Shown piece by piece: positions 1 through 64,000 of a stretch of DNA of 64,000 nucleotides. This stretch comes from Streptomyces deccanensis. GTDB taxonomy: Bacteria; Actinomycetota; Actinomycetes; Streptomycetales; Streptomycetaceae. The position numbers and the translations under genes were made by a program. The first letter of the stretch is position 1; each line of letters opens with the position of its first letter. The stretch lies in the NCBI RefSeq assembly GCF_022385335.1, contig NZ_CP092431.1:6572001-6636000 (forward strand). Reading direction: 5' to 3'. Below the pieces are notes generated by a model. That model saw only the letters and a list, made by a program, of their open reading frames with translations, was not told the origin of the DNA and searched no databases.

Positions 1-48
1 CGCGGATTGCGGATCGGGGCGGGTAAGGAGCCCCTCCGCCGTTCGGTC

Positions 49-77
49 GTGACATTCGGCGATTCAGTCCCTACGAT
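49..77 (+). promoter_or_regulatory. hutH promoter, leaderless type
   Basis: A -35-like GTGACA (49-54) is followed by a 17-bp spacer and a -10 TACGAT (72-77). Seven bases later comes ATG at 85, so the transcript would begin at or next to the start codon. No Shine-Dalgarno sequence lies before this ATG, which fits a leaderless mRNA. Predicted from spacing only. Confidence 0.5.
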
Positions 78-84
78 CCTGAAT

Positions 85-1638
85 ATGGATATGCACTCTG
101 TGGACACGGTGGTCCTGGGGACGTCCGGGGTCACCGCGGCCGACGTCCTCGCCGTGGCGCGCGCCGGCGCCCGGGTCGAGCTCTCCGACGAGGCGGTGAC
201 CGCCCTCGCCGCGGCGCGCGAGATCGTGGACGCGCTGGCGGCCAAGCCGGAGCCCGTCTACGGCGTCTCCACCGGCTTCGGCGCCCTCGCGACCCGGCAC
301 ATCAGTCAGGAGCTGCGCGCCCGGCTCCAGCGCAACATCGTCCGCTCCCACGCGGCCGGCATGGGGCCGCGCGTGGAGCGCGAGGTCGTGCGCGCGCTGA
401 TGTTCCTGCGGCTGAAGACCGTCTGCTCCGGCCGGACCGGCGTACGGCCCGAGGTCGCGCAGACCATGGCCGACGTCCTCAACGCCGGGATCACGCCCGT
501 GGTGCACGAGTACGGCTCCCTCGGCTGCTCCGGCGATCTGGCGCCGCTGTCGCACTGCGCGCTCACCCTGATGGGCGAGGGCGACGCGGAGGGTCCGGAC
601 GGCGTCGTACGGCCCGCCGGTGAGCTGCTCGCCGCGCACGGCATCGCGCCCGTCGAGCTGCGCGAGAAGGAGGGGCTGGCCCTCCTCAACGGCACCGACG
701 GCATGCTCGGCATGCTGGTCATGGCGCTGGCCGACCTGGAACTGCTCTACACATCGGCCGACATCACCGCCGCGATCTCGCTGGAGGCGCTGCTCGGCAC
801 GGACCGGGTCCTCGCGCCCGAGCTGCACGCCATCCGCCCCCACCCGGGGCAGGCCGCCTCCGCGGCCAACATGCTCGCCGTGCTGAAGGGGTCGGGGCTC
901 ACGGGCCATCATCAGGACGACGCGCCCCGGGTGCAGGACGCGTACTCGGTGCGGTGTGCTCCGCAGGTGGCCGGGGCCGGGCGGGACACGCTCGCGCACG
1001 CGCGGCTCGTCGCGGAGCGGGAGTTGGCGGCCGCCGTCGACAATCCCGTGGTCCTGCCGGACGGGCGGGTGGAGTCCAACGGGAACTTCCACGGGGCGCC
1101 GGTCGCGTACGTCCTCGACTTCCTCGCCATCGCGGTGGCGGATCTCGCGTCGATCGCGGAGCGGCGGACGGACCGGTTGCTCGACAAGAACCGGTCGCAC
1201 GGGCTGCCGCCGTTCCTCGCGGACGACGCCGGGGTCGACTCCGGGCTGATGATCGCGCAGTACACGCAGGCGGCGCTGGTGAGCGAGCTGAAGCGGCTCG
1301 CCGTGCCGGCCTCGGCCGACTCGATCCCGTCCTCCGCGATGCAGGAGGACCATGTGTCGATGGGGTGGGCGGCAGCGCGGAAGCTGCGGACCGCGGTGGA
1401 CGGGCTTGCCCGGGTGCTGGCGGTGGAGTTGTACGCGGGGACGCGGGGGGTGGAGCTGCGGGAGGGGCTGGTGGCGGCGCCGGCCACGCGGGCCGTGGTG
1501 GAGGCCGTGCGGGGGGCCGGGGTCGAGGGGCCTGGGCCGGATCGGTTTCTCGCGCCCGATCTGGCGTTGGCGGAAAGGTTTGTGCGGGAGGGGCGGTTGG
1601 TGGCGGCGGCGGAGTCCGTCACCGGGGGGCTCGCCTGA
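85..1638 (+). CDS. hutH: histidine ammonia-lyase
   Basis: Deaminates L-histidine to urocanate, the first step of histidine degradation, in the cytoplasm. The 517-aa length matches the family. The aromatic amino acid lyase core includes GSLGCSGDLAPLSH, whose Cys148-Ser149-Gly150 should cyclise into the MIO electrophile; most family members have Ala-Ser-Gly here. NGTDG, the PHPGQ loop and the QEDHVSMG segment near the C-terminus are also present. The reading frame is open further upstream, but ATG 85 follows a leaderless promoter and gives the usual N-terminus; ATG 91 is a second possibility. No other hut gene is nearby, so it seems to be transcribed alone. Function is secure by family. Confidence 0.95.
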   Translation: MDMHSVDTVVLGTSGVTAADVLAVARAGARVELSDEAVTALAAAREIVDALAAKPEPVYGVSTGFGALATRHISQELRARLQRNIVRSHAAGMGPRVEREVVRALMFLRLKTVCSGRTGVRPEVAQTMADVLNAGITPVVHEYGSLGCSGDLAPLSHCALTLMGEGDAEGPDGVVRPAGELLAAHGIAPVELREKEGLALLNGTDGMLGMLVMALADLELLYTSADITAAISLEALLGTDRVLAPELHAIRPHPGQAASAANMLAVLKGSGLTGHHQDDAPRVQDAYSVRCAPQVAGAGRDTLAHARLVAERELAAAVDNPVVLPDGRVESNGNFHGAPVAYVLDFLAIAVADLASIAERRTDRLLDKNRSHGLPPFLADDAGVDSGLMIAQYTQAALVSELKRLAVPASADSIPSSAMQEDHVSMGWAAARKLRTAVDGLARVLAVELYAGTRGVELREGLVAAPATRAVVEAVRGAGVEGPGPDRFLAPDLALAERFVREGRLVAAAESVTGGLA

Positions 1639-1761
1639 GTTTTCTCGCCCCCGCCGCCCCTACCCGTCCCTCCCCCACTCTCGGCTTCGCTCGAGCGGGA
1701 GGTGCCCCCACCAAGGGGCTGCGCCCCTTTGACCCCCAGCGTCCGTCCGGTGGGGGCTGGT

Positions 1762-1808
1762 CGCGCAGTTCCCCGCGCCCCTAAAAACGGGGCGCGGGGA
1801 ACTGCGCG
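1762..1808. terminator. bidirectional palindromic terminator (repeat-family copy 1)
   Basis: Two perfectly complementary 20-nt arms (1762-1781 and 1789-1808, core CGCGCAGTTCCCCGCG) flank a 7-nt A-rich loop. It sits between two convergent genes, hutH and the minus-strand sortase substrate, so it probably terminates both. The same core recurs near 12.45, 30.5, 51.2, 57.2 and 61.9 kb. Confidence 0.75.
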
Positions 1809-1834
1809 AGAAGCCCCACTCACCGGCAGCCGAA

Positions 1835-2161
1835 CTACGCGCCCCCCACCGGCCCCAAGTCCTCGTGTTCGCGGCGGATCGAGTACGCGACGAACGCCGC
1901 GCCCACGCCCAGCATGGCCGTGCCGCCGATGATGTACGGCGTGGTGTTGGGGCTGCCGGTGTCGGCGAGTTCGCGGGGTTCGTCGGCGGTCGTGTCGGCG
2001 GCTGTCTCCGTCGTCGTGGTCGTCCGGTCGTGTATGGCCGGCTCGTCCTGGGTCGCGTTGGCGGACGGCACGAACCACAGGGCACCCAGGAGGGTGCCCG
2101 CGGCGGTGGCGGTCAGCAGCGATCGGCGGGCGGTGGACGACGCGCGACGTGCGACGGACAC
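1835..2161 (-). CDS. small LADTG sortase-anchored surface protein
   Basis: A 108-aa exported protein with a complete cell-wall sorting layout. It has an Arg-rich N-terminus, a hydrophobic signal segment (about residues 13-32) with likely cleavage after SANA, and a short Thr/Glu-rich linker. A LADTG motif follows, then a hydrophobic stretch of about 20 residues and a tail beginning YSIRREHE. LAxTG is the class E sortase signal of Streptomyces (known for chaplins and other substrates), so covalent attachment to peptidoglycan is expected. The linker is only about 30 residues, too short for an enzyme domain, so the mature protein is a small wall-displayed peptide. The GTG start at 2161 follows an AAGGGGA ribosome site. 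No sortase gene is in the window. Confidence 0.8.
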   Translation of the reverse strand: MSVARRASSTARRSLLTATAAGTLLGALWFVPSANATQDEPAIHDRTTTTTETAADTTADEPRELADTGSPNTTPYIIGGTAMLGVGAAFVAYSIRREHEDLGPVGGA

Positions 2162-2271
2162 GGAATATCGATCCCCTTGTGGCGCTGGCGAATTGGCCGT
2201 AGGGAGCGATGCTAATGAAAGGCGCGGGTCGCGGGAAAGTCGCGTGACCCGTGAGCCGTACGCTCCGGAGC

Positions 2272-2616
2272 ATGAGTACAACGGAGACATCACAGTTTGT
2301 CCGGCTTCGCGTCGAGTTGGTGGTCGAAGTCGACGATGTGGAAGCCGTGACCGGCGCCGCATTGCGGCGGATCTCGGACGACCCCGATATGCCCGCCGAT
2401 GAACGGGTACACGCCGAGAACGCGGTGACGGAGGACACGGCGGAGGCCCTCGCCTATCTCGTCGACCCGTTCGACCTGGTCGGGGACGTGCCGGGGGTCG
2501 AACTCGCCCAGGCCTCCTGGAGCAGCGAGGGAATCGACTACGACCCCGATTCGCCGGAATGGGGTCTCGACGAGGATGATGACCGGGAGGACGAAGAGGA
2601 AGACGGACTCGGCTGA
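2272..2616 (+). CDS. small acidic conserved protein, unknown function
   Basis: A 114-aa cytoplasmic protein without signal peptide or membrane segment. The first 90 residues look folded (LRVELVVEVDDVEAV, then ALAYLVDPFDLVGDVPGVEL) and the tail is strongly acidic (LDEDDDREDEEEDGLG). GTG 2251 in the same frame would add seven residues and has a better spaced purine stretch (GGGAAAG), so the start is uncertain. It has its own terminator and therefore appears to be a single-gene unit. I do not recognise a function; it looks like a conserved Streptomyces protein. Confidence 0.75.
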   Translation: MSTTETSQFVRLRVELVVEVDDVEAVTGAALRRISDDPDMPADERVHAENAVTEDTAEALAYLVDPFDLVGDVPGVELAQASWSSEGIDYDPDSPEWGLDEDDDREDEEEDGLG

Positions 2617-2636
2617 GCGGCTCGGGAGATTGATGG

Positions 2637-2668
2637 CCCCGGGCGGCAACCGCCGCCCGGGGTTCTTT
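2637..2668 (+). terminator. intrinsic terminator
   Basis: A perfect 11-bp GC stem (CCCCGGGCGGC / GCCGCCCGGGG) with an AACC loop is followed by TTCTTT. It lies 20 bp after the small acidic protein gene. Confidence 0.85.
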
Positions 2669-2850
2669 CGTCTCACGGGTCGCACCAGTCACTAGTGCAC
2701 CGCCGCCGGGTCGCCGTCGATCCGTTGCGGGCGGAGTGGCGTATCCCACATCTCCGCTTCGGGCGGAACGGCTCGGTGCCGTAGTGGTGTTTAAGTGCTT
2801 ACGGGGATCTTCGGCGTTTTGGGGATTCGGCAACGATGGAGAAGCGTGTG

Positions 2851-4104
2851 ATGACGAACAGTAAGCGGCGCAGGGGCCTGACGGTCGCGTCCGCACTGCT
2901 CGGTGGGGTGCTGGTGCTCTCTGCGTGCAGCGGGGGTGACAGCGACAACGCGTCCGGGAACGACGGCGGGGACTCCTCGCAGGCCCAGGCCGACAAGGCG
3001 GCGGCCGAGAAGACCTCCGAGGCGGACATCAAGATCACGCCGAAGGACGGCTCGGACAACGCCTCCATCAACAACTCGGCCAAGGTCACCGTGAGCAAGG
3101 GCACGCTCACGGAGGTCAAGATGACCACCTCCGAGGGCGCCGCCGTCGAGGGTGAGATATCCGCGGACAAGAAGAGCTGGGCCCCGAGCGTCCAGCTGGA
3201 GCGGTCCACCAGCTACAAGATCACGGCCGCGGCCGAGGACTCCGAGGGCCGCGAGGCCCACGAGAACGCCGCGTTCACCACGGTCTCCCCGGCCAACAGC
3301 TTCATCGGCAACTTCACGCCCGAGGACGGCTCCACCGTCGGCGTCGGCATGCCGGTCTCGATCAACTTCGACAAGGCCATCACCAACAAGGCCGAGGTCC
3401 AGAAGGGGATCACCGTCTCCAGCAGCTCCGGCCAGGAGGTCGTGGGGCACTGGTTCAACGCCAACCGCATCGACTTCCGCCCCGAGGACTACTGGCAGGA
3501 GAACTCCACCGTCACGCTGAAGCTCGCGCTCGACGGGGTCGAGGGCGCCGACGGTGTCTACGGTGTGCAGCAGAAGACGGTCACCTTCAAGATCGGCCGG
3601 AACCAGGTCTCCGTCGTCGACGCCAAGACCAAGCAGATGAAGGTCATGCAGGACGGGAAGGTCATCAAGACCATCCCGATCTCCGCCGGTTCGCCCGAGA
3701 ACAAGACGTACAAGGGCGTCATGGTGATGTCGGAGATGTTCAAGGAGACGCGCATGAACGGCGCGACCGTGGGCTTCACCGACGACGACGGCAAGGGCGA
3801 GTACGACATCAAGGACGTGCCGCACGCCATCCGCCTCACCACGTCCGGGACGTTCATCCACGGCAACTACTGGGGCGCCGACTCCGTCTTCGGCAACGTC
3901 AACACCAGCCACGGCTGTGTCGGTCTGAACGACACCAAGGGTGCCAACGACAAGGGCACGGCGGGCTACTGGTTCTACAACAACTCGATCGTCGGTGACG
4001 TCGTCGACATCCGGAACACCGGTGACAAGACGGTGGCCCCGGACAACGGCCTCAACGGCTGGAACCTGAACTGGGCCGACTGGAAGGCGGGTTCGGCGGT
4101 CTGA
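2851..4104 (+). CDS. L,D-transpeptidase lipoprotein (YkuD, Ig-like N-terminus)
   Basis: A cell-envelope enzyme expected to make 3-3 peptidoglycan cross-links. The signal peptide ends in the lipobox LVLSAC, with Cys26 as lipidation site. A Ser/Asn/Asp-rich linker follows, then two bacterial Ig-like domains (about residues 55-245) and the YkuD catalytic domain (about 250-385). The catalytic signature is His337 in FIHGNYWG and His354/Cys356 in SHGCVGLND. The domain order is that of mycobacterial LdtMt2-type enzymes. ATG 2851 is preferred because GGAGAAG lies 7-8 nt upstream; in-frame ATG 2836 has no ribosome site. At 417 aa it is full length and ends in its own terminator. Confidence 0.93.
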   Translation: MTNSKRRRGLTVASALLGGVLVLSACSGGDSDNASGNDGGDSSQAQADKAAAEKTSEADIKITPKDGSDNASINNSAKVTVSKGTLTEVKMTTSEGAAVEGEISADKKSWAPSVQLERSTSYKITAAAEDSEGREAHENAAFTTVSPANSFIGNFTPEDGSTVGVGMPVSINFDKAITNKAEVQKGITVSSSSGQEVVGHWFNANRIDFRPEDYWQENSTVTLKLALDGVEGADGVYGVQQKTVTFKIGRNQVSVVDAKTKQMKVMQDGKVIKTIPISAGSPENKTYKGVMVMSEMFKETRMNGATVGFTDDDGKGEYDIKDVPHAIRLTTSGTFIHGNYWGADSVFGNVNTSHGCVGLNDTKGANDKGTAGYWFYNNSIVGDVVDIRNTGDKTVAPDNGLNGWNLNWADWKAGSAV

Positions 4105-4165
4105 TCCGCCGTCAGCCGTCGCTCCAGCGGAACTGCTCCAGCCGTATCGCTCCGGCCGTACCGCA

Positions 4166-4204
4166 CCGATGCCGCCCCCGGGACGCCCCCGGGGGCGGCA
4201 TCGG
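4166..4204 (+). terminator. strong hairpin terminator
   Basis: A 17-bp perfect inverted repeat (4166-4182 with 4188-4204) has a 5-nt loop. It lies 60 bp after the L,D-transpeptidase gene and has no T-run, as is common in Streptomyces. Just downstream, imperfect copies of CACCGTTCG-GGGG occur at about 4216-4250. Confidence 0.75.
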
Positions 4205-4256
4205 CGTTCGCGGGGTCACCGTTCGAGGGGGCACCGTTCGCGGGGTTACCGACAGG

Positions 4257-4289
4257 GTTCTCATCGGGCTCTTATCGAGGGCTTATCCC
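4257..4289 (+). promoter_or_regulatory. 11-bp direct repeats upstream of ABC operon
   Basis: Three consecutive 11-mers share a CTYATC core in register: GTTCTCATCGG, GCTCTTATCGA and GGGCTTATCCC. A weaker fourth (TTCATCACGCG) follows. Helical-phase direct repeats of this kind are typical binding sites of OmpR/PhoB-family response regulators. They end 31 bp before the ATG of the permease gene, and a TAGCTT box at about 4307-4312 could be the -10. No two-component genes lie in the window. Confidence 0.45.
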
Positions 4290-4319
4290 TTCATCACGCG
4301 GCGTCCCTAGCTTGCCGCC

Positions 4320-5816
4320 ATGTTCTTCACCTACCTGAGGCGCGAACTGCGCCGCCGCAGAAAGGCGGCGCTCGTCGTCGCCTCCGGCCTCGCCCTGGGC
4401 ATCGCGCTGGTGATCGTGGTCAGCTCCGTGTCCTCGGGCATGGAGAAGGCCCAGGCCAAGGTGCTCGAATCCCTGTACGGCCTGGGCACGGACATGACCG
4501 TCACCAAGGCCGCGGCCGCACCCGGCGAGGGCGGCGGCGAACGCCCCCGGTTCGAGTTCGACGCCCAGGACGACGACTCCGACGAGCAGCAGAGCAGCGA
4601 CCTCGTCCGGGTCCAGGGCTTCCAGACCCTCGCGAGCTCGACCGTCACCGAGGTCGCTGAGCAGCAGGGCGTCGCGGAGGCCGTCGGCGGTCTCAGCCTC
4701 CAGGTCATCAAGGTGGACGGGCAGTTCCGGCAGGGGCAGTTCCAGCAGGACGAGGGGGCCGGGAGCCCGCAGGGCGGACCCGGCGGCGGTCAGAACGGTG
4801 GCACCGGGCAGCCGCAGGGGCGGGTCGAGGGCGGCGGCGCCGAGTTCGACGTCGACAACTACTCCGTCTACGGCACCGACGTCACCGAGCCCGCGCTGGG
4901 CCCGCTGACCTCCTCGAAGATCACCAGCGGCCGTACGTTCAAGGCGTCCGAGACGAACGCCAAGGTGGTCGTCGCGGACGCGTCGTACGCCAAGGAGAAG
5001 GAGCTGAAGGTCGGCGGCAGCGTCACGATCAACGGCGTCGCGTACGAGGTCATCGGGATCGCGACGCCCGACAGCGGGGACGCGGCGGCCAACCTCTACA
5101 TGCCGCTGAAGCAGGCGCAGACGCTCAGCGACTCCAAGGACAAGGTCACCACGATCTATGTCAGGGCGAGCGACTCGCAGCGGATCGACAGCGTCAAGGC
5201 GGCCATCCAGAAGAACATCTCCGGGACGACCGTCACCACCTCCGCCGATCTCGCCGACACGGTCTCCGGATCGCTGTCCACCGCGTCCGACCTCGCCTCC
5301 AGCGTCGGCAGATGGCTGTCGATCGCCGTGCTCCTGGCCGCGTTCCTGGTGGCCGGGCTGCTCACCTCGTCGGCCGTGTCCCGGCGGGTGCGGGAGTTCG
5401 GCACGCTCAAGGCGCTCGGGTGGAAGTCGGGGCGGGTGACCCGGCAGGTCGTCGGCGAGGCCGTCGTCAACGGACTCGTGGGCGGTGCGCTCGGGATCGC
5501 GCTGGGGCTCGGCGGGGCCTACGTGGTGACGGCGATCAGCCCGACGCTCCAGGCGGAGATCGGCGCGACCGGCGGTGGGTTCGGTGGTGGACCCGGCGGT
5601 GGCGGTCCCGGTGGCTTCGCCGGCGGTGGCGGTCCCGGTGGGGGACGCCAGGCCGCCGCGAACGCGCTGGAGGTGGCGCTCACGGCACCCGTCAGCGTCA
5701 CCACGATCGGCGTGGCGGTGGGCCTCGCCGTCGCGGGCGGGCTGACCGCGGGGGCGTTCGGCGGCTGGCGCGCCTCCCGGCTGCGGCCGGCGGACGCGTT
5801 GCGGCGCGTGGAGTAG
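4320..5816 (+). CDS. MacB/FtsX-type ABC transporter permease
   Basis: A 498-aa inner-membrane permease of the MacB/LolC/FtsX class. TM1 (about residues 18-38) is followed by a large extracellular MacB-type domain. Three more helices come at about 335-358, 385-412 and 460-485. The cytoplasmic motif SRRVREFGTLKALGWKSGRV after TM2 contacts the ATPase. A Gly-rich insertion of about 30 residues sits between TM3 and TM4 on the outer side, and a Gly/Gln-rich stretch lies at about 140-175. The ATPase follows after 145 bp. This class drives mechanotransmission or efflux rather than nutrient import; the substrate is unknown. The upstream direct repeats suggest response-regulator control. Confidence 0.88.
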   Translation: MFFTYLRRELRRRRKAALVVASGLALGIALVIVVSSVSSGMEKAQAKVLESLYGLGTDMTVTKAAAAPGEGGGERPRFEFDAQDDDSDEQQSSDLVRVQGFQTLASSTVTEVAEQQGVAEAVGGLSLQVIKVDGQFRQGQFQQDEGAGSPQGGPGGGQNGGTGQPQGRVEGGGAEFDVDNYSVYGTDVTEPALGPLTSSKITSGRTFKASETNAKVVVADASYAKEKELKVGGSVTINGVAYEVIGIATPDSGDAAANLYMPLKQAQTLSDSKDKVTTIYVRASDSQRIDSVKAAIQKNISGTTVTTSADLADTVSGSLSTASDLASSVGRWLSIAVLLAAFLVAGLLTSSAVSRRVREFGTLKALGWKSGRVTRQVVGEAVVNGLVGGALGIALGLGGAYVVTAISPTLQAEIGATGGGFGGGPGGGGPGGFAGGGGPGGGRQAAANALEVALTAPVSVTTIGVAVGLAVAGGLTAGAFGGWRASRLRPADALRRVE

Positions 5817-5824
5817 GCGGGCCC

Positions 5825-5878
5825 GGCGGCCGGACCGTCCACGGCCGTTCGGGCGGGCGGCCGGACCGTCCACGGCCG
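5825..5878 (+). repeat. 23-bp direct repeat between permease and ATPase
   Basis: The sequence beginning GGCGGCCGGACCGTCC occurs twice (5825-5847 and 5856-5878), 31 bp apart, in the intergenic gap of the transporter operon. Related degenerate blocks (GACCGGCCACC, ATAGCCACCAACCCTC) continue to about 5940. It looks like local duplication of non-coding sequence. Confidence 0.7.
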
Positions 5879-5961
5879 GATCAGCCACCGACCCTCTTCG
5901 GACCGGCCACCGCCTGCCTTCGGATAGCCACCAACCCTCTTATGTCTTCCGGGAGTTGCAC

Positions 5962-6645
5962 ATGTACGTACTCAGTGGCGTCACCAAGCGGTACGCGCGC
6001 GGCAAGGACACCGTGACCGCGCTCGACGGGGTCGATCTCACCATCGCCGACGGGGACCGGCTGGTCATCCAGGGGCCCACCGGGGGCGGGAAGTCCACCC
6101 TGCTCCAGATGCTCGGAGGGCTGGACAAGCCGTCCGACGGGAGCGTCGAGCTCGACGGGACCGACCTGGCGAGACTGTCGGAGGCGAAGCTCACGACCGT
6201 GCGCGGCGAGAACATCGGGTTCGTGTTCCAGAGCTTCAACCTGATCCCGACGCTGACCGCGCAGGAGAACGTCGAGACGGCTCTCGTGCCGCTCGGGGTG
6301 AAGGCGAAGGAGCGGCGGGAACGGGCCGCCGAGGCGCTGGAGTCGGTGGGTCTGGGCGAGCGGCTGGGGCACCTCCCGGCCGAGCTGTCCGGTGGTCAGC
6401 AGCAGCGCGTCGCGATCGCCCGCGCGCTGGTGAAGCGGCCGAAGGTACTGCTCGCGGACGAACCCACCGGCAACCTCGACGAGTCCACGCGCGACGAGAT
6501 CATGGAGGTCCTGCAGACGCTGTGGAAGGAGCACGGGCTCACTTTCATCATGGTCACCCACGACTCCGTCCTGGCGAGGAAGGCCCCCCGGGTCGCGACG
6601 ATCCGCAAGGGGCGGATCACAGTGAAGGAGAACGCCGAGGCGTGA
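5962..6645 (+). CDS. ABC transporter ATP-binding protein (MacB/LolD type)
   Basis: A 227-aa cytoplasmic ATPase partner of the upstream permease. The nucleotide-binding motifs are Walker A GPTGGGKST (Gly in place of the usual Ser before GKS), the Q-loop FVFQSFNLIP, signature LSGGQQQR, Walker B VLLADEPTGNLD and the H-loop VTHD. ATG 5962 follows GGGAG with a 6-nt spacer. The 145-bp gap to the permease has no terminator, so the two are probably cotranscribed. The length is normal for the MacB/LolD/FtsE class. Confidence 0.92.
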   Translation: MYVLSGVTKRYARGKDTVTALDGVDLTIADGDRLVIQGPTGGGKSTLLQMLGGLDKPSDGSVELDGTDLARLSEAKLTTVRGENIGFVFQSFNLIPTLTAQENVETALVPLGVKAKERRERAAEALESVGLGERLGHLPAELSGGQQQRVAIARALVKRPKVLLADEPTGNLDESTRDEIMEVLQTLWKEHGLTFIMVTHDSVLARKAPRVATIRKGRITVKENAEA

Positions 6646-6829
6646 CGGGGGGCGCGTGCGAGTCGCGCATGCCCATGCTTCGCCGCTGTGCGCCCAGCCG
6701 CGAGTCATGTGGCGAGAGTTGACCCCCGGTCATACTGCGTGGACCGGGGGGAATTGACGCGTATGTGTGCGGACGGTCCCCCTACCGGACCAACCGGGTC
6801 AACCGGACCAGCGGGCTCAAGGGGGAGAC

Positions 6830-9800
6830 TTGCGCAGACATACGAAGCGCGCGCGTACGGCCGTGACCGCCATGGCGTCGGCCGTGGTGGTCACGGCGGG
6901 GACGACTCTGGGGACGACGGCGGGCCTGACCGGCCAGGCGTCCGCGATATCCGAGCGCGCCGACGGCGTGACCCTGGCCGCCCCCGACGCCCGGGGGGCG
7001 CGGATCGGGGCGAGCCACCGCATCACCCTCGTCACCGGTGACCGCGTGCTCGTCGACGCCGAGGGCCGGGTGCTCGGCCTGGAGCGGGCGAAAGGCCGTG
7101 AGGGCGTGCCGGTGCAGCTGCGCACGGCCGGCGGCCACACCTATGTGCTGCCGGCCGACGCCGCCCGGCTCATCGCCACCGGAAGGGTCGACGAACGGCT
7201 CTTCGACGTCACCGTGCTGAACCGTTCGACGACCCGCGCCTCCCAGAAGCAGGGCCTCAAACTGATCGTCGGCTACACGGGAACCGCCGCCGGCGCCCGC
7301 GCCGACGTACGGGAAGCCGGTGACACCGAGGTCCGGCGCACCCTGAAGACCCTGAACGCCGACGCGGTGCTCACCCCGAAGGGCGACGCCGCCGCGCTGT
7401 GGAAGGCGGTCACCGACACCGACGGCACCACCGCCACCGGGGTCGCGCACCTCTGGCTGGACGGCGTTCGCAAGGTCAGCCTCGACACGTCGGTCTCCCG
7501 GATCGGCGCCCCCAAGGCCTGGAAGGCGGGCTACGACGGCAAGGGCGTCACCATCGCGGTCCTGGACACCGGCGTCGACGCCACCCACCCCGACCTCAAG
7601 GGCCAGGTCACGGCCGCCAAGAACTTCTCCACCTCGCCCGACACCACCGACAAGTACGGTCACGGCACGCACGTCGCCTCCATCGCGGCGGGCACCGGGG
7701 CGAAGTCCAAGGGCAGGTACAAGGGCGTCGCGCCGGGCGCGAAGCTGCTCAACGGCAAGGTGCTGAGCGACGAGGGCTACGGGGACGACTCGTCCATCAT
7801 CGCGGGCATGGAGTGGGCCGCCGCGCAGGGCGCCGACGTGGTCAACCTCAGCCTGGGCGGCGGCGACACCCCCGAGGTCGACCCGATGGAGGCGGAGATC
7901 AACAAGCTCTCCGCCGAGAAGGGCATCCTCTTCGCGGTCGCCGCCGGCAACGAGGGCGACGCGGCGCGGACGGTCGGCTCGCCGGGCAGCGCCGCCGCCG
8001 CGCTCACCGTGGGCGCCGTCGACGACAAGGACAGGATCGCCCCGTTCTCCAGCCGGGGCCCCGGCATGGACGGACAGATCAAGCCCGACGTGACCGCTCC
8101 CGGTGTCGCCATCACCGCCGCCGCGGCCCCGGGCAGCGTCATCGAGGAGGAGGTCGGCCAGAAACCCGCCGGGTACTTGACGATCTCCGGCACGTCGATG
8201 GCCACCCCGCATGTCGCGGGTACCGCCGCCCTCCTCAAGCAGCGGCACCCGGACTGGACGTACGCCGAACTGAAGGCCGTCCTCGTCGCGTCCGCCAAGG
8301 GCGGCCCGTACACGCCGTTCGAGCAGGGCTCGGGCCGGATCCGCGTCGACCGGGCGATCAAGCAGCGGGTGGTCGCCGACCCGGTCTCCGTCGACTTCGG
8401 CGTCCAGGAGTGGCCGCACACCGATGACAAGCCGGTCACCAGGAAGCTCACCTACGACAACCTCGGCACCAAGGCCGTCACGCTCAACCTCTCGATCGCC
8501 GGCACCGCCCCGAACGGCAAGCCCGCCCCGGCCGGCTTCTTCCGGCTCGGCGCGAAGAAGGTCACCGTCCCGGCGCGAGGCAGGGCCTCCGTGAAGGTCA
8601 CCGTCGACACCCGGCTCGGCGGCGGACTCGACGGGGCCTACTCGGGGTACGTCGTCGCCGAGGGCGGCGGCCAGGGCGTACGCACGGCGGTGGCCGTGCA
8701 GCGCGAGGAGGAGTCGTACGACGTCACGCTGAAGATGATCGACCGGGACGGCGGGCCCGCCGAGCACCACATGCTCGACCTGACCGGGATCTCCGGGCTC
8801 GCCGAGGGCACGTGGTTCACGCCGTACGACAAGGACGGCACGGTCGAGCTGCGGGTGCCGGAGGGGACGTACGTCTTCAACGCCGGGATCGTCGTGGACC
8901 CGAAGGACTACGGCAAGGGAGCGGCCTGGCTCTCCCGGCCGACCCTCACCGTCGACCGGACGACCTCCCTCACGCTGGACGCCCGCAAGACGAAACCCGT
9001 GGACATCACCGTGCCCGACACCGCCGCCGAACCAGTCTTCGCGGCACCCGAGTTCACCCTGCTGGTCGGCGACAGCGGGTACACCTTCGGATGGCTGCTC
9101 GACACGTACGAGGGGTTCCGGACCGCGCATCTCGGTCCGCAGATCACGGGCGGCCGGCTCAGTCAGAACTGGGTGGGCCAGTGGACCGAGGGCGACACCG
9201 AGCAGTACGCCGTCGCCACCGGAGGCAAGGTCACGAAGCTGGCCACCGGCTTCACCAAGCGCTGGAAGAAGAGCGAACTGTCCACCGTGCGGACCGGCCT
9301 GGGCTCCTCCGCCGCGGGGAGGACCGGCGCCGTCATCCCCTGGGCCTGGCTCCCCGACAGCCCCGCCTCACCCGCCGTCGGCGTGCCGGGGCCCCTGCCC
9401 GGCACCCGCACGCTGCACCTGTCCGCCGTGCGCGGAGTGAAGTGGAGCCTCGACTTCGAGCAGTACGGCGCCGAGGACGAACAGGGCTTCCCGCTGCTCG
9501 ACGCGTACTACACGACCGGCGACAGTCAGACCTTCGAGGCGGGAAAAACGTACGCCCGGACCTTCAACGTCGGGGTCTTCGGCCCGAAGATCGCCGGGTT
9601 CTACGGCATCCGCCGCGACGGGAACACGGTGTACGGCCTGCTGCCGATGTTCGCCGACGGGCGCGGACACGCCGGGGCCTCCTTCTACGAGAAGGTCACG
9701 ACCTTCCTCCACCGCGACGGGGAGAAGCTCGCCTCCAGCGAGGACGCGCTGGACGGGTCCGGGCAGTTCAAGGTGCCGGCGGGCCTCGCCACCTACCGTC

Positions 9801-10204
9801 TGACGACGTCCATCTCCCGCTCCGCCGAGCTGGCCCGGGCCGCCTCCCGGATCGACGCGAGCTGGACCTTCACCTCGCAGAAGACCGCGAGCGACACGAA
9901 ACTCCCGGTCTCGACCGTCCGTTTCGGCGCCCCGTTCCTGGGGCTCGACAGCACCGCCCCGGCCGGCAGCGAGGGCACCGTCCGCGTCACCGTGCAGGGT
10001 GCGGCCCGGGGCCAAAACCTCAAGTCGCTGACCGTGTACGTGTCCGGCGACGGCAAGAAGTGGACCAAGGTCGCCCTGAAGAACAGCAGGTTCACCCAGA
10101 GGACCCCGGCGGCGGGCGACAGCGTCTCCCTGCGAGCCGTCGTGACCGACAGGAAGGGGAACAGGTCGACGGTGACGATCCACGACGCGTACTTCGGCAG
10201 GTGA
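6830..10204 (+). CDS. secreted S8 subtilisin-like serine protease
   Basis: A large exported endopeptidase of 1124 aa. It has a twin-Arg-rich signal peptide (RRHTKRAR then a hydrophobic core and QASA), an inhibitor/propeptide-like region to about residue 220 and an S8 catalytic domain (about 235-515). The catalytic triad is Asp246 in AVLDTGVD, His278 in GHGTHVAS and Ser456 in SGTSMATPH, with oxyanion Asn in AAGNEGD. About 600 residues of beta-rich C-terminal domains follow, typical of Streptomyces S8 proteases. Start TTG 6830 is chosen because AAGGGG lies 5 nt upstream; GTG 6767 would add 21 residues. It has its own unit and is convergent with the XRE regulator gene. Confidence 0.9.
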
Positions 10205-10250
10205 GACCCGGCAGGTGAGATCCGCAGGTGACGGACGCGTCGCCCGTCGG

Positions 10251-11171
10251 CTACGGCGTCGCCGTCGACGCCCGGTTCGCGTCCGTGCCCCAGCTGGCCA
10301 GGAGACGCAGGGCGTCGGCGGAGGGCGAGCCCGGCTCGGCGTGGTAGGTGATCAGGCTCTGCTCGTGGTCGTCGGGGAGCTTGAACGTCTCGAAGGAGAG
10401 GGTGAGTTCACCGACCAGGGGGTGGTGCATGCGCTTCACCCCGTGGCTCTTCTCCTTCACGTCGTGCGCCGCCCACAGCCGCCGGAACTCCTCGCTCTTC
10501 ACCGACAACTCGCCCACCAGCGCCGACAGCAGCGGATCGTCCGGATGGCAGCCCGCGTCCATCCGCAGATAGCTGACGATGTCGGCCGCCTTCTGATCCC
10601 AGTCGACGTACAGATCCCGGTAGTCGGGCCGCAGGAACACCATCCGCGCCCAGTTCCGTTCCTGCGGCGGCAGCGCCGACCAGTCCCCGAAGACCGCCGC
10701 CGCCATCCGGTTCCACACCAGGATGTCCGAGCGCCGGCCCGTGACGTACGCCGGAACGCCGTCGAGGGTGTCGATCAGCTGCCGCAGGGCGCCCCGCACC
10801 TGCTGCGGCCGGGCCGAGCGCTTCTTCTTGTGCGCCTTCGGCTTCGCGAGATGCGTGAGGTGGGCGTGCTCCGCGTCGTTCAGCCGGAGGGCGCGCGCGA
10901 TGGCGTCGAGCACCTCCGCCGACACATTGCGCCCGTTGCCCTGCTCCAGCCGCGTGTAGTACGCCACCGACACCCCGGCGAGCTGCGCCAGCTCCTCCCG
11001 GCGCAGCCCGGGAACCCGGCGGTGCCGCCCGAAGGTGGGCAGGCCCACGTCCTCCGGCTGCAGCCGGGCCCGCCGGGTGCGCAGGAACTCGCTGAGCTCG
11101 GCGCGCCGGTCCAGCGCCCCGGCGGCCTGACCGGCCTGGGGCTCCCGCGGGGTTTCGGGCTGTTCGTCCAT
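10251..11171 (-). CDS. XRE-family regulator with MmyB-like ligand-binding domain
   Basis: A 306-aa DNA-binding protein. The N-terminal HTH (about residues 25-90) contains [26 protein letters not shown], and the C-terminal domain (about 110-290) matches the MmyB-like PAS-type ligand-binding family ([32 protein letters not shown]). It is transcribed divergently from the zinc alcohol dehydrogenase with 180 bp between the starts. That is the usual arrangement for such regulators and their oxidoreductase targets, so control of the neighbour is likely but inferred. Confidence 0.88.
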
Positions 11172-11351
11172 ACGGCAAGTATTCACGGTCGTACGACCAC
11201 GGGGGCCGGTGAGCCTGACCCCGCCAGTGGTAGGACCGGCGGACGTACGCAAAGCCGTGACCTGGGTGAATCCTGTGACTTCGGGCAGGCTGGTATCCGC
11301 AGCCGGCCGGAAGGCAGCCGGATGCGGGACGACGATCAGGAGAACCACGGC

Positions 11352-12395
11352 ATGACCACCACTGTTGCCGCCTACGCGGCGCCCGCCGCCAAGGCTCCGC
11401 TGGAGCGCACCACGATCGAGCGCCGCGAGGTCGGTGAGTTCGACGTACTGATCGACATCAAGTACGCCGGTATCTGCCACTCGGACATCCACCAGGCCCG
11501 TGAGGGCTGGGGCGAGGCGATCTTCCCGATGGTCCCCGGCCACGAGATCGCCGGCGTCGTCGAGGCCGTCGGCTCCGGCGTCACCAAGTTCGCCGTCGGT
11601 GACAAGGTCGGCGTCGGCTGCATGGTCGACTCCTGCCGCGAGTGCGAGAACTGCCAGGCGGGCCTGGAGCAGTACTGCCTCAAGGGCAACGTCGGCACGT
11701 ACAACGCCATCGGCAAGGACGGCGAGCCCACCTACGGCGGCTACGCGGAGAAGATCGTCGTCGACGAGGCCTTCACCCTGCGCATCCCCGACGGCATCGC
11801 GCTCGACGAGGCCGCGCCCCTGCTGTGCGCCGGCATCACCACGTACTCCCCGCTCAAGCACTGGAACGCCGGCCCCGGCAAGAAGGTCGCCGTCGTCGGT
11901 CTCGGCGGCCTCGGCCACATGGGCGTCAAGCTCGCGCACGCGCTGGGCGCCGAGGTGACCGTGCTCTCGCAGTCCCTCAAGAAGCGCGAGGACGGCCTGA
12001 AGCTGGGCGCCGACCACTACTACGCGACCAGCGACGAGGCGACGTTCAAGGAGCTGGCGGGCACCTTCGACCTGATCGTGTCGACGGTCTCGGCGCCCCT
12101 GAACCTGGACGCCTACCTCTCCCTGCTGAAGACCGACGGCGCCTTCGTGAACGTCGGCGCGCCCGAGGAGCCCGTCGCCCTCAACCTCTTCTCCGTCATC
12201 GCCGGCCGCAAGACCCTCGCGGGCTCCGGCATCGGCGGCATCCCGGAGACCCAGGAGATGCTGGACTTCTGCGCCGAGCACGGCATCGGTGCCGAGATCG
12301 AGCTGATCCGCGCGGACCAGATCAACGAGGCGTACGAGCGGGTGCTGGCGAGCGACGTGCGCTACCGCTTCGTGATCGACACGTCGACGATCTGA
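11352..12395 (+). CDS. zinc-dependent NAD(P) alcohol dehydrogenase
   Basis: A 347-aa MDR-superfamily alcohol dehydrogenase related to YahK/cinnamyl-alcohol dehydrogenases, reducing aldehydes with NAD(P)H. Catalytic zinc ligands are in GICHSD and PGHE. The structural zinc loop is [15 protein letters not shown], and the Rossmann motif is [16 protein letters not shown] 11352 follows AGGAG with 9 nt spacing. It is divergent from the XRE regulator and ends in a clear hairpin terminator, so it is a single-gene unit. The physiological substrate cannot be read from sequence. Confidence 0.92.
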
Positions 12396-12478
12396 GCACG
12401 TCGGTCGGGCGGGGCGGTCGCGTCGTGTCCGGCCGCGGGTGAGCGGGGGCCGGTCGCGCGGTTCCCCGCGCCCATCGA

Positions 12479-12505
12479 GCGGCACGGGGCTGCGCCCCGT
12501 GCCGC
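12479..12505 (+). terminator. terminator of the alcohol dehydrogenase gene
   Basis: A perfect 12-bp stem (GCGGCACGGGGC / GCCCCGTGCCGC) has a TGC loop. Immediately upstream (12454-12473) is a half-copy of the palindromic repeat core, CGCGCGGTTCCCCGCGCCC, here without its matching second arm (copy 2). Confidence 0.75.
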
Positions 12506-12604
12506 TTGCCCCCTGCCTGGGGCGGCCGGACGATGGAGGAGCGGGGGAGGCACAGGCGGCCGCGACGCGATCACCACCCGGGGGGCCTACGAGGTGTGAG
12601 CGAC

Positions 12605-13447
12605 ATGCCCCTGCAGAAGACCCGTCCGGGCACCGTCCACCGGCTGCGCCCGGACATCAGCGTTCTCGCCGACAGTCTGGAGGTGCCGGGGATCGGGCAC
12701 ATCCCGGTGAACGCGTTCGTCCTCCTGTCCGCCCAGCCGGTCGTGGTCGACACCGGCCTGAGCCTGCCCGACCGGAACTTCGTCGAGACGCTCGCCTCCG
12801 TGCTGGACCCGGAGGACGTGCGCTGGATCTGGCTCACCCACCCCGACCGCGACCACACCGGCGGCCTCTTCGACCTGCTCGCGGCGGCGCTCGACGCACG
12901 GGTCGTGACGACCTTCGTCGGCGCGGGGATCCTCTCCTGCGAACGCCCGCTGCCGCTCGACCGCTGCTATCTCCTGAACCCCGGCGAGACGATGGACATC
13001 GGCGACCGCACCCTCACCGGTTTCCGCCCGCCCCTGTTCGACAACCCCGCGACCGTCGGCTTCTTCGACGACCTCTCCGGAGTCTGCTTCAGCTCCGACT
13101 GCTTCGGCGCGCCGCTCGCCACCGCCGACCTCGCCCAGGCCGGCGACGTCCGGGACGTGGCCGTCGACGATCTGCGCACCGCTCAGCTGCTCTGGGCCAC
13201 GGTGGACAGCCCCTGGGTCAGGACGGTCGACATGGACAAGTACCTCGCGACGTTCCAGCCGCTGAAGGACCGCAAGCCCGACCTCGTCCTCTCCACCCAC
13301 CTGCCCCCGGCGGCCGGCATCACCGGCTCCCTCCTCGACACCCTCACCACGGCTCCGGACGCCCCGCCCTTCACGGGCCCGGACCAGGCGGCCCTGGAAC
13401 GGATGCTGGCCGAGTTCGAACCGAAGGGCGGCGGCCACGGCCCCTGA
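12605..13447 (+). CDS. MBL-fold metallo-hydrolase
   Basis: A 280-aa cytoplasmic protein of the metallo-beta-lactamase fold. The metal-binding signature is THPDRDHTGG, an H-x-D-x-D-H form in which the usual second His is Asp, as in some di-iron and oxidoreductase-like members. CFSSDCFGAP and STHLPP supply further ligands. ATG 12605 is preferred (GAGG about 9 nt upstream); an in-frame GTG lies at 12596-12598, directly after the GAGG. It may be an oxygen-binding di-iron protein (ODP) relative, but substrate and partner are unknown. It follows the alcohol dehydrogenase on the same strand but behind a terminator. Confidence 0.82.
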   Translation: MPLQKTRPGTVHRLRPDISVLADSLEVPGIGHIPVNAFVLLSAQPVVVDTGLSLPDRNFVETLASVLDPEDVRWIWLTHPDRDHTGGLFDLLAAALDARVVTTFVGAGILSCERPLPLDRCYLLNPGETMDIGDRTLTGFRPPLFDNPATVGFFDDLSGVCFSSDCFGAPLATADLAQAGDVRDVAVDDLRTAQLLWATVDSPWVRTVDMDKYLATFQPLKDRKPDLVLSTHLPPAAGITGSLLDTLTTAPDAPPFTGPDQAALERMLAEFEPKGGGHGP

Positions 13448-13595
13448 GGGCCGCGCGGTTCTCCCCGTGCCGCACGACAGGACCGGCACGGAATCGCCCG
13501 GAGTCCTCGCGCGTTGAGGACGATGGGTATCGGAGGGCGGCGGTGTGCGAGACGGTTACGCCGAGTCACCGAGCTGACTGTATGGGAGGGTCGCG

Positions 13596-14108
13596 ATGAC
13601 CGCGCAGACGCAGAGGGCCGTACTGGCGGGCGGATGTTTCTGGGGAATGCAGGATCTGATCCGCCGGCTCCCGGGCGTGACGGCGACCCGGGTGGGATAC
13701 ACCGGGGGTGACGTGCCGAACGCCACGTACCGGAACCACGGCACGCACGCGGAGGCCATCGAGATCCTCTTCGACCCCGAGAGGACCGACTTCCGCGCGC
13801 TCCTGGAGTTCTTCTTCCAGATCCACGACCCGAGCACCAGGAACCGCCAGGGCAACGACATCGGCCTCAGCTACCGCTCGGCGATCTACTACGTGGACGA
13901 CGAGCAGAAGCGGATCGCCGAGGACACGATCGCGGACGTGGACGCCTCCGGCCTGTGGCCGGGCAAGGTCGTCACCGAGGTGGAGCCGGTCGGGCCCTTC
14001 TGGGAGGCCGAGCCCGAGCACCAGGACTACCTGGAGCGTTACCCCGACGGCTACACCTGCCACTTCCCGCGCCCGGGATGGCGGCTCCCGGCCCGTACGG
14101 AGGGCTGA
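13596..14108 (+). CDS. msrA: peptide-methionine (S)-S-oxide reductase
   Basis: Reduces methionine-S-sulfoxide in proteins and free Met using thioredoxin. The 170-aa protein starts with the catalytic signature GGCFWG (Cys14) and has [21 protein letters not shown], with conserved Glu in the HAEAI segment. It has the standard MsrA length. The ATG follows GGGAGGG with a short spacer. It stands alone and is convergent with the following membrane-protein operon. Confidence 0.96.
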
Positions 14109-14147
14109 CCGCGAGAGTCCGCCCGTGCGCGAGGTCTGACCGCGACT

Positions 14148-14230
14148 GCCCGGCGGGAGGAGCGGAGGCTCCGCCGCCGGGCCGTGCCGAGCCCTCGCGG
14201 CTCCGGGTCCCGGGCCCTGGGCCCGGAGCC
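14148..14230. terminator. double hairpin between convergent genes
   Basis: Two adjacent hairpins lie between msrA and the minus-strand gene ending at 14237. The first pairs GCCCGGCGG (14148-14156) with CCGCCGGGC (14174-14182) and has a nested GGAGC/GCTCC stem in its loop. The second pairs GGCTCCGGG (14199-14207) with CCCGGAGCC (14222-14230). A bidirectional terminator is likely. Confidence 0.7.
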
Positions 14231-14236
14231 GTCCGC

Positions 14237-15334
14237 TCAGTCCGTCGAGGACGCCGCCGCCACGACTGCGGCCGATCCGTTCCGGATCCGGCAGTAGTAC
14301 GCGGCCATCGCCTCGCCGTCGCCCTGGTAGCGCCACGGCAGCGCGTTGACGTACCCGTCGACCAGCTTGAACTGTTCGAGCGCGGCGTCGTCGCGGTCCT
14401 GGAGGGCGAGGTAGTACGCCAGCAGGTGCCGGAGTTCCGGGAGGCGGGGGTGGGTCGGGTCGGCCGCGGCGGCGTCCGCGAGACCCGCGTCCACGCGGCC
14501 GATCATCTTCGGGGTCCGGTCCGCCTCCGCGTCGTCCGACGTGTCGTGCTCGAAGTGCGCGATCAGCGGCAGGACGGTCAGCAGGCCGCCCAGCGGCGCG
14601 TTCGCCGCCGCCCGCTCGGCGAACTCCGTCGCCAGCTTCTCCGAGCCCCGCCACTTCGCGCACCAGTACTGCAGTGCCGAGAAGTGGGCCTCGTAGTGGT
14701 GCGGCGCCCGGGCGGTGATCTCCGTCCAGAGCCGGTCCATCTCGGCGTGCGGATAGCCGAGCCCGAGCGCGACCCAGATCTCGGTGATGAACGGCGTGGG
14801 GTCGTCGGGGTTGAGCGCCGCCGCCCTGCCGATCTCCTCGCGGGAACGTTCCAGCATCCGGTGGAAGCCGCCGAACTGCTCACTGGTCGTGTACTTGGCC
14901 CGTTTCCCGCCGCGCAGGTCCCAGGCCAGGATGACCGTGCTGCGGGCCCGGACGACGGCGGCGTCCGGATCGTCGGGACGGTCCGCCTCCCAGGCGAGCA
15001 GCCAGTCGTCCTCCTTGGCCGCGATCTCCGCCAGCAGATACGCGGCGGCGGACCGGCGCTCCCAGTCCCGGCCGGTGTCGTGCATCAGCTTGGCGGCCGC
15101 CTTCCAGTCGCCGCCGCGCACGGCCGCGAGTGCGGATTCCACCCCTGTCGGAAGCGGGCCCGCGTACTCGGTGTTCTGCCGCTCGGCCGGCAGCAGCCCC
15201 ATCGATTCCGCGACGTCCGGGTCGACGTCGCCGCTGGGGCGGAAGAACTCCTTGAGGAACACCCCGGCGATCCAGAGCCCGAAGAGCAGGGTCGGCACCG
15301 CCAGGACGGCCAGTATCCACAGCAGTACGGTCAT
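14237..15334 (-). CDS. membrane-anchored helical-repeat protein (paralogue A)
   Basis: A 365-aa protein with one N-terminal TM helix (about residues 3-27) and a long alpha-helical cytoplasmic region resembling a TPR-like solenoid. It is clearly paralogous to the protein at 17173-18291: both carry RAP-x-H at the start of a helix, then YWC-x-KW-x-GS and the FE-H block, and both end with VDG-V-ALPW. Its ATG overlaps the stop of the upstream M48 protease gene by 4 bp (ATGA), so it is translationally coupled to it. The biochemical function is unknown; I infer an adaptor or regulator of the protease. Confidence 0.8.
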   Translation of the reverse strand: MTVLLWILAVLAVPTLLFGLWIAGVFLKEFFRPSGDVDPDVAESMGLLPAERQNTEYAGPLPTGVESALAAVRGGDWKAAAKLMHDTGRDWERRSAAAYLLAEIAAKEDDWLLAWEADRPDDPDAAVVRARSTVILAWDLRGGKRAKYTTSEQFGGFHRMLERSREEIGRAAALNPDDPTPFITEIWVALGLGYPHAEMDRLWTEITARAPHHYEAHFSALQYWCAKWRGSEKLATEFAERAAANAPLGGLLTVLPLIAHFEHDTSDDAEADRTPKMIGRVDAGLADAAAADPTHPRLPELRHLLAYYLALQDRDDAALEQFKLVDGYVNALPWRYQGDGEAMAAYYCRIRNGSAAVVAAASSTD

Positions 15335-16971
15335 CGCGGTGCGTCCGTTTCTCGGGCGGCGGGGCCCTGGGGGGTGGGCAGCAGTGTGCGCAGCGGGCGG
15401 GTGTCGGGGTGGTCGGCGACGGCCGCGTCGATCGCCGCGCCGAGGTCGGTCTCGGTGCCGTCCGGGGCGGGCGCCAGCCGTGCCGCGGCCGGTTCCGACC
15501 AGGAGAACTCCCAGCTCAGCCGGGAGTGGGCGCTCAGCTCGGCGAGCACCATGCCCTGCAGCGCGTCGGCCAGCGCGGGCCGCACGAACTCACGGAAGGC
15601 CCGGCCCTGCGCCTCGGCCGCCTGGTCGGACAGGGGCAGCCGCCGCGCCAGCTGCCACAGCTGGCCGTCGTCGATCACCTTGAGCAGCGCCGCCAGCGTC
15701 GGGTGATCCTTGGTGTACATGGCGAGCGCCCGGTGCAGCGGGGTGTCGAGGGAGGCGAAGTTCGCGACCATCGAACCGTCGAGCAGCTCCTGCCAGTCGC
15801 CGGTGCGCCGGAACCGCAGCACGTCCTCGGTGAGGACCGCGTCCTCCAGCGCCGCGAGGGTCCGGTCCGGGTCGGCGAGCAGGCCGAGCGCCGTGCCCCG
15901 GCCCTCGTCCGCGCGCCCGTCGGCGGGCAGCGCCTCGATCCGCTCGACCCGATCGGCGATGGGCGGATGCGAGTCGTACGGCGAGGCCGGCTCGGTCGGC
16001 AGGTCGGTGCGCAGGCCGACCAGTTCGAGCTGGCGGGCGGAGAGCATGCGCCCGTAGCCGCCGAAGAACTCGCCGCGCGGCGGCATCAGCCGGGCCTCGG
16101 CGCCGAGCGTGGCGTAGCTGTTCATGTAGAAGCCGAACGCCGCGTCAAGGGCCGGGATTTCGCGCAGCGCCGACGCGGTGGCGTCCCGGCCGGCGACGCG
16201 GACGGACGCGAGGTCGGCGGCGTACTCCTGGCGGCGGGAACCGGCGAGCGTGGCGCGCATGTACAGCTTGGCGTAGCCGATGTAGATCTTCGCCATCGCG
16301 CGGTACGTGAGGCCCGCGTGCCCGGTGTCGATCTCCCGGGTCTTCTTCCCCTTGGCCGCGGCCTTGGCGTTCTTCTTCTCCTGCCGGGCCCGCTCATGTC
16401 CGGCGGTCTTGTCGGCCCGCTCCTCGAAGTGCCGGACGGTGCGCAGCACCTGGGCGCGGCCGCGCACGGTGAGGGCGGCGAGCCGGGTGTCGGAGTTCGA
16501 GTAGTGGCCCAGCTCATGGGCGAGGACCGCGCGCAGTTGCGCCTCGGTCAGGCCCTGGAGCAGGGGGACGCCGAGGTAGAGGCGGCGCGGGCCGGGCAGC
16601 AGGCCGAGCAGCCGTGCGTCCTCGGCGACGGCGGCGTTGACGTCGGCCGTCAGGACGATCCGGGAGGGCGCCCGGGTGCCGACCTGGTCGGCCAACTCCC
16701 TTACGGTGCGCCACAGTTCGGGCTCGTCGGCGTCCGTCACCGGCAGGCCGGGCAGTTCCTCGCCCTTCGGCGTCCGCAGCATGAACAGGCCGCGGACCAG
16801 CGGGATCGCGAGCAGTACGGAGACCACGTACAGCTTGGCGGCGACGCCGGACGGAGCGTGCAGGTAGAGCAGGTAGTCGGCGCCGGCGAGCGCCGCGAGC
16901 AGGATCACGCCGAGCAGATAGAAGCCGGCGAGCAGCACGAGGGCGCGCAGTGCGCGCAGGGTCGCGCCCAT
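15331..16971 (-). CDS. M48-family membrane metalloprotease
   Basis: A 546-aa integral-membrane zinc protease. Two N-terminal TM segments (about residues 8-35 and 45-65) precede the catalytic domain with zinc motif HELGH (His152, Glu153, His156); the downstream Glu ligand probably lies in the EYAADLASVRVAG segment. The M48 domain is followed by about 200 residues of helical region. Homologues such as HtpX and BepA handle membrane or envelope protein quality control. The ATG at 16971 is preceded by GGGGGGA at about 10 nt. It heads the coupled pair with paralogue A and has paralogue B just upstream on the same strand. Confidence 0.9.
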   Translation of the reverse strand: MGATLRALRALVLLAGFYLLGVILLAALAGADYLLYLHAPSGVAAKLYVVSVLLAIPLVRGLFMLRTPKGEELPGLPVTDADEPELWRTVRELADQVGTRAPSRIVLTADVNAAVAEDARLLGLLPGPRRLYLGVPLLQGLTEAQLRAVLAHELGHYSNSDTRLAALTVRGRAQVLRTVRHFEERADKTAGHERARQEKKNAKAAAKGKKTREIDTGHAGLTYRAMAKIYIGYAKLYMRATLAGSRRQEYAADLASVRVAGRDATASALREIPALDAAFGFYMNSYATLGAEARLMPPRGEFFGGYGRMLSARQLELVGLRTDLPTEPASPYDSHPPIADRVERIEALPADGRADEGRGTALGLLADPDRTLAALEDAVLTEDVLRFRRTGDWQELLDGSMVANFASLDTPLHRALAMYTKDHPTLAALLKVIDDGQLWQLARRLPLSDQAAEAQGRAFREFVRPALADALQGMVLAELSAHSRLSWEFSWSEPAAARLAPAPDGTETDLGAAIDAAVADHPDTRPLRTLLPTPQGPAARETDAPR

Positions 16972-17172
16972 TGGGCAGGTTTCCCCCCACGGAAAGATCG
17001 CGAACGATCATGAATACGGTGAAAACGGTCGGTCTGGGACGTGTCCATGACCAAAGGTGTGAGGGGCGGAGTATTTCGCACGGGTGTGCGGGGTCGCAAG
17101 GGCTTACCGGGGGCGCGCCGGACGTCCCCGGGGGCCGCCGTGCGGATCAGGGGGACCGTGCGGATCAGGGGG

Positions 17173-18291
17173 TCAGTGCGGAAGCGTCGCCGGGCTGCCG
17201 CCGTTCGCCTCGTACCCCGCGACTGCCAGCGCCCGGTATATCGCGTAGTCCGCCGCCGGGTCGGAGGTGAGGGTCCAGGGGAGGGCGCCCACGTGGCCGT
17301 CGACGTGGACGAGCTGGTTCATCGCCTCGGACCAGCGCTCGGAGCGGACCAGGAAGAGGATCAGCAGATGGCGGACATGGGCCAGCATCGGGTCGTCGGG
17401 GCGCGCGGCGTGCACCGCGAACAGGGCACCGTGGATCGCCTTGGTCACGACCTCGCTCTCGTAGAACCCCTGCACCAGGTTCACCTCGGGCAGGTGCTCG
17501 AAGACCGCGAAGAGCGGCATGGCCGCGAGGAGCGAACCCTGCGGCGCGCGGGCCGCGGCCGCCTCCGCGAACGAGTACGCCAGCTCCCGCGAACCGTGCC
17601 ACTTCTCGCACCAGTAGTGCAGGGCCGCGAGATGGGCGCCCATGTGCGCCGGCGCCCGGTCCAGGATCTTCAGCCAGAGCTGCTCGAACTCCGCACGGGG
17701 GTACGCCAGCCCGCGCGCCACGGACAGCTCGATGATGTACGGGATCGGGTCACCGGGGGCCAGCAGCGCCGCGTCGCCACACGCCGACCTGGCCTCCTCC
17801 ATGATGATCCGGAAGTCGTCTGTGCCCGGCGTCGACGTCCGCCACGCCTGCTGCACCAGGAACTCCGCGTGCACCGCCGCGCCGCCCGCGTCCTTCGGGG
17901 CCTCCGCGCGCCACACCCGCAGCCACTGCCCGCCCGGCGTCTCGCCCACCCCGCCGGGCCGCTGCGTCAGCTCCAGCGCCGCGGCGCCCGCGAACGCCTG
18001 CACCCGCTGCCATCTGACCTCGCCGTCCGCCTCCGTACCGGTCAGCAGCTGCTTCGCCGCCCGGTAGTCCTGGGAACGCTGCACCACGTCCAGCACGTCC
18101 AGCAGATCCTGGTCGGGCCCCGGCATCCGCACGTCCAGCAGTTCCTGGCGCATGAACCCGTAGTCCGCCGGGTCCGCCGCGTCCGGATGCCCCGCCTCGA
18201 CCTGCTGAATACCGGCCCTCCGCCGCGCCACGATCGGCCACATCACGAACCCGATCATGAGCATCGCCATCAGGACCCAGAGAATCTCCAT
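17173..18291 (-). CDS. membrane-anchored helical-repeat protein (paralogue B)
   Basis: A 372-aa protein with an N-terminal TM helix (about residues 3-22) followed by a cytoplasmic helical-repeat region. It shares many residues with paralogue A, most clearly the segment around ALHYWCEKWHGSRELA and the terminal VDGHVGALPW. It lies 201 bp upstream of the M48 protease on the same strand, so the order is B, protease, A. No ribosome site is obvious before the ATG. Duplication around a membrane protease suggests both proteins work with it, but no catalytic motif is visible. Confidence 0.78.
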   Translation of the reverse strand: MEILWVLMAMLMIGFVMWPIVARRRAGIQQVEAGHPDAADPADYGFMRQELLDVRMPGPDQDLLDVLDVVQRSQDYRAAKQLLTGTEADGEVRWQRVQAFAGAAALELTQRPGGVGETPGGQWLRVWRAEAPKDAGGAAVHAEFLVQQAWRTSTPGTDDFRIIMEEARSACGDAALLAPGDPIPYIIELSVARGLAYPRAEFEQLWLKILDRAPAHMGAHLAALHYWCEKWHGSRELAYSFAEAAAARAPQGSLLAAMPLFAVFEHLPEVNLVQGFYESEVVTKAIHGALFAVHAARPDDPMLAHVRHLLILFLVRSERWSEAMNQLVHVDGHVGALPWTLTSDPAADYAIYRALAVAGYEANGGSPATLPH

Positions 18292-18465
18292 GCCACAAGG
18301 GTTCCAGACGCCGCCGACAATTGCGCAACCCGGTCGGCGTCCTGTGGATAACTCCGCTGCCCGTGGCCCGGCCAGGACCGGCAGGAGCTTCTGTCATCGA
18401 CCGTTCACAGGCCCCCCGGGCCGTTGGGCACCCAACACCCGGCGCACCGCTTAGGCTCGATACCC

Positions 18466-19620
18466 ATGAGCGACACCCACCACAGCCAACACTTCGAGAC
18501 CCTCGCGATCCACGCCGGCAACACCGCGGATCCCCTCACCGGCGCCGTCGTCCCGCCGATCTACCAGGTCTCGACCTTCAAGCAGGACGGCGTAGGCGGC
18601 CTGCGCGGCGGCTACGAGTACAGCCGCAGCGCCAACCCCACGCGCACCGCGCTGGAGGAGAACCTCGCCGCCCTGGAGGGCGGGCGCCGCGGCCTCGCCT
18701 TCGCGTCCGGGCTGGCCGCCGAGGACTGCCTGCTGCGTACGCTGCTCAGCCCCGGCGACCACGTGGTCATCCCCAACGACGCGTACGGCGGCACGTTCCG
18801 TCTCTTCGCGAAGGTCGTCTCCCGGTGGGGCGTGGACTGGTCGGTGGCCGACACCTCCGACCCCGCGGCCGTCCGCGCCGCCATCACCCCCAAGACGAAG
18901 GTCCTCTGGGTGGAGACCCCCTCCAACCCGCTGCTCGGGATCACCGACATCCCGGCCGTCGCCCAGGTCGCCCGTGAGGCAGGCGTGAAGCTGGTCGTCG
19001 ACAACACCTTCGCCACCCCCTACCTCCAGCAGCCGCTCGCCCTCGGCGCGGACGTCGTCGTGCACTCGCTCACCAAGTACATGGGCGGCCACTCCGACGT
19101 CGTCGGCGGTGCCCTGATCGTCGGCGACCAGGAGCTGGGCGAGGAACTGGCGTACCACCAGAACGCGATGGGCGCGGTCGCCGGGCCCTTCGACTCCTGG
19201 CTGGTGCTGCGCGGCACCAAGACGCTCGCCGTCCGCATGGACCGGCACAGCGAGAACGCCACCAAGGTCGCCGACATGCTGACCCACCACCCGCGCGTGG
19301 CCGGCGTCTACTACCCCGGCCTGCCCGAGCACCCCGGTCACGAGGTCGCCGCCAAGCAGATGAAGGCGTTCGGCGGCATGGTGTCGTTCCGGGTCACCGG
19401 CGGCGAGGAGGCGGCCCTGGAGGTCTGCGAGCGCGCCAAGGTGTTCACCCTCGGCGAGTCCCTCGGCGGCGTGGAGTCCCTGATCGAGCACCCGGGGCGC
19501 ATGACGCACGCCTCGGTGGCCGGTTCGGCTCTGGAGGTGCCCGCCGACCTCGTCCGCCTCTCCGTGGGCATCGAGAACGTCGACGACCTCCTGGAGGACC
19601 TCCAGCAGGCCCTCGGCTAG
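18466..19620 (+). CDS. cystathionine gamma-synthase / gamma-lyase
   Basis: A 384-aa PLP enzyme of trans-sulfuration (Cys/Met metabolism family). The PLP lysine is Lys204 in SLTKYMGGHSDVVGG. YEYSRSANPTR and the C-terminal SLGGVESLIEHP motif, which favour cystathionine gamma-synthase or lyase over O-acetylhomoserine sulfhydrylase, are intact. Synthase and lyase are not reliably told apart by eye. The start appears leaderless: a TAGGCT -10 (18452-18457) lies 8 nt before ATG 18466 with no Shine-Dalgarno sequence. Confidence 0.9.
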   Translation: MSDTHHSQHFETLAIHAGNTADPLTGAVVPPIYQVSTFKQDGVGGLRGGYEYSRSANPTRTALEENLAALEGGRRGLAFASGLAAEDCLLRTLLSPGDHVVIPNDAYGGTFRLFAKVVSRWGVDWSVADTSDPAAVRAAITPKTKVLWVETPSNPLLGITDIPAVAQVAREAGVKLVVDNTFATPYLQQPLALGADVVVHSLTKYMGGHSDVVGGALIVGDQELGEELAYHQNAMGAVAGPFDSWLVLRGTKTLAVRMDRHSENATKVADMLTHHPRVAGVYYPGLPEHPGHEVAAKQMKAFGGMVSFRVTGGEEAALEVCERAKVFTLGESLGGVESLIEHPGRMTHASVAGSALEVPADLVRLSVGIENVDDLLEDLQQALG

Positions 19621-19627
19621 ACACTCC

Positions 19628-19649
19628 GGCCCGGGACCGGTCCCGGGCC
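19628..19649. terminator. perfect 22-bp palindrome between convergent genes
   Basis: GGCCCGGGACC is followed directly by its complement GGTCCCGGGCC. It lies 7 bp after the cystathionine synthase stop and 8 bp before the end of the minus-strand small membrane protein, so it is a likely bidirectional terminator. Confidence 0.7.
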
Positions 19650-19657
19650 GCGGGCGC

Positions 19658-19906
19658 TCACCAGTCCGTCACCGGTGGGGTCGTCGTCGACGGCGGCTCC
19701 ACCCAGGGGTGGGTCGTCAGCGCCCACACGAAGAACGCGACCACGGCGGCCGTCAGCACCAGCCACAGCAGACGGCGGGCCACCGTCCGGCGCCGCAGCA
19801 TGCGCCCGCCGCGCCGCATCGCCGCCGCGCACAGGTCGGGCGGCACCTGGGCCGGCCGGCGCTCCAGGATCTGCCGTACGGCCGTCTCGCGTTCCCGCAG
19901 GCTCAT
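19658..19906 (-). CDS. small single-pass membrane protein coupled to sigma factor
   Basis: An 82-aa protein: a charged N-terminal half (RERETAVRQILERRP), an Arg-rich stop-transfer (GGRMLRRRTVARR), one TM helix (about residues 46-64) and a short external tail. Its ATG overlaps the stop of the sigma-factor-like gene by 4 bp. Position and topology suggest a membrane partner, possibly an anti-sigma-like protein, but there is no HxxxCxxC zinc anti-sigma motif. Function is otherwise unknown. Confidence 0.7.
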   Translation of the reverse strand: MSLRERETAVRQILERRPAQVPPDLCAAAMRRGGRMLRRRTVARRLLWLVLTAAVVAFFVWALTTHPWVEPPSTTTPPVTDW

Positions 19907-20394
19907 GACGGCGCCACCTCCACCACCTTCTTGGCGCGGACCTCGCGCGGGGGATGCAGCACGGTCGCCATCGCGCGCAGACAGATCGTCCGCACCCGCT
20001 CGACGGGCAGCCCGAGGAGAGCCGCCGTCTGTTCCTCGGCGACGCCCTCGTAGAGGCGCAGGACGAGGATCAGCCGCTCCTGGGGGCTGAGCACGCTCAG
20101 GGCGCCCACGCGCGCGTGGCGGAAGAACGTGTGGTGGTGCCAGGCCGCCCGGGCGAAACGGACCGCCAGCTGCTGGCGGGTCCGGTCGTAGGGGTCCTCA
20201 CCGCGCAGCCGGTCCCAGGTGGCGTACGTGTGGGCGAGGGCGTGCGTCAGCAGCCGCCGCGCGCGCGGGTTGTCGTCCGGCGCCTCCGCCGTGAACAGGG
20301 TGGCGGTCTGCAACAGCCGCCCCGCCGCACCCGCGACGAACGCCTCGAACTCCCGGGCCCGGCGGGCGCCTTGGGCCCCATGTCGATCTCGCAC
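19903..20394 (-). CDS. ECF-like RNA polymerase sigma factor
   Basis: A protein of about 163 aa. The C-terminal half is a recognisable sigma region 4 (LSPQERLILVLRLYEGV, then EEQTAALLGLPVERVRTICLRA). The N-terminal half (REFEAFVAGAAGRLLQTATLF) resembles region 2 of SigE-family actinobacterial sigma factors but is diverged. The start is uncertain: tandem GTG codons at 20397 and 20394 follow GGGAGG, and the second has the better spacing. The frame is open further upstream. It is coupled to the small membrane protein downstream and follows the MarR gene in the same direction. Confidence 0.72.
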   Translation of the reverse strand: MRDRHGAQGARRAREFEAFVAGAAGRLLQTATLFTAEAPDDNPRARRLLTHALAHTYATWDRLRGEDPYDRTRQQLAVRFARAAWHHHTFFRHARVGALSVLSPQERLILVLRLYEGVAEEQTAALLGLPVERVRTICLRAMATVLHPPREVRAKKVVEVAPS

Positions 20395-20475
20395 CACGCC
20401 TCCCGCCTGAGGCCGGCCCTGAGGGGAACAGGGCCCGATCTCATATGAGGCCAGGAGCGGGGGCGCGGTCAAGGG

Positions 20476-20523
20476 TCAGGAGGGCGACGGCTCAGGAGGG
20501 CGACGGCTTGAGAGGGCGACGGC
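20476..20523. repeat. three 16-bp tandem repeats
   Basis: Units TCAGGAGGGCGACGGC (20476-20491), an identical copy (20492-20507) and TTGAGAGGGCGACGGC (20508-20523) lie immediately downstream of the MarR stop codon. They fill the gap towards the sigma-factor gene. A fourth degenerate unit overlaps the last MarR codons, so the repeat may have grown from the gene end. Confidence 0.8.
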
Positions 20524-20527
20524 GCGG

Positions 20528-21040
20528 TCAAGACGGCGACGGTGCCTCCGGCGCCGCCGCCATGCGGGTGGAGAGCGCCGTGTTGAAACGGGTGAGGAGG
20601 GAGCAGAACGCCTCGCGCTCCTCGGGGGCCCAGTCCTGGGTGAGTTCGGCCATCAGCTGGCGCCTGGAGGAACGTACCTCCTCAAGGCGGGCGAGCCCAC
20701 GGGGCGACAGCTGGAGCACCACCGCCCGGCCGTCCTCCGGGTGCGAGGTGCGCTTGACGAGTCCGGTGTCCACGAGCGGCGCCACCTGACGGGTGACCGT
20801 CGAGGAGTCGATCCCCATGCTCGCCGCGAGCGCCTTGACGCCCATCGGACCTTCGTTGTCGAGGCGGTTGAGCAGCAGGTACGCGGCACGGTCCATGGAG
20901 TTGCGCACCTGCCCGACGCCGCCGAGCCGGGTCTGTTCGGCACGGCGTGCGAACACCGCGACCTCGTGCTGCAGCGTGTCGAGAAGACCGGTGTCACCGA
21001 CGGTCGTCATGTCCATCGACATTTCAGGTGTTGTGGGCAT
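20528..21040 (-). CDS. MarR-family transcriptional regulator
   Basis: A 170-aa winged-helix regulator. The recognition region is LAASMGIDSSTVTRQVAPLVDTGLV (about residues 68-92), followed by the wing RTSHPEDGRAVVLQLSPRG. It is divergent from threonine ammonia-lyase with about 146 bp between. The start is ambiguous among ATG 21040, nearby internal ATGs and TTG 21046, and none has a good ribosome site. Its ligand and targets are not evident; self-regulation and control of the divergent gene are possible. Confidence 0.85.
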   Translation of the reverse strand: MPTTPEMSMDMTTVGDTGLLDTLQHEVAVFARRAEQTRLGGVGQVRNSMDRAAYLLLNRLDNEGPMGVKALAASMGIDSSTVTRQVAPLVDTGLVKRTSHPEDGRAVVLQLSPRGLARLEEVRSSRRQLMAELTQDWAPEEREAFCSLLTRFNTALSTRMAAAPEAPSPS

Positions 21041-21186
21041 GGCCAAAGGCTCAATTCATGCGTGGGGCGCTGGGTTGGGGGACAGAGTACGCGGACCGGG
21101 CGCGGGGTGTACCGGCGCCGCTGAAACCCGTCCCGCGCCTTGGTCACACCCGCGTTCCACCGCTGTGAACTGCGAGACTGGTGGTC

Positions 21187-22416
21187 ATGAGCTACAGCAC
21201 GGCTGACTCCTTTCCGGTGGTGACGCTCGACGACGTGCGAGGCGCCCAGAAGATGCTTACCGGTGTCTCACGTGTCACCGCGATGGAGGGCAGCAGGCAT
21301 CTGTCGCAGCTCGTCGGCGCGCCGGTGCACCTCAAGTGCGAGAACCTCCAGCGGACGGGCTCGTTCAAACTGCGCGGCGCATACGTCCGGATCGCGGGGC
21401 TGCTGCCCGAGGAGCGCGCCGCCGGAGTCGTCGCCGCGAGCGCCGGCAACCACGCCCAGGGCGTCGCCCTCGCCTCCTCCCTGCTCGGGGTCGGCTCCAC
21501 GGTCTTCATGCCGAAGGGCGCCCCGCTGCCGAAGGTCAGCGCGACCGAGGAGTACGGCGCCGAGGTGCGGCTGCACGGCACGGTGGTCGACGAGACGCTG
21601 GCGGCGGCCCAGGAGTACGCGGCCGAGACGGGCGCGGTGTTCATCCACCCGTTCGACCACCCCGACATCATCGCCGGTCAGGGCACGGTCGGCCTGGAGA
21701 TCCTGGAGCAGTGCCCGGAGGTGCGCACGATCGTCGTCGGGGTCGGCGGCGGAGGGCTCGCGGCGGGCATCGCGGTCGCCGTGAAGGCGCTGCGGCCGGA
21801 CGTGCGCGTCATCGGTGTGCAGGCGGAGGGCGCCGCCGCGTATCCGGTGTCGCTGGCCGCCGGACGGCCGGTCGCGGTCGAGAACCCGGCGACGATGGCC
21901 GACGGCATCAAGGTCGGACGGCCCGGCGACGTGCCGTTCGGGATCGTCGCCGACCTGGTGGACGAGGTCCGCACGGTCTCGGAGTACGACCTCTCCAGCG
22001 CCCTGCTGCTCTGCCTGGAGCGGGCCAAACTGGTCGTGGAACCGGCCGGCGCCAGCCCCGTCGCGGCCCTGCTGCGCGACCCGAAGGCCTTCGAGGGACC
22101 GGTCGTCGCGGTGCTCTCCGGCGGCAACGTCGACCCGCTGCTGATGCAGCGCATCCTGCGGCACGGCATGGCCGCCGGTGGCCGCTACCTGCAGGTACGC
22201 CTCCGCCTCACCGACCGCCCCGGTGCCCTCGCGACACTTCTGGGTGTGTTGTCAGTGGTCGACGCTAATGTCCTGGACGTGAGCCACGTACGGACCGACC
22301 CCCGGCTCGGGCTCACGGAGGTGGAGGTCGAACTGCACCTGGAGACGAGGGGCCCGAAGCACTGCGCCGAGGTCAACCACGCCCTGCGCGAGGCGGGTTA
22401 CACCGTCATCGACTGA
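21187..22416 (+). CDS. ilvA: threonine ammonia-lyase
   Basis: A PLP enzyme deaminating threonine to 2-oxobutanoate, the entry to isoleucine synthesis or threonine catabolism. The 409-aa protein has the fold-type II PLP domain (Lys61 in GSFKLRGAY; SAGNHAQGVA; GVGGGGLAAG phosphate loop). A C-terminal ACT-like domain (about residues 330-409, RLRLTDRPGALATLLGVL) indicates allosteric control. The length corresponds to the single-ACT catabolic/biosynthetic type found in actinobacteria. ATG 21187 is chosen over GTG 21181. Confidence 0.93.
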   Translation: MSYSTADSFPVVTLDDVRGAQKMLTGVSRVTAMEGSRHLSQLVGAPVHLKCENLQRTGSFKLRGAYVRIAGLLPEERAAGVVAASAGNHAQGVALASSLLGVGSTVFMPKGAPLPKVSATEEYGAEVRLHGTVVDETLAAAQEYAAETGAVFIHPFDHPDIIAGQGTVGLEILEQCPEVRTIVVGVGGGGLAAGIAVAVKALRPDVRVIGVQAEGAAAYPVSLAAGRPVAVENPATMADGIKVGRPGDVPFGIVADLVDEVRTVSEYDLSSALLLCLERAKLVVEPAGASPVAALLRDPKAFEGPVVAVLSGGNVDPLLMQRILRHGMAAGGRYLQVRLRLTDRPGALATLLGVLSVVDANVLDVSHVRTDPRLGLTEVEVELHLETRGPKHCAEVNHALREAGYTVID

Positions 22417-22464
22417 GGGCGGCGCCGCTTCGACCGTCACTCGTCACCCGTTCGGGTAAGTGCA

Positions 22465-22493
22465 TTGAGAGACGCGATACATCGCGTTATGGT
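22465..22493 (+). promoter_or_regulatory. promoter with operator palindrome filling the spacer
   Basis: The -35 TTGAGA (22465-22470) and -10 TATGGT (22488-22493) are separated by exactly 17 bp. The last 16 bp of that spacer (22472-22487) contain the 7-bp inverted repeat ACGCGAT-AC-ATCGCGT. A repressor bound there would directly block RNA polymerase. The sequence resembles TetR/PadR-type operators. It lies 57 bp before the DrrA-like start codon, and no cognate repressor gene is adjacent. Confidence 0.7.
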
Positions 22494-22549
22494 GTGTCTC
22501 GTGCTCGCTGAACCGCTGTGAAATAACCCCATAGACGTGGAGACCTCAC

Positions 22550-23584
22550 ATGCCAGGCGCCATCCATGCCGAAGGTCTGGTGAAGACCTTCGGTGACGTA
22601 AGAGCCCTCGACGGTGTCGATCTCGACGTCCCCGAGGGCACCGTTCTGGGTCTGCTCGGGCCGAACGGCGCGGGCAAGACGACCACCGTCCGCTGCCTCA
22701 CCACCCTGCTGCGGCCCGACAGCGGCAGGGCCGTGGTCGCCGGCATCGACGTGCTGAAGGACCCCGACGCCGTACGGCGCTCGGTCGGCCTCTCCGGCCA
22801 GTTCGCCGCGGTCGACGAGTATCTGACAGGCCGTGAGAACCTGCAGATGGTCGGCCAGCTCTACCAGATGCGGGCCAAGGACGCGAAGGTCCGCGCGGGC
22901 GAACTGCTGGAGCAGTTCCACCTCGCCGACGCCGCCGACCGCCCCGCCAAGACGTACTCCGGCGGAATGCGCCGCCGACTCGACCTGGCCGCCGCGCTGG
23001 TGGTCTCGCCGCCGGTGATGTTCATGGACGAGCCGACCACCGGACTCGATCCACGTAACCGGCAGCAGCTGTGGGACGTGATCAAGCAGCTTGTCTCCGG
23101 CGGGACGACCCTGCTGCTCACCACCCAGTACCTGGAGGAGGCCGACCACCTCGCGCACGACATCGCCGTCGTCGACCACGGCCGCGTCATCGCCCGCGGC
23201 ACCTCCGACCAGCTCAAGGCCCGCACCGGCGGCGAGCGCGTCGAGGTCGTCGTGCACGAGCGCGAGCGCATCCCGGACGCCGCCGAGGTGCTGACCGGCT
23301 TCGGCAAGGGCGGGACCACCGTCGAGGAGCACACGCGCAAGCTCACCGTGCCCGTCACCGGCGGCGCCAAGCTCCTCGCCGAGGTCATCCGCGAACTGGA
23401 CACCAGAGGGATCGAGATCGACGACATCGGCCTGCGCCGCCCCACCCTGGACGACGTGTTCCTCTCCCTGACGGGACACCTCGCCGAGGTGAAGGACGAG
23501 GCCGAGACCGAGGCCGGGGCCGAGAGGCTCGGGGAGGCGACCGACGCGAAGGGGCGCGGCCGCAGGAAGGAGGGGTCCAGGTGA
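22550..23584 (+). CDS. DrrA-type ABC exporter ATP-binding protein
   Basis: A 344-aa ATPase of the daunorubicin-resistance (DrrA) ABC family, powering drug or lipid export. Motifs are Walker A GPNGAGKTT, signature YSGGMRRRLD, Walker B VMFMDEPTTGLDP and the H-loop region LTTQYLEEADHLA. It has the family's C-terminal extension (GLRRPTLDDVFLSLTGH) plus a charged tail. The ribosome site GGAG precedes ATG 22550. It overlaps the permease start by 4 bp and is probably controlled through the palindrome-containing promoter upstream. The substrate is unknown. Confidence 0.93.
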   Translation: MPGAIHAEGLVKTFGDVRALDGVDLDVPEGTVLGLLGPNGAGKTTTVRCLTTLLRPDSGRAVVAGIDVLKDPDAVRRSVGLSGQFAAVDEYLTGRENLQMVGQLYQMRAKDAKVRAGELLEQFHLADAADRPAKTYSGGMRRRLDLAAALVVSPPVMFMDEPTTGLDPRNRQQLWDVIKQLVSGGTTLLLTTQYLEEADHLAHDIAVVDHGRVIARGTSDQLKARTGGERVEVVVHERERIPDAAEVLTGFGKGGTTVEEHTRKLTVPVTGGAKLLAEVIRELDTRGIEIDDIGLRRPTLDDVFLSLTGHLAEVKDEAETEAGAERLGEATDAKGRGRRKEGSR

Positions 23585-24426
23585 GTGCCGTCACCGGAAC
23601 CGCACGCGTCGCACCGTCCGGCAACCCGTTCACCCGGTCCGTCCGGGACTCACTGGTCGTCGCCAAGCGCAATCTGATCCGGATGTCCCGCATCCCGGAA
23701 ATGGTCATCTTCGGGCTCATCCAGCCCATCATGTTCGTGGTGCTGTTCACCTATGTCTTCGGTGGCTCCATGAACATCGGCGGGACCACCGACCCCGACG
23801 TCTACACCGAGTTCCTGATGGCCGGCATCTTCGCGCAGACCGTCACCTTCGCGACCGCCGGCGCCGGAGCGGGCATCGCCGACGACATGCACAAGGGGCT
23901 CATCGACCGCTTCCGCTCGCTGCCCATGGCGCGCGGCGCCGTGCTCACCGGGCGGACCCTCGCGGACCTCGTCCAGACGGCACTCACCCTCGCCGTGCTG
24001 GCCGTGGTCGCCCTCCTCGTCGGCTGGCGCACCCACACCAACGTCGGCGAGGTGCTCGCCGCCTTCGGCCTGCTGCTCCTGCTCGGATACGCGTTCACCT
24101 GGGTCGGCGCACTGATCGGGCTCTCCGTGCGCACCCCCGAGGCGGCCACCTCCGGCGGACTGATCTGGCTCTTCCCGGTCACCTTCATCTCGAACGCGTT
24201 CGTGGACTCCAGCAGGATGACGCCCTGGCTCCAGCACGTCGCCGACTGGAATCCGTTCAGTGCCACCGTCCAGGCCTGCCGCGAGCTCTTCGGCAACCCG
24301 GGGGTGTCGCCGTCGGACGCCTGGCCCATGCAGCACCCGGTGTGGGCCTCGCTGATCTACTCGGTCCTCATCATCGTCATATTCCGCACCCTGTCGGTGC
24401 GGAAGTACCGCTCGGCGTCGGCATGA
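23581..24426 (+). CDS. DrrB-type ABC-2 exporter permease
   Basis: A 281-aa ABC-2 membrane protein with about six TM helices (first at about residues 40-60) and the ABC-2 signature around FRSLPMARGAVLTGR. It is the transport channel for the DrrA-like ATPase. Its GTG overlaps the ATPase stop (GTGA), with AAGGAGG 7 nt upstream inside the preceding gene, so translation is coupled. The length is typical. Confidence 0.93.
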   Translation: MSAVTGTARVAPSGNPFTRSVRDSLVVAKRNLIRMSRIPEMVIFGLIQPIMFVVLFTYVFGGSMNIGGTTDPDVYTEFLMAGIFAQTVTFATAGAGAGIADDMHKGLIDRFRSLPMARGAVLTGRTLADLVQTALTLAVLAVVALLVGWRTHTNVGEVLAAFGLLLLLGYAFTWVGALIGLSVRTPEAATSGGLIWLFPVTFISNAFVDSSRMTPWLQHVADWNPFSATVQACRELFGNPGVSPSDAWPMQHPVWASLIYSVLIIVIFRTLSVRKYRSASA

Positions 24427-24452
24427 GCGGCGGCCGTCCCCACGCATGACCG

Positions 24453-24483
24453 GGCCCCCGGCACCGAAGGGGCGCCGGGGGCC
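24453..24483. terminator. bidirectional terminator between drrB-like gene and greA
   Basis: A perfect 10-bp stem, GGCCCCCGGC (24453-24462) with GCCGGGGGCC (24474-24483), and an 11-nt loop lie between two convergent genes. Confidence 0.8.
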
Positions 24484-24507
24484 ATGGGTCAGGTGAGGGA
24501 CGTGCGA

Positions 24508-25008
24508 TCAGCTCTGGTAGGGCACGGCCTTGAGGATCTTCACCGAGGCGAACTTGCCGTTCGGCAGCTCGTACTGGGCGTCCTGGCCGACCTTCTTGCC
24601 GATCACGCCCGAGCCGAGGGGGGACTGCGGCGAGTAGGTCTCGATGTCGGAGCTGGCGTACTCCCGGGAGGCGAGCAGGAAGGTCACGGTGTCGTCCTCG
24701 TCGCCGTCGAAGGCGATCGTCACGACCATGCCGGGAGCCACCGCGCCGTCCGCCGACGCCGGCGCCTCGCCGACCTTCGCGTTCTCCAGGAGCTGGGTCA
24801 GCTGGCGCACACGGAGCTCCTGCTTGCCCTGCTCTTCCTTGGCCGCGTGGTACCCGCCGTTCTCGCGCAGGTCGCCCTCCTCGCGCGCGGCCGCGATCTT
24901 GGCGGCGATCTCCGTGCGCGCAGGACCAGACAGGTACTCCAGCTCGGCCCTGAGCTGGTTGTACGCCTCCTGGGTCAGCCAGGTGACGTTCTCGCTGGTC
25001 TGGGTCAC
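24508..25008 (-). CDS. greA: transcription elongation factor GreA
   Basis: A 166-aa factor that enters the RNA polymerase secondary channel and stimulates transcript cleavage to rescue backtracked complexes. The N-terminal coiled coil carries the catalytic acidic tip (AREEGDLRENGGYHAAKEEQ); the C-terminal FKBP-like domain includes SPLGSGVIGKKVGQ. GTG 25008 follows GAGGAG with about 5 nt spacing. It is preceded on the same strand by the DUF4307-like gene, with a 154-bp gap that may hold its own promoter (TAGGCT near 25090). Confidence 0.95.
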   Translation of the reverse strand: MTQTSENVTWLTQEAYNQLRAELEYLSGPARTEIAAKIAAAREEGDLRENGGYHAAKEEQGKQELRVRQLTQLLENAKVGEAPASADGAVAPGMVVTIAFDGDEDDTVTFLLASREYASSDIETYSPQSPLGSGVIGKKVGQDAQYELPNGKFASVKILKAVPYQS

Positions 25009-25162
25009 AGGTGCTCCTCGTAGGTACTGGGAATACAAAGCATCGCCCTACCCAGAAGAATGTTCCTTCACGAGTGGGCGAAACCACGAGCCTAACAATT
25101 CGGCGGCGGAAGGGGGAGGACATAAACCACAAGCATTACGTCGACGCAGGTCAGGGTGGCGC

Positions 25163-25561
25163 TCAGTCGGCGTGGCAGCCGAGCAGCTCGGCGGTGGTGC
25201 CGCGCGTGGTCGTCTTCAGGGTGACGACCTCGTCGATGTCGGTGGTGGCGGCGTCGAAGCGGAAGTCCGCGCGGCCCACCTCGGCGCCGTCCGCGGACTG
25301 GGAGCGCACCGTGCAGTAGGCCTCGACGCCGGCGTCCTTGTCGCCCCTGAGGTGCACCTTCACCGAGTTCGCCGAGGTATCGAAGGTGTAGATCTCGACG
25401 CTGATCTTGTTGCCGGCCACGTAGTGGAAGGCGAACCAGCCGATGAGGACGAGGAGGGCCGCGCCGAGGACGCTGCCGATGACCTTGAGCTTGCGGTCGG
25501 AGCGCTCGTCCGGGGAGCGGCCGTAGCGACCCTCGGGAAGCCGCGTGCTCGCCGTCGTCAT
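25163..25561 (-). CDS. DUF4307-like single-pass membrane protein
   Basis: A 132-aa actinobacterial protein: a basic cytoplasmic N-terminus (RYGRSPDERSDRKLK), one TM helix (about residues 31-50, VIGSVLGAALLVLIGWFAF) and an external beta-rich domain of about 75 residues with two Cys (EAYCTVRS and LLGCHAD) that may form a disulfide. ATG 25561 follows GGAGAGG with 6 nt spacing. It lies upstream of greA on the same strand and is divergent from mca, an arrangement I recall as common in actinobacteria. Function is not known. Confidence 0.8.
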   Translation of the reverse strand: MTTASTRLPEGRYGRSPDERSDRKLKVIGSVLGAALLVLIGWFAFHYVAGNKISVEIYTFDTSANSVKVHLRGDKDAGVEAYCTVRSQSADGAEVGRADFRFDAATTDIDEVVTLKTTTRGTTAELLGCHAD

Positions 25562-25571
25562 GGTCACCCTC

Positions 25572-25656
25572 TCCGATCCGGCCTGATCCGGGATCCGGTC
25601 CGATCCGGCTGATCTCCGGACCGGGAATATCCCGCCCCCCGATGCCGTCACTATAG
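25572..25656 (-). promoter_or_regulatory. promoter and repeat-bearing leader of the DUF4307-like gene
   Basis: On the minus strand a TATAGT -10 lies at 25656-25651, giving a leader of about 80 nt. The leader holds two imperfect copies (plus-strand 25572-25590 and 25599-25620) of TCCGATCCGGC-TGATC. The gap 25562-25787 is the divergent control region for this gene and mca; nothing else is evident in it. Confidence 0.4.
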
Positions 25657-25787
25657 AAGCCCCCGCCCAGCGCCTGACGGCCGCCCCACACGGGTGTCCG
25701 AGGGGGACGGCAGTATGGACTCACCGGATCGCGCCGGGCCGAGTCACCGTAGTTCAGGCCGGGCGCCGAGTGACGAGGGAATGAGTC

Positions 25788-26660
25788 TTGACTGACCAGC
25801 TGCGACTGATGGCCGTGCACGCGCACCCCGACGACGAGTCGAGCAAGGGTGCGGCCACCATGGCGAAGTATGTGTCCGAGGGGGTGGACGTGCTGGTCGT
25901 GACCTGCACGGGCGGTGAGCGCGGCTCCATCCTCAATCCGAAACTGCAGGGCGACAAGTACATCGAGGAGCACATTCACGAGGTGCGCAAGAAGGAGATG
26001 GACGAGGCCCGGGAGATCCTCGGCGTCAGCCAGGAGTGGCTCGGCTTCGTCGACTCCGGCCTTCCCGAGGGAGACCCGCTGCCGCCTCTCCCCGACGGCT
26101 GCTTCGCCCTGGAGGACGTCGACAAGGCGGCCGGCGAGCTGGTCCGGAAGATCCGCGCGTTCCGTCCCCAGGTGATCACCACCTACGACGAGAACGGCGG
26201 GTACCCGCACCCCGACCACATCATGACCCACAAGATCTCGATGGTGGCGTTCGAGGGCGCGGCGGACACCGAGCAGTACCCGGAGGCCGAGTACGGCCCG
26301 GCGTACCAGCCGCAGAAGCTCTACTACAACCAGGGCTTCAACCGCCCGCGCACCGAGGCGCTGCACAACGCCCTGCTGGAGCGCGGTCTGGAGTCCCCCT
26401 ACGGCGAGTGGCTCAAGCGGTGGGACGAGTCCGACCACAAGGACCGCACCCTCACCACGCATGTGCCCTGCGCCGAGTTCTTCGAGATCCGTGACAAGGC
26501 TCTCATCGCCCACGCCACGCAGATCGACCCCGACGGCGGCTGGTTCCGGGTCCCGATGGAGATCCAGAAGGAGGTCTGGCCGACCGAGGAGTACGAGCTC
26601 GCGAAGTCCCTCGTGGACACCTCGCTCCCGGAGGACGACCTCTTTGCGGGCATCCGCTAG
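25788..26660 (+). CDS. mca: mycothiol S-conjugate amidase
   Basis: A 290-aa zinc hydrolase that cleaves mycothiol S-conjugates to release mercapturic acids during detoxification; mycothiol is the actinobacterial low-molecular-weight thiol. It belongs to the LmbE-like GlcNAc-PI deacetylase family. Zinc ligands are in HAHPDDE (His13, Asp16) and HPDH (His144), and TGGERGS is conserved. The start is TTG 25788 with GAGGGA 7 nt upstream; ATG 25781 is out of frame. The full-length match favours Mca over the paralogue MshB. The following small membrane protein is 12 bp away. Confidence 0.94.
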   Translation: MTDQLRLMAVHAHPDDESSKGAATMAKYVSEGVDVLVVTCTGGERGSILNPKLQGDKYIEEHIHEVRKKEMDEAREILGVSQEWLGFVDSGLPEGDPLPPLPDGCFALEDVDKAAGELVRKIRAFRPQVITTYDENGGYPHPDHIMTHKISMVAFEGAADTEQYPEAEYGPAYQPQKLYYNQGFNRPRTEALHNALLERGLESPYGEWLKRWDESDHKDRTLTTHVPCAEFFEIRDKALIAHATQIDPDGGWFRVPMEIQKEVWPTEEYELAKSLVDTSLPEDDLFAGIR

Positions 26661-26672
26661 CCCTGGGGGACA

Positions 26673-26930
26673 ATGCCAGGCATGAGCGTAAGCCTGGCAG
26701 TCACACACCTCATCCCCCTCGCCAAGGAGGTGGACGAGGACAAGGTCACCCCCGGCGTCCTCGGTTTCATCGTCTTCGCGGTGATGGCCCTGGCCGTCTG
26801 GGGCCTGATGAAGTCCATGAACAAGCACATGGGCAAGGTCGACTTCACGGAGTCGCCGGACCCGAAGGCCTCCGTCGAGGAGACGGCGACGGACGCGGCC
26901 GGGAAGAAGACGACCCCCGCCAAGGGCTGA
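26673..26930 (+). CDS. small single-pass membrane protein downstream of mca
   Basis: An 85-aa protein (82 if ATG 26682 is used). A short external N-terminus precedes one TM helix (VLGFIVFAVMALAVWGLMKSM, about residues 28-49) and a Thr/Ala/Lys-rich cytoplasmic tail. It starts 12 bp after mca and is almost certainly cotranscribed with it. No catalytic motif is visible and function is unknown; it may be a membrane accessory of the mycothiol pathway by context only. Confidence 0.75.
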   Translation: MPGMSVSLAVTHLIPLAKEVDEDKVTPGVLGFIVFAVMALAVWGLMKSMNKHMGKVDFTESPDPKASVEETATDAAGKKTTPAKG

Positions 26931-26980
26931 CCGCCGACACGGCGGTTCGACCGATCGCCGAGGTGACGGCTCGACGGGCC

Positions 26981-27013
26981 GGCCGCGTGGCACCGCCGAG
27001 GTGCCGCGCGGCC
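26981..27013. terminator. bidirectional terminator
   Basis: A 14-bp stem (26981-26994 with 27000-27013, one G-T pair) with loop GCCGA lies between the convergent mca operon and the STAND ATPase gene. Confidence 0.7.
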
Positions 27014-27054
27014 GCGCCCTGTCGTCGTGGGGCGACGGGGCATCGAGCCCTCGC

Positions 27055-30000
27055 TCACCCGTGCCCGCTCGACACCGGCACCCCCATCACCTCCCGCGCG
27101 TGGCGGTTGGGGACCATGCCGAGGGTCCAGGCTCGCCAGCCGCTCTCCAGGTTGACGCCGCGCTCCAGGAGGAGCTGGTAGGCCTCGATGTACTCGGTGA
27201 GTTTCTCGTCACGCAGGGGGTGGTCCGTGCGGGAGAGGTGGGCCAGGTCCTCCTGGGCGACGGCCGTGCCGATCTCGACGCCGCCGGGAGCCGCGTAGGG
27301 CAGCAGGGTGCACTTGAGGAAGCGGGCCCAGTCCTCGCCGCGGCGGTCGCCGTAGGAGGCGAAGAGGCGGGTGGCCTCCTCGCAGAGGGCCAGTGCCTGG
27401 GGGAGGCGGGTGTTGCCCGCGTCCACGACCGCCAGTTCCAGGCAGGTCCAGGCCTCCCCGTGGGCGACGCCGATGCGCTGGAAGTCGGCGCGGGCGTCGA
27501 CGAGGAGCTGGCGGGCGAAGCCGGAGTTGCGCAGCGAGCCCGTCTGCACGGCGCGCTGGTCGCGGGTGACACGGGCGGAGTGGTGGCGGGCGCAGGCCAG
27601 GCCGTAGACGTCCCGCATCCGGGAGAACATCGTGCGGGAGCGTTCCAGCTCGCGGACCGCCTGGTCGAGGTTGCCGGTCTCCTCCAGCGCCTGGCCCAGG
27701 TAGTAGCCGGACCAGGCCTCGCCGCGGGCGTCCTCGTTGTCGCGGTGCCGGGAGAGGGCCTGGCGCAGACCGTCGACGGCGGCCGAGGGGTCGCCGGCGA
27801 CGAGGCGGGCGCGGGCCAGCTGCGTCATCGACCAGGCCTCGCCGCGCGGGTCGCGGGTGCGGCCGAACAGGTCGAGCGCGGTGCGCAGTTCGGTCTCCGC
27901 GCGGGGTATCTCGCCCATGCGCAGCATCAGTTGGCCCAGCTGGTAGTAGGCCCAGCCCTCGCCGTGCAGGGACTCCTGCTGGCGGTGCAGGACCAGTGCG
28001 CGGGTCAGCAGGTCCAGGGAGTCCGCCAGGTGGGAGCGATCGCGTTCCACCGCCGCCAGGGCGTGCATCGTCCACGCGCGGTCCGCCGCCAGTTCGGGGG
28101 GCGACTGCATCTGCAGGGCCTCCAGGAGCTTCTCCGCCGCCTCGGTCAGATTGCCCTGGTGGTGGAGGGTGATGCCGAGGGAGCACAGGGCACGGGCGGC
28201 GCCCGCGTCGTGGTTGGTCTCCATGTACAGGTTGACCACCGACGCCAGCGTCGTCCGGGACTTGTCCAGCTCGCCCAGCTGACGGGCCGCGATACCCGTA
28301 CGCCACTGCACGGAGCGGGTCAGCAGACCCTGCCCCACCGACTGGGCCAGCTCGTTGAGTTCGCCGAGGCGGTAGAGGTCGCCGCGCAGCAGGCAGTAGT
28401 CGCACAGGGCGCCCAGCAGACTGAGCACGGCTGCCTCGTTCACGCCCTCCGCGTGCCGGAGCGTGGAGGTGATGAAGCTGGTCTCGTCGTCCAGCCAGCG
28501 CAGCGCCTCCTCCAGCGACACGAAGCCGTGCTGGCCGAAGCGGTCCGAGCGGGTCGACATGTTGCCGTCGACGAGGCGCAGGACGGAGTCGGCCAGGTCC
28601 GCGTACGTGACGATGAGGCGTTCCTGCGCGGCCGTGCGCTCGCTCGGCTCCTCCTCGTCGAGGAGGCGGGCCTGGGCGAAGGCGCGGACCAGGTCGTGCA
28701 GGCGGTAGCGGTTGCCGTGGACGTGGTCGATCAGGCCCGCGCGGGCGAGCGCGGTGAGATGACGGGTCGCCTCCGTCTCGTCGGTGGCGAGGAGCGAGGC
28801 GGCCGCCGCCGCGCCCAGTGACGCCCGCCCCGCGAGAGCCAGTCGGCGCAGCAGCCGGCGGGAGGGCTCCGACTGGTCGGTGTAGCGGAGCCACAGGGCC
28901 CTCTCGATCGGCTCGACCGGGCCGTACGCGCCCAGGTCCGTGGCCAGCCGGTCGGGCGTGCGCGGCCCGAGGGACGAGCCGGCGATGCGCAGGGCGAGGG
29001 GCAGTCCGCCGCACAAGTGCCGGATACGGGCGACGGACTCCGTGTCGTACGAGCCGGAGCGCGCTCCGGAGGAGGGCCCTGCGGCTCCCGTGGCCGCGCC
29101 CGCGCCGACTCCCGTCGAGAGCACCGCACCGTCCTGGGCCGCCGTGCTCAGCAGTTCGTGCGTGCCGTCGCCGTCGAGCGCCTCGACGGGGAGCTGGTGG
29201 ACCCAGGCGGGCAGGTCGGCGGGGAGGGCGAGCGGCGAGCGGGCGGTGACCAGGACGAGGCTGTCGGAGCGCTCGGGGACGAGGGTGCGGACCTGCTCGG
29301 GGTCGGAGGCGTCGTCGAGGACGATCGTCACCGGCAGGGCGGTCAGATGCTGGTGGTACAGCTCGCTGAGCCGTTTGACCTGCTGGTCCTGGGAGGTCCG
29401 CTCACGGAAGAGCAGCTGGTCGCGGGGTGCGCCGAGACGATTCAGCAGATGCATCAGCGCGTCCCGGGTCGACAGCGGCGGCTCCTCCGGGCTGTCGGCG
29501 CGCAGATCGACGACACAGGCGCCCCGGAAGTAGTCCCGCAGTTCATGGGCGGCGCGGACGGCGAGAGCGGTGCGGCCGGAGCCGGACGGGCCGTGCAGCA
29601 CGACGACGGTCGGCCGGGTCTCGGTCTCCGCGCGGGCCGCCTGCACCCACTGGCGGATCTTCCCCATCTCCGTCCGTCGTCCGGCGAACCGGTCGTCGGC
29701 CTCCGGGAGTTGGGCGAACGACTGCTCCAGTACGTTGCGCCGCCGGGCCGCCGCGCTCTTGTCGGCGCCGCGCAGCTGGGGTGCCTTCTTCTTCGCCGTC
29801 GCCGTCGACGCGGCGAGGACCCGCTGCTGGTCCAGGAACGGGCGGATCCCGCGCACCTCCAGTGCCGTGAGCCACTGCAACCGCAGTTGCTCGGGGCCGC
29901 CGGGCTGGCTCAGGGCGCCCGCGTGGTGGTGGGCGGCGGGGAGGTGCGAGGCGGTGACCTTCAGGACGGTGGCCACGGCGCTCGCGATGCCGACGATCAC

Positions 30001-30330
30001 CCCCGTGCTCACGGCGGTGCCGGGGGCGACGCCGAAGGAGAGGTCGGCGACGACCGCCGTGCCGGCGGCGACGGCCGCGACCAGCAGGGGAGTTCCGGAG
30101 CCCTCCTTGGCGTAGCGCTGGCGGAAGGTGGGGCGGCCGGCCTCGGACTCGTCCAGTGCGCGGGTGTATGTCTCGTACTCCTCGGCCGCGTTCTGCGCCA
30201 TCGCGTCCAGCGAGGCGCGGGCGCGCCCGAGCAGGACGACTCCGTCGGTACGGCCGCCCGACCTGCGGACCTCCTCCTCGACCGCCCGGACCAACAGCCG
30301 TTCGGCCTCCCCCCGGTGGCTGTCCCGCAT
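27055..30330 (-). CDS. STAND (NB-ARC-like) ATPase with N-terminal TM hairpin and TPRs
   Basis: A 1091-aa multidomain protein. The N-terminal 75 residues are helical; two closely spaced hydrophobic segments (about 79-125) look like a membrane hairpin. An NB-ARC-type NTPase module spans about 215-500, with P-loop GPSGSGRTAL and Walker B-like VTIVLDDASDP. The P-loop lysine is replaced by Arg253. A winged-helix-like part (RYRLHDLVRAFAQ) and about ten TPR-like repeats (600-1050) follow. There is no SARP DNA-binding domain and no protease domain, so it is not a typical SARP regulator. ATG 30330 lies 6 nt after AGGGGGA. It probably acts as a membrane-associated signal-sensing scaffold; partners are unknown. 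Confidence 0.82.
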   Translation of the reverse strand: MRDSHRGEAERLLVRAVEEEVRRSGGRTDGVVLLGRARASLDAMAQNAAEEYETYTRALDESEAGRPTFRQRYAKEGSGTPLLVAAVAAGTAVVADLSFGVAPGTAVSTGVIVGIASAVATVLKVTASHLPAAHHHAGALSQPGGPEQLRLQWLTALEVRGIRPFLDQQRVLAASTATAKKKAPQLRGADKSAAARRRNVLEQSFAQLPEADDRFAGRRTEMGKIRQWVQAARAETETRPTVVVLHGPSGSGRTALAVRAAHELRDYFRGACVVDLRADSPEEPPLSTRDALMHLLNRLGAPRDQLLFRERTSQDQQVKRLSELYHQHLTALPVTIVLDDASDPEQVRTLVPERSDSLVLVTARSPLALPADLPAWVHQLPVEALDGDGTHELLSTAAQDGAVLSTGVGAGAATGAAGPSSGARSGSYDTESVARIRHLCGGLPLALRIAGSSLGPRTPDRLATDLGAYGPVEPIERALWLRYTDQSEPSRRLLRRLALAGRASLGAAAAASLLATDETEATRHLTALARAGLIDHVHGNRYRLHDLVRAFAQARLLDEEEPSERTAAQERLIVTYADLADSVLRLVDGNMSTRSDRFGQHGFVSLEEALRWLDDETSFITSTLRHAEGVNEAAVLSLLGALCDYCLLRGDLYRLGELNELAQSVGQGLLTRSVQWRTGIAARQLGELDKSRTTLASVVNLYMETNHDAGAARALCSLGITLHHQGNLTEAAEKLLEALQMQSPPELAADRAWTMHALAAVERDRSHLADSLDLLTRALVLHRQQESLHGEGWAYYQLGQLMLRMGEIPRAETELRTALDLFGRTRDPRGEAWSMTQLARARLVAGDPSAAVDGLRQALSRHRDNEDARGEAWSGYYLGQALEETGNLDQAVRELERSRTMFSRMRDVYGLACARHHSARVTRDQRAVQTGSLRNSGFARQLLVDARADFQRIGVAHGEAWTCLELAVVDAGNTRLPQALALCEEATRLFASYGDRRGEDWARFLKCTLLPYAAPGGVEIGTAVAQEDLAHLSRTDHPLRDEKLTEYIEAYQLLLERGVNLESGWRAWTLGMVPNRHAREVMGVPVSSGHG

Positions 30331-30634
30331 CACACGTCCCCCTATCGCCGAAACGGTTGCCTCCGGCCAGTGTGGGGGGCGTAGTCCGACTAGGCGAGAG
30401 GGCGTGATCGTGGGTGGGGGTCGGGGGGCGGGGTTTCGCCGTGGGGGTGCGGGTGGTCGGCCGGGTGCGGGTGTGTCGTGGTTGCTCGCGCAGTTCCCCG
30501 CACCCCTTTCAGGGGCGGGGTCGGCTGCGAGTGCCCTGTGGCCGGTCGCGGCCGCTCAGTGCAGCCGCAGGCCGACACGGCCCCGCGCCCCGTGCTGAAC
30601 TGCGGATCCCGGGTACTGGGGAATGATGGTGCCC
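30331..30634. other. divergent intergenic region with degenerate repeat core
   Basis: A region of about 300 bp between the STAND ATPase and the DUF255 gene. It holds G-rich sequence (30405-30475) and one arm of the palindromic repeat core at 30484-30508 (CTCGCGCAGTTCCCCGC, copy 3). A short imperfect hairpin CACCCCT-TTC-AGGGGCG follows it in place of the full second arm. No gene is supported here. Confidence 0.5.
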
Positions 30635-32683
<2,049 letters not shown>

Positions 32684-32840
32684 AAGTCGCCGGTCAGGGA
32701 CCGGGGCAAGGGTGCACAACTGACCGGAAACGGCATGGTGTGCGGACACGTCCGATTAGGTGTTCTACCGAACGGAAACACGCTTTTTATCGGAAGGGTC
32801 CCCAGGGTTCACAGTTTCCCCCTAGTCTCTCCACAGTGAC

Positions 32841-32865
32841 GCGGCGGGGGTAACTCCCGCCGCGA
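32841..32865 (+). promoter_or_regulatory. hairpin in the leader of the glycan operon
   Basis: CGCGGCGGG and CCCGCCGCG form a perfect 9-bp stem with a 7-nt loop, ending 31 bp before the TTG start of the GT2 gene and 18 bp before its GGGGGGA ribosome site. It could be a 5'-UTR structure affecting operon expression. The 213-bp intergenic region upstream is AT-richer (near 32740-32830) than its surroundings and probably contains the promoter, which I cannot fix exactly. Confidence 0.4.
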
Positions 32866-32896
32866 CAGGGGGTATTGGGATCCGGGGGGATCTATC

Positions 32897-34165
32897 TTGC
32901 TGACGTCTGTCTTCATAGCTGTCGTCTCGCTGGCCTTGTTCTGGATGGCGGCCTTCACCTTGTGGTGGCAGATGCACGCGTGGCGAACGCCCGAAGTGCT
33001 CGCCTCCACCCGCTTCAGCAGACCCGACGGCGACGAGCATCTGTCGTTCTCACTGCTGCTGCCGGCACGCCATGAACAGGCCGTGCTGGACCACACCATC
33101 CAACGGCTCCTCGAATCCAGCCACGACGACTTCGAGATCATCGTGATCGTCGGGCACGACGACCCGGAGACCACCGCGGTGGCCCGGGCCGCCGAGGAGC
33201 GCGACCCACGCGTCCGCGTCGTGGTCGACCACCATGAGAAGAAGAACAAACCGAAGGCCATGAACACGGCTTTACCGCACTGCCGCGGTGATGTCGTGGG
33301 AGTCTTCGACGCCGAGGACCAGGTCCACCCGGAGCTGCTGTCCCACGTCGACCACGCCTTCCGCACCACCGGCGCGGACGTCGTGCAGGGCGGGGTGCAG
33401 CTCATCAACTACAACTCCAGCTGGTACAGCCTGCGCAACTGCCTGGAGTACTTCTTCTGGTTCCGGTCCCGGCTCCATCTGCACGCGCAGAAAGGATTCA
33501 TTCCGCTCGGCGGCAACACCGTCTTCGTCCGCACGGACGTGCTGCGCGCGGCCGACGGCTGGGACCCCAACTGCCTCGCGGAGGACTGCGACCTCGGCGT
33601 CCGGCTGTCGAGCGTGGGCAAGAAGGTCGTCGTCGCCTACGACTCCGACATGGTGACCCGGGAGGAGACCCCCGGCAGCCTGATGTCGCTGATGAAGCAG
33701 CGCACCCGCTGGAACCAGGGCTTCCTCCAGGTCTACCGGAAGAAGGACTGGCGCCAACTGCCCGCCTTCCGGCAGCGGTTGCTCGCCCGCTACACACTGA
33801 TGACGCCCTATCTGCAGGCCGTCTCCGGGGTGATCATCCCGCTCAACGTCGCCATCGCGCTCTTCCTCGACGTCCCCGTCGGCGTCGCCTTCATCACCTT
33901 CCTGCCGGCCGTCACCGCCCTCGTCACCTTCGTGTTCGAGGTCGTCGGACTCCACGACTTCGGCAAGCAGTACGGACTGCGCGTCCGGTTCGTCCACTAC
34001 GTCAAGCTCGTCGTGGGCGGCCCCTTCTACCAGGTGCTCCTCGCCTTCGCCGCCGTACGCGCGGTGTGGCGCGAGCAACGTGGCCGCAACGACTGGGAGT
34101 TGACCAGTCACGTCGGCGCACATCTCGTGAACGCGAACGTCAACCGAGAGGACGTTCCTGCGTGA
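32897..34165 (+). CDS. processive GT2 glycosyltransferase (CslA-like glycan synthase)
   Basis: A 422-aa membrane glycosyltransferase. One N-terminal TM helix (about residues 4-26) precedes a GT-A catalytic domain with the D-x-D-like FDAEDQVHP, a second acidic site LAEDCDLGVRL and the processive-synthase signature QRTRW. Three C-terminal TM regions (about 300-395) follow. This layout matches cellulose/chitin/hyaluronan synthase-like enzymes such as CslA, which polymerise a beta-glycan while extruding it. Start TTG 32897 follows GGGGGGA with 6 nt spacing. It is the first gene of a four-gene operon and overlaps the next by 4 bp. The donor sugar is unknown. Confidence 0.86.
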   Translation: MLTSVFIAVVSLALFWMAAFTLWWQMHAWRTPEVLASTRFSRPDGDEHLSFSLLLPARHEQAVLDHTIQRLLESSHDDFEIIVIVGHDDPETTAVARAAEERDPRVRVVVDHHEKKNKPKAMNTALPHCRGDVVGVFDAEDQVHPELLSHVDHAFRTTGADVVQGGVQLINYNSSWYSLRNCLEYFFWFRSRLHLHAQKGFIPLGGNTVFVRTDVLRAADGWDPNCLAEDCDLGVRLSSVGKKVVVAYDSDMVTREETPGSLMSLMKQRTRWNQGFLQVYRKKDWRQLPAFRQRLLARYTLMTPYLQAVSGVIIPLNVAIALFLDVPVGVAFITFLPAVTALVTFVFEVVGLHDFGKQYGLRVRFVHYVKLVVGGPFYQVLLAFAAVRAVWREQRGRNDWELTSHVGAHLVNANVNREDVPA

Positions 34166-35949
34166 CCTCCACACTTCCCGCGGCGGCCAAGACGGAAGTC
34201 AAGGTCCCCGCGCAGCGGACAGCTGCGCCCACAACCGGTTCGACAGGTCGAACAAACGATTCCTCTTCCGCTTCGCCCGCGCCCGAGGCACCGCCGAAGC
34301 GCCTGCGGAACTCGCGTCCCGACCTGATCCTCTGCGGTGTCCTCCTCGTCGCGATCATGATCGTGCAGGGCTGGAACATCGCCGACTACCCGACCCTCAG
34401 CGACGACGAGGGTACCTACCTCGCCCAGGCCTGGGCCGTCCAGGAGGGCAGGGGCCTCGCCCACTACACCTACTGGTACGACCACCCGCCCCTTGGCTGG
34501 ATCCAGCTCGCCGTCCTGACCTGGATCCCCGCCCAACTCGCCCCCGAGTCGATGACCGTCGGCTCCATGCGCGCGGTGATGCTGCTGATCAGCGCCGTCA
34601 GCGCCGTCCTCGTCTACGTCCTCGGCCGCCGTCTGTCGCTGCCCCGCTGGGCCGCCGGCCTCGGCATGGCCCTCTTCGGGCTGTCGCCGCTGTCGGTGGT
34701 GCTCCAGCGGGAGATCTTCCTCGACAACATCGCGGTGATGTGGACGCTGCTCGCGTTCTGCCTCGCCGCCTCGCCGAGCCGTCACCTCTGGCACCACTTC
34801 GGCGCCGGCATCGCCGCCGCCGCGGCCGTGCTCACCAAGGAGACGATGCTCCTCGTCCTGCCGGCCGTGCTGCTCACCATGTGGCGGCACAGCCACCGGG
34901 ACACCCGCAAGTTCGCCATCACCGGTGCCGTCACCGCCTGCACCCTGATCGGCATCTCGTACCCGCTGTTCGCCCTGCTCAAGGGCGAGTTGTTCCCCGG
35001 AGCCGGCCATGTGTCCCTCTGGGACGGCATCGTCTACCAGATGAGCCGCCCCGGCTCCGGCTTCATCCTCACGGAGGGCACGGGCTCGTACGGCGTCCTG
35101 CAGTCGTGGCTGTACTACGACCGCGTCCTGCCGCTCGGCGGACTCGCCGGCGCCCTGCTCCTGCTGGTCACCTGGCGCTGGTCGGTGACCGCGCGGGCCC
35201 TCGCCGGCCCTGCGCTCGCCGTCGCCATCCTCGCCGGAATGGCCCTGCGCCCCGGCTACCTGCCCGCGATGTACGTCCTCCAGGCGCTGCCCTTCCTCGC
35301 ACTCGTCCTCGCGGGCGGCACGGCCAGCGTCACCCACGGCGTCCTGCGCAGATGGCGCAGCGCGACCGAGCGACGGGCCCTGACCTGGGCACGGCACGCC
35401 CTGGCGCTCGCCCTGGCCGCCGCCGCTGCCGCGTACGTCGTCCCACGCTGGTACGACGGCAACCACACCGCGATGACCTTCGACGCCAACGCGCCCTACC
35501 AGCAGGCCGCCGAGTGGCTCGGCAGGGAGGTCGAGGACCCCGCCGACACCCGGGTCCTCGTCGACGACGCGCTCTGGCTCGACCTCGTCCACGAGGGCTA
35601 CGAGCCGGGCCTCGGCGTCATCTGGTTCTACAAGGCCGACCTCGACCCGGCGGTGACGAAGACGATGCCGCGCGGCTGGCGCGACCTCGACTACGTGGTC
35701 GCGTCCCCGACGGTACGGCGCGACGCGGTCGACCTGCCCAACGTCAAGGGCGCGATGGAGAACTCGACCCCGGTGGCCACCTTCGGCACCGGCGAGGACC
35801 GGATCGAGATCCGCAGGATCGAGGGCGCGGGGGACGACGACCGGGCCCGCGGGACCGGGACCGGGACCGAGAGCGAGACCCAGGCCGAGACCGAGGCCGC
35901 CGACGACGACCGGAGCCGCGATACCGAGGCCGCTGGAGGCGACCGATGA
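34162..35949 (+). CDS. GT39/ArnT-like membrane glycosyltransferase
   Basis: A 595-aa polytopic protein with about ten TM helices. The first extracytoplasmic loop carries the acidic catalytic motif SDDEGTYLAQAW and then YDHPPLGW, as in PMT/ArnT-type (GT-C) enzymes that transfer sugars from polyprenyl-phosphate donors outside the membrane. It has a Thr/Pro-rich cytoplasmic N-terminus and a C-terminal soluble domain with a Glu/Asp-rich tail. GTG 34162 overlaps the GT2 stop codon (GTGA). Its donor is plausibly made by the next gene, which encodes a DPM1-like domain. Confidence 0.85.
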   Translation: MTSTLPAAAKTEVKVPAQRTAAPTTGSTGRTNDSSSASPAPEAPPKRLRNSRPDLILCGVLLVAIMIVQGWNIADYPTLSDDEGTYLAQAWAVQEGRGLAHYTYWYDHPPLGWIQLAVLTWIPAQLAPESMTVGSMRAVMLLISAVSAVLVYVLGRRLSLPRWAAGLGMALFGLSPLSVVLQREIFLDNIAVMWTLLAFCLAASPSRHLWHHFGAGIAAAAAVLTKETMLLVLPAVLLTMWRHSHRDTRKFAITGAVTACTLIGISYPLFALLKGELFPGAGHVSLWDGIVYQMSRPGSGFILTEGTGSYGVLQSWLYYDRVLPLGGLAGALLLLVTWRWSVTARALAGPALAVAILAGMALRPGYLPAMYVLQALPFLALVLAGGTASVTHGVLRRWRSATERRALTWARHALALALAAAAAAYVVPRWYDGNHTAMTFDANAPYQQAAEWLGREVEDPADTRVLVDDALWLDLVHEGYEPGLGVIWFYKADLDPAVTKTMPRGWRDLDYVVASPTVRRDAVDLPNVKGAMENSTPVATFGTGEDRIEIRRIEGAGDDDRARGTGTGTESETQAETEAADDDRSRDTEAAGGDR

Positions 35950-37238
35950 GCAGCGGAAGCTACGAGTCCACCGCCCCCGGGGAACTGGGCGACCCGGCGG
36001 TGCGCGGCGCCGAGGTGCCCGAGCCGGGGGCCGTCACCATCGTCGTACCGACCTACAACGAGTCCGCCAACGTAAGGGAGTTGCTGCACCGGATCACCGA
36101 GACGGTGCCGTCGAGGCTGCCCTGCGAGGTGGTCTTCGTCGACGACTCCACCGACGACACCCCGCAGGTCATCGACGCCGCCGCGCAGGACTGCCCGTTC
36201 CCGGTGACCGTGCTGCACCGCGACGAGCCGGTCGGCGGACTCGGCGGCGCGGTCGTCGAGGGCATCCGGGCGGCCGGCTCCGACTGGATCGTCGTCATGG
36301 ACGGCGACCTCCAGCATCCACCGTCCCTGGTACCGGAGTTGGTGGCCACCGGGGAACGGTCGGCCGCCGGTCTGGTGGTCGCCTCCCGCTACATCAAGGG
36401 CGGCAGCCGGGCCGGACTCGCGGGCAGCTACCGCGTGGCCGTCTCGCGCGGCGCGACCTGGCTCACCAAGGCCCTCTTCCCGCGCCGCCTGCACGGCATC
36501 AGCGACCCGATGAGCGGCTTCTTCGCCATCCGCCGCAGCGCGGTCACCGCCGACGTCCTCCAGCCGCTCGGCTACAAGATCCTCCTCGAACTCGCCGTGC
36601 GCAGCCGTCCCCGGCGCGTCACGGAGGTGCCGTTCGTCTTCCAGGACCGCTACGCGGGCGAGTCCAAGTCGACCGCGCGGGAGGGGTTCAGGTTCCTGCG
36701 CCACCTCATGGGGCTGCGGACGGCCTCGCCGCTCGCCCGCATGATCGTCTTCGGGCTGATCGGTGTCACCGGCTTCGTCCCGAACCTCGCCGGTCTCCAC
36801 GCCCTGACCTCGGCCGGCATGCACTACGTCCCCGCGGAGATCCTCGCCAACCAGCTCGGGGTGGTCTGGAACTTCTTCCTCATCGAGCACCTGTGCTTCC
36901 GCGAGCGGCGCAGGCACCGCAAGGGATGGGACCGCATCGGCAGGTTCGCGCTGCTCGCCAACGCCGATCTGGTGCTGCGCATCCCGCTGATCGCCCTGTT
37001 CGTCGGCAAGTTCGGGATGGGGGCGCTGCCCGCGACCGCGCTCGCCCTGGTCACGACGTTCGTGCTGCGCTTCGTGGGGACCGAGGCGCTCGTCTATCTG
37101 CCGCGCGGCACGTCCGGTCGTGGCAGGAGGTCTCGCCGTGGGGAGCGCGGCGAGGAGAAGAGGGCTGGACGGCCGGAGCGGCCGGACCAGGCCGGTCAGG
37201 CCGAGCAGCCTGAGCAGTCGGCAAGGAGAGCCGCGTGA
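35946..37238 (+). CDS. GT2 polyprenyl-phosphate sugar synthase fused to GtrA domain
   Basis: A 430-aa fusion. Residues about 28-260 form a DPM1/ArnC-like GT2 domain (IVVPTYNESANVRELL, FVDDSTDD, VMDGDLQHPP, DPMSGFFAIRR) that would load a sugar onto polyprenyl phosphate. Residues about 262-395 form a four-helix GtrA domain thought to flip such lipid-linked sugars across the membrane. A charged Arg/Glu/Gln-rich tail ends the protein. ATG 35946 overlaps the upstream stop (ATGA), and the next gene again overlaps by 4 bp. It probably supplies the lipid-sugar donor to the GT39-like enzyme. Confidence 0.88.
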   Translation: MSSGSYESTAPGELGDPAVRGAEVPEPGAVTIVVPTYNESANVRELLHRITETVPSRLPCEVVFVDDSTDDTPQVIDAAAQDCPFPVTVLHRDEPVGGLGGAVVEGIRAAGSDWIVVMDGDLQHPPSLVPELVATGERSAAGLVVASRYIKGGSRAGLAGSYRVAVSRGATWLTKALFPRRLHGISDPMSGFFAIRRSAVTADVLQPLGYKILLELAVRSRPRRVTEVPFVFQDRYAGESKSTAREGFRFLRHLMGLRTASPLARMIVFGLIGVTGFVPNLAGLHALTSAGMHYVPAEILANQLGVVWNFFLIEHLCFRERRRHRKGWDRIGRFALLANADLVLRIPLIALFVGKFGMGALPATALALVTTFVLRFVGTEALVYLPRGTSGRGRRSRRGERGEEKRAGRPERPDQAGQAEQPEQSARRAA

Positions 37239-39679
37239 AGAACCCACTGAAGAACCGCCGGCAGACCCGGACGAGACCCAGACGGAGAACGGCCCTGCTG
37301 GCGGTGGGCGCACTCGCCTCCGGGCTGCTGCTGATCTCGCCCCAGCCCGCGTCCGCCGCCAACCTCGTCAAGAACCCCGGCTTCGAGACGGCCGGCACCG
37401 GCGACATGCCGTACTGCTGGTCGAAGTCCGGCTGGGGCGACAACGACTTCACCTTCACGACGGTGGCGGACGCCCACTCGGGCTCCAAGGCCATGAAGGT
37501 GGAGCTGACCCGCCGGGTCTCCGGCGACCGCAAGGCCCTGGTCACCGAGTCGGCGGCCTGCGCGCCGCCGGTCACCGTCGGCAAGCAGTACGACCTCGGG
37601 CTCTGGTACAAGTCGACGACCCCGGACACCTCCCTCACGCTCTTCCGGCACGACACCACGGCCGGCTGGCAGTACTGGACCGACCTCAAGACGCTGGAGA
37701 TGGCGGGGAGTTGGACCGAGGCGACGGTCCGCACCCCCGCGATCCCGGCGGGCACCGACCGGATCACCTGGGGCGTCTCCGTCTACGGCACCGGCTCCGT
37801 CACCACCGACGACTACACCATGGACCAGGTCGCCGACCCGGTCCCGGACCCGGAGTGCACCGGCACACCGGCCGAGTGCCAGAACGGCCGCTGGGACGTC
37901 CTGCCCACCCAGAACCCGGTCCGCTCCATGCACTCCGTCGTCCTCAACAACGGCAAGGTGCTGCTGATCGCCGGCTCCGGCAACAGCGAGGAGATGTTCG
38001 AGGCGGGCACCTTCACGTCGGCGGTGTACGACCCGAAGAACGGCACGTACAAGCAGATCCCGACCCCGGACGACATGTTCTGCGCGGGCCACGTGCAGCT
38101 GGACGACGGCCGGGTGCTGGTGATGAGCGGCAACAAGGCCTATCCGGTGCCGGGCGGACACGGCTACGAGGGCTACAAGGACTCGTACGTCTTCGACCCG
38201 GTGACGGAGACGTACAGCAAGACCAACGACATGAACGACGGCCACTGGTACCCGTCGGCGACGATCCTCGGCAACGGTGACGTCATCTCCTTCGGCGGTC
38301 TGCGCGAGGACTCCACGGGTTCGGTGACGGCCGAACTGTGGTCGGACGCCGAGCAGAAGTGGCTCGAACTCTGGAAGGTCAACCAGACCTGGTCGTACTG
38401 GGGCCTGTACCCGTCGATGATCCTCATGCAGGACGGCCGCCTCTTCTACTCGGGCAGCCATGTCTTCGGCAACAACATCCCGGGGACGGGTTCGGCGATC
38501 TACGACTACGGGGCCAACACGATCACACAGGTCCCGGGCCTGCAACGGAAGGACGAACGCGACCAGTCCGCGAGCGTGCTGCTGCCCCCGGCCCAGGACC
38601 AGAAGGTCCTGACGCTCGGCGGCGGCAACATCGAGTCCAACCCCGCGGCGAACCGCCTGACGGACATCATCGACCTCAAGGCCGCGAACCCCGCGTACGT
38701 GGCCGGCCCGCCGATCCCGCAGGGCACGGTGGACCTGGGAGCCGGCAAGGTCGCCCAGACCGGGGACCAGGGCAAGATGTACGTCTCGGCGGTGCTGCTG
38801 CCCGACGGCAAGGTCCTGGAGACGGGCGGCGCCCTGCACAACCGCGCCGACCCGGTCTACGAGACGTCGATCTACGACCCGGCGACCAACACGTTCGACC
38901 AGGTGGCGACGGACCCGGAGGAGCGCGGCTACCACTCCTCGGCCTTCCTCCTGCCCGACGGCCGTGTCATGACCACGGGCGACAACCCGGGCAACGGCAC
39001 ATGGAACCACGACGTGTCGATCTACACCCCGCCGTATCTGTTGAAGGGTGCGCGTCCTTCCATCACCTCGGTGATCGACAAGGAGTGGGTGTACGGCGAC
39101 ACGCAGCGCATCACGGTGGACCGGCCCATCGCCAAGGCGGAACTGATCCGCCCGGCGGCGGTCACCCACTCCTCCGACCCGAACCAGCGCTTCGTGGACC
39201 TGCCCCTGTCGGTGGACGGCAACAACGTCGACCTGAACGTGACGAGCAACCCGAACCTGGCCCCGCCGGGCTGGTACATGCTCTTCGCGGTCGACGCCAA
39301 CGGGGTGCCCTCGGTGGCCGAATGGGTCCACCTCCAGGGCCCGTCCGCCCTCGCGCAGGCCTCCGGCGACGCCCCGTCGGCCCACGTCCACGACTTCGCG
39401 GACGCTCCGAAGGGCAAGGTCACCGGCCCGGGGAAGAAGGTCAGGTCGAAGAAGGTCAGCCCGACCGTCTCCGGCTGCGACCGCCACTACGGCACGGCGA
39501 ACGTCTGCGTGCCGACCGCCTTCCCGGCGGAGGTCAAGAAGACGACGGCGGCGCGGTGCGCGTGGTTGAAGGAGAACGACTACGGCCGCCTGAAGGTCAA
39601 CGGCAAGGACGATCCCCTGAAGCTGGACCGCGACAGGGACGGTCTGGCTTGCGGAAAGGGTGATGTGAAGCGCCGCTGA
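37235..39679 (+). CDS. secreted galactose-oxidase-like copper-radical oxidase
   Basis: An 814-aa exported oxidase. An Arg-rich signal peptide (RRRTALLAVG, cleavage near ASAA) precedes a carbohydrate-binding-like beta-sandwich (about residues 45-200), a Kelch-type galactose oxidase domain and a DUF1929-like C-terminal domain. A terminal Excalibur-type calcium motif (DRDRDGLACG) follows. All five expected copper/cofactor residues can be placed: Cys283 (FCAGH) and Tyr339 (HWYPS) for the thioether radical, Tyr566-His567 (GYHSS) and His645 (VTHSS). The nearest known relative by design is GlxA, which acts with CslA on a hyphal-tip glycan. GTG 37235 overlaps the preceding gene. It would oxidise primary alcohols on the operon's own glycan. 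Confidence 0.88.
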   Translation: MKNPLKNRRQTRTRPRRRTALLAVGALASGLLLISPQPASAANLVKNPGFETAGTGDMPYCWSKSGWGDNDFTFTTVADAHSGSKAMKVELTRRVSGDRKALVTESAACAPPVTVGKQYDLGLWYKSTTPDTSLTLFRHDTTAGWQYWTDLKTLEMAGSWTEATVRTPAIPAGTDRITWGVSVYGTGSVTTDDYTMDQVADPVPDPECTGTPAECQNGRWDVLPTQNPVRSMHSVVLNNGKVLLIAGSGNSEEMFEAGTFTSAVYDPKNGTYKQIPTPDDMFCAGHVQLDDGRVLVMSGNKAYPVPGGHGYEGYKDSYVFDPVTETYSKTNDMNDGHWYPSATILGNGDVISFGGLREDSTGSVTAELWSDAEQKWLELWKVNQTWSYWGLYPSMILMQDGRLFYSGSHVFGNNIPGTGSAIYDYGANTITQVPGLQRKDERDQSASVLLPPAQDQKVLTLGGGNIESNPAANRLTDIIDLKAANPAYVAGPPIPQGTVDLGAGKVAQTGDQGKMYVSAVLLPDGKVLETGGALHNRADPVYETSIYDPATNTFDQVATDPEERGYHSSAFLLPDGRVMTTGDNPGNGTWNHDVSIYTPPYLLKGARPSITSVIDKEWVYGDTQRITVDRPIAKAELIRPAAVTHSSDPNQRFVDLPLSVDGNNVDLNVTSNPNLAPPGWYMLFAVDANGVPSVAEWVHLQGPSALAQASGDAPSAHVHDFADAPKGKVTGPGKKVRSKKVSPTVSGCDRHYGTANVCVPTAFPAEVKKTTAARCAWLKENDYGRLKVNGKDDPLKLDRDRDGLACGKGDVKRR

Positions 39680-39704
39680 CCCTCAACCCGGCCGGCGTGA
39701 TCGG

Positions 39705-39739
39705 CCCCCGTGCCCGGTGGACACCTCCGGGCACGGGGG
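39705..39739 (+). terminator. terminator of the glycan operon
   Basis: A perfect 13-bp stem (39705-39717 with 39727-39739) with a 9-nt loop lies 26 bp after the oxidase gene. Confidence 0.8.
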
Positions 39740-39842
39740 TCGTGTCGGTCACGCACGCTCGCTGATGTGCGCGGCGCGGCGCGGCTCTGGGCGAGGCGGC
39801 TTGTGGCGGAGGCTTGGCTGTCGAGGGCTCGGCAAAGGCGGC

Positions 39843-39870
39843 GTGCAGGTGCAGGTGCAGGTGCAGGTGC
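39843..39870. repeat. hexanucleotide repeat (GTGCAG)n
   Basis: About 4.5 copies of GTGCAG/GCAGGT occur in the 318-bp gene-free stretch between the oxidase terminator and the VOC gene. No gene is supported in this stretch and nothing else was seen in it. Confidence 0.7.
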
Positions 39871-39997
39871 TGGGCTTCGGCGAGGGGAGTGTCAGGTCAG
39901 TGACCGTCGGCTCTCCGCCGGTACGGGTCACGTAGCGGTACGGCGAGATGGTCGTCGCCCTGGCACACAGGGTGGTGGGTGAGGAAGTGGGCGCTGA

Positions 39998-40408
39998 TCA
40001 GTCGTGCTTGGGCCAGATCGGGCCCTGGTCGGTCCAGATGACGCCCTTGTTGCGGCACAGGCAGAAGGGGTGTCCGATCGGGTCGGTGTAGATCCGCCAG
40101 CCGTAGCCGTTGGGGCCGATGAAGTCCTGCCGCAGCGTCGCGCCGAGGTCGAGGACGCGGCGCTGCTCGGACTCGATCTCGTCCACTTCGAAGTCGAGGT
40201 GGAACTGCTTGGGGTGCTCGCTGTCGGGCCACTGCGGAGCGCGGTAGTCGTCCACCCGGATGAATGCCAGCTCGATCTCGCCGAACTGGATGCCGGCCCA
40301 GTTCTCGGAGCTGCCTTCCTTGACCGGACGGCCCGTCACCTCGGAGTAGAAAGCCGCCAGCTTCATCGTGTCCGGGCAGTCGATAATGAAATCGGTGAGT
40401 CGCAGCAT
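39998..40408 (-). CDS. VOC-superfamily (glyoxalase/dioxygenase-like) protein
   Basis: A 136-aa single-domain protein with two beta-alpha-beta-beta-beta modules: an N-terminal FIIDCPDTMKLAAFYSEVTG and a C-terminal DFIGPNGYGWRIYTDPIGHPFCLC. The motif HLDFEVDEIESEQRRVLDLGA is typical of Streptomyces VOC proteins. Possible metal ligands are His in FHLDFEV and residues of the GHPFCL strand. It is usually linked to detoxification or antibiotic binding, but no substrate can be named. ATG 40408 has no ribosome site; a CAAGAT box 6 nt upstream suggests a leaderless mRNA. Confidence 0.82.
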   Translation of the reverse strand: MLRLTDFIIDCPDTMKLAAFYSEVTGRPVKEGSSENWAGIQFGEIELAFIRVDDYRAPQWPDSEHPKQFHLDFEVDEIESEQRRVLDLGATLRQDFIGPNGYGWRIYTDPIGHPFCLCRNKGVIWTDQGPIWPKHD

Positions 40409-40766
40409 CCCGCGATCTTGACACAAGCGCACGCCCGATTCTTCGAGCGAGTCGCTGTGTTGGGTTTACCAAGAGCGCCCCTCACCGCTGACATCAACGG
40501 CCGACACCGCCCGGCTCACGTGCCGTCGTCACGGGTCGGCCGTGGCGGCTTGCTCAGGTCGACGTCACAAGCCGATGGCGTGGCCGGCCGGTGGGGGTGC
40601 AGCGAGGCATACGCGTGCGCGGTCGGTCGACGCGCCCGCCGTCGTGGCCGGCCGCCGTCGGCTGCGGTCCGTGCCACTGCCGTGCCAGATGCAGCGGTCA
40701 GCTCGGCCTGCTGCTTCCCCAGCTGAAAGCTCGGCAGCACGGCATCTGAGTCCCTAGAGTCACCCC
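40409..40766. other. gene-free stretch at the edge of the accessory block
   Basis: About 360 bp upstream of the VOC gene. Short reading frames exist on both strands but none shows Streptomyces codon bias with a ribosome site. Near its end, TAGAGT (40755-40760) could be the -10 of the IS-interrupted gene that starts at 40780. Confidence 0.4.
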
Positions 40767-40791
40767 GGAGGAGGGGGAGATGTCGTCTCTA
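40767..40791 (+). pseudogene. 5' fragment of IS-interrupted gene (RBS plus four codons)
   Basis: A strong ribosome site (GGAGGAGGGGGAG, 40767-40779) is followed by ATG TCG TCT CTA (40780-40791). The CTA is shared with the IS end. Joining these codons to the sequence at 42610, with the element and one TA removed, gives MSSLAITWTLGKHGW in one open frame. Confidence 0.8.
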
Positions 40792-40818
40792 GTGCCGCAT
40801 CAGGCAACGTTCGCCCTG
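40789..40818 (+). repeat. left terminal inverted repeat
   Basis: Thirty bases starting CTAGTGCCGCATCAGGCAAC, matching the complement of 42581-42610 at every position. The transposase stop codon lies inside it, so the last transposase residues (RANVA) are encoded by the repeat. Confidence 0.9.
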
Positions 40819-41954
40819 TCGACGACGGCGCGTAGGCGCCGGTCGTCGGCGTGGCGGTTTCGCCAGATGATGTAGCGGCGGATCATGTTGCCCTGTTCCT
40901 TGTGGTCGGCGTGGTCGGTGCCGTCGAGCGTGAAGTAGCGCAGGGCGGTGAACTGGGCCTCGATCCGGTTCAGCCAGGAGGAGTTGGTCGGCGTGTAGGC
41001 GATCTCGACGTAGTTCGCCGCCGCCCAGGTGCCGACCTGCTGGCATCGCTTCGTGGTCAGGTGAGGGGAGAAGTTGTCGCAGACGATCGCGATCCGCACC
41101 GTCGGAGGGTAGAGGGTGCGCAGGTAGCGGCAGAACTCCAGGAACTGGGTGCGCCGCTTGAGCGGTTTGATGTGGCCGTAGAGCTTGTCCTTGCCCAGGT
41201 CCAGGGCGGCGAACAGGTGCCGCACCCCGCCGTAGCGGTTGTAGGTCGCCCGGCGTCGGCGGCGGGGCTGACGGTCGGGGTCCTTGTGCCTGCCGCCGCG
41301 CTCGACCCACTGCCGGCCGGGGTGCGGCATCAGGTTGAGCGGCCCGAACTCGTCCATGCAGAAAACGGCTTCGGGCTCGCCGTCCTCGGCTATGACCTCG
41401 CCGTCGGCTATCGCGTAGAGATGCTCGACGCGGGCCTTCTTGGCCGCGTAGTCAGGGTCACGGGAGGTCTTCCAGGTCTTCAGGCGTTGAAAGGAGACGC
41501 CTTCCTCGCGGAGCAGGATGCGCAGGCCCTCGTGGCTGATGTCGTCGACCACCCCCTCAGCTACCAGGAAGTCGGCCAGCTTGGCCAGGCTTCAGGTCGA
41601 GAACGGCAGGCCGTGCTCGGCCGGCCTGGACTTGGCGATCTTCTTGATCTCCCGGCGTTCGGAAAGGTTGAAGGTCTTCGGGCGGCCCCCCTTGTACTTC
41701 GGGTAGAGAGAGTCGAAGCCGTCCGTGTTAAAGCTGTGGATCACGTCCCGGACGCGATCCGCGCTGGTGAACGTCACCTCGGCGATCTTCGCCACCGGCA
41801 TGCCCTGCGCGGACAGCAGGATCATTTGAGCCCGACGCCAGGTCACCACCGATCCGGTGCCCCGGCGAAGGATCCGCACCAGCCGTCGGCCCTCGTCATC
41901 ATCGATCTCGCGGACACATACCCGTTCTGCCGCCCGGACAGCCTGGCCCACCAC
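40800..41954 (-). pseudogene. IS630-family transposase, in-frame TGA
   Basis: DDE transposase of the IS630 family. The N-terminal 120 codons (41954-41595) encode HTH segments (AKIAEVTFTSADRVRDVI) and end FST; a TGA at 41592-41594 interrupts the frame. The sequence then continues without any shift, SLAKLADFLVAEGVVDDISHE, to the stop at 40800. The conserved residue at the stop is Trp in relatives I recall (FSTWSLAKLAD), so one TGG-to-TGA transition explains it. The catalytic residues are all present in the distal part: Asp in FCMDEFG, Asp in VCDNFSPH and Glu in NRIEAQF. Activity would need readthrough or trans-complementation. Confidence 0.88.
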
Positions 41955-41990
41955 GCCGCGTGAATCAGCTCCTGAACCGTCACAATGCGC

Positions 41991-42020
41991 TGGGCCGATG
42001 CTGCCTGACGCGCTGCCAGC
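41991..42020 (+). repeat. degenerate internal copy of the IS right end
   Basis: These 30 bases match the outer right inverted repeat (42581-42610) at about 20 of 30 positions without gaps, including the run TGCCTGA. The copy lies just upstream of the transposase start. A unit from 40789 to 42020 would be 1,232 bp, the usual IS630 size, so this may be the ancestral right end. Confidence 0.5.
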
Positions 42021-42042
42021 AGACAGCCTAGAAGGCGCGACC

Positions 42043-42465
42043 TCAGACCTTGGGGAGTTCCCCCCGCTCGGTGATCATTCGCATCCATCCCTCAAGGGTG
42101 GCGACGAATTCCTCGAGGTCGGAAGTGGTGAAGGAGGCTCCCTCATGGTCCCAGTCAGGGTCGAGGACGACAATGCGGAAGCCGCAGCCGTAGTACCAGC
42201 CGGCGTCGATACTGATCTCCCGAGCCTGCAGGCCGCCCTTCCGCACCGCCTCCTGCTCGGTCAGCCACGGCGGTCGTGCGGTACGTGCCCAGTACAGGTC
42301 CTCGGAGTCGTTGACCTCGACTCTTCCATCCGGCAGGCGCCGGGCCATCAACGTGTTGTAGACGACGTTCCAGCCCATTGGGACGCGCAACGGGAGCAAA
42401 CTCCAGTCCTCGGAAAAAGCCTCAGCCAGTGGGGATTGAGGCGGAAGCCCGAAGATCGCGTCCAT
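42043..42465 (-). CDS. passenger gene inside the IS630 element, unknown function
   Basis: A 140-aa soluble, Trp- and acid-rich protein (GWNVVYNTLMARRLPDGR, GWYYGCGFRIVVLDPDWDHEG, LEEFVATLEGWMRMI). It lies between the degenerate internal right end and the perfect outer right end, on the same strand as the transposase. A TATGCT -10 box 8 nt before its ATG suggests leaderless expression. No toxin, regulator or resistance motif is recognisable, and it may be a host gene captured by the element. Confidence 0.65.
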   Translation of the reverse strand: MDAIFGLPPQSPLAEAFSEDWSLLPLRVPMGWNVVYNTLMARRLPDGRVEVNDSEDLYWARTARPPWLTEQEAVRKGGLQAREISIDAGWYYGCGFRIVVLDPDWDHEGASFTTSDLEEFVATLEGWMRMITERGELPKV

Positions 42466-42580
42466 ACACCGACAGCATAGCCAGGGGGTACGTCCTTCAC
42501 ACAGGTCGAGGCTCGAACGACGCCCTAACCCGTGGCGATGTCCGCGCCAGTCGGTGCCAGCCGCCTCACTGGCGACACGG

Positions 42581-42610
42581 CAGGGCGAACGTTGCCTGAT
42601 GCGGCACTAG
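42581..42610 (-). repeat. right terminal inverted repeat
   Basis: A perfect complement of the left end, ending GCGGCACTAG; CTAG is the junction with the interrupted host gene. Confidence 0.9.
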
Positions 42611-43455
42611 CGATCACATGGACGCTGGGCAAGCACGGATGGGCGAGCGTCAAAGTTGCTGACGATCATGGGGAGGCAGAGGTCATTGCTTCCTACATCA
42701 CTGACGCGCCCGAGGAGTTCCTGTACGCCGTCGCCCAGCTTGTCCTCGGTGACGAGGACACACGCGCCGAGTTTGAAGGAGAGCCACAGGTGTACCGGTG
42801 GTTCTCCCACAGAGATGGATCTGCGGTTGATGCCCGCCTGATCAGGGCCGAGGACGCCCAAGCTCCGGACAGCTCAGGAGTGGTTCTCTGGTCAGGCCGC
42901 CACACCGTCACGGCACTTGCACGGTCCGCCGTCCGTGCCTTCGACCGGATCGACTACGAGCAGGGCGTAGAAGCCTACGAGTCCCAATGGGGCCGGCCGT
43001 TTCCCCGGACCGAACTCGAAGCTGTGCGAACCGCAATGCGGTCGCACCAGAGAATCACAGCCAAGGACGACCAACGACGACCACCGAGCGCACGAGCCAC
43101 CGCCCCTGACCAGCAAAACTCAGCTCACCAAGATCTCCGACAACACCCAGGGCAAGAAGACAGGTCTTGGCCGGGACTCGGCGGCCCCCAAGGGTGCCCG
43201 CGCCTGTGGCGGGCCTCAGTCAGTCGTGGACTATGCGTGGACTCGTCGCACGTGGTCTGCCACGCGCAGGGCCGTGACCTGCCGCGTTACCCAGCTACCA
43301 AGGGTCCTCCGGAGCGTGTCCGGGACTGTCAGTGCTCCGGCGTACCTTGTCGCCATGGCGAAGAGACCTCCGGAGGACTGGCGTGCCTGGATGGCGGAAG
43401 TAGCTCGCGAGGTGGCGGCCGGGAGGTTGGAACCGGAGGGCGTCGGTGCGGCTGA
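42610..43455 (+). pseudogene. 3' part of the IS-interrupted host gene
   Basis: After the right inverted repeat the frame continues from GCG at 42610: AITWTLGKHGWASVKVADDHGEAEV to about the segment FPRTELEAVRTAMRSHQ (near 43050). It encodes a soluble domain of about 150 residues. Beyond that the same frame stays open to 43455, but its composition no longer looks coding and it overlaps the next gene, so the true 3' end is unclear. Relatives I recall are Streptomyces hypothetical proteins of about 150-170 aa. The missing 5' end (four codons plus ribosome site) is at 40767-40791. Confidence 0.72.
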
Positions 43456-43762
43456 GATGTACCCCGAGTCCTTGCTGAGGGCGACGGACGCGGCGCTGGC
43501 GGCTTTCGAGGCAGAGGTGCGTGGACTCGTGGGGCCCTCCGACGAAGAGGTCTTCGGGACGGTCGAGCGGGTTGTTCTCGCGCTCAACGCCGTCGCCGAG
43601 GACGACAGCCATGGAGGCGCCGGCTACTGCACAGAAGAGCGGGAGCAACTGTGCGGGTACATAGACCTCACCTTGAGCGAGCACGGTGTGGACGTGGCAG
43701 CTCTGGCGGCAAGGAGAGGCATCAACCGAGCGGAGATCACCGACACCTGGCGCGACTGGTGA
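43355..43762 (+). CDS. small soluble protein, unknown function
   Basis: A 135-aa protein: MAKRPPEDWRAWMAEVAREV, then a mostly helical body with acidic patches and a C-terminal ALAARRGINRAEITDTWRDW. ATG 43355 is chosen because coding character starts there and TACCTT lies 6 nt upstream as a leaderless -10; the frame is open further upstream to 43226. No signal peptide or known domain is seen. It is an accessory-block gene with lower third-position GC than the core. Confidence 0.65.
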   Translation: MAKRPPEDWRAWMAEVAREVAAGRLEPEGVGAAEMYPESLLRATDAALAAFEAEVRGLVGPSDEEVFGTVERVVLALNAVAEDDSHGGAGYCTEEREQLCGYIDLTLSEHGVDVAALAARRGINRAEITDTWRDW

Positions 43763-44131
43763 CCGCCATCGGGCTGCGGGAGCAGGCGGATCATCTGGTC
43801 CCTGACATCCAACCCTGACATCAACGAGCCCGGACAGCGGCACACATCGGCACCCCCGCAGGACCGCCGGACCAGCCGACGACGAGCCCAGGGGCGGGCG
43901 TAGACCGAACTCCTAAAGCGGTGGTCACAGGGCGAGGTCGCCGTCCGAAGTGCTGCAACGACCACGAACAGCCGCAGCACTCGGAGGCCCTGATCAGCGG
44001 ATGAGTCGATCTCCGAAGCACAGCCAAGGGTGGCTTTCCTGAGATTCGCTGAACCTGGCTGCTGAGCGGGACGACTTGCGGTACGTCTGTCTTACCAAGC
44101 GATTGAGCCTGGACTCAGACGGAGGATGAGC
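43763..44131. other. gene-free stretch in accessory block
   Basis: About 370 bp with stop codons in all plus-strand frames and only weak antisense reading frames. No repeat, tRNA or operator was identified. GGAGG at 44121-44125 is the ribosome site of the next gene. Confidence 0.4.
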
Positions 44132-44416
44132 ATGCGGGGAAGAGAGCTTCCGTATACCAGTGCGTTCGGCCAGCGTGACGCGATGGAGTACATGCAGGAG
44201 TGTTACGCAGACGAAGGGGTCGACCGCTCCGGGGAGCCAGCGGTACTGGTGCGCGCCAGCGCTGCCGGTAGTCGTGAGGTCTTCCACGGTAACGAGCACT
44301 GTGGCCTCATGGTCGGCGACGGACGACACCTAGTCGGTGCCAGTTGGATGCTGCTGGGCGATGCACGGGGTGTGAAGTATCGACCGTGCGAGCGCTGTGG
44401 ATCCCCCGCCACCTAG
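44132..44416 (+). CDS. small protein with Cys/His pairs, unknown function
   Basis: A 94-aa protein. The first half is helical and acidic (RDAMEYMQECYADEGVDRSG). The second half carries FHGNEHCGLMVGDG and a terminal RPCERCGSPAT; the H-x-x-x-HC and C-x-x-C pairs could bind one zinc. ATG 44132 is selected because GGAGG ends 6 nt upstream; ATG 44126 abuts the ribosome site. No family is recognised. Confidence 0.6.
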   Translation: MRGRELPYTSAFGQRDAMEYMQECYADEGVDRSGEPAVLVRASAAGSREVFHGNEHCGLMVGDGRHLVGASWMLLGDARGVKYRPCERCGSPAT

Positions 44417-44676
44417 ACCTCAACTGGCCGAGGCCACACCCTCGTGCTGTCCTCGGCAGACCGTCTCCGTTTCCGTCTCATTCAGCGCCGTTCACAGCCG
44501 TTCAGACGGGGCCGACGGCGGAAGCCGATCGCAGGGCCAGCCGCCCATGAACACAGGTGAACGGCCCTGTACGCGGCCCCACGAGGCACCACCACAGTTG
44601 GAAAGCGTGTTGGTGGGGCGGGTCCGAGGCGGACGCAGCGGTGACGGTGTCAGACCCCGATGCGAGCCTGGGCGGC

Positions 44677-45003
44677 ATGGAGACACATATTGCCCCTGAC
44701 AGCGGGGATGAGGAGCACGCCGTCATCGCCCACTTCCGGCTCGGCGGTGACGGCTTCGGCGATGTCGACCAGCGCGAGCGAATTTACGAAGCTGAAGAGG
44801 TGATGGAGGCAGCGACCGCGGAGGCAGGTGTCGGGGAGGTCGACGGGAACGAGTTCGGGGGCGGCGAAGCGGTCGTGTACGCCTACGGACCCGATGCCGA
44901 TGCTCTGTTCAAGGTCCTGGAGCCGACCCTGCGCAGCCTGCCGTTCCGGCCGGCGTACGTCCGTCTCCGGCGGGGCGACAACGAGGAGCGAGTGGATCTG
45001 TAG
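44677..45003 (+). CDS. small acidic protein, unknown function
   Basis: A 108-aa protein: DEEHAVIAHFRLGGDGFGDVDQRERIYEAEE, then a Gly-rich turn and FKVLEPTLRSLPFRPAYVRLRRGD. The alternating pattern suggests an alpha/beta sandwich of two related halves with a ferredoxin-like feel. ATG 44677 lacks a clear ribosome site; the frame is open upstream to 44557. It lies in the accessory block with no obvious partner. The 260-bp gap before it (44417-44676) shows nothing definite. Confidence 0.6.
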   Translation: METHIAPDSGDEEHAVIAHFRLGGDGFGDVDQRERIYEAEEVMEAATAEAGVGEVDGNEFGGGEAVVYAYGPDADALFKVLEPTLRSLPFRPAYVRLRRGDNEERVDL

Positions 45004-45075
45004 GCCTACCGAACGAAGTGGTGCGTTGGCGAACGACATCCTGTCCCAAGCGTTTGCCCAGCTCAGCGTCCGAAA

Positions 45076-45429
45076 GTGACGCACATGCTCGCAGCTTTCC
45101 AAGCTGAGAGCACTGGATCCGCGACAGCGTCCGGCCGTCGCGAGTTGCCGTGGACGAAGACGGGGCTGCCGCAGCACTGTGTAGATGCGGCGGTGACCTG
45201 TCACGATCAAGCTGTGGCCTACCTGTCGAAGATCGCAGATCGTCTGGACGCCGTCATGGACCTGGTGGGTCCGGTGATCGGCGTCATCGCGTTGGCCGTG
45301 GGCATCCAGACCTACCGTGACGGTGGATCTGTGGGTTGGCTCCTGGCGGGAGCGGCGCTACTCGTGATCAATCTGTTGGTGGCTTGGCGTCGGCTCTCCG
45401 GGCATCGGCGCCCGGATGCCTCGTCGTAG
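45076..45429 (+). CDS. small membrane protein, uncertain start
   Basis: Up to 117 aa. The C-terminal 70 residues look real: an amphipathic segment (AYLSKIADRLDAVMDLVG) then two hydrophobic helices (VGPVIGVIALAVGIQTYRDG and GWLLAGAALLVINLLVAWRRL). The N-terminal part reads less convincingly, and GTG 45214 could be the start. The 2-TM hairpin with a short amphipathic helix is unassigned to any family. Confidence 0.4.
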   Translation: MTHMLAAFQAESTGSATASGRRELPWTKTGLPQHCVDAAVTCHDQAVAYLSKIADRLDAVMDLVGPVIGVIALAVGIQTYRDGGSVGWLLAGAALLVINLLVAWRRLSGHRRPDASS

Positions 45430-45550
45430 CGACGCCAATCAAAAGGCTGTCCAGGCGGACCCGGCTGGCCCCTGGGTCAGTGCCTTCGGCCTGTGGTCGG
45501 GCAGATGCAGTCGCAGACGTAGACGGAGTGACAGGCATCCGTCGATCCAT

Positions 45551-45579
45551 CCATCTCCGCTGCTGAGCAGGGGAGATGG
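45551..45579. terminator. hairpin at the end of the accessory block
   Basis: CCATCTCC (45551-45558) pairs with GGAGATGG (45572-45579) around a 13-nt loop. It lies about 120 bp after the small membrane protein gene. Confidence 0.45.
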
Positions 45580-45602
45580 CCACTCGAGCCACTCATATGC
45601 TC

Positions 45603-45638
45603 TTGCAAGTAATATGCATACACCTGTTAAGGTCCTTA
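45603..45638 (+). promoter_or_regulatory. AT-rich control region of the TSUP gene
   Basis: An unusually AT-rich stretch for this genome. TTGCAA (45603-45608) could be a -35. TTGCA/TGCAT half-sites spaced as an inverted repeat lie within TTGCAAGTAATATGCAT, and the perfect palindrome TAAGG-T-CCTTA (45628-45638) overlaps the possible -10. The combination suggests an operator-controlled promoter about 55 bp before the start codon. Confidence 0.45.
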
Positions 45639-45690
45639 CGATCCGTCGGGGGTTTTCGGCGGGCTCGTCGGACGGCAGGGAAGGAACAGG

Positions 45691-46461
45691 ATGGATCCGG
45701 AGATAGTCGCCGCCCTTCTGGTGGCCGCGACCGCGGCCGGGTGGGTGGATGCCGTCGTGGGGGGCGGGGGGCTGATCCTGATTCCGACGTTGCTGGTGGC
45801 GTTTCCCGGCATGGCACCCGCCACCGTGCTGGGCACCAACAAGCTGACGGCGATCACCGGCACCAGCGTCGCCGCCGTCACCTATGCGCGGCGTACCAAA
45901 CTGGACCGGTCCGTGGCGCTGTCCGCGGCCGGACTCGCCGTCCCCTCCGCCGGGGTCGGCGCACTCTCCGCGTCGAGCCTGCCGGCCGACTGGTTCCGGC
46001 CGTTGATCATGGCCCTGCTCATCGGGGTGGCGGCGTTCGTGACGTTGCGCCCGAGCTTCGGATCCGTGATCGAGTCCGCCGACGCCGTCAGCCGGCGGCG
46101 GAGGCTGCTGTCCATCGGCGTGGCCGGCTGCGGCGTCGGCTTCTACGACGGTGTCTTCGGGCCCGGCGCCGGCACCTTCCTCATCATGAGCTTCACCGCC
46201 CTGCTGTCCATGGAGTTCCTCCAGAGCTCGGCCCTGGCGAAGATCGTGAACGTGGGGACCAACTTCGGCGCGCTCACGGTCTTCGCCGTGCAGGGCCACG
46301 TCCTGTGGACCCTCGGCGCGGGGATGGCCGTCTGTAATGTCGTGGGTGCCACCCTTGGGGCCCGGACGGCGTTGAAGCGGGGCTCCGGATTCGTCCGCGG
46401 TGTCCTGCTCGTGGTCGTCACCGCGTTGGTGATCAAACTCGCCATCGACCAGTTCGGATGA
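45691..46461 (+). CDS. TSUP (TauE/SafE) family permease
   Basis: A 256-aa membrane protein with about eight TM helices and the TauE/SafE repeat signature: GGGGLILIPTLL and LGTNKLTAITGT in the first half, FGPGAGTFLIMSF and KIVNVGTNFGAL in the second. The family exports or imports small sulfur- or carboxyl-containing organic anions such as sulfite and sulfoacetate; the substrate here is unknown. The ATG follows GGAACAGG. It marks the return from the accessory block to core-like sequence and is convergent with the Mut7-C gene. Confidence 0.9.
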   Translation: MDPEIVAALLVAATAAGWVDAVVGGGGLILIPTLLVAFPGMAPATVLGTNKLTAITGTSVAAVTYARRTKLDRSVALSAAGLAVPSAGVGALSASSLPADWFRPLIMALLIGVAAFVTLRPSFGSVIESADAVSRRRRLLSIGVAGCGVGFYDGVFGPGAGTFLIMSFTALLSMEFLQSSALAKIVNVGTNFGALTVFAVQGHVLWTLGAGMAVCNVVGATLGARTALKRGSGFVRGVLLVVVTALVIKLAIDQFG

Positions 46462-46483
46462 CGCCGACGCGCGTCATGACGGC

Positions 46484-47209
46484 TCACCCCCCGCGCGTCT
46501 CCAGCGCCTCCCGCACGATCGCCTCCAACTGCTCGTGGTGCGCGCCCTTCCAGTACGCCCGCCCGCACGAAGCGCACTGGGCGAACACGTCGTACGAGCG
46601 TTGCGTGCCGCCCTCCAGGCGGTCCGCCACCTGCTCCTTCGTCGCCGGGCGCAGCAGGCCGTTGCAGGCGGTGCAGCGGGTCCAGGGGTGGAGGTCCGGG
46701 GCGAACCGGGCCAGTACGTCCCGGAGTTGTTCGTCGGGCTGGGTGCTGTAGACGTACGCGCCGGCCCACAGTTCACGGCGTCGCAGCAGTCCCCGGTCGC
46801 GGCTGAGCATCACCCGTTGCTCGGCGGCGGAGAGCGCGGCCAGGGCTGGGTCGCCGATGTCCGTGGACTCGTACGCCGCGTCCACACCCAGCAGGCGCAA
46901 CCGGCGGGCGAGGGTGCCGAGGTGGACGTCGAGGAGGAAGCGGAGCGGGGCGCCCGGCACCTGCTGGGGGCGCTCCACCGGGCGTACGGTCACCGACTCG
47001 CCGTCCGCCGGGACGTGCGAGACCCGGACCTCGCGGCCGTCCACGACCAGTGCGCCCACCTCCGTCAGGGGTACGCCCAGGGACTCCACGACGTGGCCGA
47101 GCGTGGAAACCCCGTCGGTGGCCAGCGGCCTCGCCCCCGCACGGTGGGCGTGGGGGACGAACAGGGCCAGTTCGGGGGCGACTTCGATGCGGATCTCGGC
47201 GGGTTTCAC
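46484..47209 (-). CDS. Mut7-C RNase-domain protein with ubiquitin-like N-terminus
   Basis: A 241-aa protein. Residues about 1-85 form a beta-grasp domain (IRIEVAPELALFVP ending VRPVERPQQ). Residues about 88-235 form the Mut7-C PIN-like RNase domain (RFLLDVHLGTLARRLRLLGVDA, MLSRDRGLLRR) with a zinc ribbon CTACNG and CASCGRAYWKG. It is predicted to act on RNA by family; no experimental role is known to me. GTG 47209 has only a weak ribosome site. It lies downstream of tetR on the same strand, 33 bp apart, and is possibly cotranscribed. Confidence 0.87.
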   Translation of the reverse strand: MKPAEIRIEVAPELALFVPHAHRAGARPLATDGVSTLGHVVESLGVPLTEVGALVVDGREVRVSHVPADGESVTVRPVERPQQVPGAPLRFLLDVHLGTLARRLRLLGVDAAYESTDIGDPALAALSAAEQRVMLSRDRGLLRRRELWAGAYVYSTQPDEQLRDVLARFAPDLHPWTRCTACNGLLRPATKEQVADRLEGGTQRSYDVFAQCASCGRAYWKGAHHEQLEAIVREALETRGG

Positions 47210-47242
47210 CTGGTCAGGATGGCACGGGAGAGGGGCGCGGGT

Positions 47243-47935
47243 TCAGCGGTTTTCCGTGCCGAGGCCGTGCTGCAGGGTGTGCAGGGTGCGGTCCACCAGG
47301 TCGGCGACGTCGTCGCGGTGGTCGTTCTCCGCCCAGTACAGCGACGTTTCCATCAGGCCGCCGATCAGGGACGTCGCCCAGACCCTGACCTCCAGGTCGT
47401 CCGGGTCGCGGCCGGTGCGTTCGCCGATCGCGGTGCGCAGGATTCGGCCCGTGACCGACATGCTCTCCAGCATGCGCGCACGCACGGCCGGGACCTGCAC
47501 CATCAGCCGGGTACGCAGGCGGACGGCCTCCCCGTCCTCCTCGACGCCGGTGCGGACGGCCTCCCGCATCACGTGCCGGACGCTGTCCGGCCAGGGTTCG
47601 TCCGCCGGGCGGGCCCGTAGGTCCTCCAGGAGGATCGGGGCGTATTCGTCGGTGAGGACGATGTCCTCCTTGGTCGGGAAGTAGCGGAAGACGGTCGACG
47701 GCGAGACCTCGGCCCGGTCGGCGATCTGCTCGATCGTCGTGGCGTCGTAGCCCTGCTCCCGGACCAGTGCGTACATCGCGGAGCGGATCGCCTCGCGCGT
47801 CTTGATCTTCTTCCGCTCACGCAGCCCGAGCCGGGGGCGGTCGGCGGGGGGAGTGGGAGGGGTGGGGGGATCGAGAGCGGTAGGGGGAGCGGGCGGGCTG
47901 GGGCGTGCGGCCGTCATGCGGTCATTGTCGGGCAT
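47243..47935 (-). CDS. TetR-family transcriptional regulator
   Basis: A 230-aa repressor-type protein. After a Pro-rich N-terminus, the HTH (about residues 42-88) reads IRSAMYALVREQGYDATTIEQIADRAEVSPSTVFRYFPTKEDIV. The ligand-binding domain is helical, with a C-terminal WATSLIGGLMETSLYWAEND. A dyad 22-54 bp upstream of the ATG is a likely autoregulatory operator. No transporter is adjacent; the downstream Mut7-C gene may be in the same transcript. Confidence 0.92.
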   Translation of the reverse strand: MPDNDRMTAARPSPPAPPTALDPPTPPTPPADRPRLGLRERKKIKTREAIRSAMYALVREQGYDATTIEQIADRAEVSPSTVFRYFPTKEDIVLTDEYAPILLEDLRARPADEPWPDSVRHVMREAVRTGVEEDGEAVRLRTRLMVQVPAVRARMLESMSVTGRILRTAIGERTGRDPDDLEVRVWATSLIGGLMETSLYWAENDHRDDVADLVDRTLHTLQHGLGTENR

Positions 47936-47957
47936 GATCTTGGGCGCGGCCAGATGA

Positions 47958-47989
47958 TGACAGTGACTCGCACACGGGAGTGACTGTCA
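47958..47989. promoter_or_regulatory. dyad operator upstream of tetR
   Basis: TGACAGTGACTC (47958-47969) and GAGTGACTGTCA (47978-47989) are complementary at 11 of 12 positions with an 8-bp spacer. The inner halves also contain GTGAC/GTCAC palindromes. The site lies just upstream of the TetR start codon. Confidence 0.65.
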
Positions 47990-48063
47990 CTGTGGGGTCC
48001 GTCGGCACGGAAATGGCCACGGCTCGGAAGCCGTGGCCAGGAAGCGGAGGGCGGGTCCGCGCG

Positions 48064-48822
48064 TCATGCGTGCTGGTACGCCACCAGCGAGATGCCCACG
48101 TAGTGCGTGATGAACGCCGCCAGGGTCAGGGAGTGGAAGACCTCGTGGAAGCCGAACCAGCGCGGTGAGGGGTCCGGGCGCTTGAGGCCGTAGATGACGC
48201 CGCCGATGCTGTAGAGGACGCCGCCGACGATCACCAGGACGAGGACCGCGATGCCGCCGGTGCGCATGAAGTCGGGCAGGAAGAAGACCGCCGCCCAGCC
48301 CATCGCGATGTAGCAGGGGGTGTAGAGCCAGCGCGGGGCGCCGACCCAGAAGACCCGGAAGATGATGCCCGCGAGCGCCGCCGCCCAGATGCCCCACAGC
48401 AGCCACTGTCCCTTGGCGCCCGGCAGGAGCAGCATCGTCAGCGGGGTGTAGGTGCCCGCGATGATCAGGAAGATGTTGGCGTGATCCAGCCTGCGCAGGA
48501 TGCCGTCCATGCGGGGGCTCCAGTCGCCCCGGTGGTACAGCGCGCTCACGCCGAACAGCAGGCAGGCGGTGAGCGTGAAGATCCCGCAGGCGATGCGTCC
48601 GCGGGTGGAACCCGCGAGAGCGGTGAGCACCAGGCCGGCCACGAGCACGGCCGGGAACATACCGAGATGGAGCCAGCCCCGGAGTTTGGGCTTGATCTCA
48701 TCGGTGATCTGGTGGATCTCGTCGGTGATCTGGTGGGCGATCTGATGCGGCATGGATCGCGTGTCGGATGAGCGGCCCTCGGCCGGCGTCTTGGTGTGCG
48801 CATCGGGGACGGACGCAGTCAT
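48064..48822 (-). CDS. hemolysin III family (PAQR-like) membrane protein
   Basis: A 252-aa protein with seven TM helices after a cytoplasmic N-terminus. Family signatures are SALYHR, RRLDHANIFLIIAGTYTP and FHEVFHSLTLAAFITHY, whose Ser/His/Asp residues form the putative metal site of PAQR/CREST hydrolases. The N-terminus contains a short internal repeat (HQITDEIHQITDEI). ATG 48822 is chosen; ATG 48831 is nearer to a TAGGTA box that could drive a leaderless or very short-leader mRNA. The biological role in Streptomyces is not established. Confidence 0.88.
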   Translation of the reverse strand: MTASVPDAHTKTPAEGRSSDTRSMPHQIAHQITDEIHQITDEIKPKLRGWLHLGMFPAVLVAGLVLTALAGSTRGRIACGIFTLTACLLFGVSALYHRGDWSPRMDGILRRLDHANIFLIIAGTYTPLTMLLLPGAKGQWLLWGIWAAALAGIIFRVFWVGAPRWLYTPCYIAMGWAAVFFLPDFMRTGGIAVLVLVIVGGVLYSIGGVIYGLKRPDPSPRWFGFHEVFHSLTLAAFITHYVGISLVAYQHA

Positions 48823-48837
48823 GTCTTGCATCGTACC

Positions 48838-48857
48838 TACGGAGCCGTAACTTACGG
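48838..48857. promoter_or_regulatory. TACGG palindrome at the hemolysin III promoter
   Basis: The perfect palindrome TACGGAGCCGTA (48838-48849), followed by a third half-site TTACGG (48852-48857), overlaps the presumed -10 region of the hemolysin III gene. It resembles a TetR-type operator; the cognate regulator is unknown. Confidence 0.5.
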
Positions 48858-49172
48858 GAGCGTGCGGGCTGTTCGCGCGTACGGAAGTGGCCATCATCTC
48901 ACGCGGAGGGCGCAAGCGGGATACCCGAGCACACCTCTGGGCACCCATGGTGAACGCGTGGTGACGCAGGGAAACCTCCAGGGCGACATCGGGGGAGTGG
49001 CGATGGTCACGATGCTCACGTGTGCGGCCCTCTGGACAGATGGGCACTCCCGTCGGATGATCAAATGAGTGCGGTCGGCACCGGATGAGCGCCAAGGCGT
49101 CACCGATGAAGCATCCGGGTCGCAGCCCCCACGGGGCCTCCAACAAAAAATCCCTCATTTTTAGGAGCAATC
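48858..49172. other. intergenic region upstream of PEP carboxykinase
   Basis: About 315 bp containing the divergent promoters of the hemolysin III and PEPCK genes. An AT-rich segment (AACAAAAAATCCCTCATTTT, 49142-49161) directly precedes the TTAGGAGC ribosome site. No gene is supported and no clear operator was found. Confidence 0.45.
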
Positions 49173-50999
49173 GTGGCGCGCGACATCGCGGCTCCCCCTT
49201 CCACCGTCCCGACCACCCACCGAGAACTCGTGGCGTGGGTGAACGAGATCGCCGAACTGACCGAGCCGGACAACGTGGTCTGGTGCGACGGATCCGAGGC
49301 CGAGTACGAGCGCCTGTGCGGGGAGCTCGTCGAGAAGGGCACCTTCCGGAAACTCGACCCGATCAAGCGCCCGAACTCCTACTACGCCGCGTCCGACCCG
49401 ACCGATGTCGCCCGGGTCGAGGACCGTACGTTCATCTGTTCGGAGAAGGAGGAGGACGCGGGTCCGACCAACCACTGGAAGGCTCCCGCCGAGATGCGGG
49501 AGATCTTCCAGGGCGAGAAGGGCCTGTTCCGGGGCTCGATGCGCGGCCGGACGATGTACGTCGTCCCGTTCTGCATGGGCCCGCTCGGCTCCCCGCTCTC
49601 CGCCATCGGCGTCGAGATCACCGACTCCGCGTACGTCGCCGTCTCCATGCGCACCATGACCCGGATGGGACAGCCGGTGCTGGACGAGCTCGGCTCCGAG
49701 GGCTTCTTCGTGAAGGCCGTGCACACCCTCGGCGCCCCGCTGGAGCCCGGCCAGGCCGACGTGCCGTGGCCCTGCAACACCACCAAGTACATCTCCCACT
49801 TCCCCGAGAGCCGCGAGATCTGGTCGTACGGCTCCGGGTACGGCGGCAACGCGCTGCTCGGCAAGAAGTGCTACGCCCTGCGCATCGCCTCGGTGATGGC
49901 ACGCGACGAGGGCTGGCTGGCCGAGCACATGCTGATCCTCAAACTGACGCCCCCGCAGGGCGAGTCCAAGTACGTGGCGGCCGCCTTCCCGTCGGCCTGC
50001 GGCAAGACGAACCTCGCGATGCTGGAGCCGACGATCTCCGGCTGGACCGTCGAGACGATCGGCGACGACATCGCGTGGATGCGCTTCGGCGAGGACGGAC
50101 AGCTCTACGCCATCAACCCCGAGGCCGGGTTCTTCGGCGTCGCGCCCGGCACCGGTGAGCACACCAACGCCAACGCGATGAAGACGCTCTGGGGCAACTC
50201 CGTCTTCACCAACGTCGCCCTGACCGACGACAACGACATCTGGTGGGAGGGGATGACGGAGGAGACTCCGGCGCACCTCACCGACTGGAAGGGCAACGAC
50301 TGGACGCCGTCCTCCGGGACGCCGGCCGCCCACCCCAACGCTCGCTTCACGGTGCCGGCGGCGCAGTGCCCGATCATCGCGCCCGAGTGGGAGAACCCCA
50401 AGGGCGTGCCGATCTCGGCGATCCTCTTCGGCGGCCGCCGCGCCACGGCGGTGCCGCTGGTGACGGAGTCCTTCGACTGGAACCACGGCGTGTTCCTGGG
50501 CGCGAACGTCGCCTCCGAGAAGACCGCCGCCGCCGAGGGCAAGGTCGGCGAACTGCGCCGCGACCCCTTCGCGATGCTGCCCTTCTGCGGCTACAACATG
50601 GGCGACTACATGGGCCACTGGGTCGACGTCGCCAAGGGCAAGGACCAGTCCAAGCTGCCGAAGATCTACTACGTCAACTGGTTCCGCAAGAACGACGAGG
50701 GCAAGTTCGTGTGGCCCGGGTTCGGCGAGAACAGCCGGGTCCTGAAGTGGATCGTGGACCGGCTCGACGGCAAGGCGGACGGGGTGGAGACGCCGATCGG
50801 CATCCTGCCGACGGCCGAGGCCCTGGACACGGACGGGCTGGACCTGTCCTCCTCCGACCTGGACTTCCTGCTGACCGTCGACAAGGAGGTGTGGCGGGAG
50901 GAGGCGGCGCTCGTGCCCGAACACCTCAACACCTTCGGTGATCACACGCCGAAGGAGCTGTGGGACGAGTACCGGGCGCTGGTGAGCCGCCTGGGCTGA
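49173..50999 (+). CDS. pckG: phosphoenolpyruvate carboxykinase (GTP)
   Basis: Interconverts oxaloacetate + GTP with PEP + CO2 + GDP, linking the TCA cycle to gluconeogenesis. The 608-aa protein matches the GTP-dependent class: the P-loop FPSACGKTN contains the class-specific reactive Cys276 and Lys278. Substrate and metal residues lie in [16 protein letters not shown] and the omega-loop region [17 protein letters not shown] 49173 follows AGGAG with 5 nt spacing. A U-rich terminator follows, so the gene is monocistronic. Confidence 0.97.
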
Positions 51000-51015
51000 C
51001 GCCCCCTTCTGCTCC

Positions 51016-51078
51016 GCGACCGGCCGGATATGGGTTGCCCTGACCAGCGACGTCTCCTCGGCCGGTCGCGGATTTTTT
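51016..51078 (+). terminator. pckG intrinsic terminator
   Basis: An 11-bp stem (GCGACCGGCCG / CGGCCGGTCGC) with a 32-nt loop is followed by GGATTTTTT. It is one of the few U-run terminators in the window. Confidence 0.82.
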
Positions 51079-51156
51079 GTGCGCGGTTATTTCATGGACG
51101 CCTGAGAGCTCGGGAGTTTCGGGTTCGTTGCCGGGTGCGGGTCCGGTGGGGCTTCT

Positions 51157-51251
51157 CGCGCAGTTCCCCGCGCCCCTAAAAGAACAGGCCCTGCGGGCCT
51201 GAAAAGCACGGGGCGCAGCCCCTGCTTTTCAGGGGCGCGGGGAACTGCGCG
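51157..51251. repeat. long intergenic palindrome (repeat-family copy 4)
   Basis: Outer arms 51157-51177 and 51231-51251 (21 bp, perfect, core CGCGCAGTTCCCCGCG) enclose two smaller hairpins. One is CAGGCCC-TGC-GGGCCTG (51185-51201); the other is an imperfect GAAAAGCA/TGCTTTTC hairpin (51201-51230). It sits in the 408-bp gap between pckG and the Ser/Thr kinase gene. The rest of the gap holds the pckG terminator and G-rich sequence. Confidence 0.8.
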
Positions 51252-51407
51252 ACCAGCCCCCACCGGACGGACGCTTGGGGGTCGAAGGGGCGCAGCCCCT
51301 TCAGGATGGGACGGGTAGGGGCGGAGGGGGCGAAAAGGGCTGCCGCGCACCGGATTTCGCGGGACACTCGGGACATCCGCACCGAACCCCGAAACGAGGT
51401 GACCGGG

Positions 51408-52397
51408 GTGCGCACACCCATAAGTGACCCCATGAAGATCGGCCCGTACAAAATAGTCGGCCGCCTCGGCTCCGGCGGCATGGGCTGGGTCTACCTGGGC
51501 CGCTCACCCGCCGGCCGAGAGTTCGCCGTCAAGGTCGCCCGCCCCGAACTCGCCGCCGAACCCGAGTTCCGCGAACGTTTCGCCCGCGAGGTCGCCGCCG
51601 CCCGCGTGGTCAGCGGGGCCTACACCGCCGCCGTCGTCGACGCCGACCCCACCGCCGAACTCCCCTGGCTGGCCACGCTGTACGTCCCCGGCCCCTCCCT
51701 CGCGGAAGCGGTCCGCGCCGACGGCCCCCTCCCCGAGGCCCAGGTCCGCCCCCTCGGCGCCGGCCTCGTCGAGGCGTTGCAGGCCATCCACGCCGCCCAT
51801 GTGATCCACCGCGACCTCAAGCCGGCGAACGTGCTGCTCGCCCAGGACGGCCCCCGCGTCATCGACTTCGGCATCTCCCGCGTGGACGGCGCCCCCGGCC
51901 TCACCCGCGTCGGCGTCGTCGTCGGCACCCCGTCGTTCATGTCGCCCGAGCAGATCCGCGGCGACCGCGTCGGCCCGCCGAGCGACGTGTTCTCCCTGGG
52001 CGGGGTCCTGGTGTACGCGCTCACCGGCCGCCCACCGCACGGCAGCGGGGAGGGCGTGCGCGTCGAGGTCGTCCGGGGAGAGCCCCGGCTCGACGGCGTA
52101 CCGCCGGGACTGCGGCCCGTCATCGCCCGCTGTCTGGCCAAGCGACCCGAGGACCGGCCCCGACTGGCCGTGATCCTGGCCGAGTTGGTGGAGGAGGAGA
52201 CACGCGTCGAGGCATGGCCGCCGCCGCAGGTGGCGCGGACCATCGAGGTGCGGTACGAGGAACTGAGAGAGCGCCATCTGAGCCGTACGACGAGTGAGTC
52301 CGTCCCCTCCTGTCTGCTGCTGCACGCGCAGGCGCTGCTCGACGCCGGGCTGACCGACGCCATGGTCGCCGGGGCGGTGGTCCGTGACGCTTCCTGA
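51408..52397 (+). CDS. Ser/Thr protein kinase (PknB-like, soluble)
   Basis: A 329-aa Hanks-type kinase. Domains in order: Gly-rich loop LGSGGMGWVYLG, ATP Lys42 in FAVKV, catalytic loop HRDLKPAN (Asp136), Asp153 in DFGIS, activation segment ending GTPSFMSPEQ, and the C-lobe to about residue 275. A tail of about 50 residues shows no PASTA or TM segment, so it is cytoplasmic. GTG 51408 follows GAGG at 8 nt; ATG 51432 is a shorter option. The next gene starts inside its last codons, so the two are coupled. It heads a locus with a second, atypical kinase and a PP2C phosphatase. Confidence 0.92.
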   Translation: MRTPISDPMKIGPYKIVGRLGSGGMGWVYLGRSPAGREFAVKVARPELAAEPEFRERFAREVAAARVVSGAYTAAVVDADPTAELPWLATLYVPGPSLAEAVRADGPLPEAQVRPLGAGLVEALQAIHAAHVIHRDLKPANVLLAQDGPRVIDFGISRVDGAPGLTRVGVVVGTPSFMSPEQIRGDRVGPPSDVFSLGGVLVYALTGRPPHGSGEGVRVEVVRGEPRLDGVPPGLRPVIARCLAKRPEDRPRLAVILAELVEEETRVEAWPPPQVARTIEVRYEELRERHLSRTTSESVPSCLLLHAQALLDAGLTDAMVAGAVVRDAS

Positions 52398-52911
52398 CTC
52401 CTACCCGGGCCGTGACTCCCAGCCCGGCCGTGACTCCTTCTCCGGTCGCCACGGCCGCGACTCGTACCCGGGGCGCCACGGCGAGATCTACGACCTCGGC
52501 ACGCACTGGCGGCAGTTGGTGCAGACCTGGGTGGCGCGGCGGAATTACCACACGGTCCATGACACCGTCTCCGTCTCCCTGCAATTCGATCTCCACGAGG
52601 CGGGGCGGGTGGTCACCGTGCGTTTCATGACCACCAAAAGGCTGCTCGTGGCCTTCGCGACGGACGGGAATTTCCTCCGGCAGGACCAACTCGCCATTGC
52701 CGCCGCCGCGTCGAACGCGTGGAATACCGAACAATTGAACCCCATGCTTTCCGTGTGGGATGTCCGCGGACCTCGCCCCTGTCTCGCCGGGGTCTGTGAT
52801 CTGCCGTTGACATGTCGGATCACCCAGGCGGATTTCGATGCGTTGGCCAATGACTGGGTGGAACGGGCACGGCAGATGTTCAGTCGTTGTCATCAGGTGT
52901 TCAAGTTGTAG
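52384..52911 (+). CDS. YbjN-like protein with N-terminal PGR repeats
   Basis: A 175-aa protein overlapping the kinase gene by 14 bp. The N-terminus has four short repeats of the type DSYPGRDS/FSGRHGRDS. The remaining 140 residues resemble a YbjN/type III secretion chaperone-like fold (VSVSLQFDLHEAGRVVTVRF, NAWNTEQLNPMLSVWDV, FDALANDWVERARQMF). Such proteins are small adaptors of unknown biochemistry in actinobacteria. Coupling to the kinase suggests a substrate or adaptor, and the Ser-rich N-terminal repeats are candidate phospho-sites (inference). Confidence 0.75.
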   Translation: MTLPDSYPGRDSQPGRDSFSGRHGRDSYPGRHGEIYDLGTHWRQLVQTWVARRNYHTVHDTVSVSLQFDLHEAGRVVTVRFMTTKRLLVAFATDGNFLRQDQLAIAAAASNAWNTEQLNPMLSVWDVRGPRPCLAGVCDLPLTCRITQADFDALANDWVERARQMFSRCHQVFKL

Positions 52912-53070
52912 AAGTGAAAAGCATACTGATCGGACGTCGGCGTAACTCGCCGTAATTCCATCGGCGGAATTCGCCAAACCCTTCCGGCCGCCCGGCTGCC
53001 TGCTCCACTATTGGATGGGCTTTTTCAGGGCCGCGGGGGCGTGCCTTTCAGGCCACGGGGGGTTGGTGCG

Positions 53071-54249
53071 ATGGGTGCGATCAGGCGTTTGTCGTTTCTC
53101 GGCGTGCTGGTGGGGCTGTTGGTCGCGTTGGTGCCAGGGGGCTCCGCCTCGGCCGCGAGGTCGTGTCCGGCCGGCGACTTCAGACAACGGCTGGAGTGCT
53201 GGATCGAACGCGCGGAGTCGGGGCCCGTGCTGATCACTCTCAAGGGGCCCTTGGGGTACGAGAACCTGGATGACAAGAAACACGTGATCTCCGATCGGCT
53301 GCGCGCCAAGGATCACGCGGTGGTGGTGCTGGTCCCGAAGAACGTGAGTACGGGGCAGGGCGGCACGGCGTTGCTTCTCGCCACCGAGGATCTGCTGATC
53401 CACCCCGATGCCGAGATCGACCGGCTGGAGCAGGGGACGCTCGACGATCTGAAGGTGAGTGGCGTCTGTCCCGACAGACGCGGTCTGTGCACCGAGCTCA
53501 GCCCCGGTGAGGGGCGGTCGGCCACGCTCAAGGGATCGGATCTGACGGACTTCGCCGCCCATCCGGACAACAACAGCTTCACCCCGGAGTCCGACGAGGG
53601 AGAGGCCAAGCCCCCCTCGACCTCGTCCGGCGGCCAGGGCGGCCAGGGGGACAGCGGCGGCGAGGGGAACGAGGAGGCGAACAACGCGGTCGGCACCACC
53701 CACGACACGGGCGCCGGCTACAGCGGTGCCACGTGGACCGCCTTCTGGATGGCGCTCCTGCTCGCTCTCCTGCTGCTGGCCTTCGTGATCGTCATCCGGC
53801 GGTCCAGGGGCCCGGTCGCCGTGGGGCACCGGGCGCCCTCTTCCGGGCGCGCGGCCGGCGGGCTCACGCGGGCCGCCTCCACCCGGACCACGCCGGCGCA
53901 CGCGGCGCGCGGCGGGAGCGGCGGCGCGGGTGGCGACGGCGGCGGCGACGGTGAGGGCGGGGACGAGAGCACCACCCGGCTCCGGGTGGCCTCCGCGCCT
54001 CGGTACGGGCGGCACGTGGGAGCCCGGCCGGCGCACGCCCGGACCGCGGTCGTCCGCACCGAACTGCACCCGCAGGGCTATGTCGAGGTCGACCGGGTAC
54101 TGCGTCGGGCGGTGTGGGCCGAACCGGGGCGACCGCCCCCCGCGCCCGGCAGTCTCGTCGACGTCACCGAGGCGCGGGACCGCGACGCCGACGTCCTGTA
54201 CGCCTTCCCACCGACAGCCGCACGGCACGCCAAGAACACACCCAGGTGA
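53071..54249 (+). CDS. secreted/membrane protein with external domain, unknown function
   Basis: A 392-aa protein. It has a signal peptide (about residues 1-28, ending ASAA), an extracytoplasmic domain of about 150 residues (DFRQRLECWIERAESG, LLIHPDAEIDRLEQG, two Cys in VCPDRRGLC), a Ser/Gly-rich stalk and one TM helix (about 221-243). A low-complexity, Arg/Gly-rich cytoplasmic tail ends in a short conserved part (YVEVDRVLRRAVWAEPG). ATG 53071 follows GGGGGG at 8 nt. It lies just before the vWA/PP2C/kinase triad on the same strand and may be its membrane sensor; this is context-based. Confidence 0.75.
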   Translation: MGAIRRLSFLGVLVGLLVALVPGGSASAARSCPAGDFRQRLECWIERAESGPVLITLKGPLGYENLDDKKHVISDRLRAKDHAVVVLVPKNVSTGQGGTALLLATEDLLIHPDAEIDRLEQGTLDDLKVSGVCPDRRGLCTELSPGEGRSATLKGSDLTDFAAHPDNNSFTPESDEGEAKPPSTSSGGQGGQGDSGGEGNEEANNAVGTTHDTGAGYSGATWTAFWMALLLALLLLAFVIVIRRSRGPVAVGHRAPSSGRAAGGLTRAASTRTTPAHAARGGSGGAGGDGGGDGEGGDESTTRLRVASAPRYGRHVGARPAHARTAVVRTELHPQGYVEVDRVLRRAVWAEPGRPPPAPGSLVDVTEARDRDADVLYAFPPTAARHAKNTPR

Positions 54250-54264
54250 TCCGCCCAGGCACCC

Positions 54265-54309
54265 GGCACACCCGCACCCGGCACACCCGCACCAGGCACA
54301 CCCGCACCA
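54265..54309. repeat. three 15-bp tandem repeats upstream of the vWA gene
   Basis: GGCACACCCGCACCC, GGCACACCCGCACCA and GGCACACCCGCACCA are contiguous, with partial copies on both sides. They fill the gap between the secreted protein gene and the vWA gene. Confidence 0.85.
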
Positions 54310-54346
54310 GGCACATCAGCGACACCAGAAGCACAGGGGGAAGACG

Positions 54347-55108
54347 ATGCACAGCGAATACCCGCCCACGCTGCCGGCCGAATACGCCGACATCGAGTTC
54401 GAGAACAACGCCCAGCGCATGCCGCTCGTGCTCTGCCTCGACACGTCCAGCTCCATGGCGGGCCAGCCGATCCAGACGCTCAACAACGCGCTCGCCGAGT
54501 GGACCAGGGAACTCCACGACGACGTCAGCCTCAGCTACAGCGTGGAGGTCGCCGTCGTCACCTTCGGCGGCCAGGGCGTCGGCGCCTGGCGCGGCCCCCA
54601 CCTGCTCGACCCGCGCACCCGGACGAGCCCCTTCATACCCGCGCACGCCTTCCAGGCACCGCAGCTCACGGCCGCCGGGGTCACCCTGATGACCGAGGCG
54701 CTGGAGCTGGCCATGCACATCGTCGCCGCCCGCAAGAGCGAGCTGCGGGCGTCCGGACTGCAGTACTACCGGCCGCAGATCTGTCTCGTCACCGACGGTC
54801 TGCCCACCGACCCCACCGGCCATCTCACCGAATCCTGGCACCGGTTGGTCCCCGTCCTCGCCGAGGAGCAGCGCGCCCGCCGCTTCCGGCTGTACGCGAT
54901 CGGGGTCGGCGGCATCACCGACATGGGCGAGTCGGTGCTGCGGGCCTTCGCACCCAAGTTCAACGCCCGGCTCCAAGGATTCCCGTTCCGTGAGCTGCTC
55001 CAGATGATGTCCGCCAGTGCCAACGCCGAGCAGAAGGGGGCGGGGGACGAGGTGTTCGAGAAGATCTTCAGCCAGTTCAAGACCCAACGCCCGGCCTGGG
55101 AGGCGTGA
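54347..55108 (+). CDS. TerY-like von Willebrand A domain protein
   Basis: A 253-aa cytoplasmic vWA protein with a complete MIDAS: DTSSS (Asp32, Ser34, Ser36), the Thr region GVTLMTEAL and VTDGLPTDP. It resembles TerY/YegL, the vWA member of the TerY-P triad linked to tellurium/stress systems. The next two genes supply the PP2C phosphatase and kinase members. ATG 54347 follows AGGGGG. It probably scaffolds metal-dependent protein contacts for the kinase and phosphatase (family inference). Confidence 0.88.
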   Translation: MHSEYPPTLPAEYADIEFENNAQRMPLVLCLDTSSSMAGQPIQTLNNALAEWTRELHDDVSLSYSVEVAVVTFGGQGVGAWRGPHLLDPRTRTSPFIPAHAFQAPQLTAAGVTLMTEALELAMHIVAARKSELRASGLQYYRPQICLVTDGLPTDPTGHLTESWHRLVPVLAEEQRARRFRLYAIGVGGITDMGESVLRAFAPKFNARLQGFPFRELLQMMSASANAEQKGAGDEVFEKIFSQFKTQRPAWEA

Positions 55109-55109
55109 G

Positions 55110-55898
55110 GTGAACCTCGCCCCGCCCTGGCGGATCCACGGCCTGAGCGTCGAGGGCTACCGGCACCGGCGCCAGGGCCTGCCCTGCCAGGACGCCTGCG
55201 CCGCAGCCGCCACGCCCTCGGTCGTCGTGCTCGCCGTCGCCGACGGGGCCGGCAGCCGGCCCCGCTCGGAGGAGGGCGCACAGCTCGCGGTGGGGCTGGC
55301 CACGGACCACTTCGTACGGCGGGCCGAGGCGGCCGTGGAGCTACGGCCGGGGGAGGCCGTGCACGAGTTGCTGCGGGACGCGTTGCGCGACGTCAGCGAG
55401 GAGTTCCTCGACCGGACCGGCGCCGACGCCCCCGACTTCGCGACCACCCTCACGGTGGTGGTGCTCGCGCCCGGCTGGCTCGGGCACCTCTCCGTGGGCG
55501 ACGGCTTCGTCGTCGTACGGGCCGGGACGGAGGACGGTGAACGGCAGTTCCATCTGCTGCCGCAGGCCGCGGCGGCGAGCGAGTACAGCAACGAGACGGT
55601 GTTCCTGACCTCGCCGGACAGGGAGCGCTGGACCCACACCGAGTGCCTCCTCGACGACGGCGTCGACGGGGTGCTCCTCTCCACGGACGGGCTGGCGCAG
55701 GCCATGCTCAACCGGTCGGCCGACGGCGCGCAGTCACCGAACACGTCGTTCGCGGACGCCGTCTTCCGCTCCCTCGACTCCGCCGCCGAGGACGACCGCG
55801 ACCCCAACCTGGCCGCGCTCCTGCGCTCCGACCGCCTCACCGCCCTCAACGCCGACGACAAGACCCTGCTGCGTGCCGTCCGCACGACCCGGCGATGA
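55110..55898 (+). CDS. PP2C-like protein phosphatase (TerY-P triad)
   Basis: A 262-aa PP2C_2 phosphatase. Metal-binding motifs are VLAVADGAGS (the DGxG motif), the central HLSVGDGFVVV, LLSTDGL and a C-terminal DDKTLL in place of the canonical DD/DN site. It starts 1 bp after the vWA stop (GTG 55110, GGGAGG 6 nt upstream), so it is coupled. It is equivalent to YegK. Expected to dephosphorylate targets of the following kinase. Confidence 0.88.
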   Translation: MNLAPPWRIHGLSVEGYRHRRQGLPCQDACAAAATPSVVVLAVADGAGSRPRSEEGAQLAVGLATDHFVRRAEAAVELRPGEAVHELLRDALRDVSEEFLDRTGADAPDFATTLTVVVLAPGWLGHLSVGDGFVVVRAGTEDGERQFHLLPQAAAASEYSNETVFLTSPDRERWTHTECLLDDGVDGVLLSTDGLAQAMLNRSADGAQSPNTSFADAVFRSLDSAAEDDRDPNLAALLRSDRLTALNADDKTLLRAVRTTRR

Positions 55899-55957
55899 GC
55901 GCGCCCCGTGCTCATCAGAGGTGACGACCGGCTCGACGAACACTCGGAGGTACGGCC

Positions 55958-57115
55958 ATGAGCGGCCGCACGGTCTTTCTCGACGGTAGGCGGGTCACTC
56001 TGGCCGAGTTGCCGTTGAAGGGGGGTGGGCAGGCGGCCGTGTTCCCGGTCGAAGGGGACCCGAGGATCGTCGTCAAGATCTACCGGGACACGCCGGGGCC
56101 GGACCAGGAACGGCGGCTGGCCCGGATGCTGACCATGTCACCGCTGGCCGCCCGGCCGACGGACGCCAGCCAGCCGCCGGAGCTGGCGTGGCCCACCGCG
56201 ATCGCCCGGGACGCGAACGGCGCGTTCCTCGGCTACGCCATGCGCCGCTTCGGCGAACCCCAACACGTCCAGCTGGTCGGCCTGTTCACCCGGGTCCAGC
56301 GCCTGAAGCTCTTCCCGGACCGGGCCGACTGGCGCTTCCTGCTGGGCGTCGCCTGGAACCTCGCCTTCATGACGGCCCGGATGCACTACGACAACCTCGT
56401 CATCGGCGACTTCTCCAGCAGCAACGTCGTCGTCGACGCCAACGGGTTCGTCACCTTCCTCGACTGCGACTCCATCGCCTTCACCGACCCGGTCACCGGC
56501 GAACTCTTCCCGTGCCTGATGCACACCACCGACTACTCGTCCCCCGAGCGGCAGGCGGGCGGCCCCGCGACCCGGCAGAGCGACGACTTCGCCCTGGCCG
56601 TCCTCGTCTACCAGCTGCTCACCGCCGGCAACCATCCCTTCGGCGGGGTGCCGCACGAGAGCGCCTCCGAGTCGACCGTCAAGGACAACATCGCCGCGAG
56701 CTGCAGCTATGTCGTCCGGCCCGAGCGGGTCACCATCCCGCGCGGCGCGATCGACCCGTCCGTCCTGCCGACCGAACTCCTCGTGCTCGCCAAGGCCGCG
56801 TTCGGACCGGGCGTCCAGGACCCCGACGCCCGGCCGCGGGCCGAGGCGTGGCTGCGGGCGCTCGACAAGGAGCGCGGCCAGGTGCGGGCCTGCACGGTAC
56901 GGCCCCTGCACACCTACGGCTCCCATCTGCCGACGTGCCCCTGGTGCACGCGGGCCGCGGTCACCGGGCACGACGTGTTCAACGGGCCGCGGGCGACGTC
57001 GGTCCCGACGGTGGCTCCGCCGGATCAGCCGCCGTCGCCGTACGCGGCGTTGAAGGTGTTGGCCGTGGTGGTGGGGGTGGTGTTGCTGATCGTGCTTCTG
57101 GCGAGTGCGGGGTGA
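55958..57115 (+). CDS. atypical protein kinase with tail anchor (YegI/TerY-P type)
   Basis: A 385-aa kinase-like protein. The N-lobe has PLKGGGQAAVF and a Lys in VVKIYRD. The catalytic loop is GDFSSSNVVV (Asp151, Asn156) instead of HRDxxxxN, and the metal-binding motif is LDCDSI instead of DFG. YSSPERQ matches the activation-segment end. A small Cys pair (TCPWC) follows, and a C-terminal hydrophobic helix (about residues 362-383) anchors the protein to the membrane. These are the hallmarks of YegI-like kinases in vWA-PP2C-kinase triads. It ends just before the large palindrome that separates it from the convergent TelA operon. Confidence 0.88.
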   Translation: MSGRTVFLDGRRVTLAELPLKGGGQAAVFPVEGDPRIVVKIYRDTPGPDQERRLARMLTMSPLAARPTDASQPPELAWPTAIARDANGAFLGYAMRRFGEPQHVQLVGLFTRVQRLKLFPDRADWRFLLGVAWNLAFMTARMHYDNLVIGDFSSSNVVVDANGFVTFLDCDSIAFTDPVTGELFPCLMHTTDYSSPERQAGGPATRQSDDFALAVLVYQLLTAGNHPFGGVPHESASESTVKDNIAASCSYVVRPERVTIPRGAIDPSVLPTELLVLAKAAFGPGVQDPDARPRAEAWLRALDKERGQVRACTVRPLHTYGSHLPTCPWCTRAAVTGHDVFNGPRATSVPTVAPPDQPPSPYAALKVLAVVVGVVLLIVLLASAG

Positions 57116-57123
57116 AGGGGGCT

Positions 57124-57294
57124 GGGGGTGCGTGGTCGGGTGCGGGTGAGTGGGGGTTGCTCGCGCAGTTCCCCGCGCCCCTGAAAAGCAGGGGCTGCGC
57201 CCCGTGCTTTTCAGGCCCGCGGGGCCTGGTCTTTTAGGGGCGCGGGGAACTGCGCGAGAAGCCCCACCGGACCCGCACCCGACCACGCACCCCC
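57124..57294. terminator. 171-bp cruciform palindrome, bidirectional terminator (copy 5)
   Basis: The outer stem pairs 57124-57147 with 57271-57294 (24 bp, perfect). The inner stem pairs 57160-57182 with 57236-57258 (23 bp, perfect, core CGCGCAGTTCCCCGCG). The centre holds two small hairpins. It lies between two convergent operons, 8 bp after the kinase stop and 26 bp before the end of the minus-strand operon. Confidence 0.85.
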
Positions 57295-57319
57295 CGGCCC
57301 CCACCCCACTGCGCGCCCC

Positions 57320-57922
57320 TCACCCCGACCGGTCCTCCAGATAGCGCGTGTGGGACTCCTGGCGGCGCGCCTCCGTGTCGCGCAGGGCGCTTGCCAGGCG
57401 GCCCAACTCCTCATGGAGCAGGCCGAGTTGGCGCTCAAGGTGCCGTTCCGGCGGCTCCGTGCCCGGGGTCAGGCGGGTCCACCAGCGTGTGCGGACGAAC
57501 GTGTCGACGGCCTCGGGGACGTCCTGGCGGACGGCGCGCGAGAGGGCGTGGACACCCTCGGGATCGTGGGCGAGCACCTCCGCGACCCAGCCGGGTTCGA
57601 GGAGCGCCGCGAGGAGTTCGGTCAGCTCGGTGAGCCGGCCGGCCGCGGCGGGCGGCAGTTCGATGTCCGCGAGATACGTCCGCAACGTACCGAAGTCGCC
57701 CCGCAGCTCGTCCAGTTGGGCCGACGGATCCGGGAAGTCCGGCGGCGCCACCCGCTCCGGCGGGGCGATCAGCGCACCCGCGCCGTACAGCCCGACGACC
57801 ACGACCGGCCAGTACGGTCCCGCGACCCCCGCGAAGGTCAGCCCGAGCCCGGCGACCCCGAGGGCGCCGCCGGTGAGGTTCTTGCGGGACTCGATGTACG
57901 CCATGAATCTACTGGTAGCCAC
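57320..57922 (-). CDS. membrane protein, last gene of TelA operon
   Basis: A 200-aa protein with two N-terminal hydrophobic segments (about residues 16-50; GGALGVAGLGLTFAGVAG and WPVVVVGLYGAGALI). A cytoplasmic helical domain follows, with heptad-like Leu spacing (LTELTELLAALLEPGW, LERQLGLLHEELGRLASAL) that may form a coiled coil. GTG 57922 lies inside the end of the upstream gene (14-bp overlap) after GAGGAG. The family resembles membrane proteins accompanying TelA in actinobacteria; function is unknown. Confidence 0.75.
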   Translation of the reverse strand: MATSRFMAYIESRKNLTGGALGVAGLGLTFAGVAGPYWPVVVVGLYGAGALIAPPERVAPPDFPDPSAQLDELRGDFGTLRTYLADIELPPAAAGRLTELTELLAALLEPGWVAEVLAHDPEGVHALSRAVRQDVPEAVDTFVRTRWWTRLTPGTEPPERHLERQLGLLHEELGRLASALRDTEARRQESHTRYLEDRSG

Positions 57923-59468
57923 GGATCTCCTCGAAGGCGCCGTCCAGTGACCCCTGCTGGGCGTCGAAGAGACGGCCGCCGGTCAGGTCGGCGATGTGCT
58001 CCAGTTCGTCCTTGTCGGAGTCGCCGAAGAGGATGGGGAAGACGGGGATCTGCCGCTGGGCGGTGGGCAGCCGGCCGTAGAACCAGTCGAAGTCGGCGGG
58101 GCTCTCCCCCTGGGTGTTCTCGCCGTCCGTCATCAGCACGATCGAGGTGAAGGTGTCCCGGTCGGCGGTGGCGAGGTGCTCGTACGCCTTCCGCAGCGAG
58201 GTGTAGATGGCGGTGTCGCCACTGGCGGACAGCTCCCGGGTGTCGGCGCGGATGCCGTCGAGCCCGGCCTTCGGATCCTCGGGCCGTACGACATGCGTCC
58301 GTATGCTCTTCACGTCCGATCCGAACGGCATCAGGGTGACCTCCTCCCGGTCCCGGAAGTCGCCGGTCAGTTCGGTGAGCGCGGTCTTCAGCCGGTCGAG
58401 CCGGTCGCCCTCCATCGAGCCCGAGGTGTCCAGGACGTACACGGTCCGCGACGGGCGGCGCAGCTCGTTCTCGTACGAGTCGAGCAGGCCGTCGGCGACG
58501 GAACGACTGCCGGGGAAGGGGAGTTCACGGCGGCGTGTGGTGTCCAGTGCGGCCGCGGGCGCCACGGAGGGTACGACAGGGCGGCGCAGTGTCCGCTCGG
58601 TGATCAGCCGCTGGACGTCCGGGGTGCGCAGCGCGTCCGAGAGCCGGCGTACGTCGTCGCGGACCTCCTCGCCGGTGGAGGCGAGGGAGGAGAGCGGATA
58701 GTCGGCGGTGACGACGCCGTCGCTCGGCCGGATCACCGTCAGGTCCTCGCGGGACTCCAGCACGGACTCGTAGTTGAGCAGCGCGTCGACGTCCCCGCGC
58801 CGGTCGTACGCCGCCGCGAGCCAGCCCGACGAGCCCGACGTCAGCTTCTGCCCCGCGAAGAACTCCTTCAGCCGGGGCGTCGCCCGTGAGACGTCCGCGT
58901 CCGTCAGCGCGGACTGGGCGTCGGAGAGAGCCGACGCGACCGAGACGAGCGTGGCGAAACCGGAGTGGGAGCGCGTCGGATCGGTCATGCCGTACGTCAG
59001 CCTCCCGTCCGCCACGGCCTTCTCGACGTCCGACCAGGTGACGTCACCCGGCTTCCAGCCCAGCTTCCGCACGGTCGCGTTCTTCACGCCGATCGCGACC
59101 GGGCTGGACATCACCGACGTCTCCGACACGACCTGCTTCGCCGCCTCCGGGCGGAGCCGCAGGTAGTCGTTGGAGGACAGCCACACCGCGTCGTACGCGC
59201 CCTTCGCCCGCTGCTCGCCGAGCAGTTCGACGGCGTCGAGGGTGCCCATGTAGGTGGGCCGGACCTTGATCCCGGTGTCCTTCTCCACCTGCGCCAACAC
59301 CGGCTTCATGTCGGCGAGTTCACTGGAGGCGAGGACGCGGAGGGTGCCGGGGACGTACGTGGTCGGTTCGGCGGGGTCGGGCGCGGCCGGGTCGGTGGCG
59401 GTGCAGGCGGTGGCCAGGAGGGCGGCGACGGATGTCAGGGCGAGCCCGACCGTCGTGCGTACTCTCAT
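57909..59468 (-). CDS. lipoprotein with substrate-binding and vWA domains
   Basis: A 519-aa lipoprotein: lipobox LLATAC (Cys22), then a type II periplasmic-binding-like domain (about residues 40-310; GTLRVLASSELADMKPVL, DAVWLSSNDYL), then a C-terminal vWA domain with MIDAS DTSGS (Asp347, Ser349, Ser351) and MTDGEN. The same fusion is known in YfbK/TelA-associated extracellular proteins. Its ATG overlaps the TelA stop (ATGA). It would face outward and could sense a ligand or metal and relay to partners. Confidence 0.88.
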   Translation of the reverse strand: MRVRTTVGLALTSVAALLATACTATDPAAPDPAEPTTYVPGTLRVLASSELADMKPVLAQVEKDTGIKVRPTYMGTLDAVELLGEQRAKGAYDAVWLSSNDYLRLRPEAAKQVVSETSVMSSPVAIGVKNATVRKLGWKPGDVTWSDVEKAVADGRLTYGMTDPTRSHSGFATLVSVASALSDAQSALTDADVSRATPRLKEFFAGQKLTSGSSGWLAAAYDRRGDVDALLNYESVLESREDLTVIRPSDGVVTADYPLSSLASTGEEVRDDVRRLSDALRTPDVQRLITERTLRRPVVPSVAPAAALDTTRRRELPFPGSRSVADGLLDSYENELRRPSRTVYVLDTSGSMEGDRLDRLKTALTELTGDFRDREEVTLMPFGSDVKSIRTHVVRPEDPKAGLDGIRADTRELSASGDTAIYTSLRKAYEHLATADRDTFTSIVLMTDGENTQGESPADFDWFYGRLPTAQRQIPVFPILFGDSDKDELEHIADLTGGRLFDAQQGSLDGAFEEIRGYQ

Positions 59469-60658
59469 ACGAGCCCACCCCCTTCCAGTGCTCCCTGGTT
59501 CCGGCTGCGCTCCAAGTACCGTGTCGCGCTCTGGAGTTCGGAGGTCAGGGACTCGACCGTCGCGGCCATGGTCTCCGTCGCCTGGACCTTGTACGTGTCG
59601 ATGGCGTCGAGGGTGCGGTAGATCTGCTGGAAGGCCGTACGGAGTGTCTCCGTGCCGACGGCCGGGTCGGCGGCGATGCGCTGGATCTCCCCGCTCTGGC
59701 CGGCGAGCATCTCCGCGTTGCCCCGGATCAGCTCCTCCGTCGTACCGCGCAACGCGTTGACCTGGTCGACGACCTTCTTCTGGTTGTCGAGGGCGGAGGC
59801 GAGCATCACCGCGATGCGCAGCGCCGAGACGGTGGTCGTCGCGGCCCGGTCGACGCCCTTGATCAGCTCCTCGTTGTTGCGCCGTACGACGTCCATGGCC
59901 AGATAGCCCTGGGCGCAGACGGCCAGCTGGGTGAGCAGGTCCTGGTGCTTCTGCCGCACGGGGAAGAGGACGTCGGCGCGGAGCGTGTCGCCCTGCTGCG
60001 GATCGGCCCCGTCGACATGCGTCCGGATGTGCTCCTCGACGGCCGTGTCCAGGGCCTCCGTCAGGACGACGTACTCCTGCAGCTTGCCCATGGTCTCCCA
60101 GAGCCTGACCCGTTCGGTCTGCAACGCGGCGTTGTCGCGCCGCAGTTCGTCCTGCCCGCCGCGCAGGGATCCCACGATCTTGTTCAACGTCCCCTGCGAG
60201 GAGGCGTACTTGGCGACGTGGTCGCGCAGCTTGTTGCCGCCCGGCAGCCGGGACAGCAGCTTGCGACCCTTGCTCGCCGGCAGATCACGCGGGTCCAGAT
60301 CCTCCACCACCCGCCGGAGTTCCACGAGCGAGCCCGCGACCTGCGACTGCGCGTCGCCGCCCTTGCCCGGCAGGCTGCGCACGGTCCGCTCCAGCATCCG
60401 GTTGGACTGGGCGGCGGCGCTCCGCATCTCGCCCGCGCCGAGCGCGGTGATCTCCCCGACCCGGCCGGCGAACTCCGGGGAGCGGGCGTCGAGGGCGGCG
60501 AGCCCCCGTACGTACTCCTCGGCCTTGCGGGCCATGTCCGTCCGCACGGACTCCTCGACGGGCACCAGCCCGCCGGCCTTCTCCCGGGGCACGGCCGCGA
60601 CCGGCTCGGGAGGGGTGAGGGTGAAGGCGGTGTCGCCACCGCTGTTGTCGATGTTCAT
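59465..60658 (-). CDS. telA: TelA-family toxic anion resistance protein
   Basis: A 397-aa cytoplasmic helical protein of the TelA/KlaA family (tellurite and toxic-anion resistance). Characteristic segments are DVLFPVRQKHQDLLTQLAVCAQGYLAMDVVRRNN, ELIKGVDRAATTTVSALR and the terminal AATVESLTSEL. It shows a long coiled-coil character and no TM. The ATG follows GGGGGAA. It is the second gene of a four-gene operon and overlaps the SBP-vWA gene by 4 bp. Many homologues are not involved in tellurite resistance itself but in envelope stress, so the name is by family. Confidence 0.92.
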   Translation of the reverse strand: MNIDNSGGDTAFTLTPPEPVAAVPREKAGGLVPVEESVRTDMARKAEEYVRGLAALDARSPEFAGRVGEITALGAGEMRSAAAQSNRMLERTVRSLPGKGGDAQSQVAGSLVELRRVVEDLDPRDLPASKGRKLLSRLPGGNKLRDHVAKYASSQGTLNKIVGSLRGGQDELRRDNAALQTERVRLWETMGKLQEYVVLTEALDTAVEEHIRTHVDGADPQQGDTLRADVLFPVRQKHQDLLTQLAVCAQGYLAMDVVRRNNEELIKGVDRAATTTVSALRIAVMLASALDNQKKVVDQVNALRGTTEELIRGNAEMLAGQSGEIQRIAADPAVGTETLRTAFQQIYRTLDAIDTYKVQATETMAATVESLTSELQSATRYLERSRNQGALEGGGLV

Positions 60659-60679
60659 CTGTGGTGTTCCCCCGTCGTC

Positions 60680-61780
60680 CTACTGGCCCCTGGCCCGGCG
60701 CGCCATCTCGTGCAGCACCTCGGAGGTGGGCACGGGCGCCTGCCGGACGGTCAGCTTCTGCATGAGATAGGTGGTGTGGTCTGCGGTCGCCGCCGTGAAC
60801 TCGGTGGCCGCGCCCTGCGGCCGGAACCCGTGCCGGGCCGCCAGCTCGCGCAACCTCGGGTCGGTGCCGAGGAGTTCACCGAGCGCCCGCCCCTCGTCCG
60901 TGACCGGTACGACGGTGTGGTCGCTGAACACGGTGGTGTCCGGGTAGAGGACGACCAGGTCGTCGACGCCCTGGCCCTCCGTCAGCAGGGCGGCGACCTG
61001 CGACTCGTAGACCAGCACGAGGGGATTGCCGACCCCGCTGACGAAGTCGCGGAACGCCGCGTCGGTGCTCGGCTGCTGGGCACCCTGCACACTGATCAGC
61101 TCGCGCATGAGGGGCGCGGTCCGGTCCAGGCCGGCCTTGTCCGCGACCACCCGTCCGCCGTTCGCGACCTCGGAGGCGGCGGCGAGGTAGAGCGCGCCCG
61201 AGTTGGAGGTGGTCGGGTCGGTGGTGGCGATGTAGAGGAGTCCCCTCAACTCGCCGTACTTCTCGGCCCCCTTGAGGTCCTGCCAGGTCCGCCCGTCCTC
61301 GGCGGCCTTCAGGTACGCGCCCATGTCGAGGACGCCCCGGTCCCCTTCGAGGGTGGCCAGCCGGTTGTCCCGCAGCACCTCGGCGGCGCCCCGGTGGGCG
61401 ACCACGACGAGCGGCGAGTAGAAGGGGCGCGGCAGCGGTTCACGCACGCCGTACTTCTCGGCCAGCTCGTCGGCGGGTGCCTTGCTGGACGGGAACGCGA
61501 AGTCGTACCCCTTCGGATCGAGGCCGTCCATGGCCCAGGATCCCGACGTCTCCGTCTTCACGGTGTAGCCCTGGGCGGCCAGGGCCTTCACCACCTCCGG
61601 GTCGGCGAAGAACTCCGCCTTCTCCGACCCGATCACGCCTCGCACGGTCTTCGTTGCCGTGCCCGTGTCCTCGGTCTGCCGGCCCGCCACGACGGCTGCC
61701 ACCACGCCGCCGATCAGCAGGACCGCGAGGACGATTCCCGCTATTCGTCTCACACGGGGAGAGTGCTCCGCGGAACCCAA
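60680..61780 (-). CDS. membrane-anchored substrate-binding-like protein
   Basis: A 366-aa protein. One N-terminal TM/signal segment (about residues 12-32) precedes an extracytoplasmic periplasmic-binding-like domain (RGVIGSEKAEFFADPEVVKAL, YDFAFPSSKAPADEL, FVSGVGNPLVLVYESQ). It resembles the binding half of the SBP-vWA lipoprotein two genes downstream, so the operon contains two related binding domains. Start TTG 61780 follows AAGGA; GTG 61753 is an alternative without ribosome site. It heads the TelA operon; TelA follows after 21 bp. Confidence 0.85.
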   Translation of the reverse strand: MGSAEHSPRVRRIAGIVLAVLLIGGVVAAVVAGRQTEDTGTATKTVRGVIGSEKAEFFADPEVVKALAAQGYTVKTETSGSWAMDGLDPKGYDFAFPSSKAPADELAEKYGVREPLPRPFYSPLVVVAHRGAAEVLRDNRLATLEGDRGVLDMGAYLKAAEDGRTWQDLKGAEKYGELRGLLYIATTDPTTSNSGALYLAAASEVANGGRVVADKAGLDRTAPLMRELISVQGAQQPSTDAAFRDFVSGVGNPLVLVYESQVAALLTEGQGVDDLVVLYPDTTVFSDHTVVPVTDEGRALGELLGTDPRLRELAARHGFRPQGAATEFTAATADHTTYLMQKLTVRQAPVPTSEVLHEMARRARGQ

Positions 61781-61861
61781 CGTTCCTTGTGTGGGCCGGT
61801 GAACGGGGGATGAAGCGGTGGTCCCGGAACGCCACGGCCCCCCTCCGGGGGAGGGCGGGGT

Positions 61862-62052
61862 GGGCGCGTTGTCGGGTGCGGCTCCGGTGGGGCTTCTCGC
61901 GCAGTTCCCCGCGCCCCTAAAAGACCAGGCCCCTGCGGGCCTGGAAAGCGACGGGGCTGCGGGGTGAAAAGCACGGGGCGTAGCCCCTGCTTTTCAGGGG
62001 CGCGGGGAACTGCGCGAGAAGCCCCACCGGAGCCGCACCCGACAACGCGCCC
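61862..62052. repeat. 191-bp palindrome with 57-bp perfect arms (copy 6)
   Basis: The arm 61862-61918 is the exact complement of 61996-62052 over 57 bases, with a 77-bp centre. It includes the shared core CGCGCAGTTCCCCGCG. The centre contains further small hairpins (CAGGCCC-type and GAAAAGCA/TGCTTTTC). It lies just downstream of the minus-strand gene ending at 62061 and about 80 bp upstream of the TelA operon start, so it probably terminates the former. Confidence 0.9.
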
Positions 62053-62060
62053 CCGGGCGG

Positions 62061-62465
62061 CTACGCACTCAACGGCACAGCCGCATGCGCGTCCATCCGC
62101 GAAGCCGCCAGAATCGCCGACGCCGTGTCCGCCCGCGACGCGGCGACGACGAGCGCCCGCCCCGCGAGCGCGTGCGCCCTCCGGTGCAGCCCGGCGACGT
62201 CACCCTCGCCCTCGTCGGCGGCGGCGAAGCGTACGGGAGGCCGGCCGCCCCGCAGCCGGGCGACCTGCGCGGTCAGCGCCTCCGCGGCCGCGTCGAGGTC
62301 GTCGGAAGGGGTCAGTGCGCGGAGTTCGTCGGTCACTGCCAGCAGGGCCGCCAGGTGACCCGCGAGCTGGATGTCCAGCTCTTCCTCACGTGAACGGTGA
62401 GGGAAGTCGGAGGAGGTCGTGCCGGCCATCGTGTGGACCGACTTCGTGCGGATCGGCTCGTACAT
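62061..62465 (-). CDS. small conserved helical protein, unknown function
   Basis: A 134-aa soluble protein: MYEPIRTKSVHTMAG, then an all-helical body (EEELDIQLAGHLAALLAVTDELRAL, AHALAGRALVVAASRADTASAILAA). ATG 62465 follows GGAGG with 7 nt spacing. A 15-bp dyad lies about 37-51 bp upstream, suggesting specific regulation. It looks like a Streptomyces-specific conserved protein; no fold or partner is recognised. Confidence 0.75.
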   Translation of the reverse strand: MYEPIRTKSVHTMAGTTSSDFPHRSREEELDIQLAGHLAALLAVTDELRALTPSDDLDAAAEALTAQVARLRGGRPPVRFAAADEGEGDVAGLHRRAHALAGRALVVAASRADTASAILAASRMDAHAAVPLSA

Positions 62466-62501
62466 GGGATGGCCTCCAAGCTCTCGGACGACCACTCTAC
62501 C

Positions 62502-62516
62502 TTAGATTCGGTCTAA
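62502..62516. promoter_or_regulatory. TTAGA-N5-TCTAA dyad
   Basis: A perfect 5-5-5 inverted repeat, TTAGATTCGGTCTAA, extended by CTT/AAG flanks, is AT-rich against a GC-rich background. It is 37 bp upstream of the small helical protein's start codon. It resembles operators of Fur-family or MarR-type repressors; no regulator gene is adjacent. Confidence 0.5.
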
Positions 62517-62565
62517 AGTTGAGCGAGGTCCGAAAGCCCCGGTTCGCCGTACTCGGCGCGTGGTG

Positions 62566-63777
62566 TCAGGCCTGCCCGTACCCGTCCAGGAAGTTCCCGA
62601 TCCGGGTGATCGCGGACCGCAGGTCACCCACCGTCGGCAGGGTCACGACCCGGAAGTGGTCGGGTTCGGCCCAGTTGAAGCCGGTGCCCTGCACGACCAT
62701 GATCTTCTCCTGTCGGAGCAGGTCGAGGACCATCCGCCGGTCGTCCTTGATCTTGAAGACGTTCGGATCGAGGCGCGGGAACAGATACAGCGCCCCCTTC
62801 GGCTTCACACACGTGACGCCCGGGATCTGCGTGAGCAACTCGTACGCGACGTCCCGCTGCTCCTTCAGCCGCCCGCCCGGCAGCACCAGGTCGTTGATCG
62901 TCTGCCGCCCGCTGAGCGCGGCGACCACCCCGTGCTGCCCGGGCATGTTCGCGCACAGCCGCATGTTCGCGAGGATCGTCAGACCCTCGATGTAGGAGTC
63001 GGCGTGCGCGCGCGGCCCGGAGATCGCCATCCAGCCCACCCGGTAGCCGGCCACCCGGTACGCCTTCGACATGCCGTTGAAGGTGAGGGTCAGCAGATCG
63101 GGGGCGACCGAGGCCGTCGGCGTATGCGTGGCGCCGTCGTAGAGGATCTTGTCGTAGATCTCGTCCGAGCAGACCAGCAGGTTGTGGCGGCGCGCGATGT
63201 CCGTCAGCCCGCGCAGGACCGCCTCGTCGTACACCGCGCCCGTCGGGTTGTTCGGGTTGATGATGACGATCGCCTTGGTGCGGTCGGTGACCTTCCGCTC
63301 GACGTCCGCGAGGTCCGGCATCCAGTCGGACTGCTCGTCGCAGCGGTAGTGCACGGCCGTGCCCCCGGACAGGGAGACCGCCGCCGTCCACAGCGGATAG
63401 TCCGGCGACGGTACGAGCACCTCGTCGCCGTCGTCGAGCAGGCCCTGCATGGCCATCACGATCAGCTCGGAGACCCCGTTGCCGATGAAGACGTGCTCGA
63501 CGTCCGTCTCGATGCCGAGGGTCTGGTTGTGCATGACGACGGCCCGGCGCGCGGCGAGCAGGCCCTTGGCGTCGCCGTACCCGTGGGCGCTGGACACGTT
63601 CCGGAGGATGTCCTCCAGGATCTCGGGCGGGCACTCGAAGCCGAACGCCGCCGGATTGCCCGTGTTCAGCTTGAGGATCCGATGCCCCGCCGCCTCAAGC
63701 CGCATCGCCTCCTCGAGCACCGGGCCCCGGATCTCGTAACAGACGTTGGCGAGCTTGGTCGACTGGATCACCTGCAT
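62566..63777 (-). CDS. PLP-dependent aminotransferase (AlaA-type)
   Basis: A 403-aa class I/II aminotransferase. The PLP lysine is in FNGMSKAYRVAGYRVGW, with conserved NPNNPTGAVY, the SDEIYDKI aspartate and a C-terminal Arg in FRVVTLP. The closest type is the glutamate-pyruvate (alanine) aminotransferase AlaA (QSTKLANVCYEIRGPVLEEA at the N-terminus is typical). ATG 63777 gives the standard start; the open frame further upstream is non-coding. Its exact amino-donor specificity cannot be read directly. Confidence 0.92.
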   Translation of the reverse strand: MQVIQSTKLANVCYEIRGPVLEEAMRLEAAGHRILKLNTGNPAAFGFECPPEILEDILRNVSSAHGYGDAKGLLAARRAVVMHNQTLGIETDVEHVFIGNGVSELIVMAMQGLLDDGDEVLVPSPDYPLWTAAVSLSGGTAVHYRCDEQSDWMPDLADVERKVTDRTKAIVIINPNNPTGAVYDEAVLRGLTDIARRHNLLVCSDEIYDKILYDGATHTPTASVAPDLLTLTFNGMSKAYRVAGYRVGWMAISGPRAHADSYIEGLTILANMRLCANMPGQHGVVAALSGRQTINDLVLPGGRLKEQRDVAYELLTQIPGVTCVKPKGALYLFPRLDPNVFKIKDDRRMVLDLLRQEKIMVVQGTGFNWAEPDHFRVVTLPTVGDLRSAITRIGNFLDGYGQA

Positions 63778-64000
63778 GTCCGTGAGCTTACGGCGCGGTA
63801 ACGCCTTCCGGGCCGTGTTTTCCACCACGTGGGACGGCCGCATTACCCCGAAATGCCCCGCCGCTGTCCCCCAGGCCCCCTCCTCTCTAGAATCCGCGTG
63901 CGGGTCCGGCCGACCCCCCACCGCACGGCCGCCGACCGCACGACACCTGGCCGTACGCCGCCGAGACCTGGGCGCACGGCCCACGACACGAAGGCAGCGG
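63778..64000. other. upstream region of the aminotransferase at the window end
   Basis: 223 bp without a supported gene. It probably holds the aminotransferase promoter (minus strand); a TCTAGA site lies near 63890. The region continues past the window. Confidence 0.35.

Follow-up and report, generated by a model that had tools for sequence, protein, structure and literature searches.

The question raised by this locus is whether a four-gene operon of Streptomyces deccanensis, in which a family 2 glycosyltransferase (GT2) gene is linked to a radical copper oxidase gene, represents the CslA-GlxA system or a second one. The operon lies in a 64,000-nt stretch (hereafter, the window) spanning positions 6,572,001–6,636,000 of NZ_CP092431.1 (GCF_022385335.1). 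In window coordinates, it is laid out as follows.

32684–32896, forward strand: intergenic region before the operon, probable promoter (MAFFT alignment of 77 upstream regions)
32897–34165, forward strand: GT2, XagB/PgaC-type family 2 glycosyltransferase, putative glycan synthase (TTG start, 422 aa)
34162–35949, forward strand: PMT/GT39-like GT-C glycosyltransferase (GTG start, 595 aa; PF02366, PF13231)
35946–37238, forward strand: DPMS-type (DPM1-like) GT2 fused to a GtrA membrane domain (DPMS-GtrA; ATG start, 430 aa)
37235–39679, forward strand: secreted radical copper oxidase, labeled GOX (GTG start, 814 aa)

Inspection of the open reading frames showed that the three junctions read gtga, atga, and gtga, each a 4-bp overlap; the four genes, their motifs, and these start/stop overlaps were thus found as a first-pass annotation of the sequence had described them. 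Among 78 loci, the overlap is kept in 74, 78, and 66 at junctions 1, 2, and 3, respectively. Because the canonical cslA-glxA pair also overlaps by ATGA, this feature is not special to the operon and was dropped as evidence in its own right. The 77 aligned upstream regions share a conserved block approximately 58–125 bases before the TTG start of GT2; at the ribosome site, a GGGGGGATCT stretch is conserved as well. An Rfam search of the entire window, including the region upstream of the operon, gave no leader-type match at threshold.

A separate cslA-glxA pair is present elsewhere in the same chromosome, and the four-gene operon is therefore a second system, as the annotation had proposed; its stated alternative, a sole cslA-glxA locus with unrelated flanking glycosyltransferases, is not what the genome shows. 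All four genes occur together and in the same order at 78 of 80 retained named loci (the best 80 of 322), with contig ends interrupting the other two, indicating that the grouping is not due to chance. Strains carrying the operon include S. viridochromogenes DSM 40736 (L068) and S. lincolnensis (L043). The dN/dS values of the four genes range from 0.05 to 0.29 in five comparisons. Among 150 Streptomyces genomes, GT2 orthologues (at least 60% identity, full length) were found in 56, accompanied by GT-C in all 56, by the oxidase in 55, and by DPMS-GtrA in 51. At E 1e-50, DPMS was missing from five of the 56, indicating that the set does not strictly require a donor enzyme of its own. In this sample, the oxidase occurs only with GT2 and GT-C (55/55), with remnants in two further genomes. 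The genes stay together even as their arrangement varies between co-directional, divergent, and oxidase-first; in the divergent form, one pair consists of GT-C and the oxidase, the other of GT2 and DPMS.

Outside the family to which the window belongs, GT-C is found in 16 of 16 GT2-bearing genomes (adjacent in 15), although no oxidase was seen in six of these 16; GT-C thus follows GT2, not the oxidase. Several lineages lack the oxidase or have replaced it, and the large secreted protein next to a GT2 + GT-C pair varies: it is the oxidase in some cases and a PQQ-propeller/lectin protein or a putatively anchored one in others. The core of the system is GT2 plus GT-C, and the oxidase is an exchangeable partner, not the defining member. 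The proposal that the lipid-sugar synthase and GT-C are conserved members and not chance neighbors is supported by co-occurrence, by the named loci, and by a second family, f90, in which the gene set also clusters.

The f90 clusters observed here include a Sco copper chaperone gene in nine of ten loci. The order DPMS, oxidase, Sco, GT2, GT-C is found in seven of the ten, and at L142 and L143, Sco sits between the oxidase and GT2. A separate cslA-glxA pair is present in three of four f90 genomes examined, and Sco lies near the oxidase at three of four loci of the canonical cslA-glxA type in f90 genomes. Neither the 64-kb window nor L004–L083 showed a Sco gene, making the Sco link indirect for the window operon. 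In a published study, loss of sco was reported to disturb the maturation of GlxA when copper is low (PMC4736821).

The GT2 protein matches PF13641 (E 1.1e-40) and carries the following motifs.

33308–33319, forward strand: DAED motif, GT2 residues 138–141, invariant in 65 aligned sequences
33698–33712, forward strand: QRTRW motif, GT2 residues 268–272, invariant in 65 aligned sequences

An ED motif is also invariant in this alignment, and the DxD-like, ED, and QxxRW motifs all fall in a single profile alignment with BcsA (5ej1, E 8e-14). The best PDB match in both single-sequence and profile searches is 6yv7 (profile E 2.8e-14), which we take to be a non-processive archaeal mannosyltransferase; QxxRW is therefore no proof of a polymerase. 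Simple hydropathy analysis points to three hydrophobic stretches (one N-terminal, two C-terminal), including one that fits two helices; these would be few for a channel. A W-E-x-T-x-H stretch follows the last of them in the 65-sequence alignment, presumably resembling the gating loop of processive synthases. Annotated relatives are XagB-, PNAG-synthase-like, or cellulose synthase-like GT2s, and weak profile matches include HpnI, a family 21 profile, and PgaC, whose model scores GT2 at 76 bits against a cut-off of 422. Identity to the organism's own CslA is only 22% over 223 aa (E 1.75e-7; 422 vs 665 aa), and CslA was not among the nine places matched in an own-genome GT2 search at E 0.001. The original label of a CslA-like synthase is therefore not supported.

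The next two genes fit the handling of a lipid-linked sugar. The PMT-like protein has a DDEG motif and exceeds the Pfam cut-offs for PF02366 (43.7 vs 22.7 bits) and PF13231 (35.3 vs 26.1 bits), and comparison with solved structures matched nothing useful; it is a putative extracytoplasmic transferase of a lipid-linked sugar. DPMS-GtrA matches PF00535 and PF04138, and its residues 30–378 of 430 match dolichol monophosphate mannose synthase (5mlz, E 2.7e-54) across both catalytic and membrane parts.

The oxidase scores above cut-off for PF09118 (89.1 bits), Kelch_6 (40.7 bits), and PF07250 (43 bits), in line with a Kelch-type propeller and a GO-like E-set domain. It matches 4unm, which we take to be GlxA, with E 5.4e-88, and scores 405.9 bits with the NCBIfam GlxA equivalog NF052501, under the cut-off of 800. 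Its features are given below.

37358–37726, forward strand: possible CBM_4_9-like N-terminal domain (PF02018, E 0.0094, below cut-off)
38081–38083, forward strand: Cys283, expected Tyr-Cys cross-link residue (GlxA Cys121, by alignment)
38246–38251, forward strand: Trp338-Tyr339 (GlxA Trp288-Tyr289, by alignment)
38930–38935, forward strand: Tyr566-His567 (GlxA Tyr501-His502, by alignment)
39167–39169, forward strand: His645 (GlxA His589, by alignment)
39620–39652, forward strand: Excalibur-like C-terminal motif (PF05901, E 0.03, below cut-off)

The copper-site residues predicted by the annotation (Cys283, Tyr339, Tyr566, His567, and His645) thus stand where it placed them and align with their GlxA counterparts. 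They are conserved in all 103 oxidases of the same type (80/80, 13/13, and, in f90, 10/10). Eight of ten more distant actinobacterial oxidases also keep them; L146 and L148 fail to align at all six positions, which include Trp338. A C121G variant of GlxA is described in the accessible part of PMC4736821. The segment from Cys to Trp comprises 55 residues in the window oxidase and in ten f90 oxidases, against 167 in the organism's own GlxA, the sole GlxA in that alignment; 112 residues of GlxA are missing from the window oxidase. A tree places the oxidase in a clade separate from GlxA (support 99/100). By eye, a signal peptide ends at approximately residue 41. The carbohydrate-binding and Excalibur domains claimed for the oxidase have matches, but both fall below the Pfam cut-offs. 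A stretch like the CBM-like end (42%) is found twice in a glucose/sorbosone dehydrogenase-type protein (L155:6826–10227), and the oxidase of L172 carries PA14 domains.

Overall, the first interpretation is partly supported. We put the probability at roughly 55% that the operon encodes a surface glycan pathway separate from CslA-GlxA, in which a glycan is made, decorated with a lipid-linked sugar, and oxidized. The XagB-type GT2 would make the glycan at the membrane and pass it outward. Judging from its family, DPMS-GtrA may attach a sugar, with mannose as the likeliest candidate, to polyprenyl phosphate and help present it outside, and GT-C could then transfer this sugar onto the GT2 product. 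The secreted oxidase is predicted to convert a primary alcohol of what is presumably that product to an aldehyde, releasing H2O2, with its copper probably supplied by a Sco-type chaperone; the surface layer could thereby become cross-linked or hardened. More tentatively, the genes may constitute an undescribed machine that is parallel to CslA-GlxA and of ancient origin in two or more actinobacterial families. In this scheme, the GT2 chain would receive lipid-carried side sugars outside the cell, and a Sco-charged oxidase would make side-sugar aldehydes, through which the glycan would cross-link with itself or with wall amines.

Other readings of the gene set were weighed. GT2 might be non-processive, building with DPMS and GT-C a short lipid-linked oligosaccharide or lipoglycan that is then oxidized. 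Its nearest solved relative (6yv7), its weak matches to HpnI and the family 21 profile, and its short length with few hydrophobic stretches are consistent with this idea, whereas the invariant QRTRW, the W-E-x-T-x-H stretch with its presumed likeness to a gating loop, and the annotators' names (XagB, cellulose/PNAG synthase-like) speak against it; we regard it as rather unlikely. Similarly doubtful is the reading of GT-C as a protein O-glycosyltransferase that relies on DPMS as donor enzyme and acts on secreted partners, the oxidase among them. Pfam does assign GT-C to PMT families, GT2 + GT-C pairs lie beside varied large secreted proteins, and the divergent pairing of GT-C with the oxidase is what glycosylation of the oxidase would predict. 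However, GT-C tracks GT2 (56/56 and 16/16) and persists without the oxidase, which makes the oxidase unlikely to be the only target but does not speak against some other protein.

It is quite improbable that the genes are co-inherited while the oxidase mainly makes extracellular H2O2 or small aldehydes and does not modify a glycan. GlxA is reported to turn over glycolaldehyde and to differ in specificity from galactose oxidase (PMC4736821, available part), but the oxidase's restriction to GT2- and GT-C-bearing genomes, the CBM-like end of the window oxidase, and the PA14 domains in L172 point the other way. Finally, S. griseus, S. albus, and S. roseosporus are reported to have second cslA-glxA copies (PMC3543389). 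A duplicated pair with chance neighbors was nevertheless rejected here as highly improbable, given the low identity to CslA, the separate oxidase clade, the missing GlxA residues, and the conservation of the genes together in two families.

If the glycan pathway reading is correct, the second gene set could give such bacteria an additional means of making their surfaces tougher or more adhesive. In a published model, copper affects Streptomyces development partly through GlxA (PMC4736821); the presence in these cells of another conserved glycan system with a copper oxidase could give copper an additional route to influence surface structure. A 2013 survey of 28 Streptomyces genomes counted a single protein with GlxA architecture in each of them except three (PMC3543389); the window oxidase type differs in architecture and would have escaped that count. 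For S. coelicolor M145, a single galactose oxidase was reported (PMC3543389). No description of the four-gene set was found in the open-licence literature, within the portions available: PMC9040799 describes cslA-glxA-cslZ-lpmP with no such set seen there, PMC11267884 names Streptomyces in its reference list only, and PMC9693552 merely cites the 2013 survey. The operon offers a testable case of a bacterial radical enzyme oxidizing a decorated glycan.

Among known systems, CslA-GlxA (SCO2836-SCO2837) likewise pairs a GT2 synthase with a radical copper oxidase, their genes sharing an operon and overlapping by 4 bp. It also shares the copper-site residues and, in f90, the proximity of Sco to the oxidase. 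The window GT2, however, is shorter and comes from a different GT2 branch, and the oxidase, besides lacking part of GlxA, has extra N- and C-terminal parts and an apparently cleavable signal peptide, whereas a membrane helix is predicted for GlxA (PMC11022532, available part). GT-C and DPMS-GtrA are built into the window operon, and inspection of its neighbors revealed no cslZ-like gene. The names of some GT2 relatives point to XagB (of the Xanthomonas xagABCD biofilm polysaccharide) and PgaC, but neither GT-C nor an oxidase is mentioned for xagABCD/pgaABCD in the accessible part of PMC3609779, and GT2 falls under the PgaC cut-off. The nearest own-genome GT2 relative (29%), which we guess to be a MatB-type synthase, has a longer open frame (780 aa), and the own-genome oxidase search placed no oxidase at its locus. 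Lipid-linked side-chain addition employs an Und-P-sugar synthase, a GtrA-type flippase, and a GT-C transferase. The window operon resembles this scheme in its DPMS-type GT2, GtrA domain, and GT-C, and differs in being coupled to its own GT2 synthase and to a copper oxidase.

The window sequence confirms the four-gene operon, putatively for glycan synthesis and oxidation, described in the first-pass annotation: the genes are co-directional, and each start overlaps the stop before it by four bases. Their products are a family 2 glycosyltransferase (GT2), a PMT/GT39-like transferase (GT-C), a polyprenyl-phosphate sugar synthase of the dolichol-phosphate mannose synthase type fused to GtrA (DPMS), and a kelch-type radical copper oxidase (GOX). 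In forward-strand window coordinates, the operon and its flanks are as follows:

30623-32683, DUF255/thioredoxin-fold gene directly upstream of the operon, retained by all 68 full-length named loci
32772-32896, conserved upstream block and conserved GATCtGGGGGGATCT stretch
32897-39679, the four-gene operon
40800-41954, downstream of the operon, transposase-like genes with no match in the 68 full-length named loci

The constant presence of the thioredoxin-fold gene upstream puts the operon at a single ancestral site in these 68 loci. The upstream block is accompanied by a conserved GATCtGGGGGGATCT at the ribosome site, and some relatives carry an inverted repeat between the block and the GATCtGGGGGGATCT stretch. 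The named collection yielded 322 encoding places, of which the best 80 were kept; in 78 of these the four genes stand in order, and the other two are cut by contig ends.

Co-occurrence was tallied per genome, uncorrected for relatedness, in one sample of 150 Streptomyces genomes, with a GT2 orthologue taken as a full protein of 60% identity or more. GT2 and GT-C were both present in an identical set of 56 genomes; GOX was found in 55 and DPMS-GtrA in 51. GOX is absent in G073, split in two pieces in G142 and partial in G028 and G139, and DPMS-GtrA is absent at E 1e-50 in G002, G021, G035, G073 and G111. The counts exclude G137 (DPMS without GT2), four genomes with only a distant GT2 (about 44%) and a distant GT-C (about 32%; G055, G069, G089 and G096), and fragments in G043 (GT2 and GOX) and G124 (GT-C and GOX), two loci that look like they are decaying. 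L114 (GT2 and oxidase fragments) and L115 (GT-C and oxidase fragments) are decayed remnants.

The proposal that this is a second system beside a separate cslA-glxA locus was borne out, as the canonical synthase-oxidase pair lies at about 3.867-3.871 Mb on the same chromosome (G000:C1), where the genes for CslA (665 aa) and GlxA (645 aa) overlap by ATGA. By eye, in the ORF list, a cslZ-like gene is seemingly absent beside this pair (L091:7092-12060). The window GT2 shares 22% identity over 223 aa with its own-genome CslA, and GOX matches the own-genome GlxA in two segments, one of 408 aa at 36% and one of 92 aa at 41%. Against the GlxA equivalog cut-off of 800 bits, GOX scores 405.9. In a tree of 28 oxidases, from which the rows of a second actinobacterial family (f90) were left out and in which several outgroup branches are long according to a tool warning, 16 GOX rows formed a clade separate from three GlxA rows (support 99/100). 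Two GOX-bearing genomes, G030 and G111, gave a single oxidase match each, with at most six candidates scored per genome in the 150-genome sample; canonical GlxA may thus not always accompany GOX.

The copper-site residues named in the initial reading proved correct; Cys283, Tyr339, Tyr566, His567 and His645 of GOX align with Cys121, Tyr289, Tyr501, His502 and His589 of GlxA, and Trp338 pairs with Trp288. GlxA Cys121 is the cross-linking cysteine, replaced in a published C121G variant (PMC4736821). The spacing from this cysteine to the tryptophan is 55 residues in GOX vs 167 in the own-genome GlxA. All six residues are kept in the alignment of 8 of 10 more distant actinobacterial oxidases (L146 and L148 fail) and in 10 of 10 f90 oxidases. 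GOX looks like a secreted protein with sugar-binding-like ends and a full set of copper-radical residues.

Relatives of GT2 have been named by annotators as glycosyltransferase, cellulose/PNAG synthase-like or XagB, and a profile of 65 sequences matched, among solved structures, 6yv7 (E 2.8e-14) and BcsA (E 8e-14). Within these 65 aligned sequences DAED, ED, QRTRW and a near-C-terminal W-E-x-T-x-H are invariant; all motif patterns are present in 96 of 100 GT2 rows, with L136, L137, L172 and L173 missing one pattern each. The motifs fit a processive synthase without proving one.

Changes of order and partner across loci show GT2 and GT-C to be the core, with the secreted partner exchanged. GT2 is divergent from GT-C and GOX in L108-L113 and L138 (GOX 57-61% identical), and DPMS lies on the GT2 side in all of these except L108. 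GOX is the first gene in L142 and L143, and no DPMS was found in L118 or L144. A protein of 1352-1357 aa precedes the GT2 and GT-C pair in L139, L140 and L141, without an adjacent GOX; Pfam assigns those of L140 and L141 a PQQ-type propeller together with Ig-like and L-type lectin domains. This secreted-looking protein occupies the oxidase's place in all three (in L141, 4481-8539). L136 and L137 carry GT2 and GT-C, with neither GOX nor the propeller protein within the stretch fetched. L156-L160 hold distant GT2 and GT-C pairs; that of L157 has as neighbours a subtilase and a protein that looks anchored in the membrane and lacks a Pfam match, and L156 and L160 have similar neighbours by size and position. 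L155 (6826-10227) encodes a protein of the glucose/sorbosone dehydrogenase type in which two stretches resemble the N-terminal domain of the window GOX.

Across 246 genomes of the class, GT2 was detected at E 1e-60 in 25, of which 16 belong to families other than that of the window. Each of these 16 carries GT-C at E 1e-20, and in 15 the two genes are neighbours on one contig; five further genomes gave a weaker GT-C match without GT2 at these thresholds. Ten of the 16 have a GOX-type oxidase (49-60% identity), and every one of these belongs to f90 (10 of its 11); the remaining six, from six families including f90, lack an oxidase match at E 1e-20. The f90 clusters introduce a further gene, for the copper chaperone Sco, which in L172 scores 106 bits as SCO1/SenC (cut-off 22.8) and contains a CPDVC motif. 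The order DPMS, GOX, Sco, GT2, GT-C holds in 7 of 10 f90 loci fetched (L172-L178), and Sco is present in nine (L172-L180), embedded between the oxidase and GT2; in the tenth, L181, the sequence breaks off next to GOX. L142 and L143 likewise have Sco between GOX and GT2, and in L169, which yielded no GOX, Sco adjoins GT2; no Sco match was obtained in the window or L004-L083. The L172 oxidase, the sole f90 oxidase with its ends read, has three PA14 domains in front instead of a CBM-like domain. Upstream of the cluster, L174 and L175 (the two genomes of f90 genus g267) carry another GOX-type oxidase, at about 57-60%, that ends in an Excalibur-like stretch. Canonical genes separate from the GOX cluster were found in the four f90 genomes examined: CslA, GlxA and Sco in L182 and L183, GlxA and Sco with no CslA match in L184, and CslA and GlxA without Sco in L185. 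Both systems thus coexist in f90, with Sco near each in three of the four. In S. lividans, absence of Sco is reported to disturb the maturation of GlxA when copper is low, and the same paper reports that a sco gene adjoins the Frankia cslA-glxA cluster (PMC4736821).

The gene linkage supports a single putative pathway. GT-C tracks GT2 and not GOX, a pattern in favour of the GT2 product as the acceptor, and DPMS residues 30-378 match dolichol-phosphate mannose synthase (5mlz, E 2.7e-54), a likeness that makes mannose the likeliest donor sugar. Members of the enzyme family to which GOX belongs convert primary alcohols to aldehydes; GOX would probably do likewise on its presumed target. Turnover of glycolaldehyde by GlxA, and a specificity unlike that of galactose oxidase, both reported in PMC4736821, counsel caution on substrate claims.

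Searches of an open-licence library turned up no paper recognisable as describing the GOX gene set. A 2013 survey of 28 Streptomyces genomes counted one GlxA-architecture protein in each, three genomes excepted (PMC3543389). The GOX operon is present in S. scabiei 87.22 (L011). We rate the GOX operon as a variant of the CslA-GlxA type of synthase-oxidase coupling.
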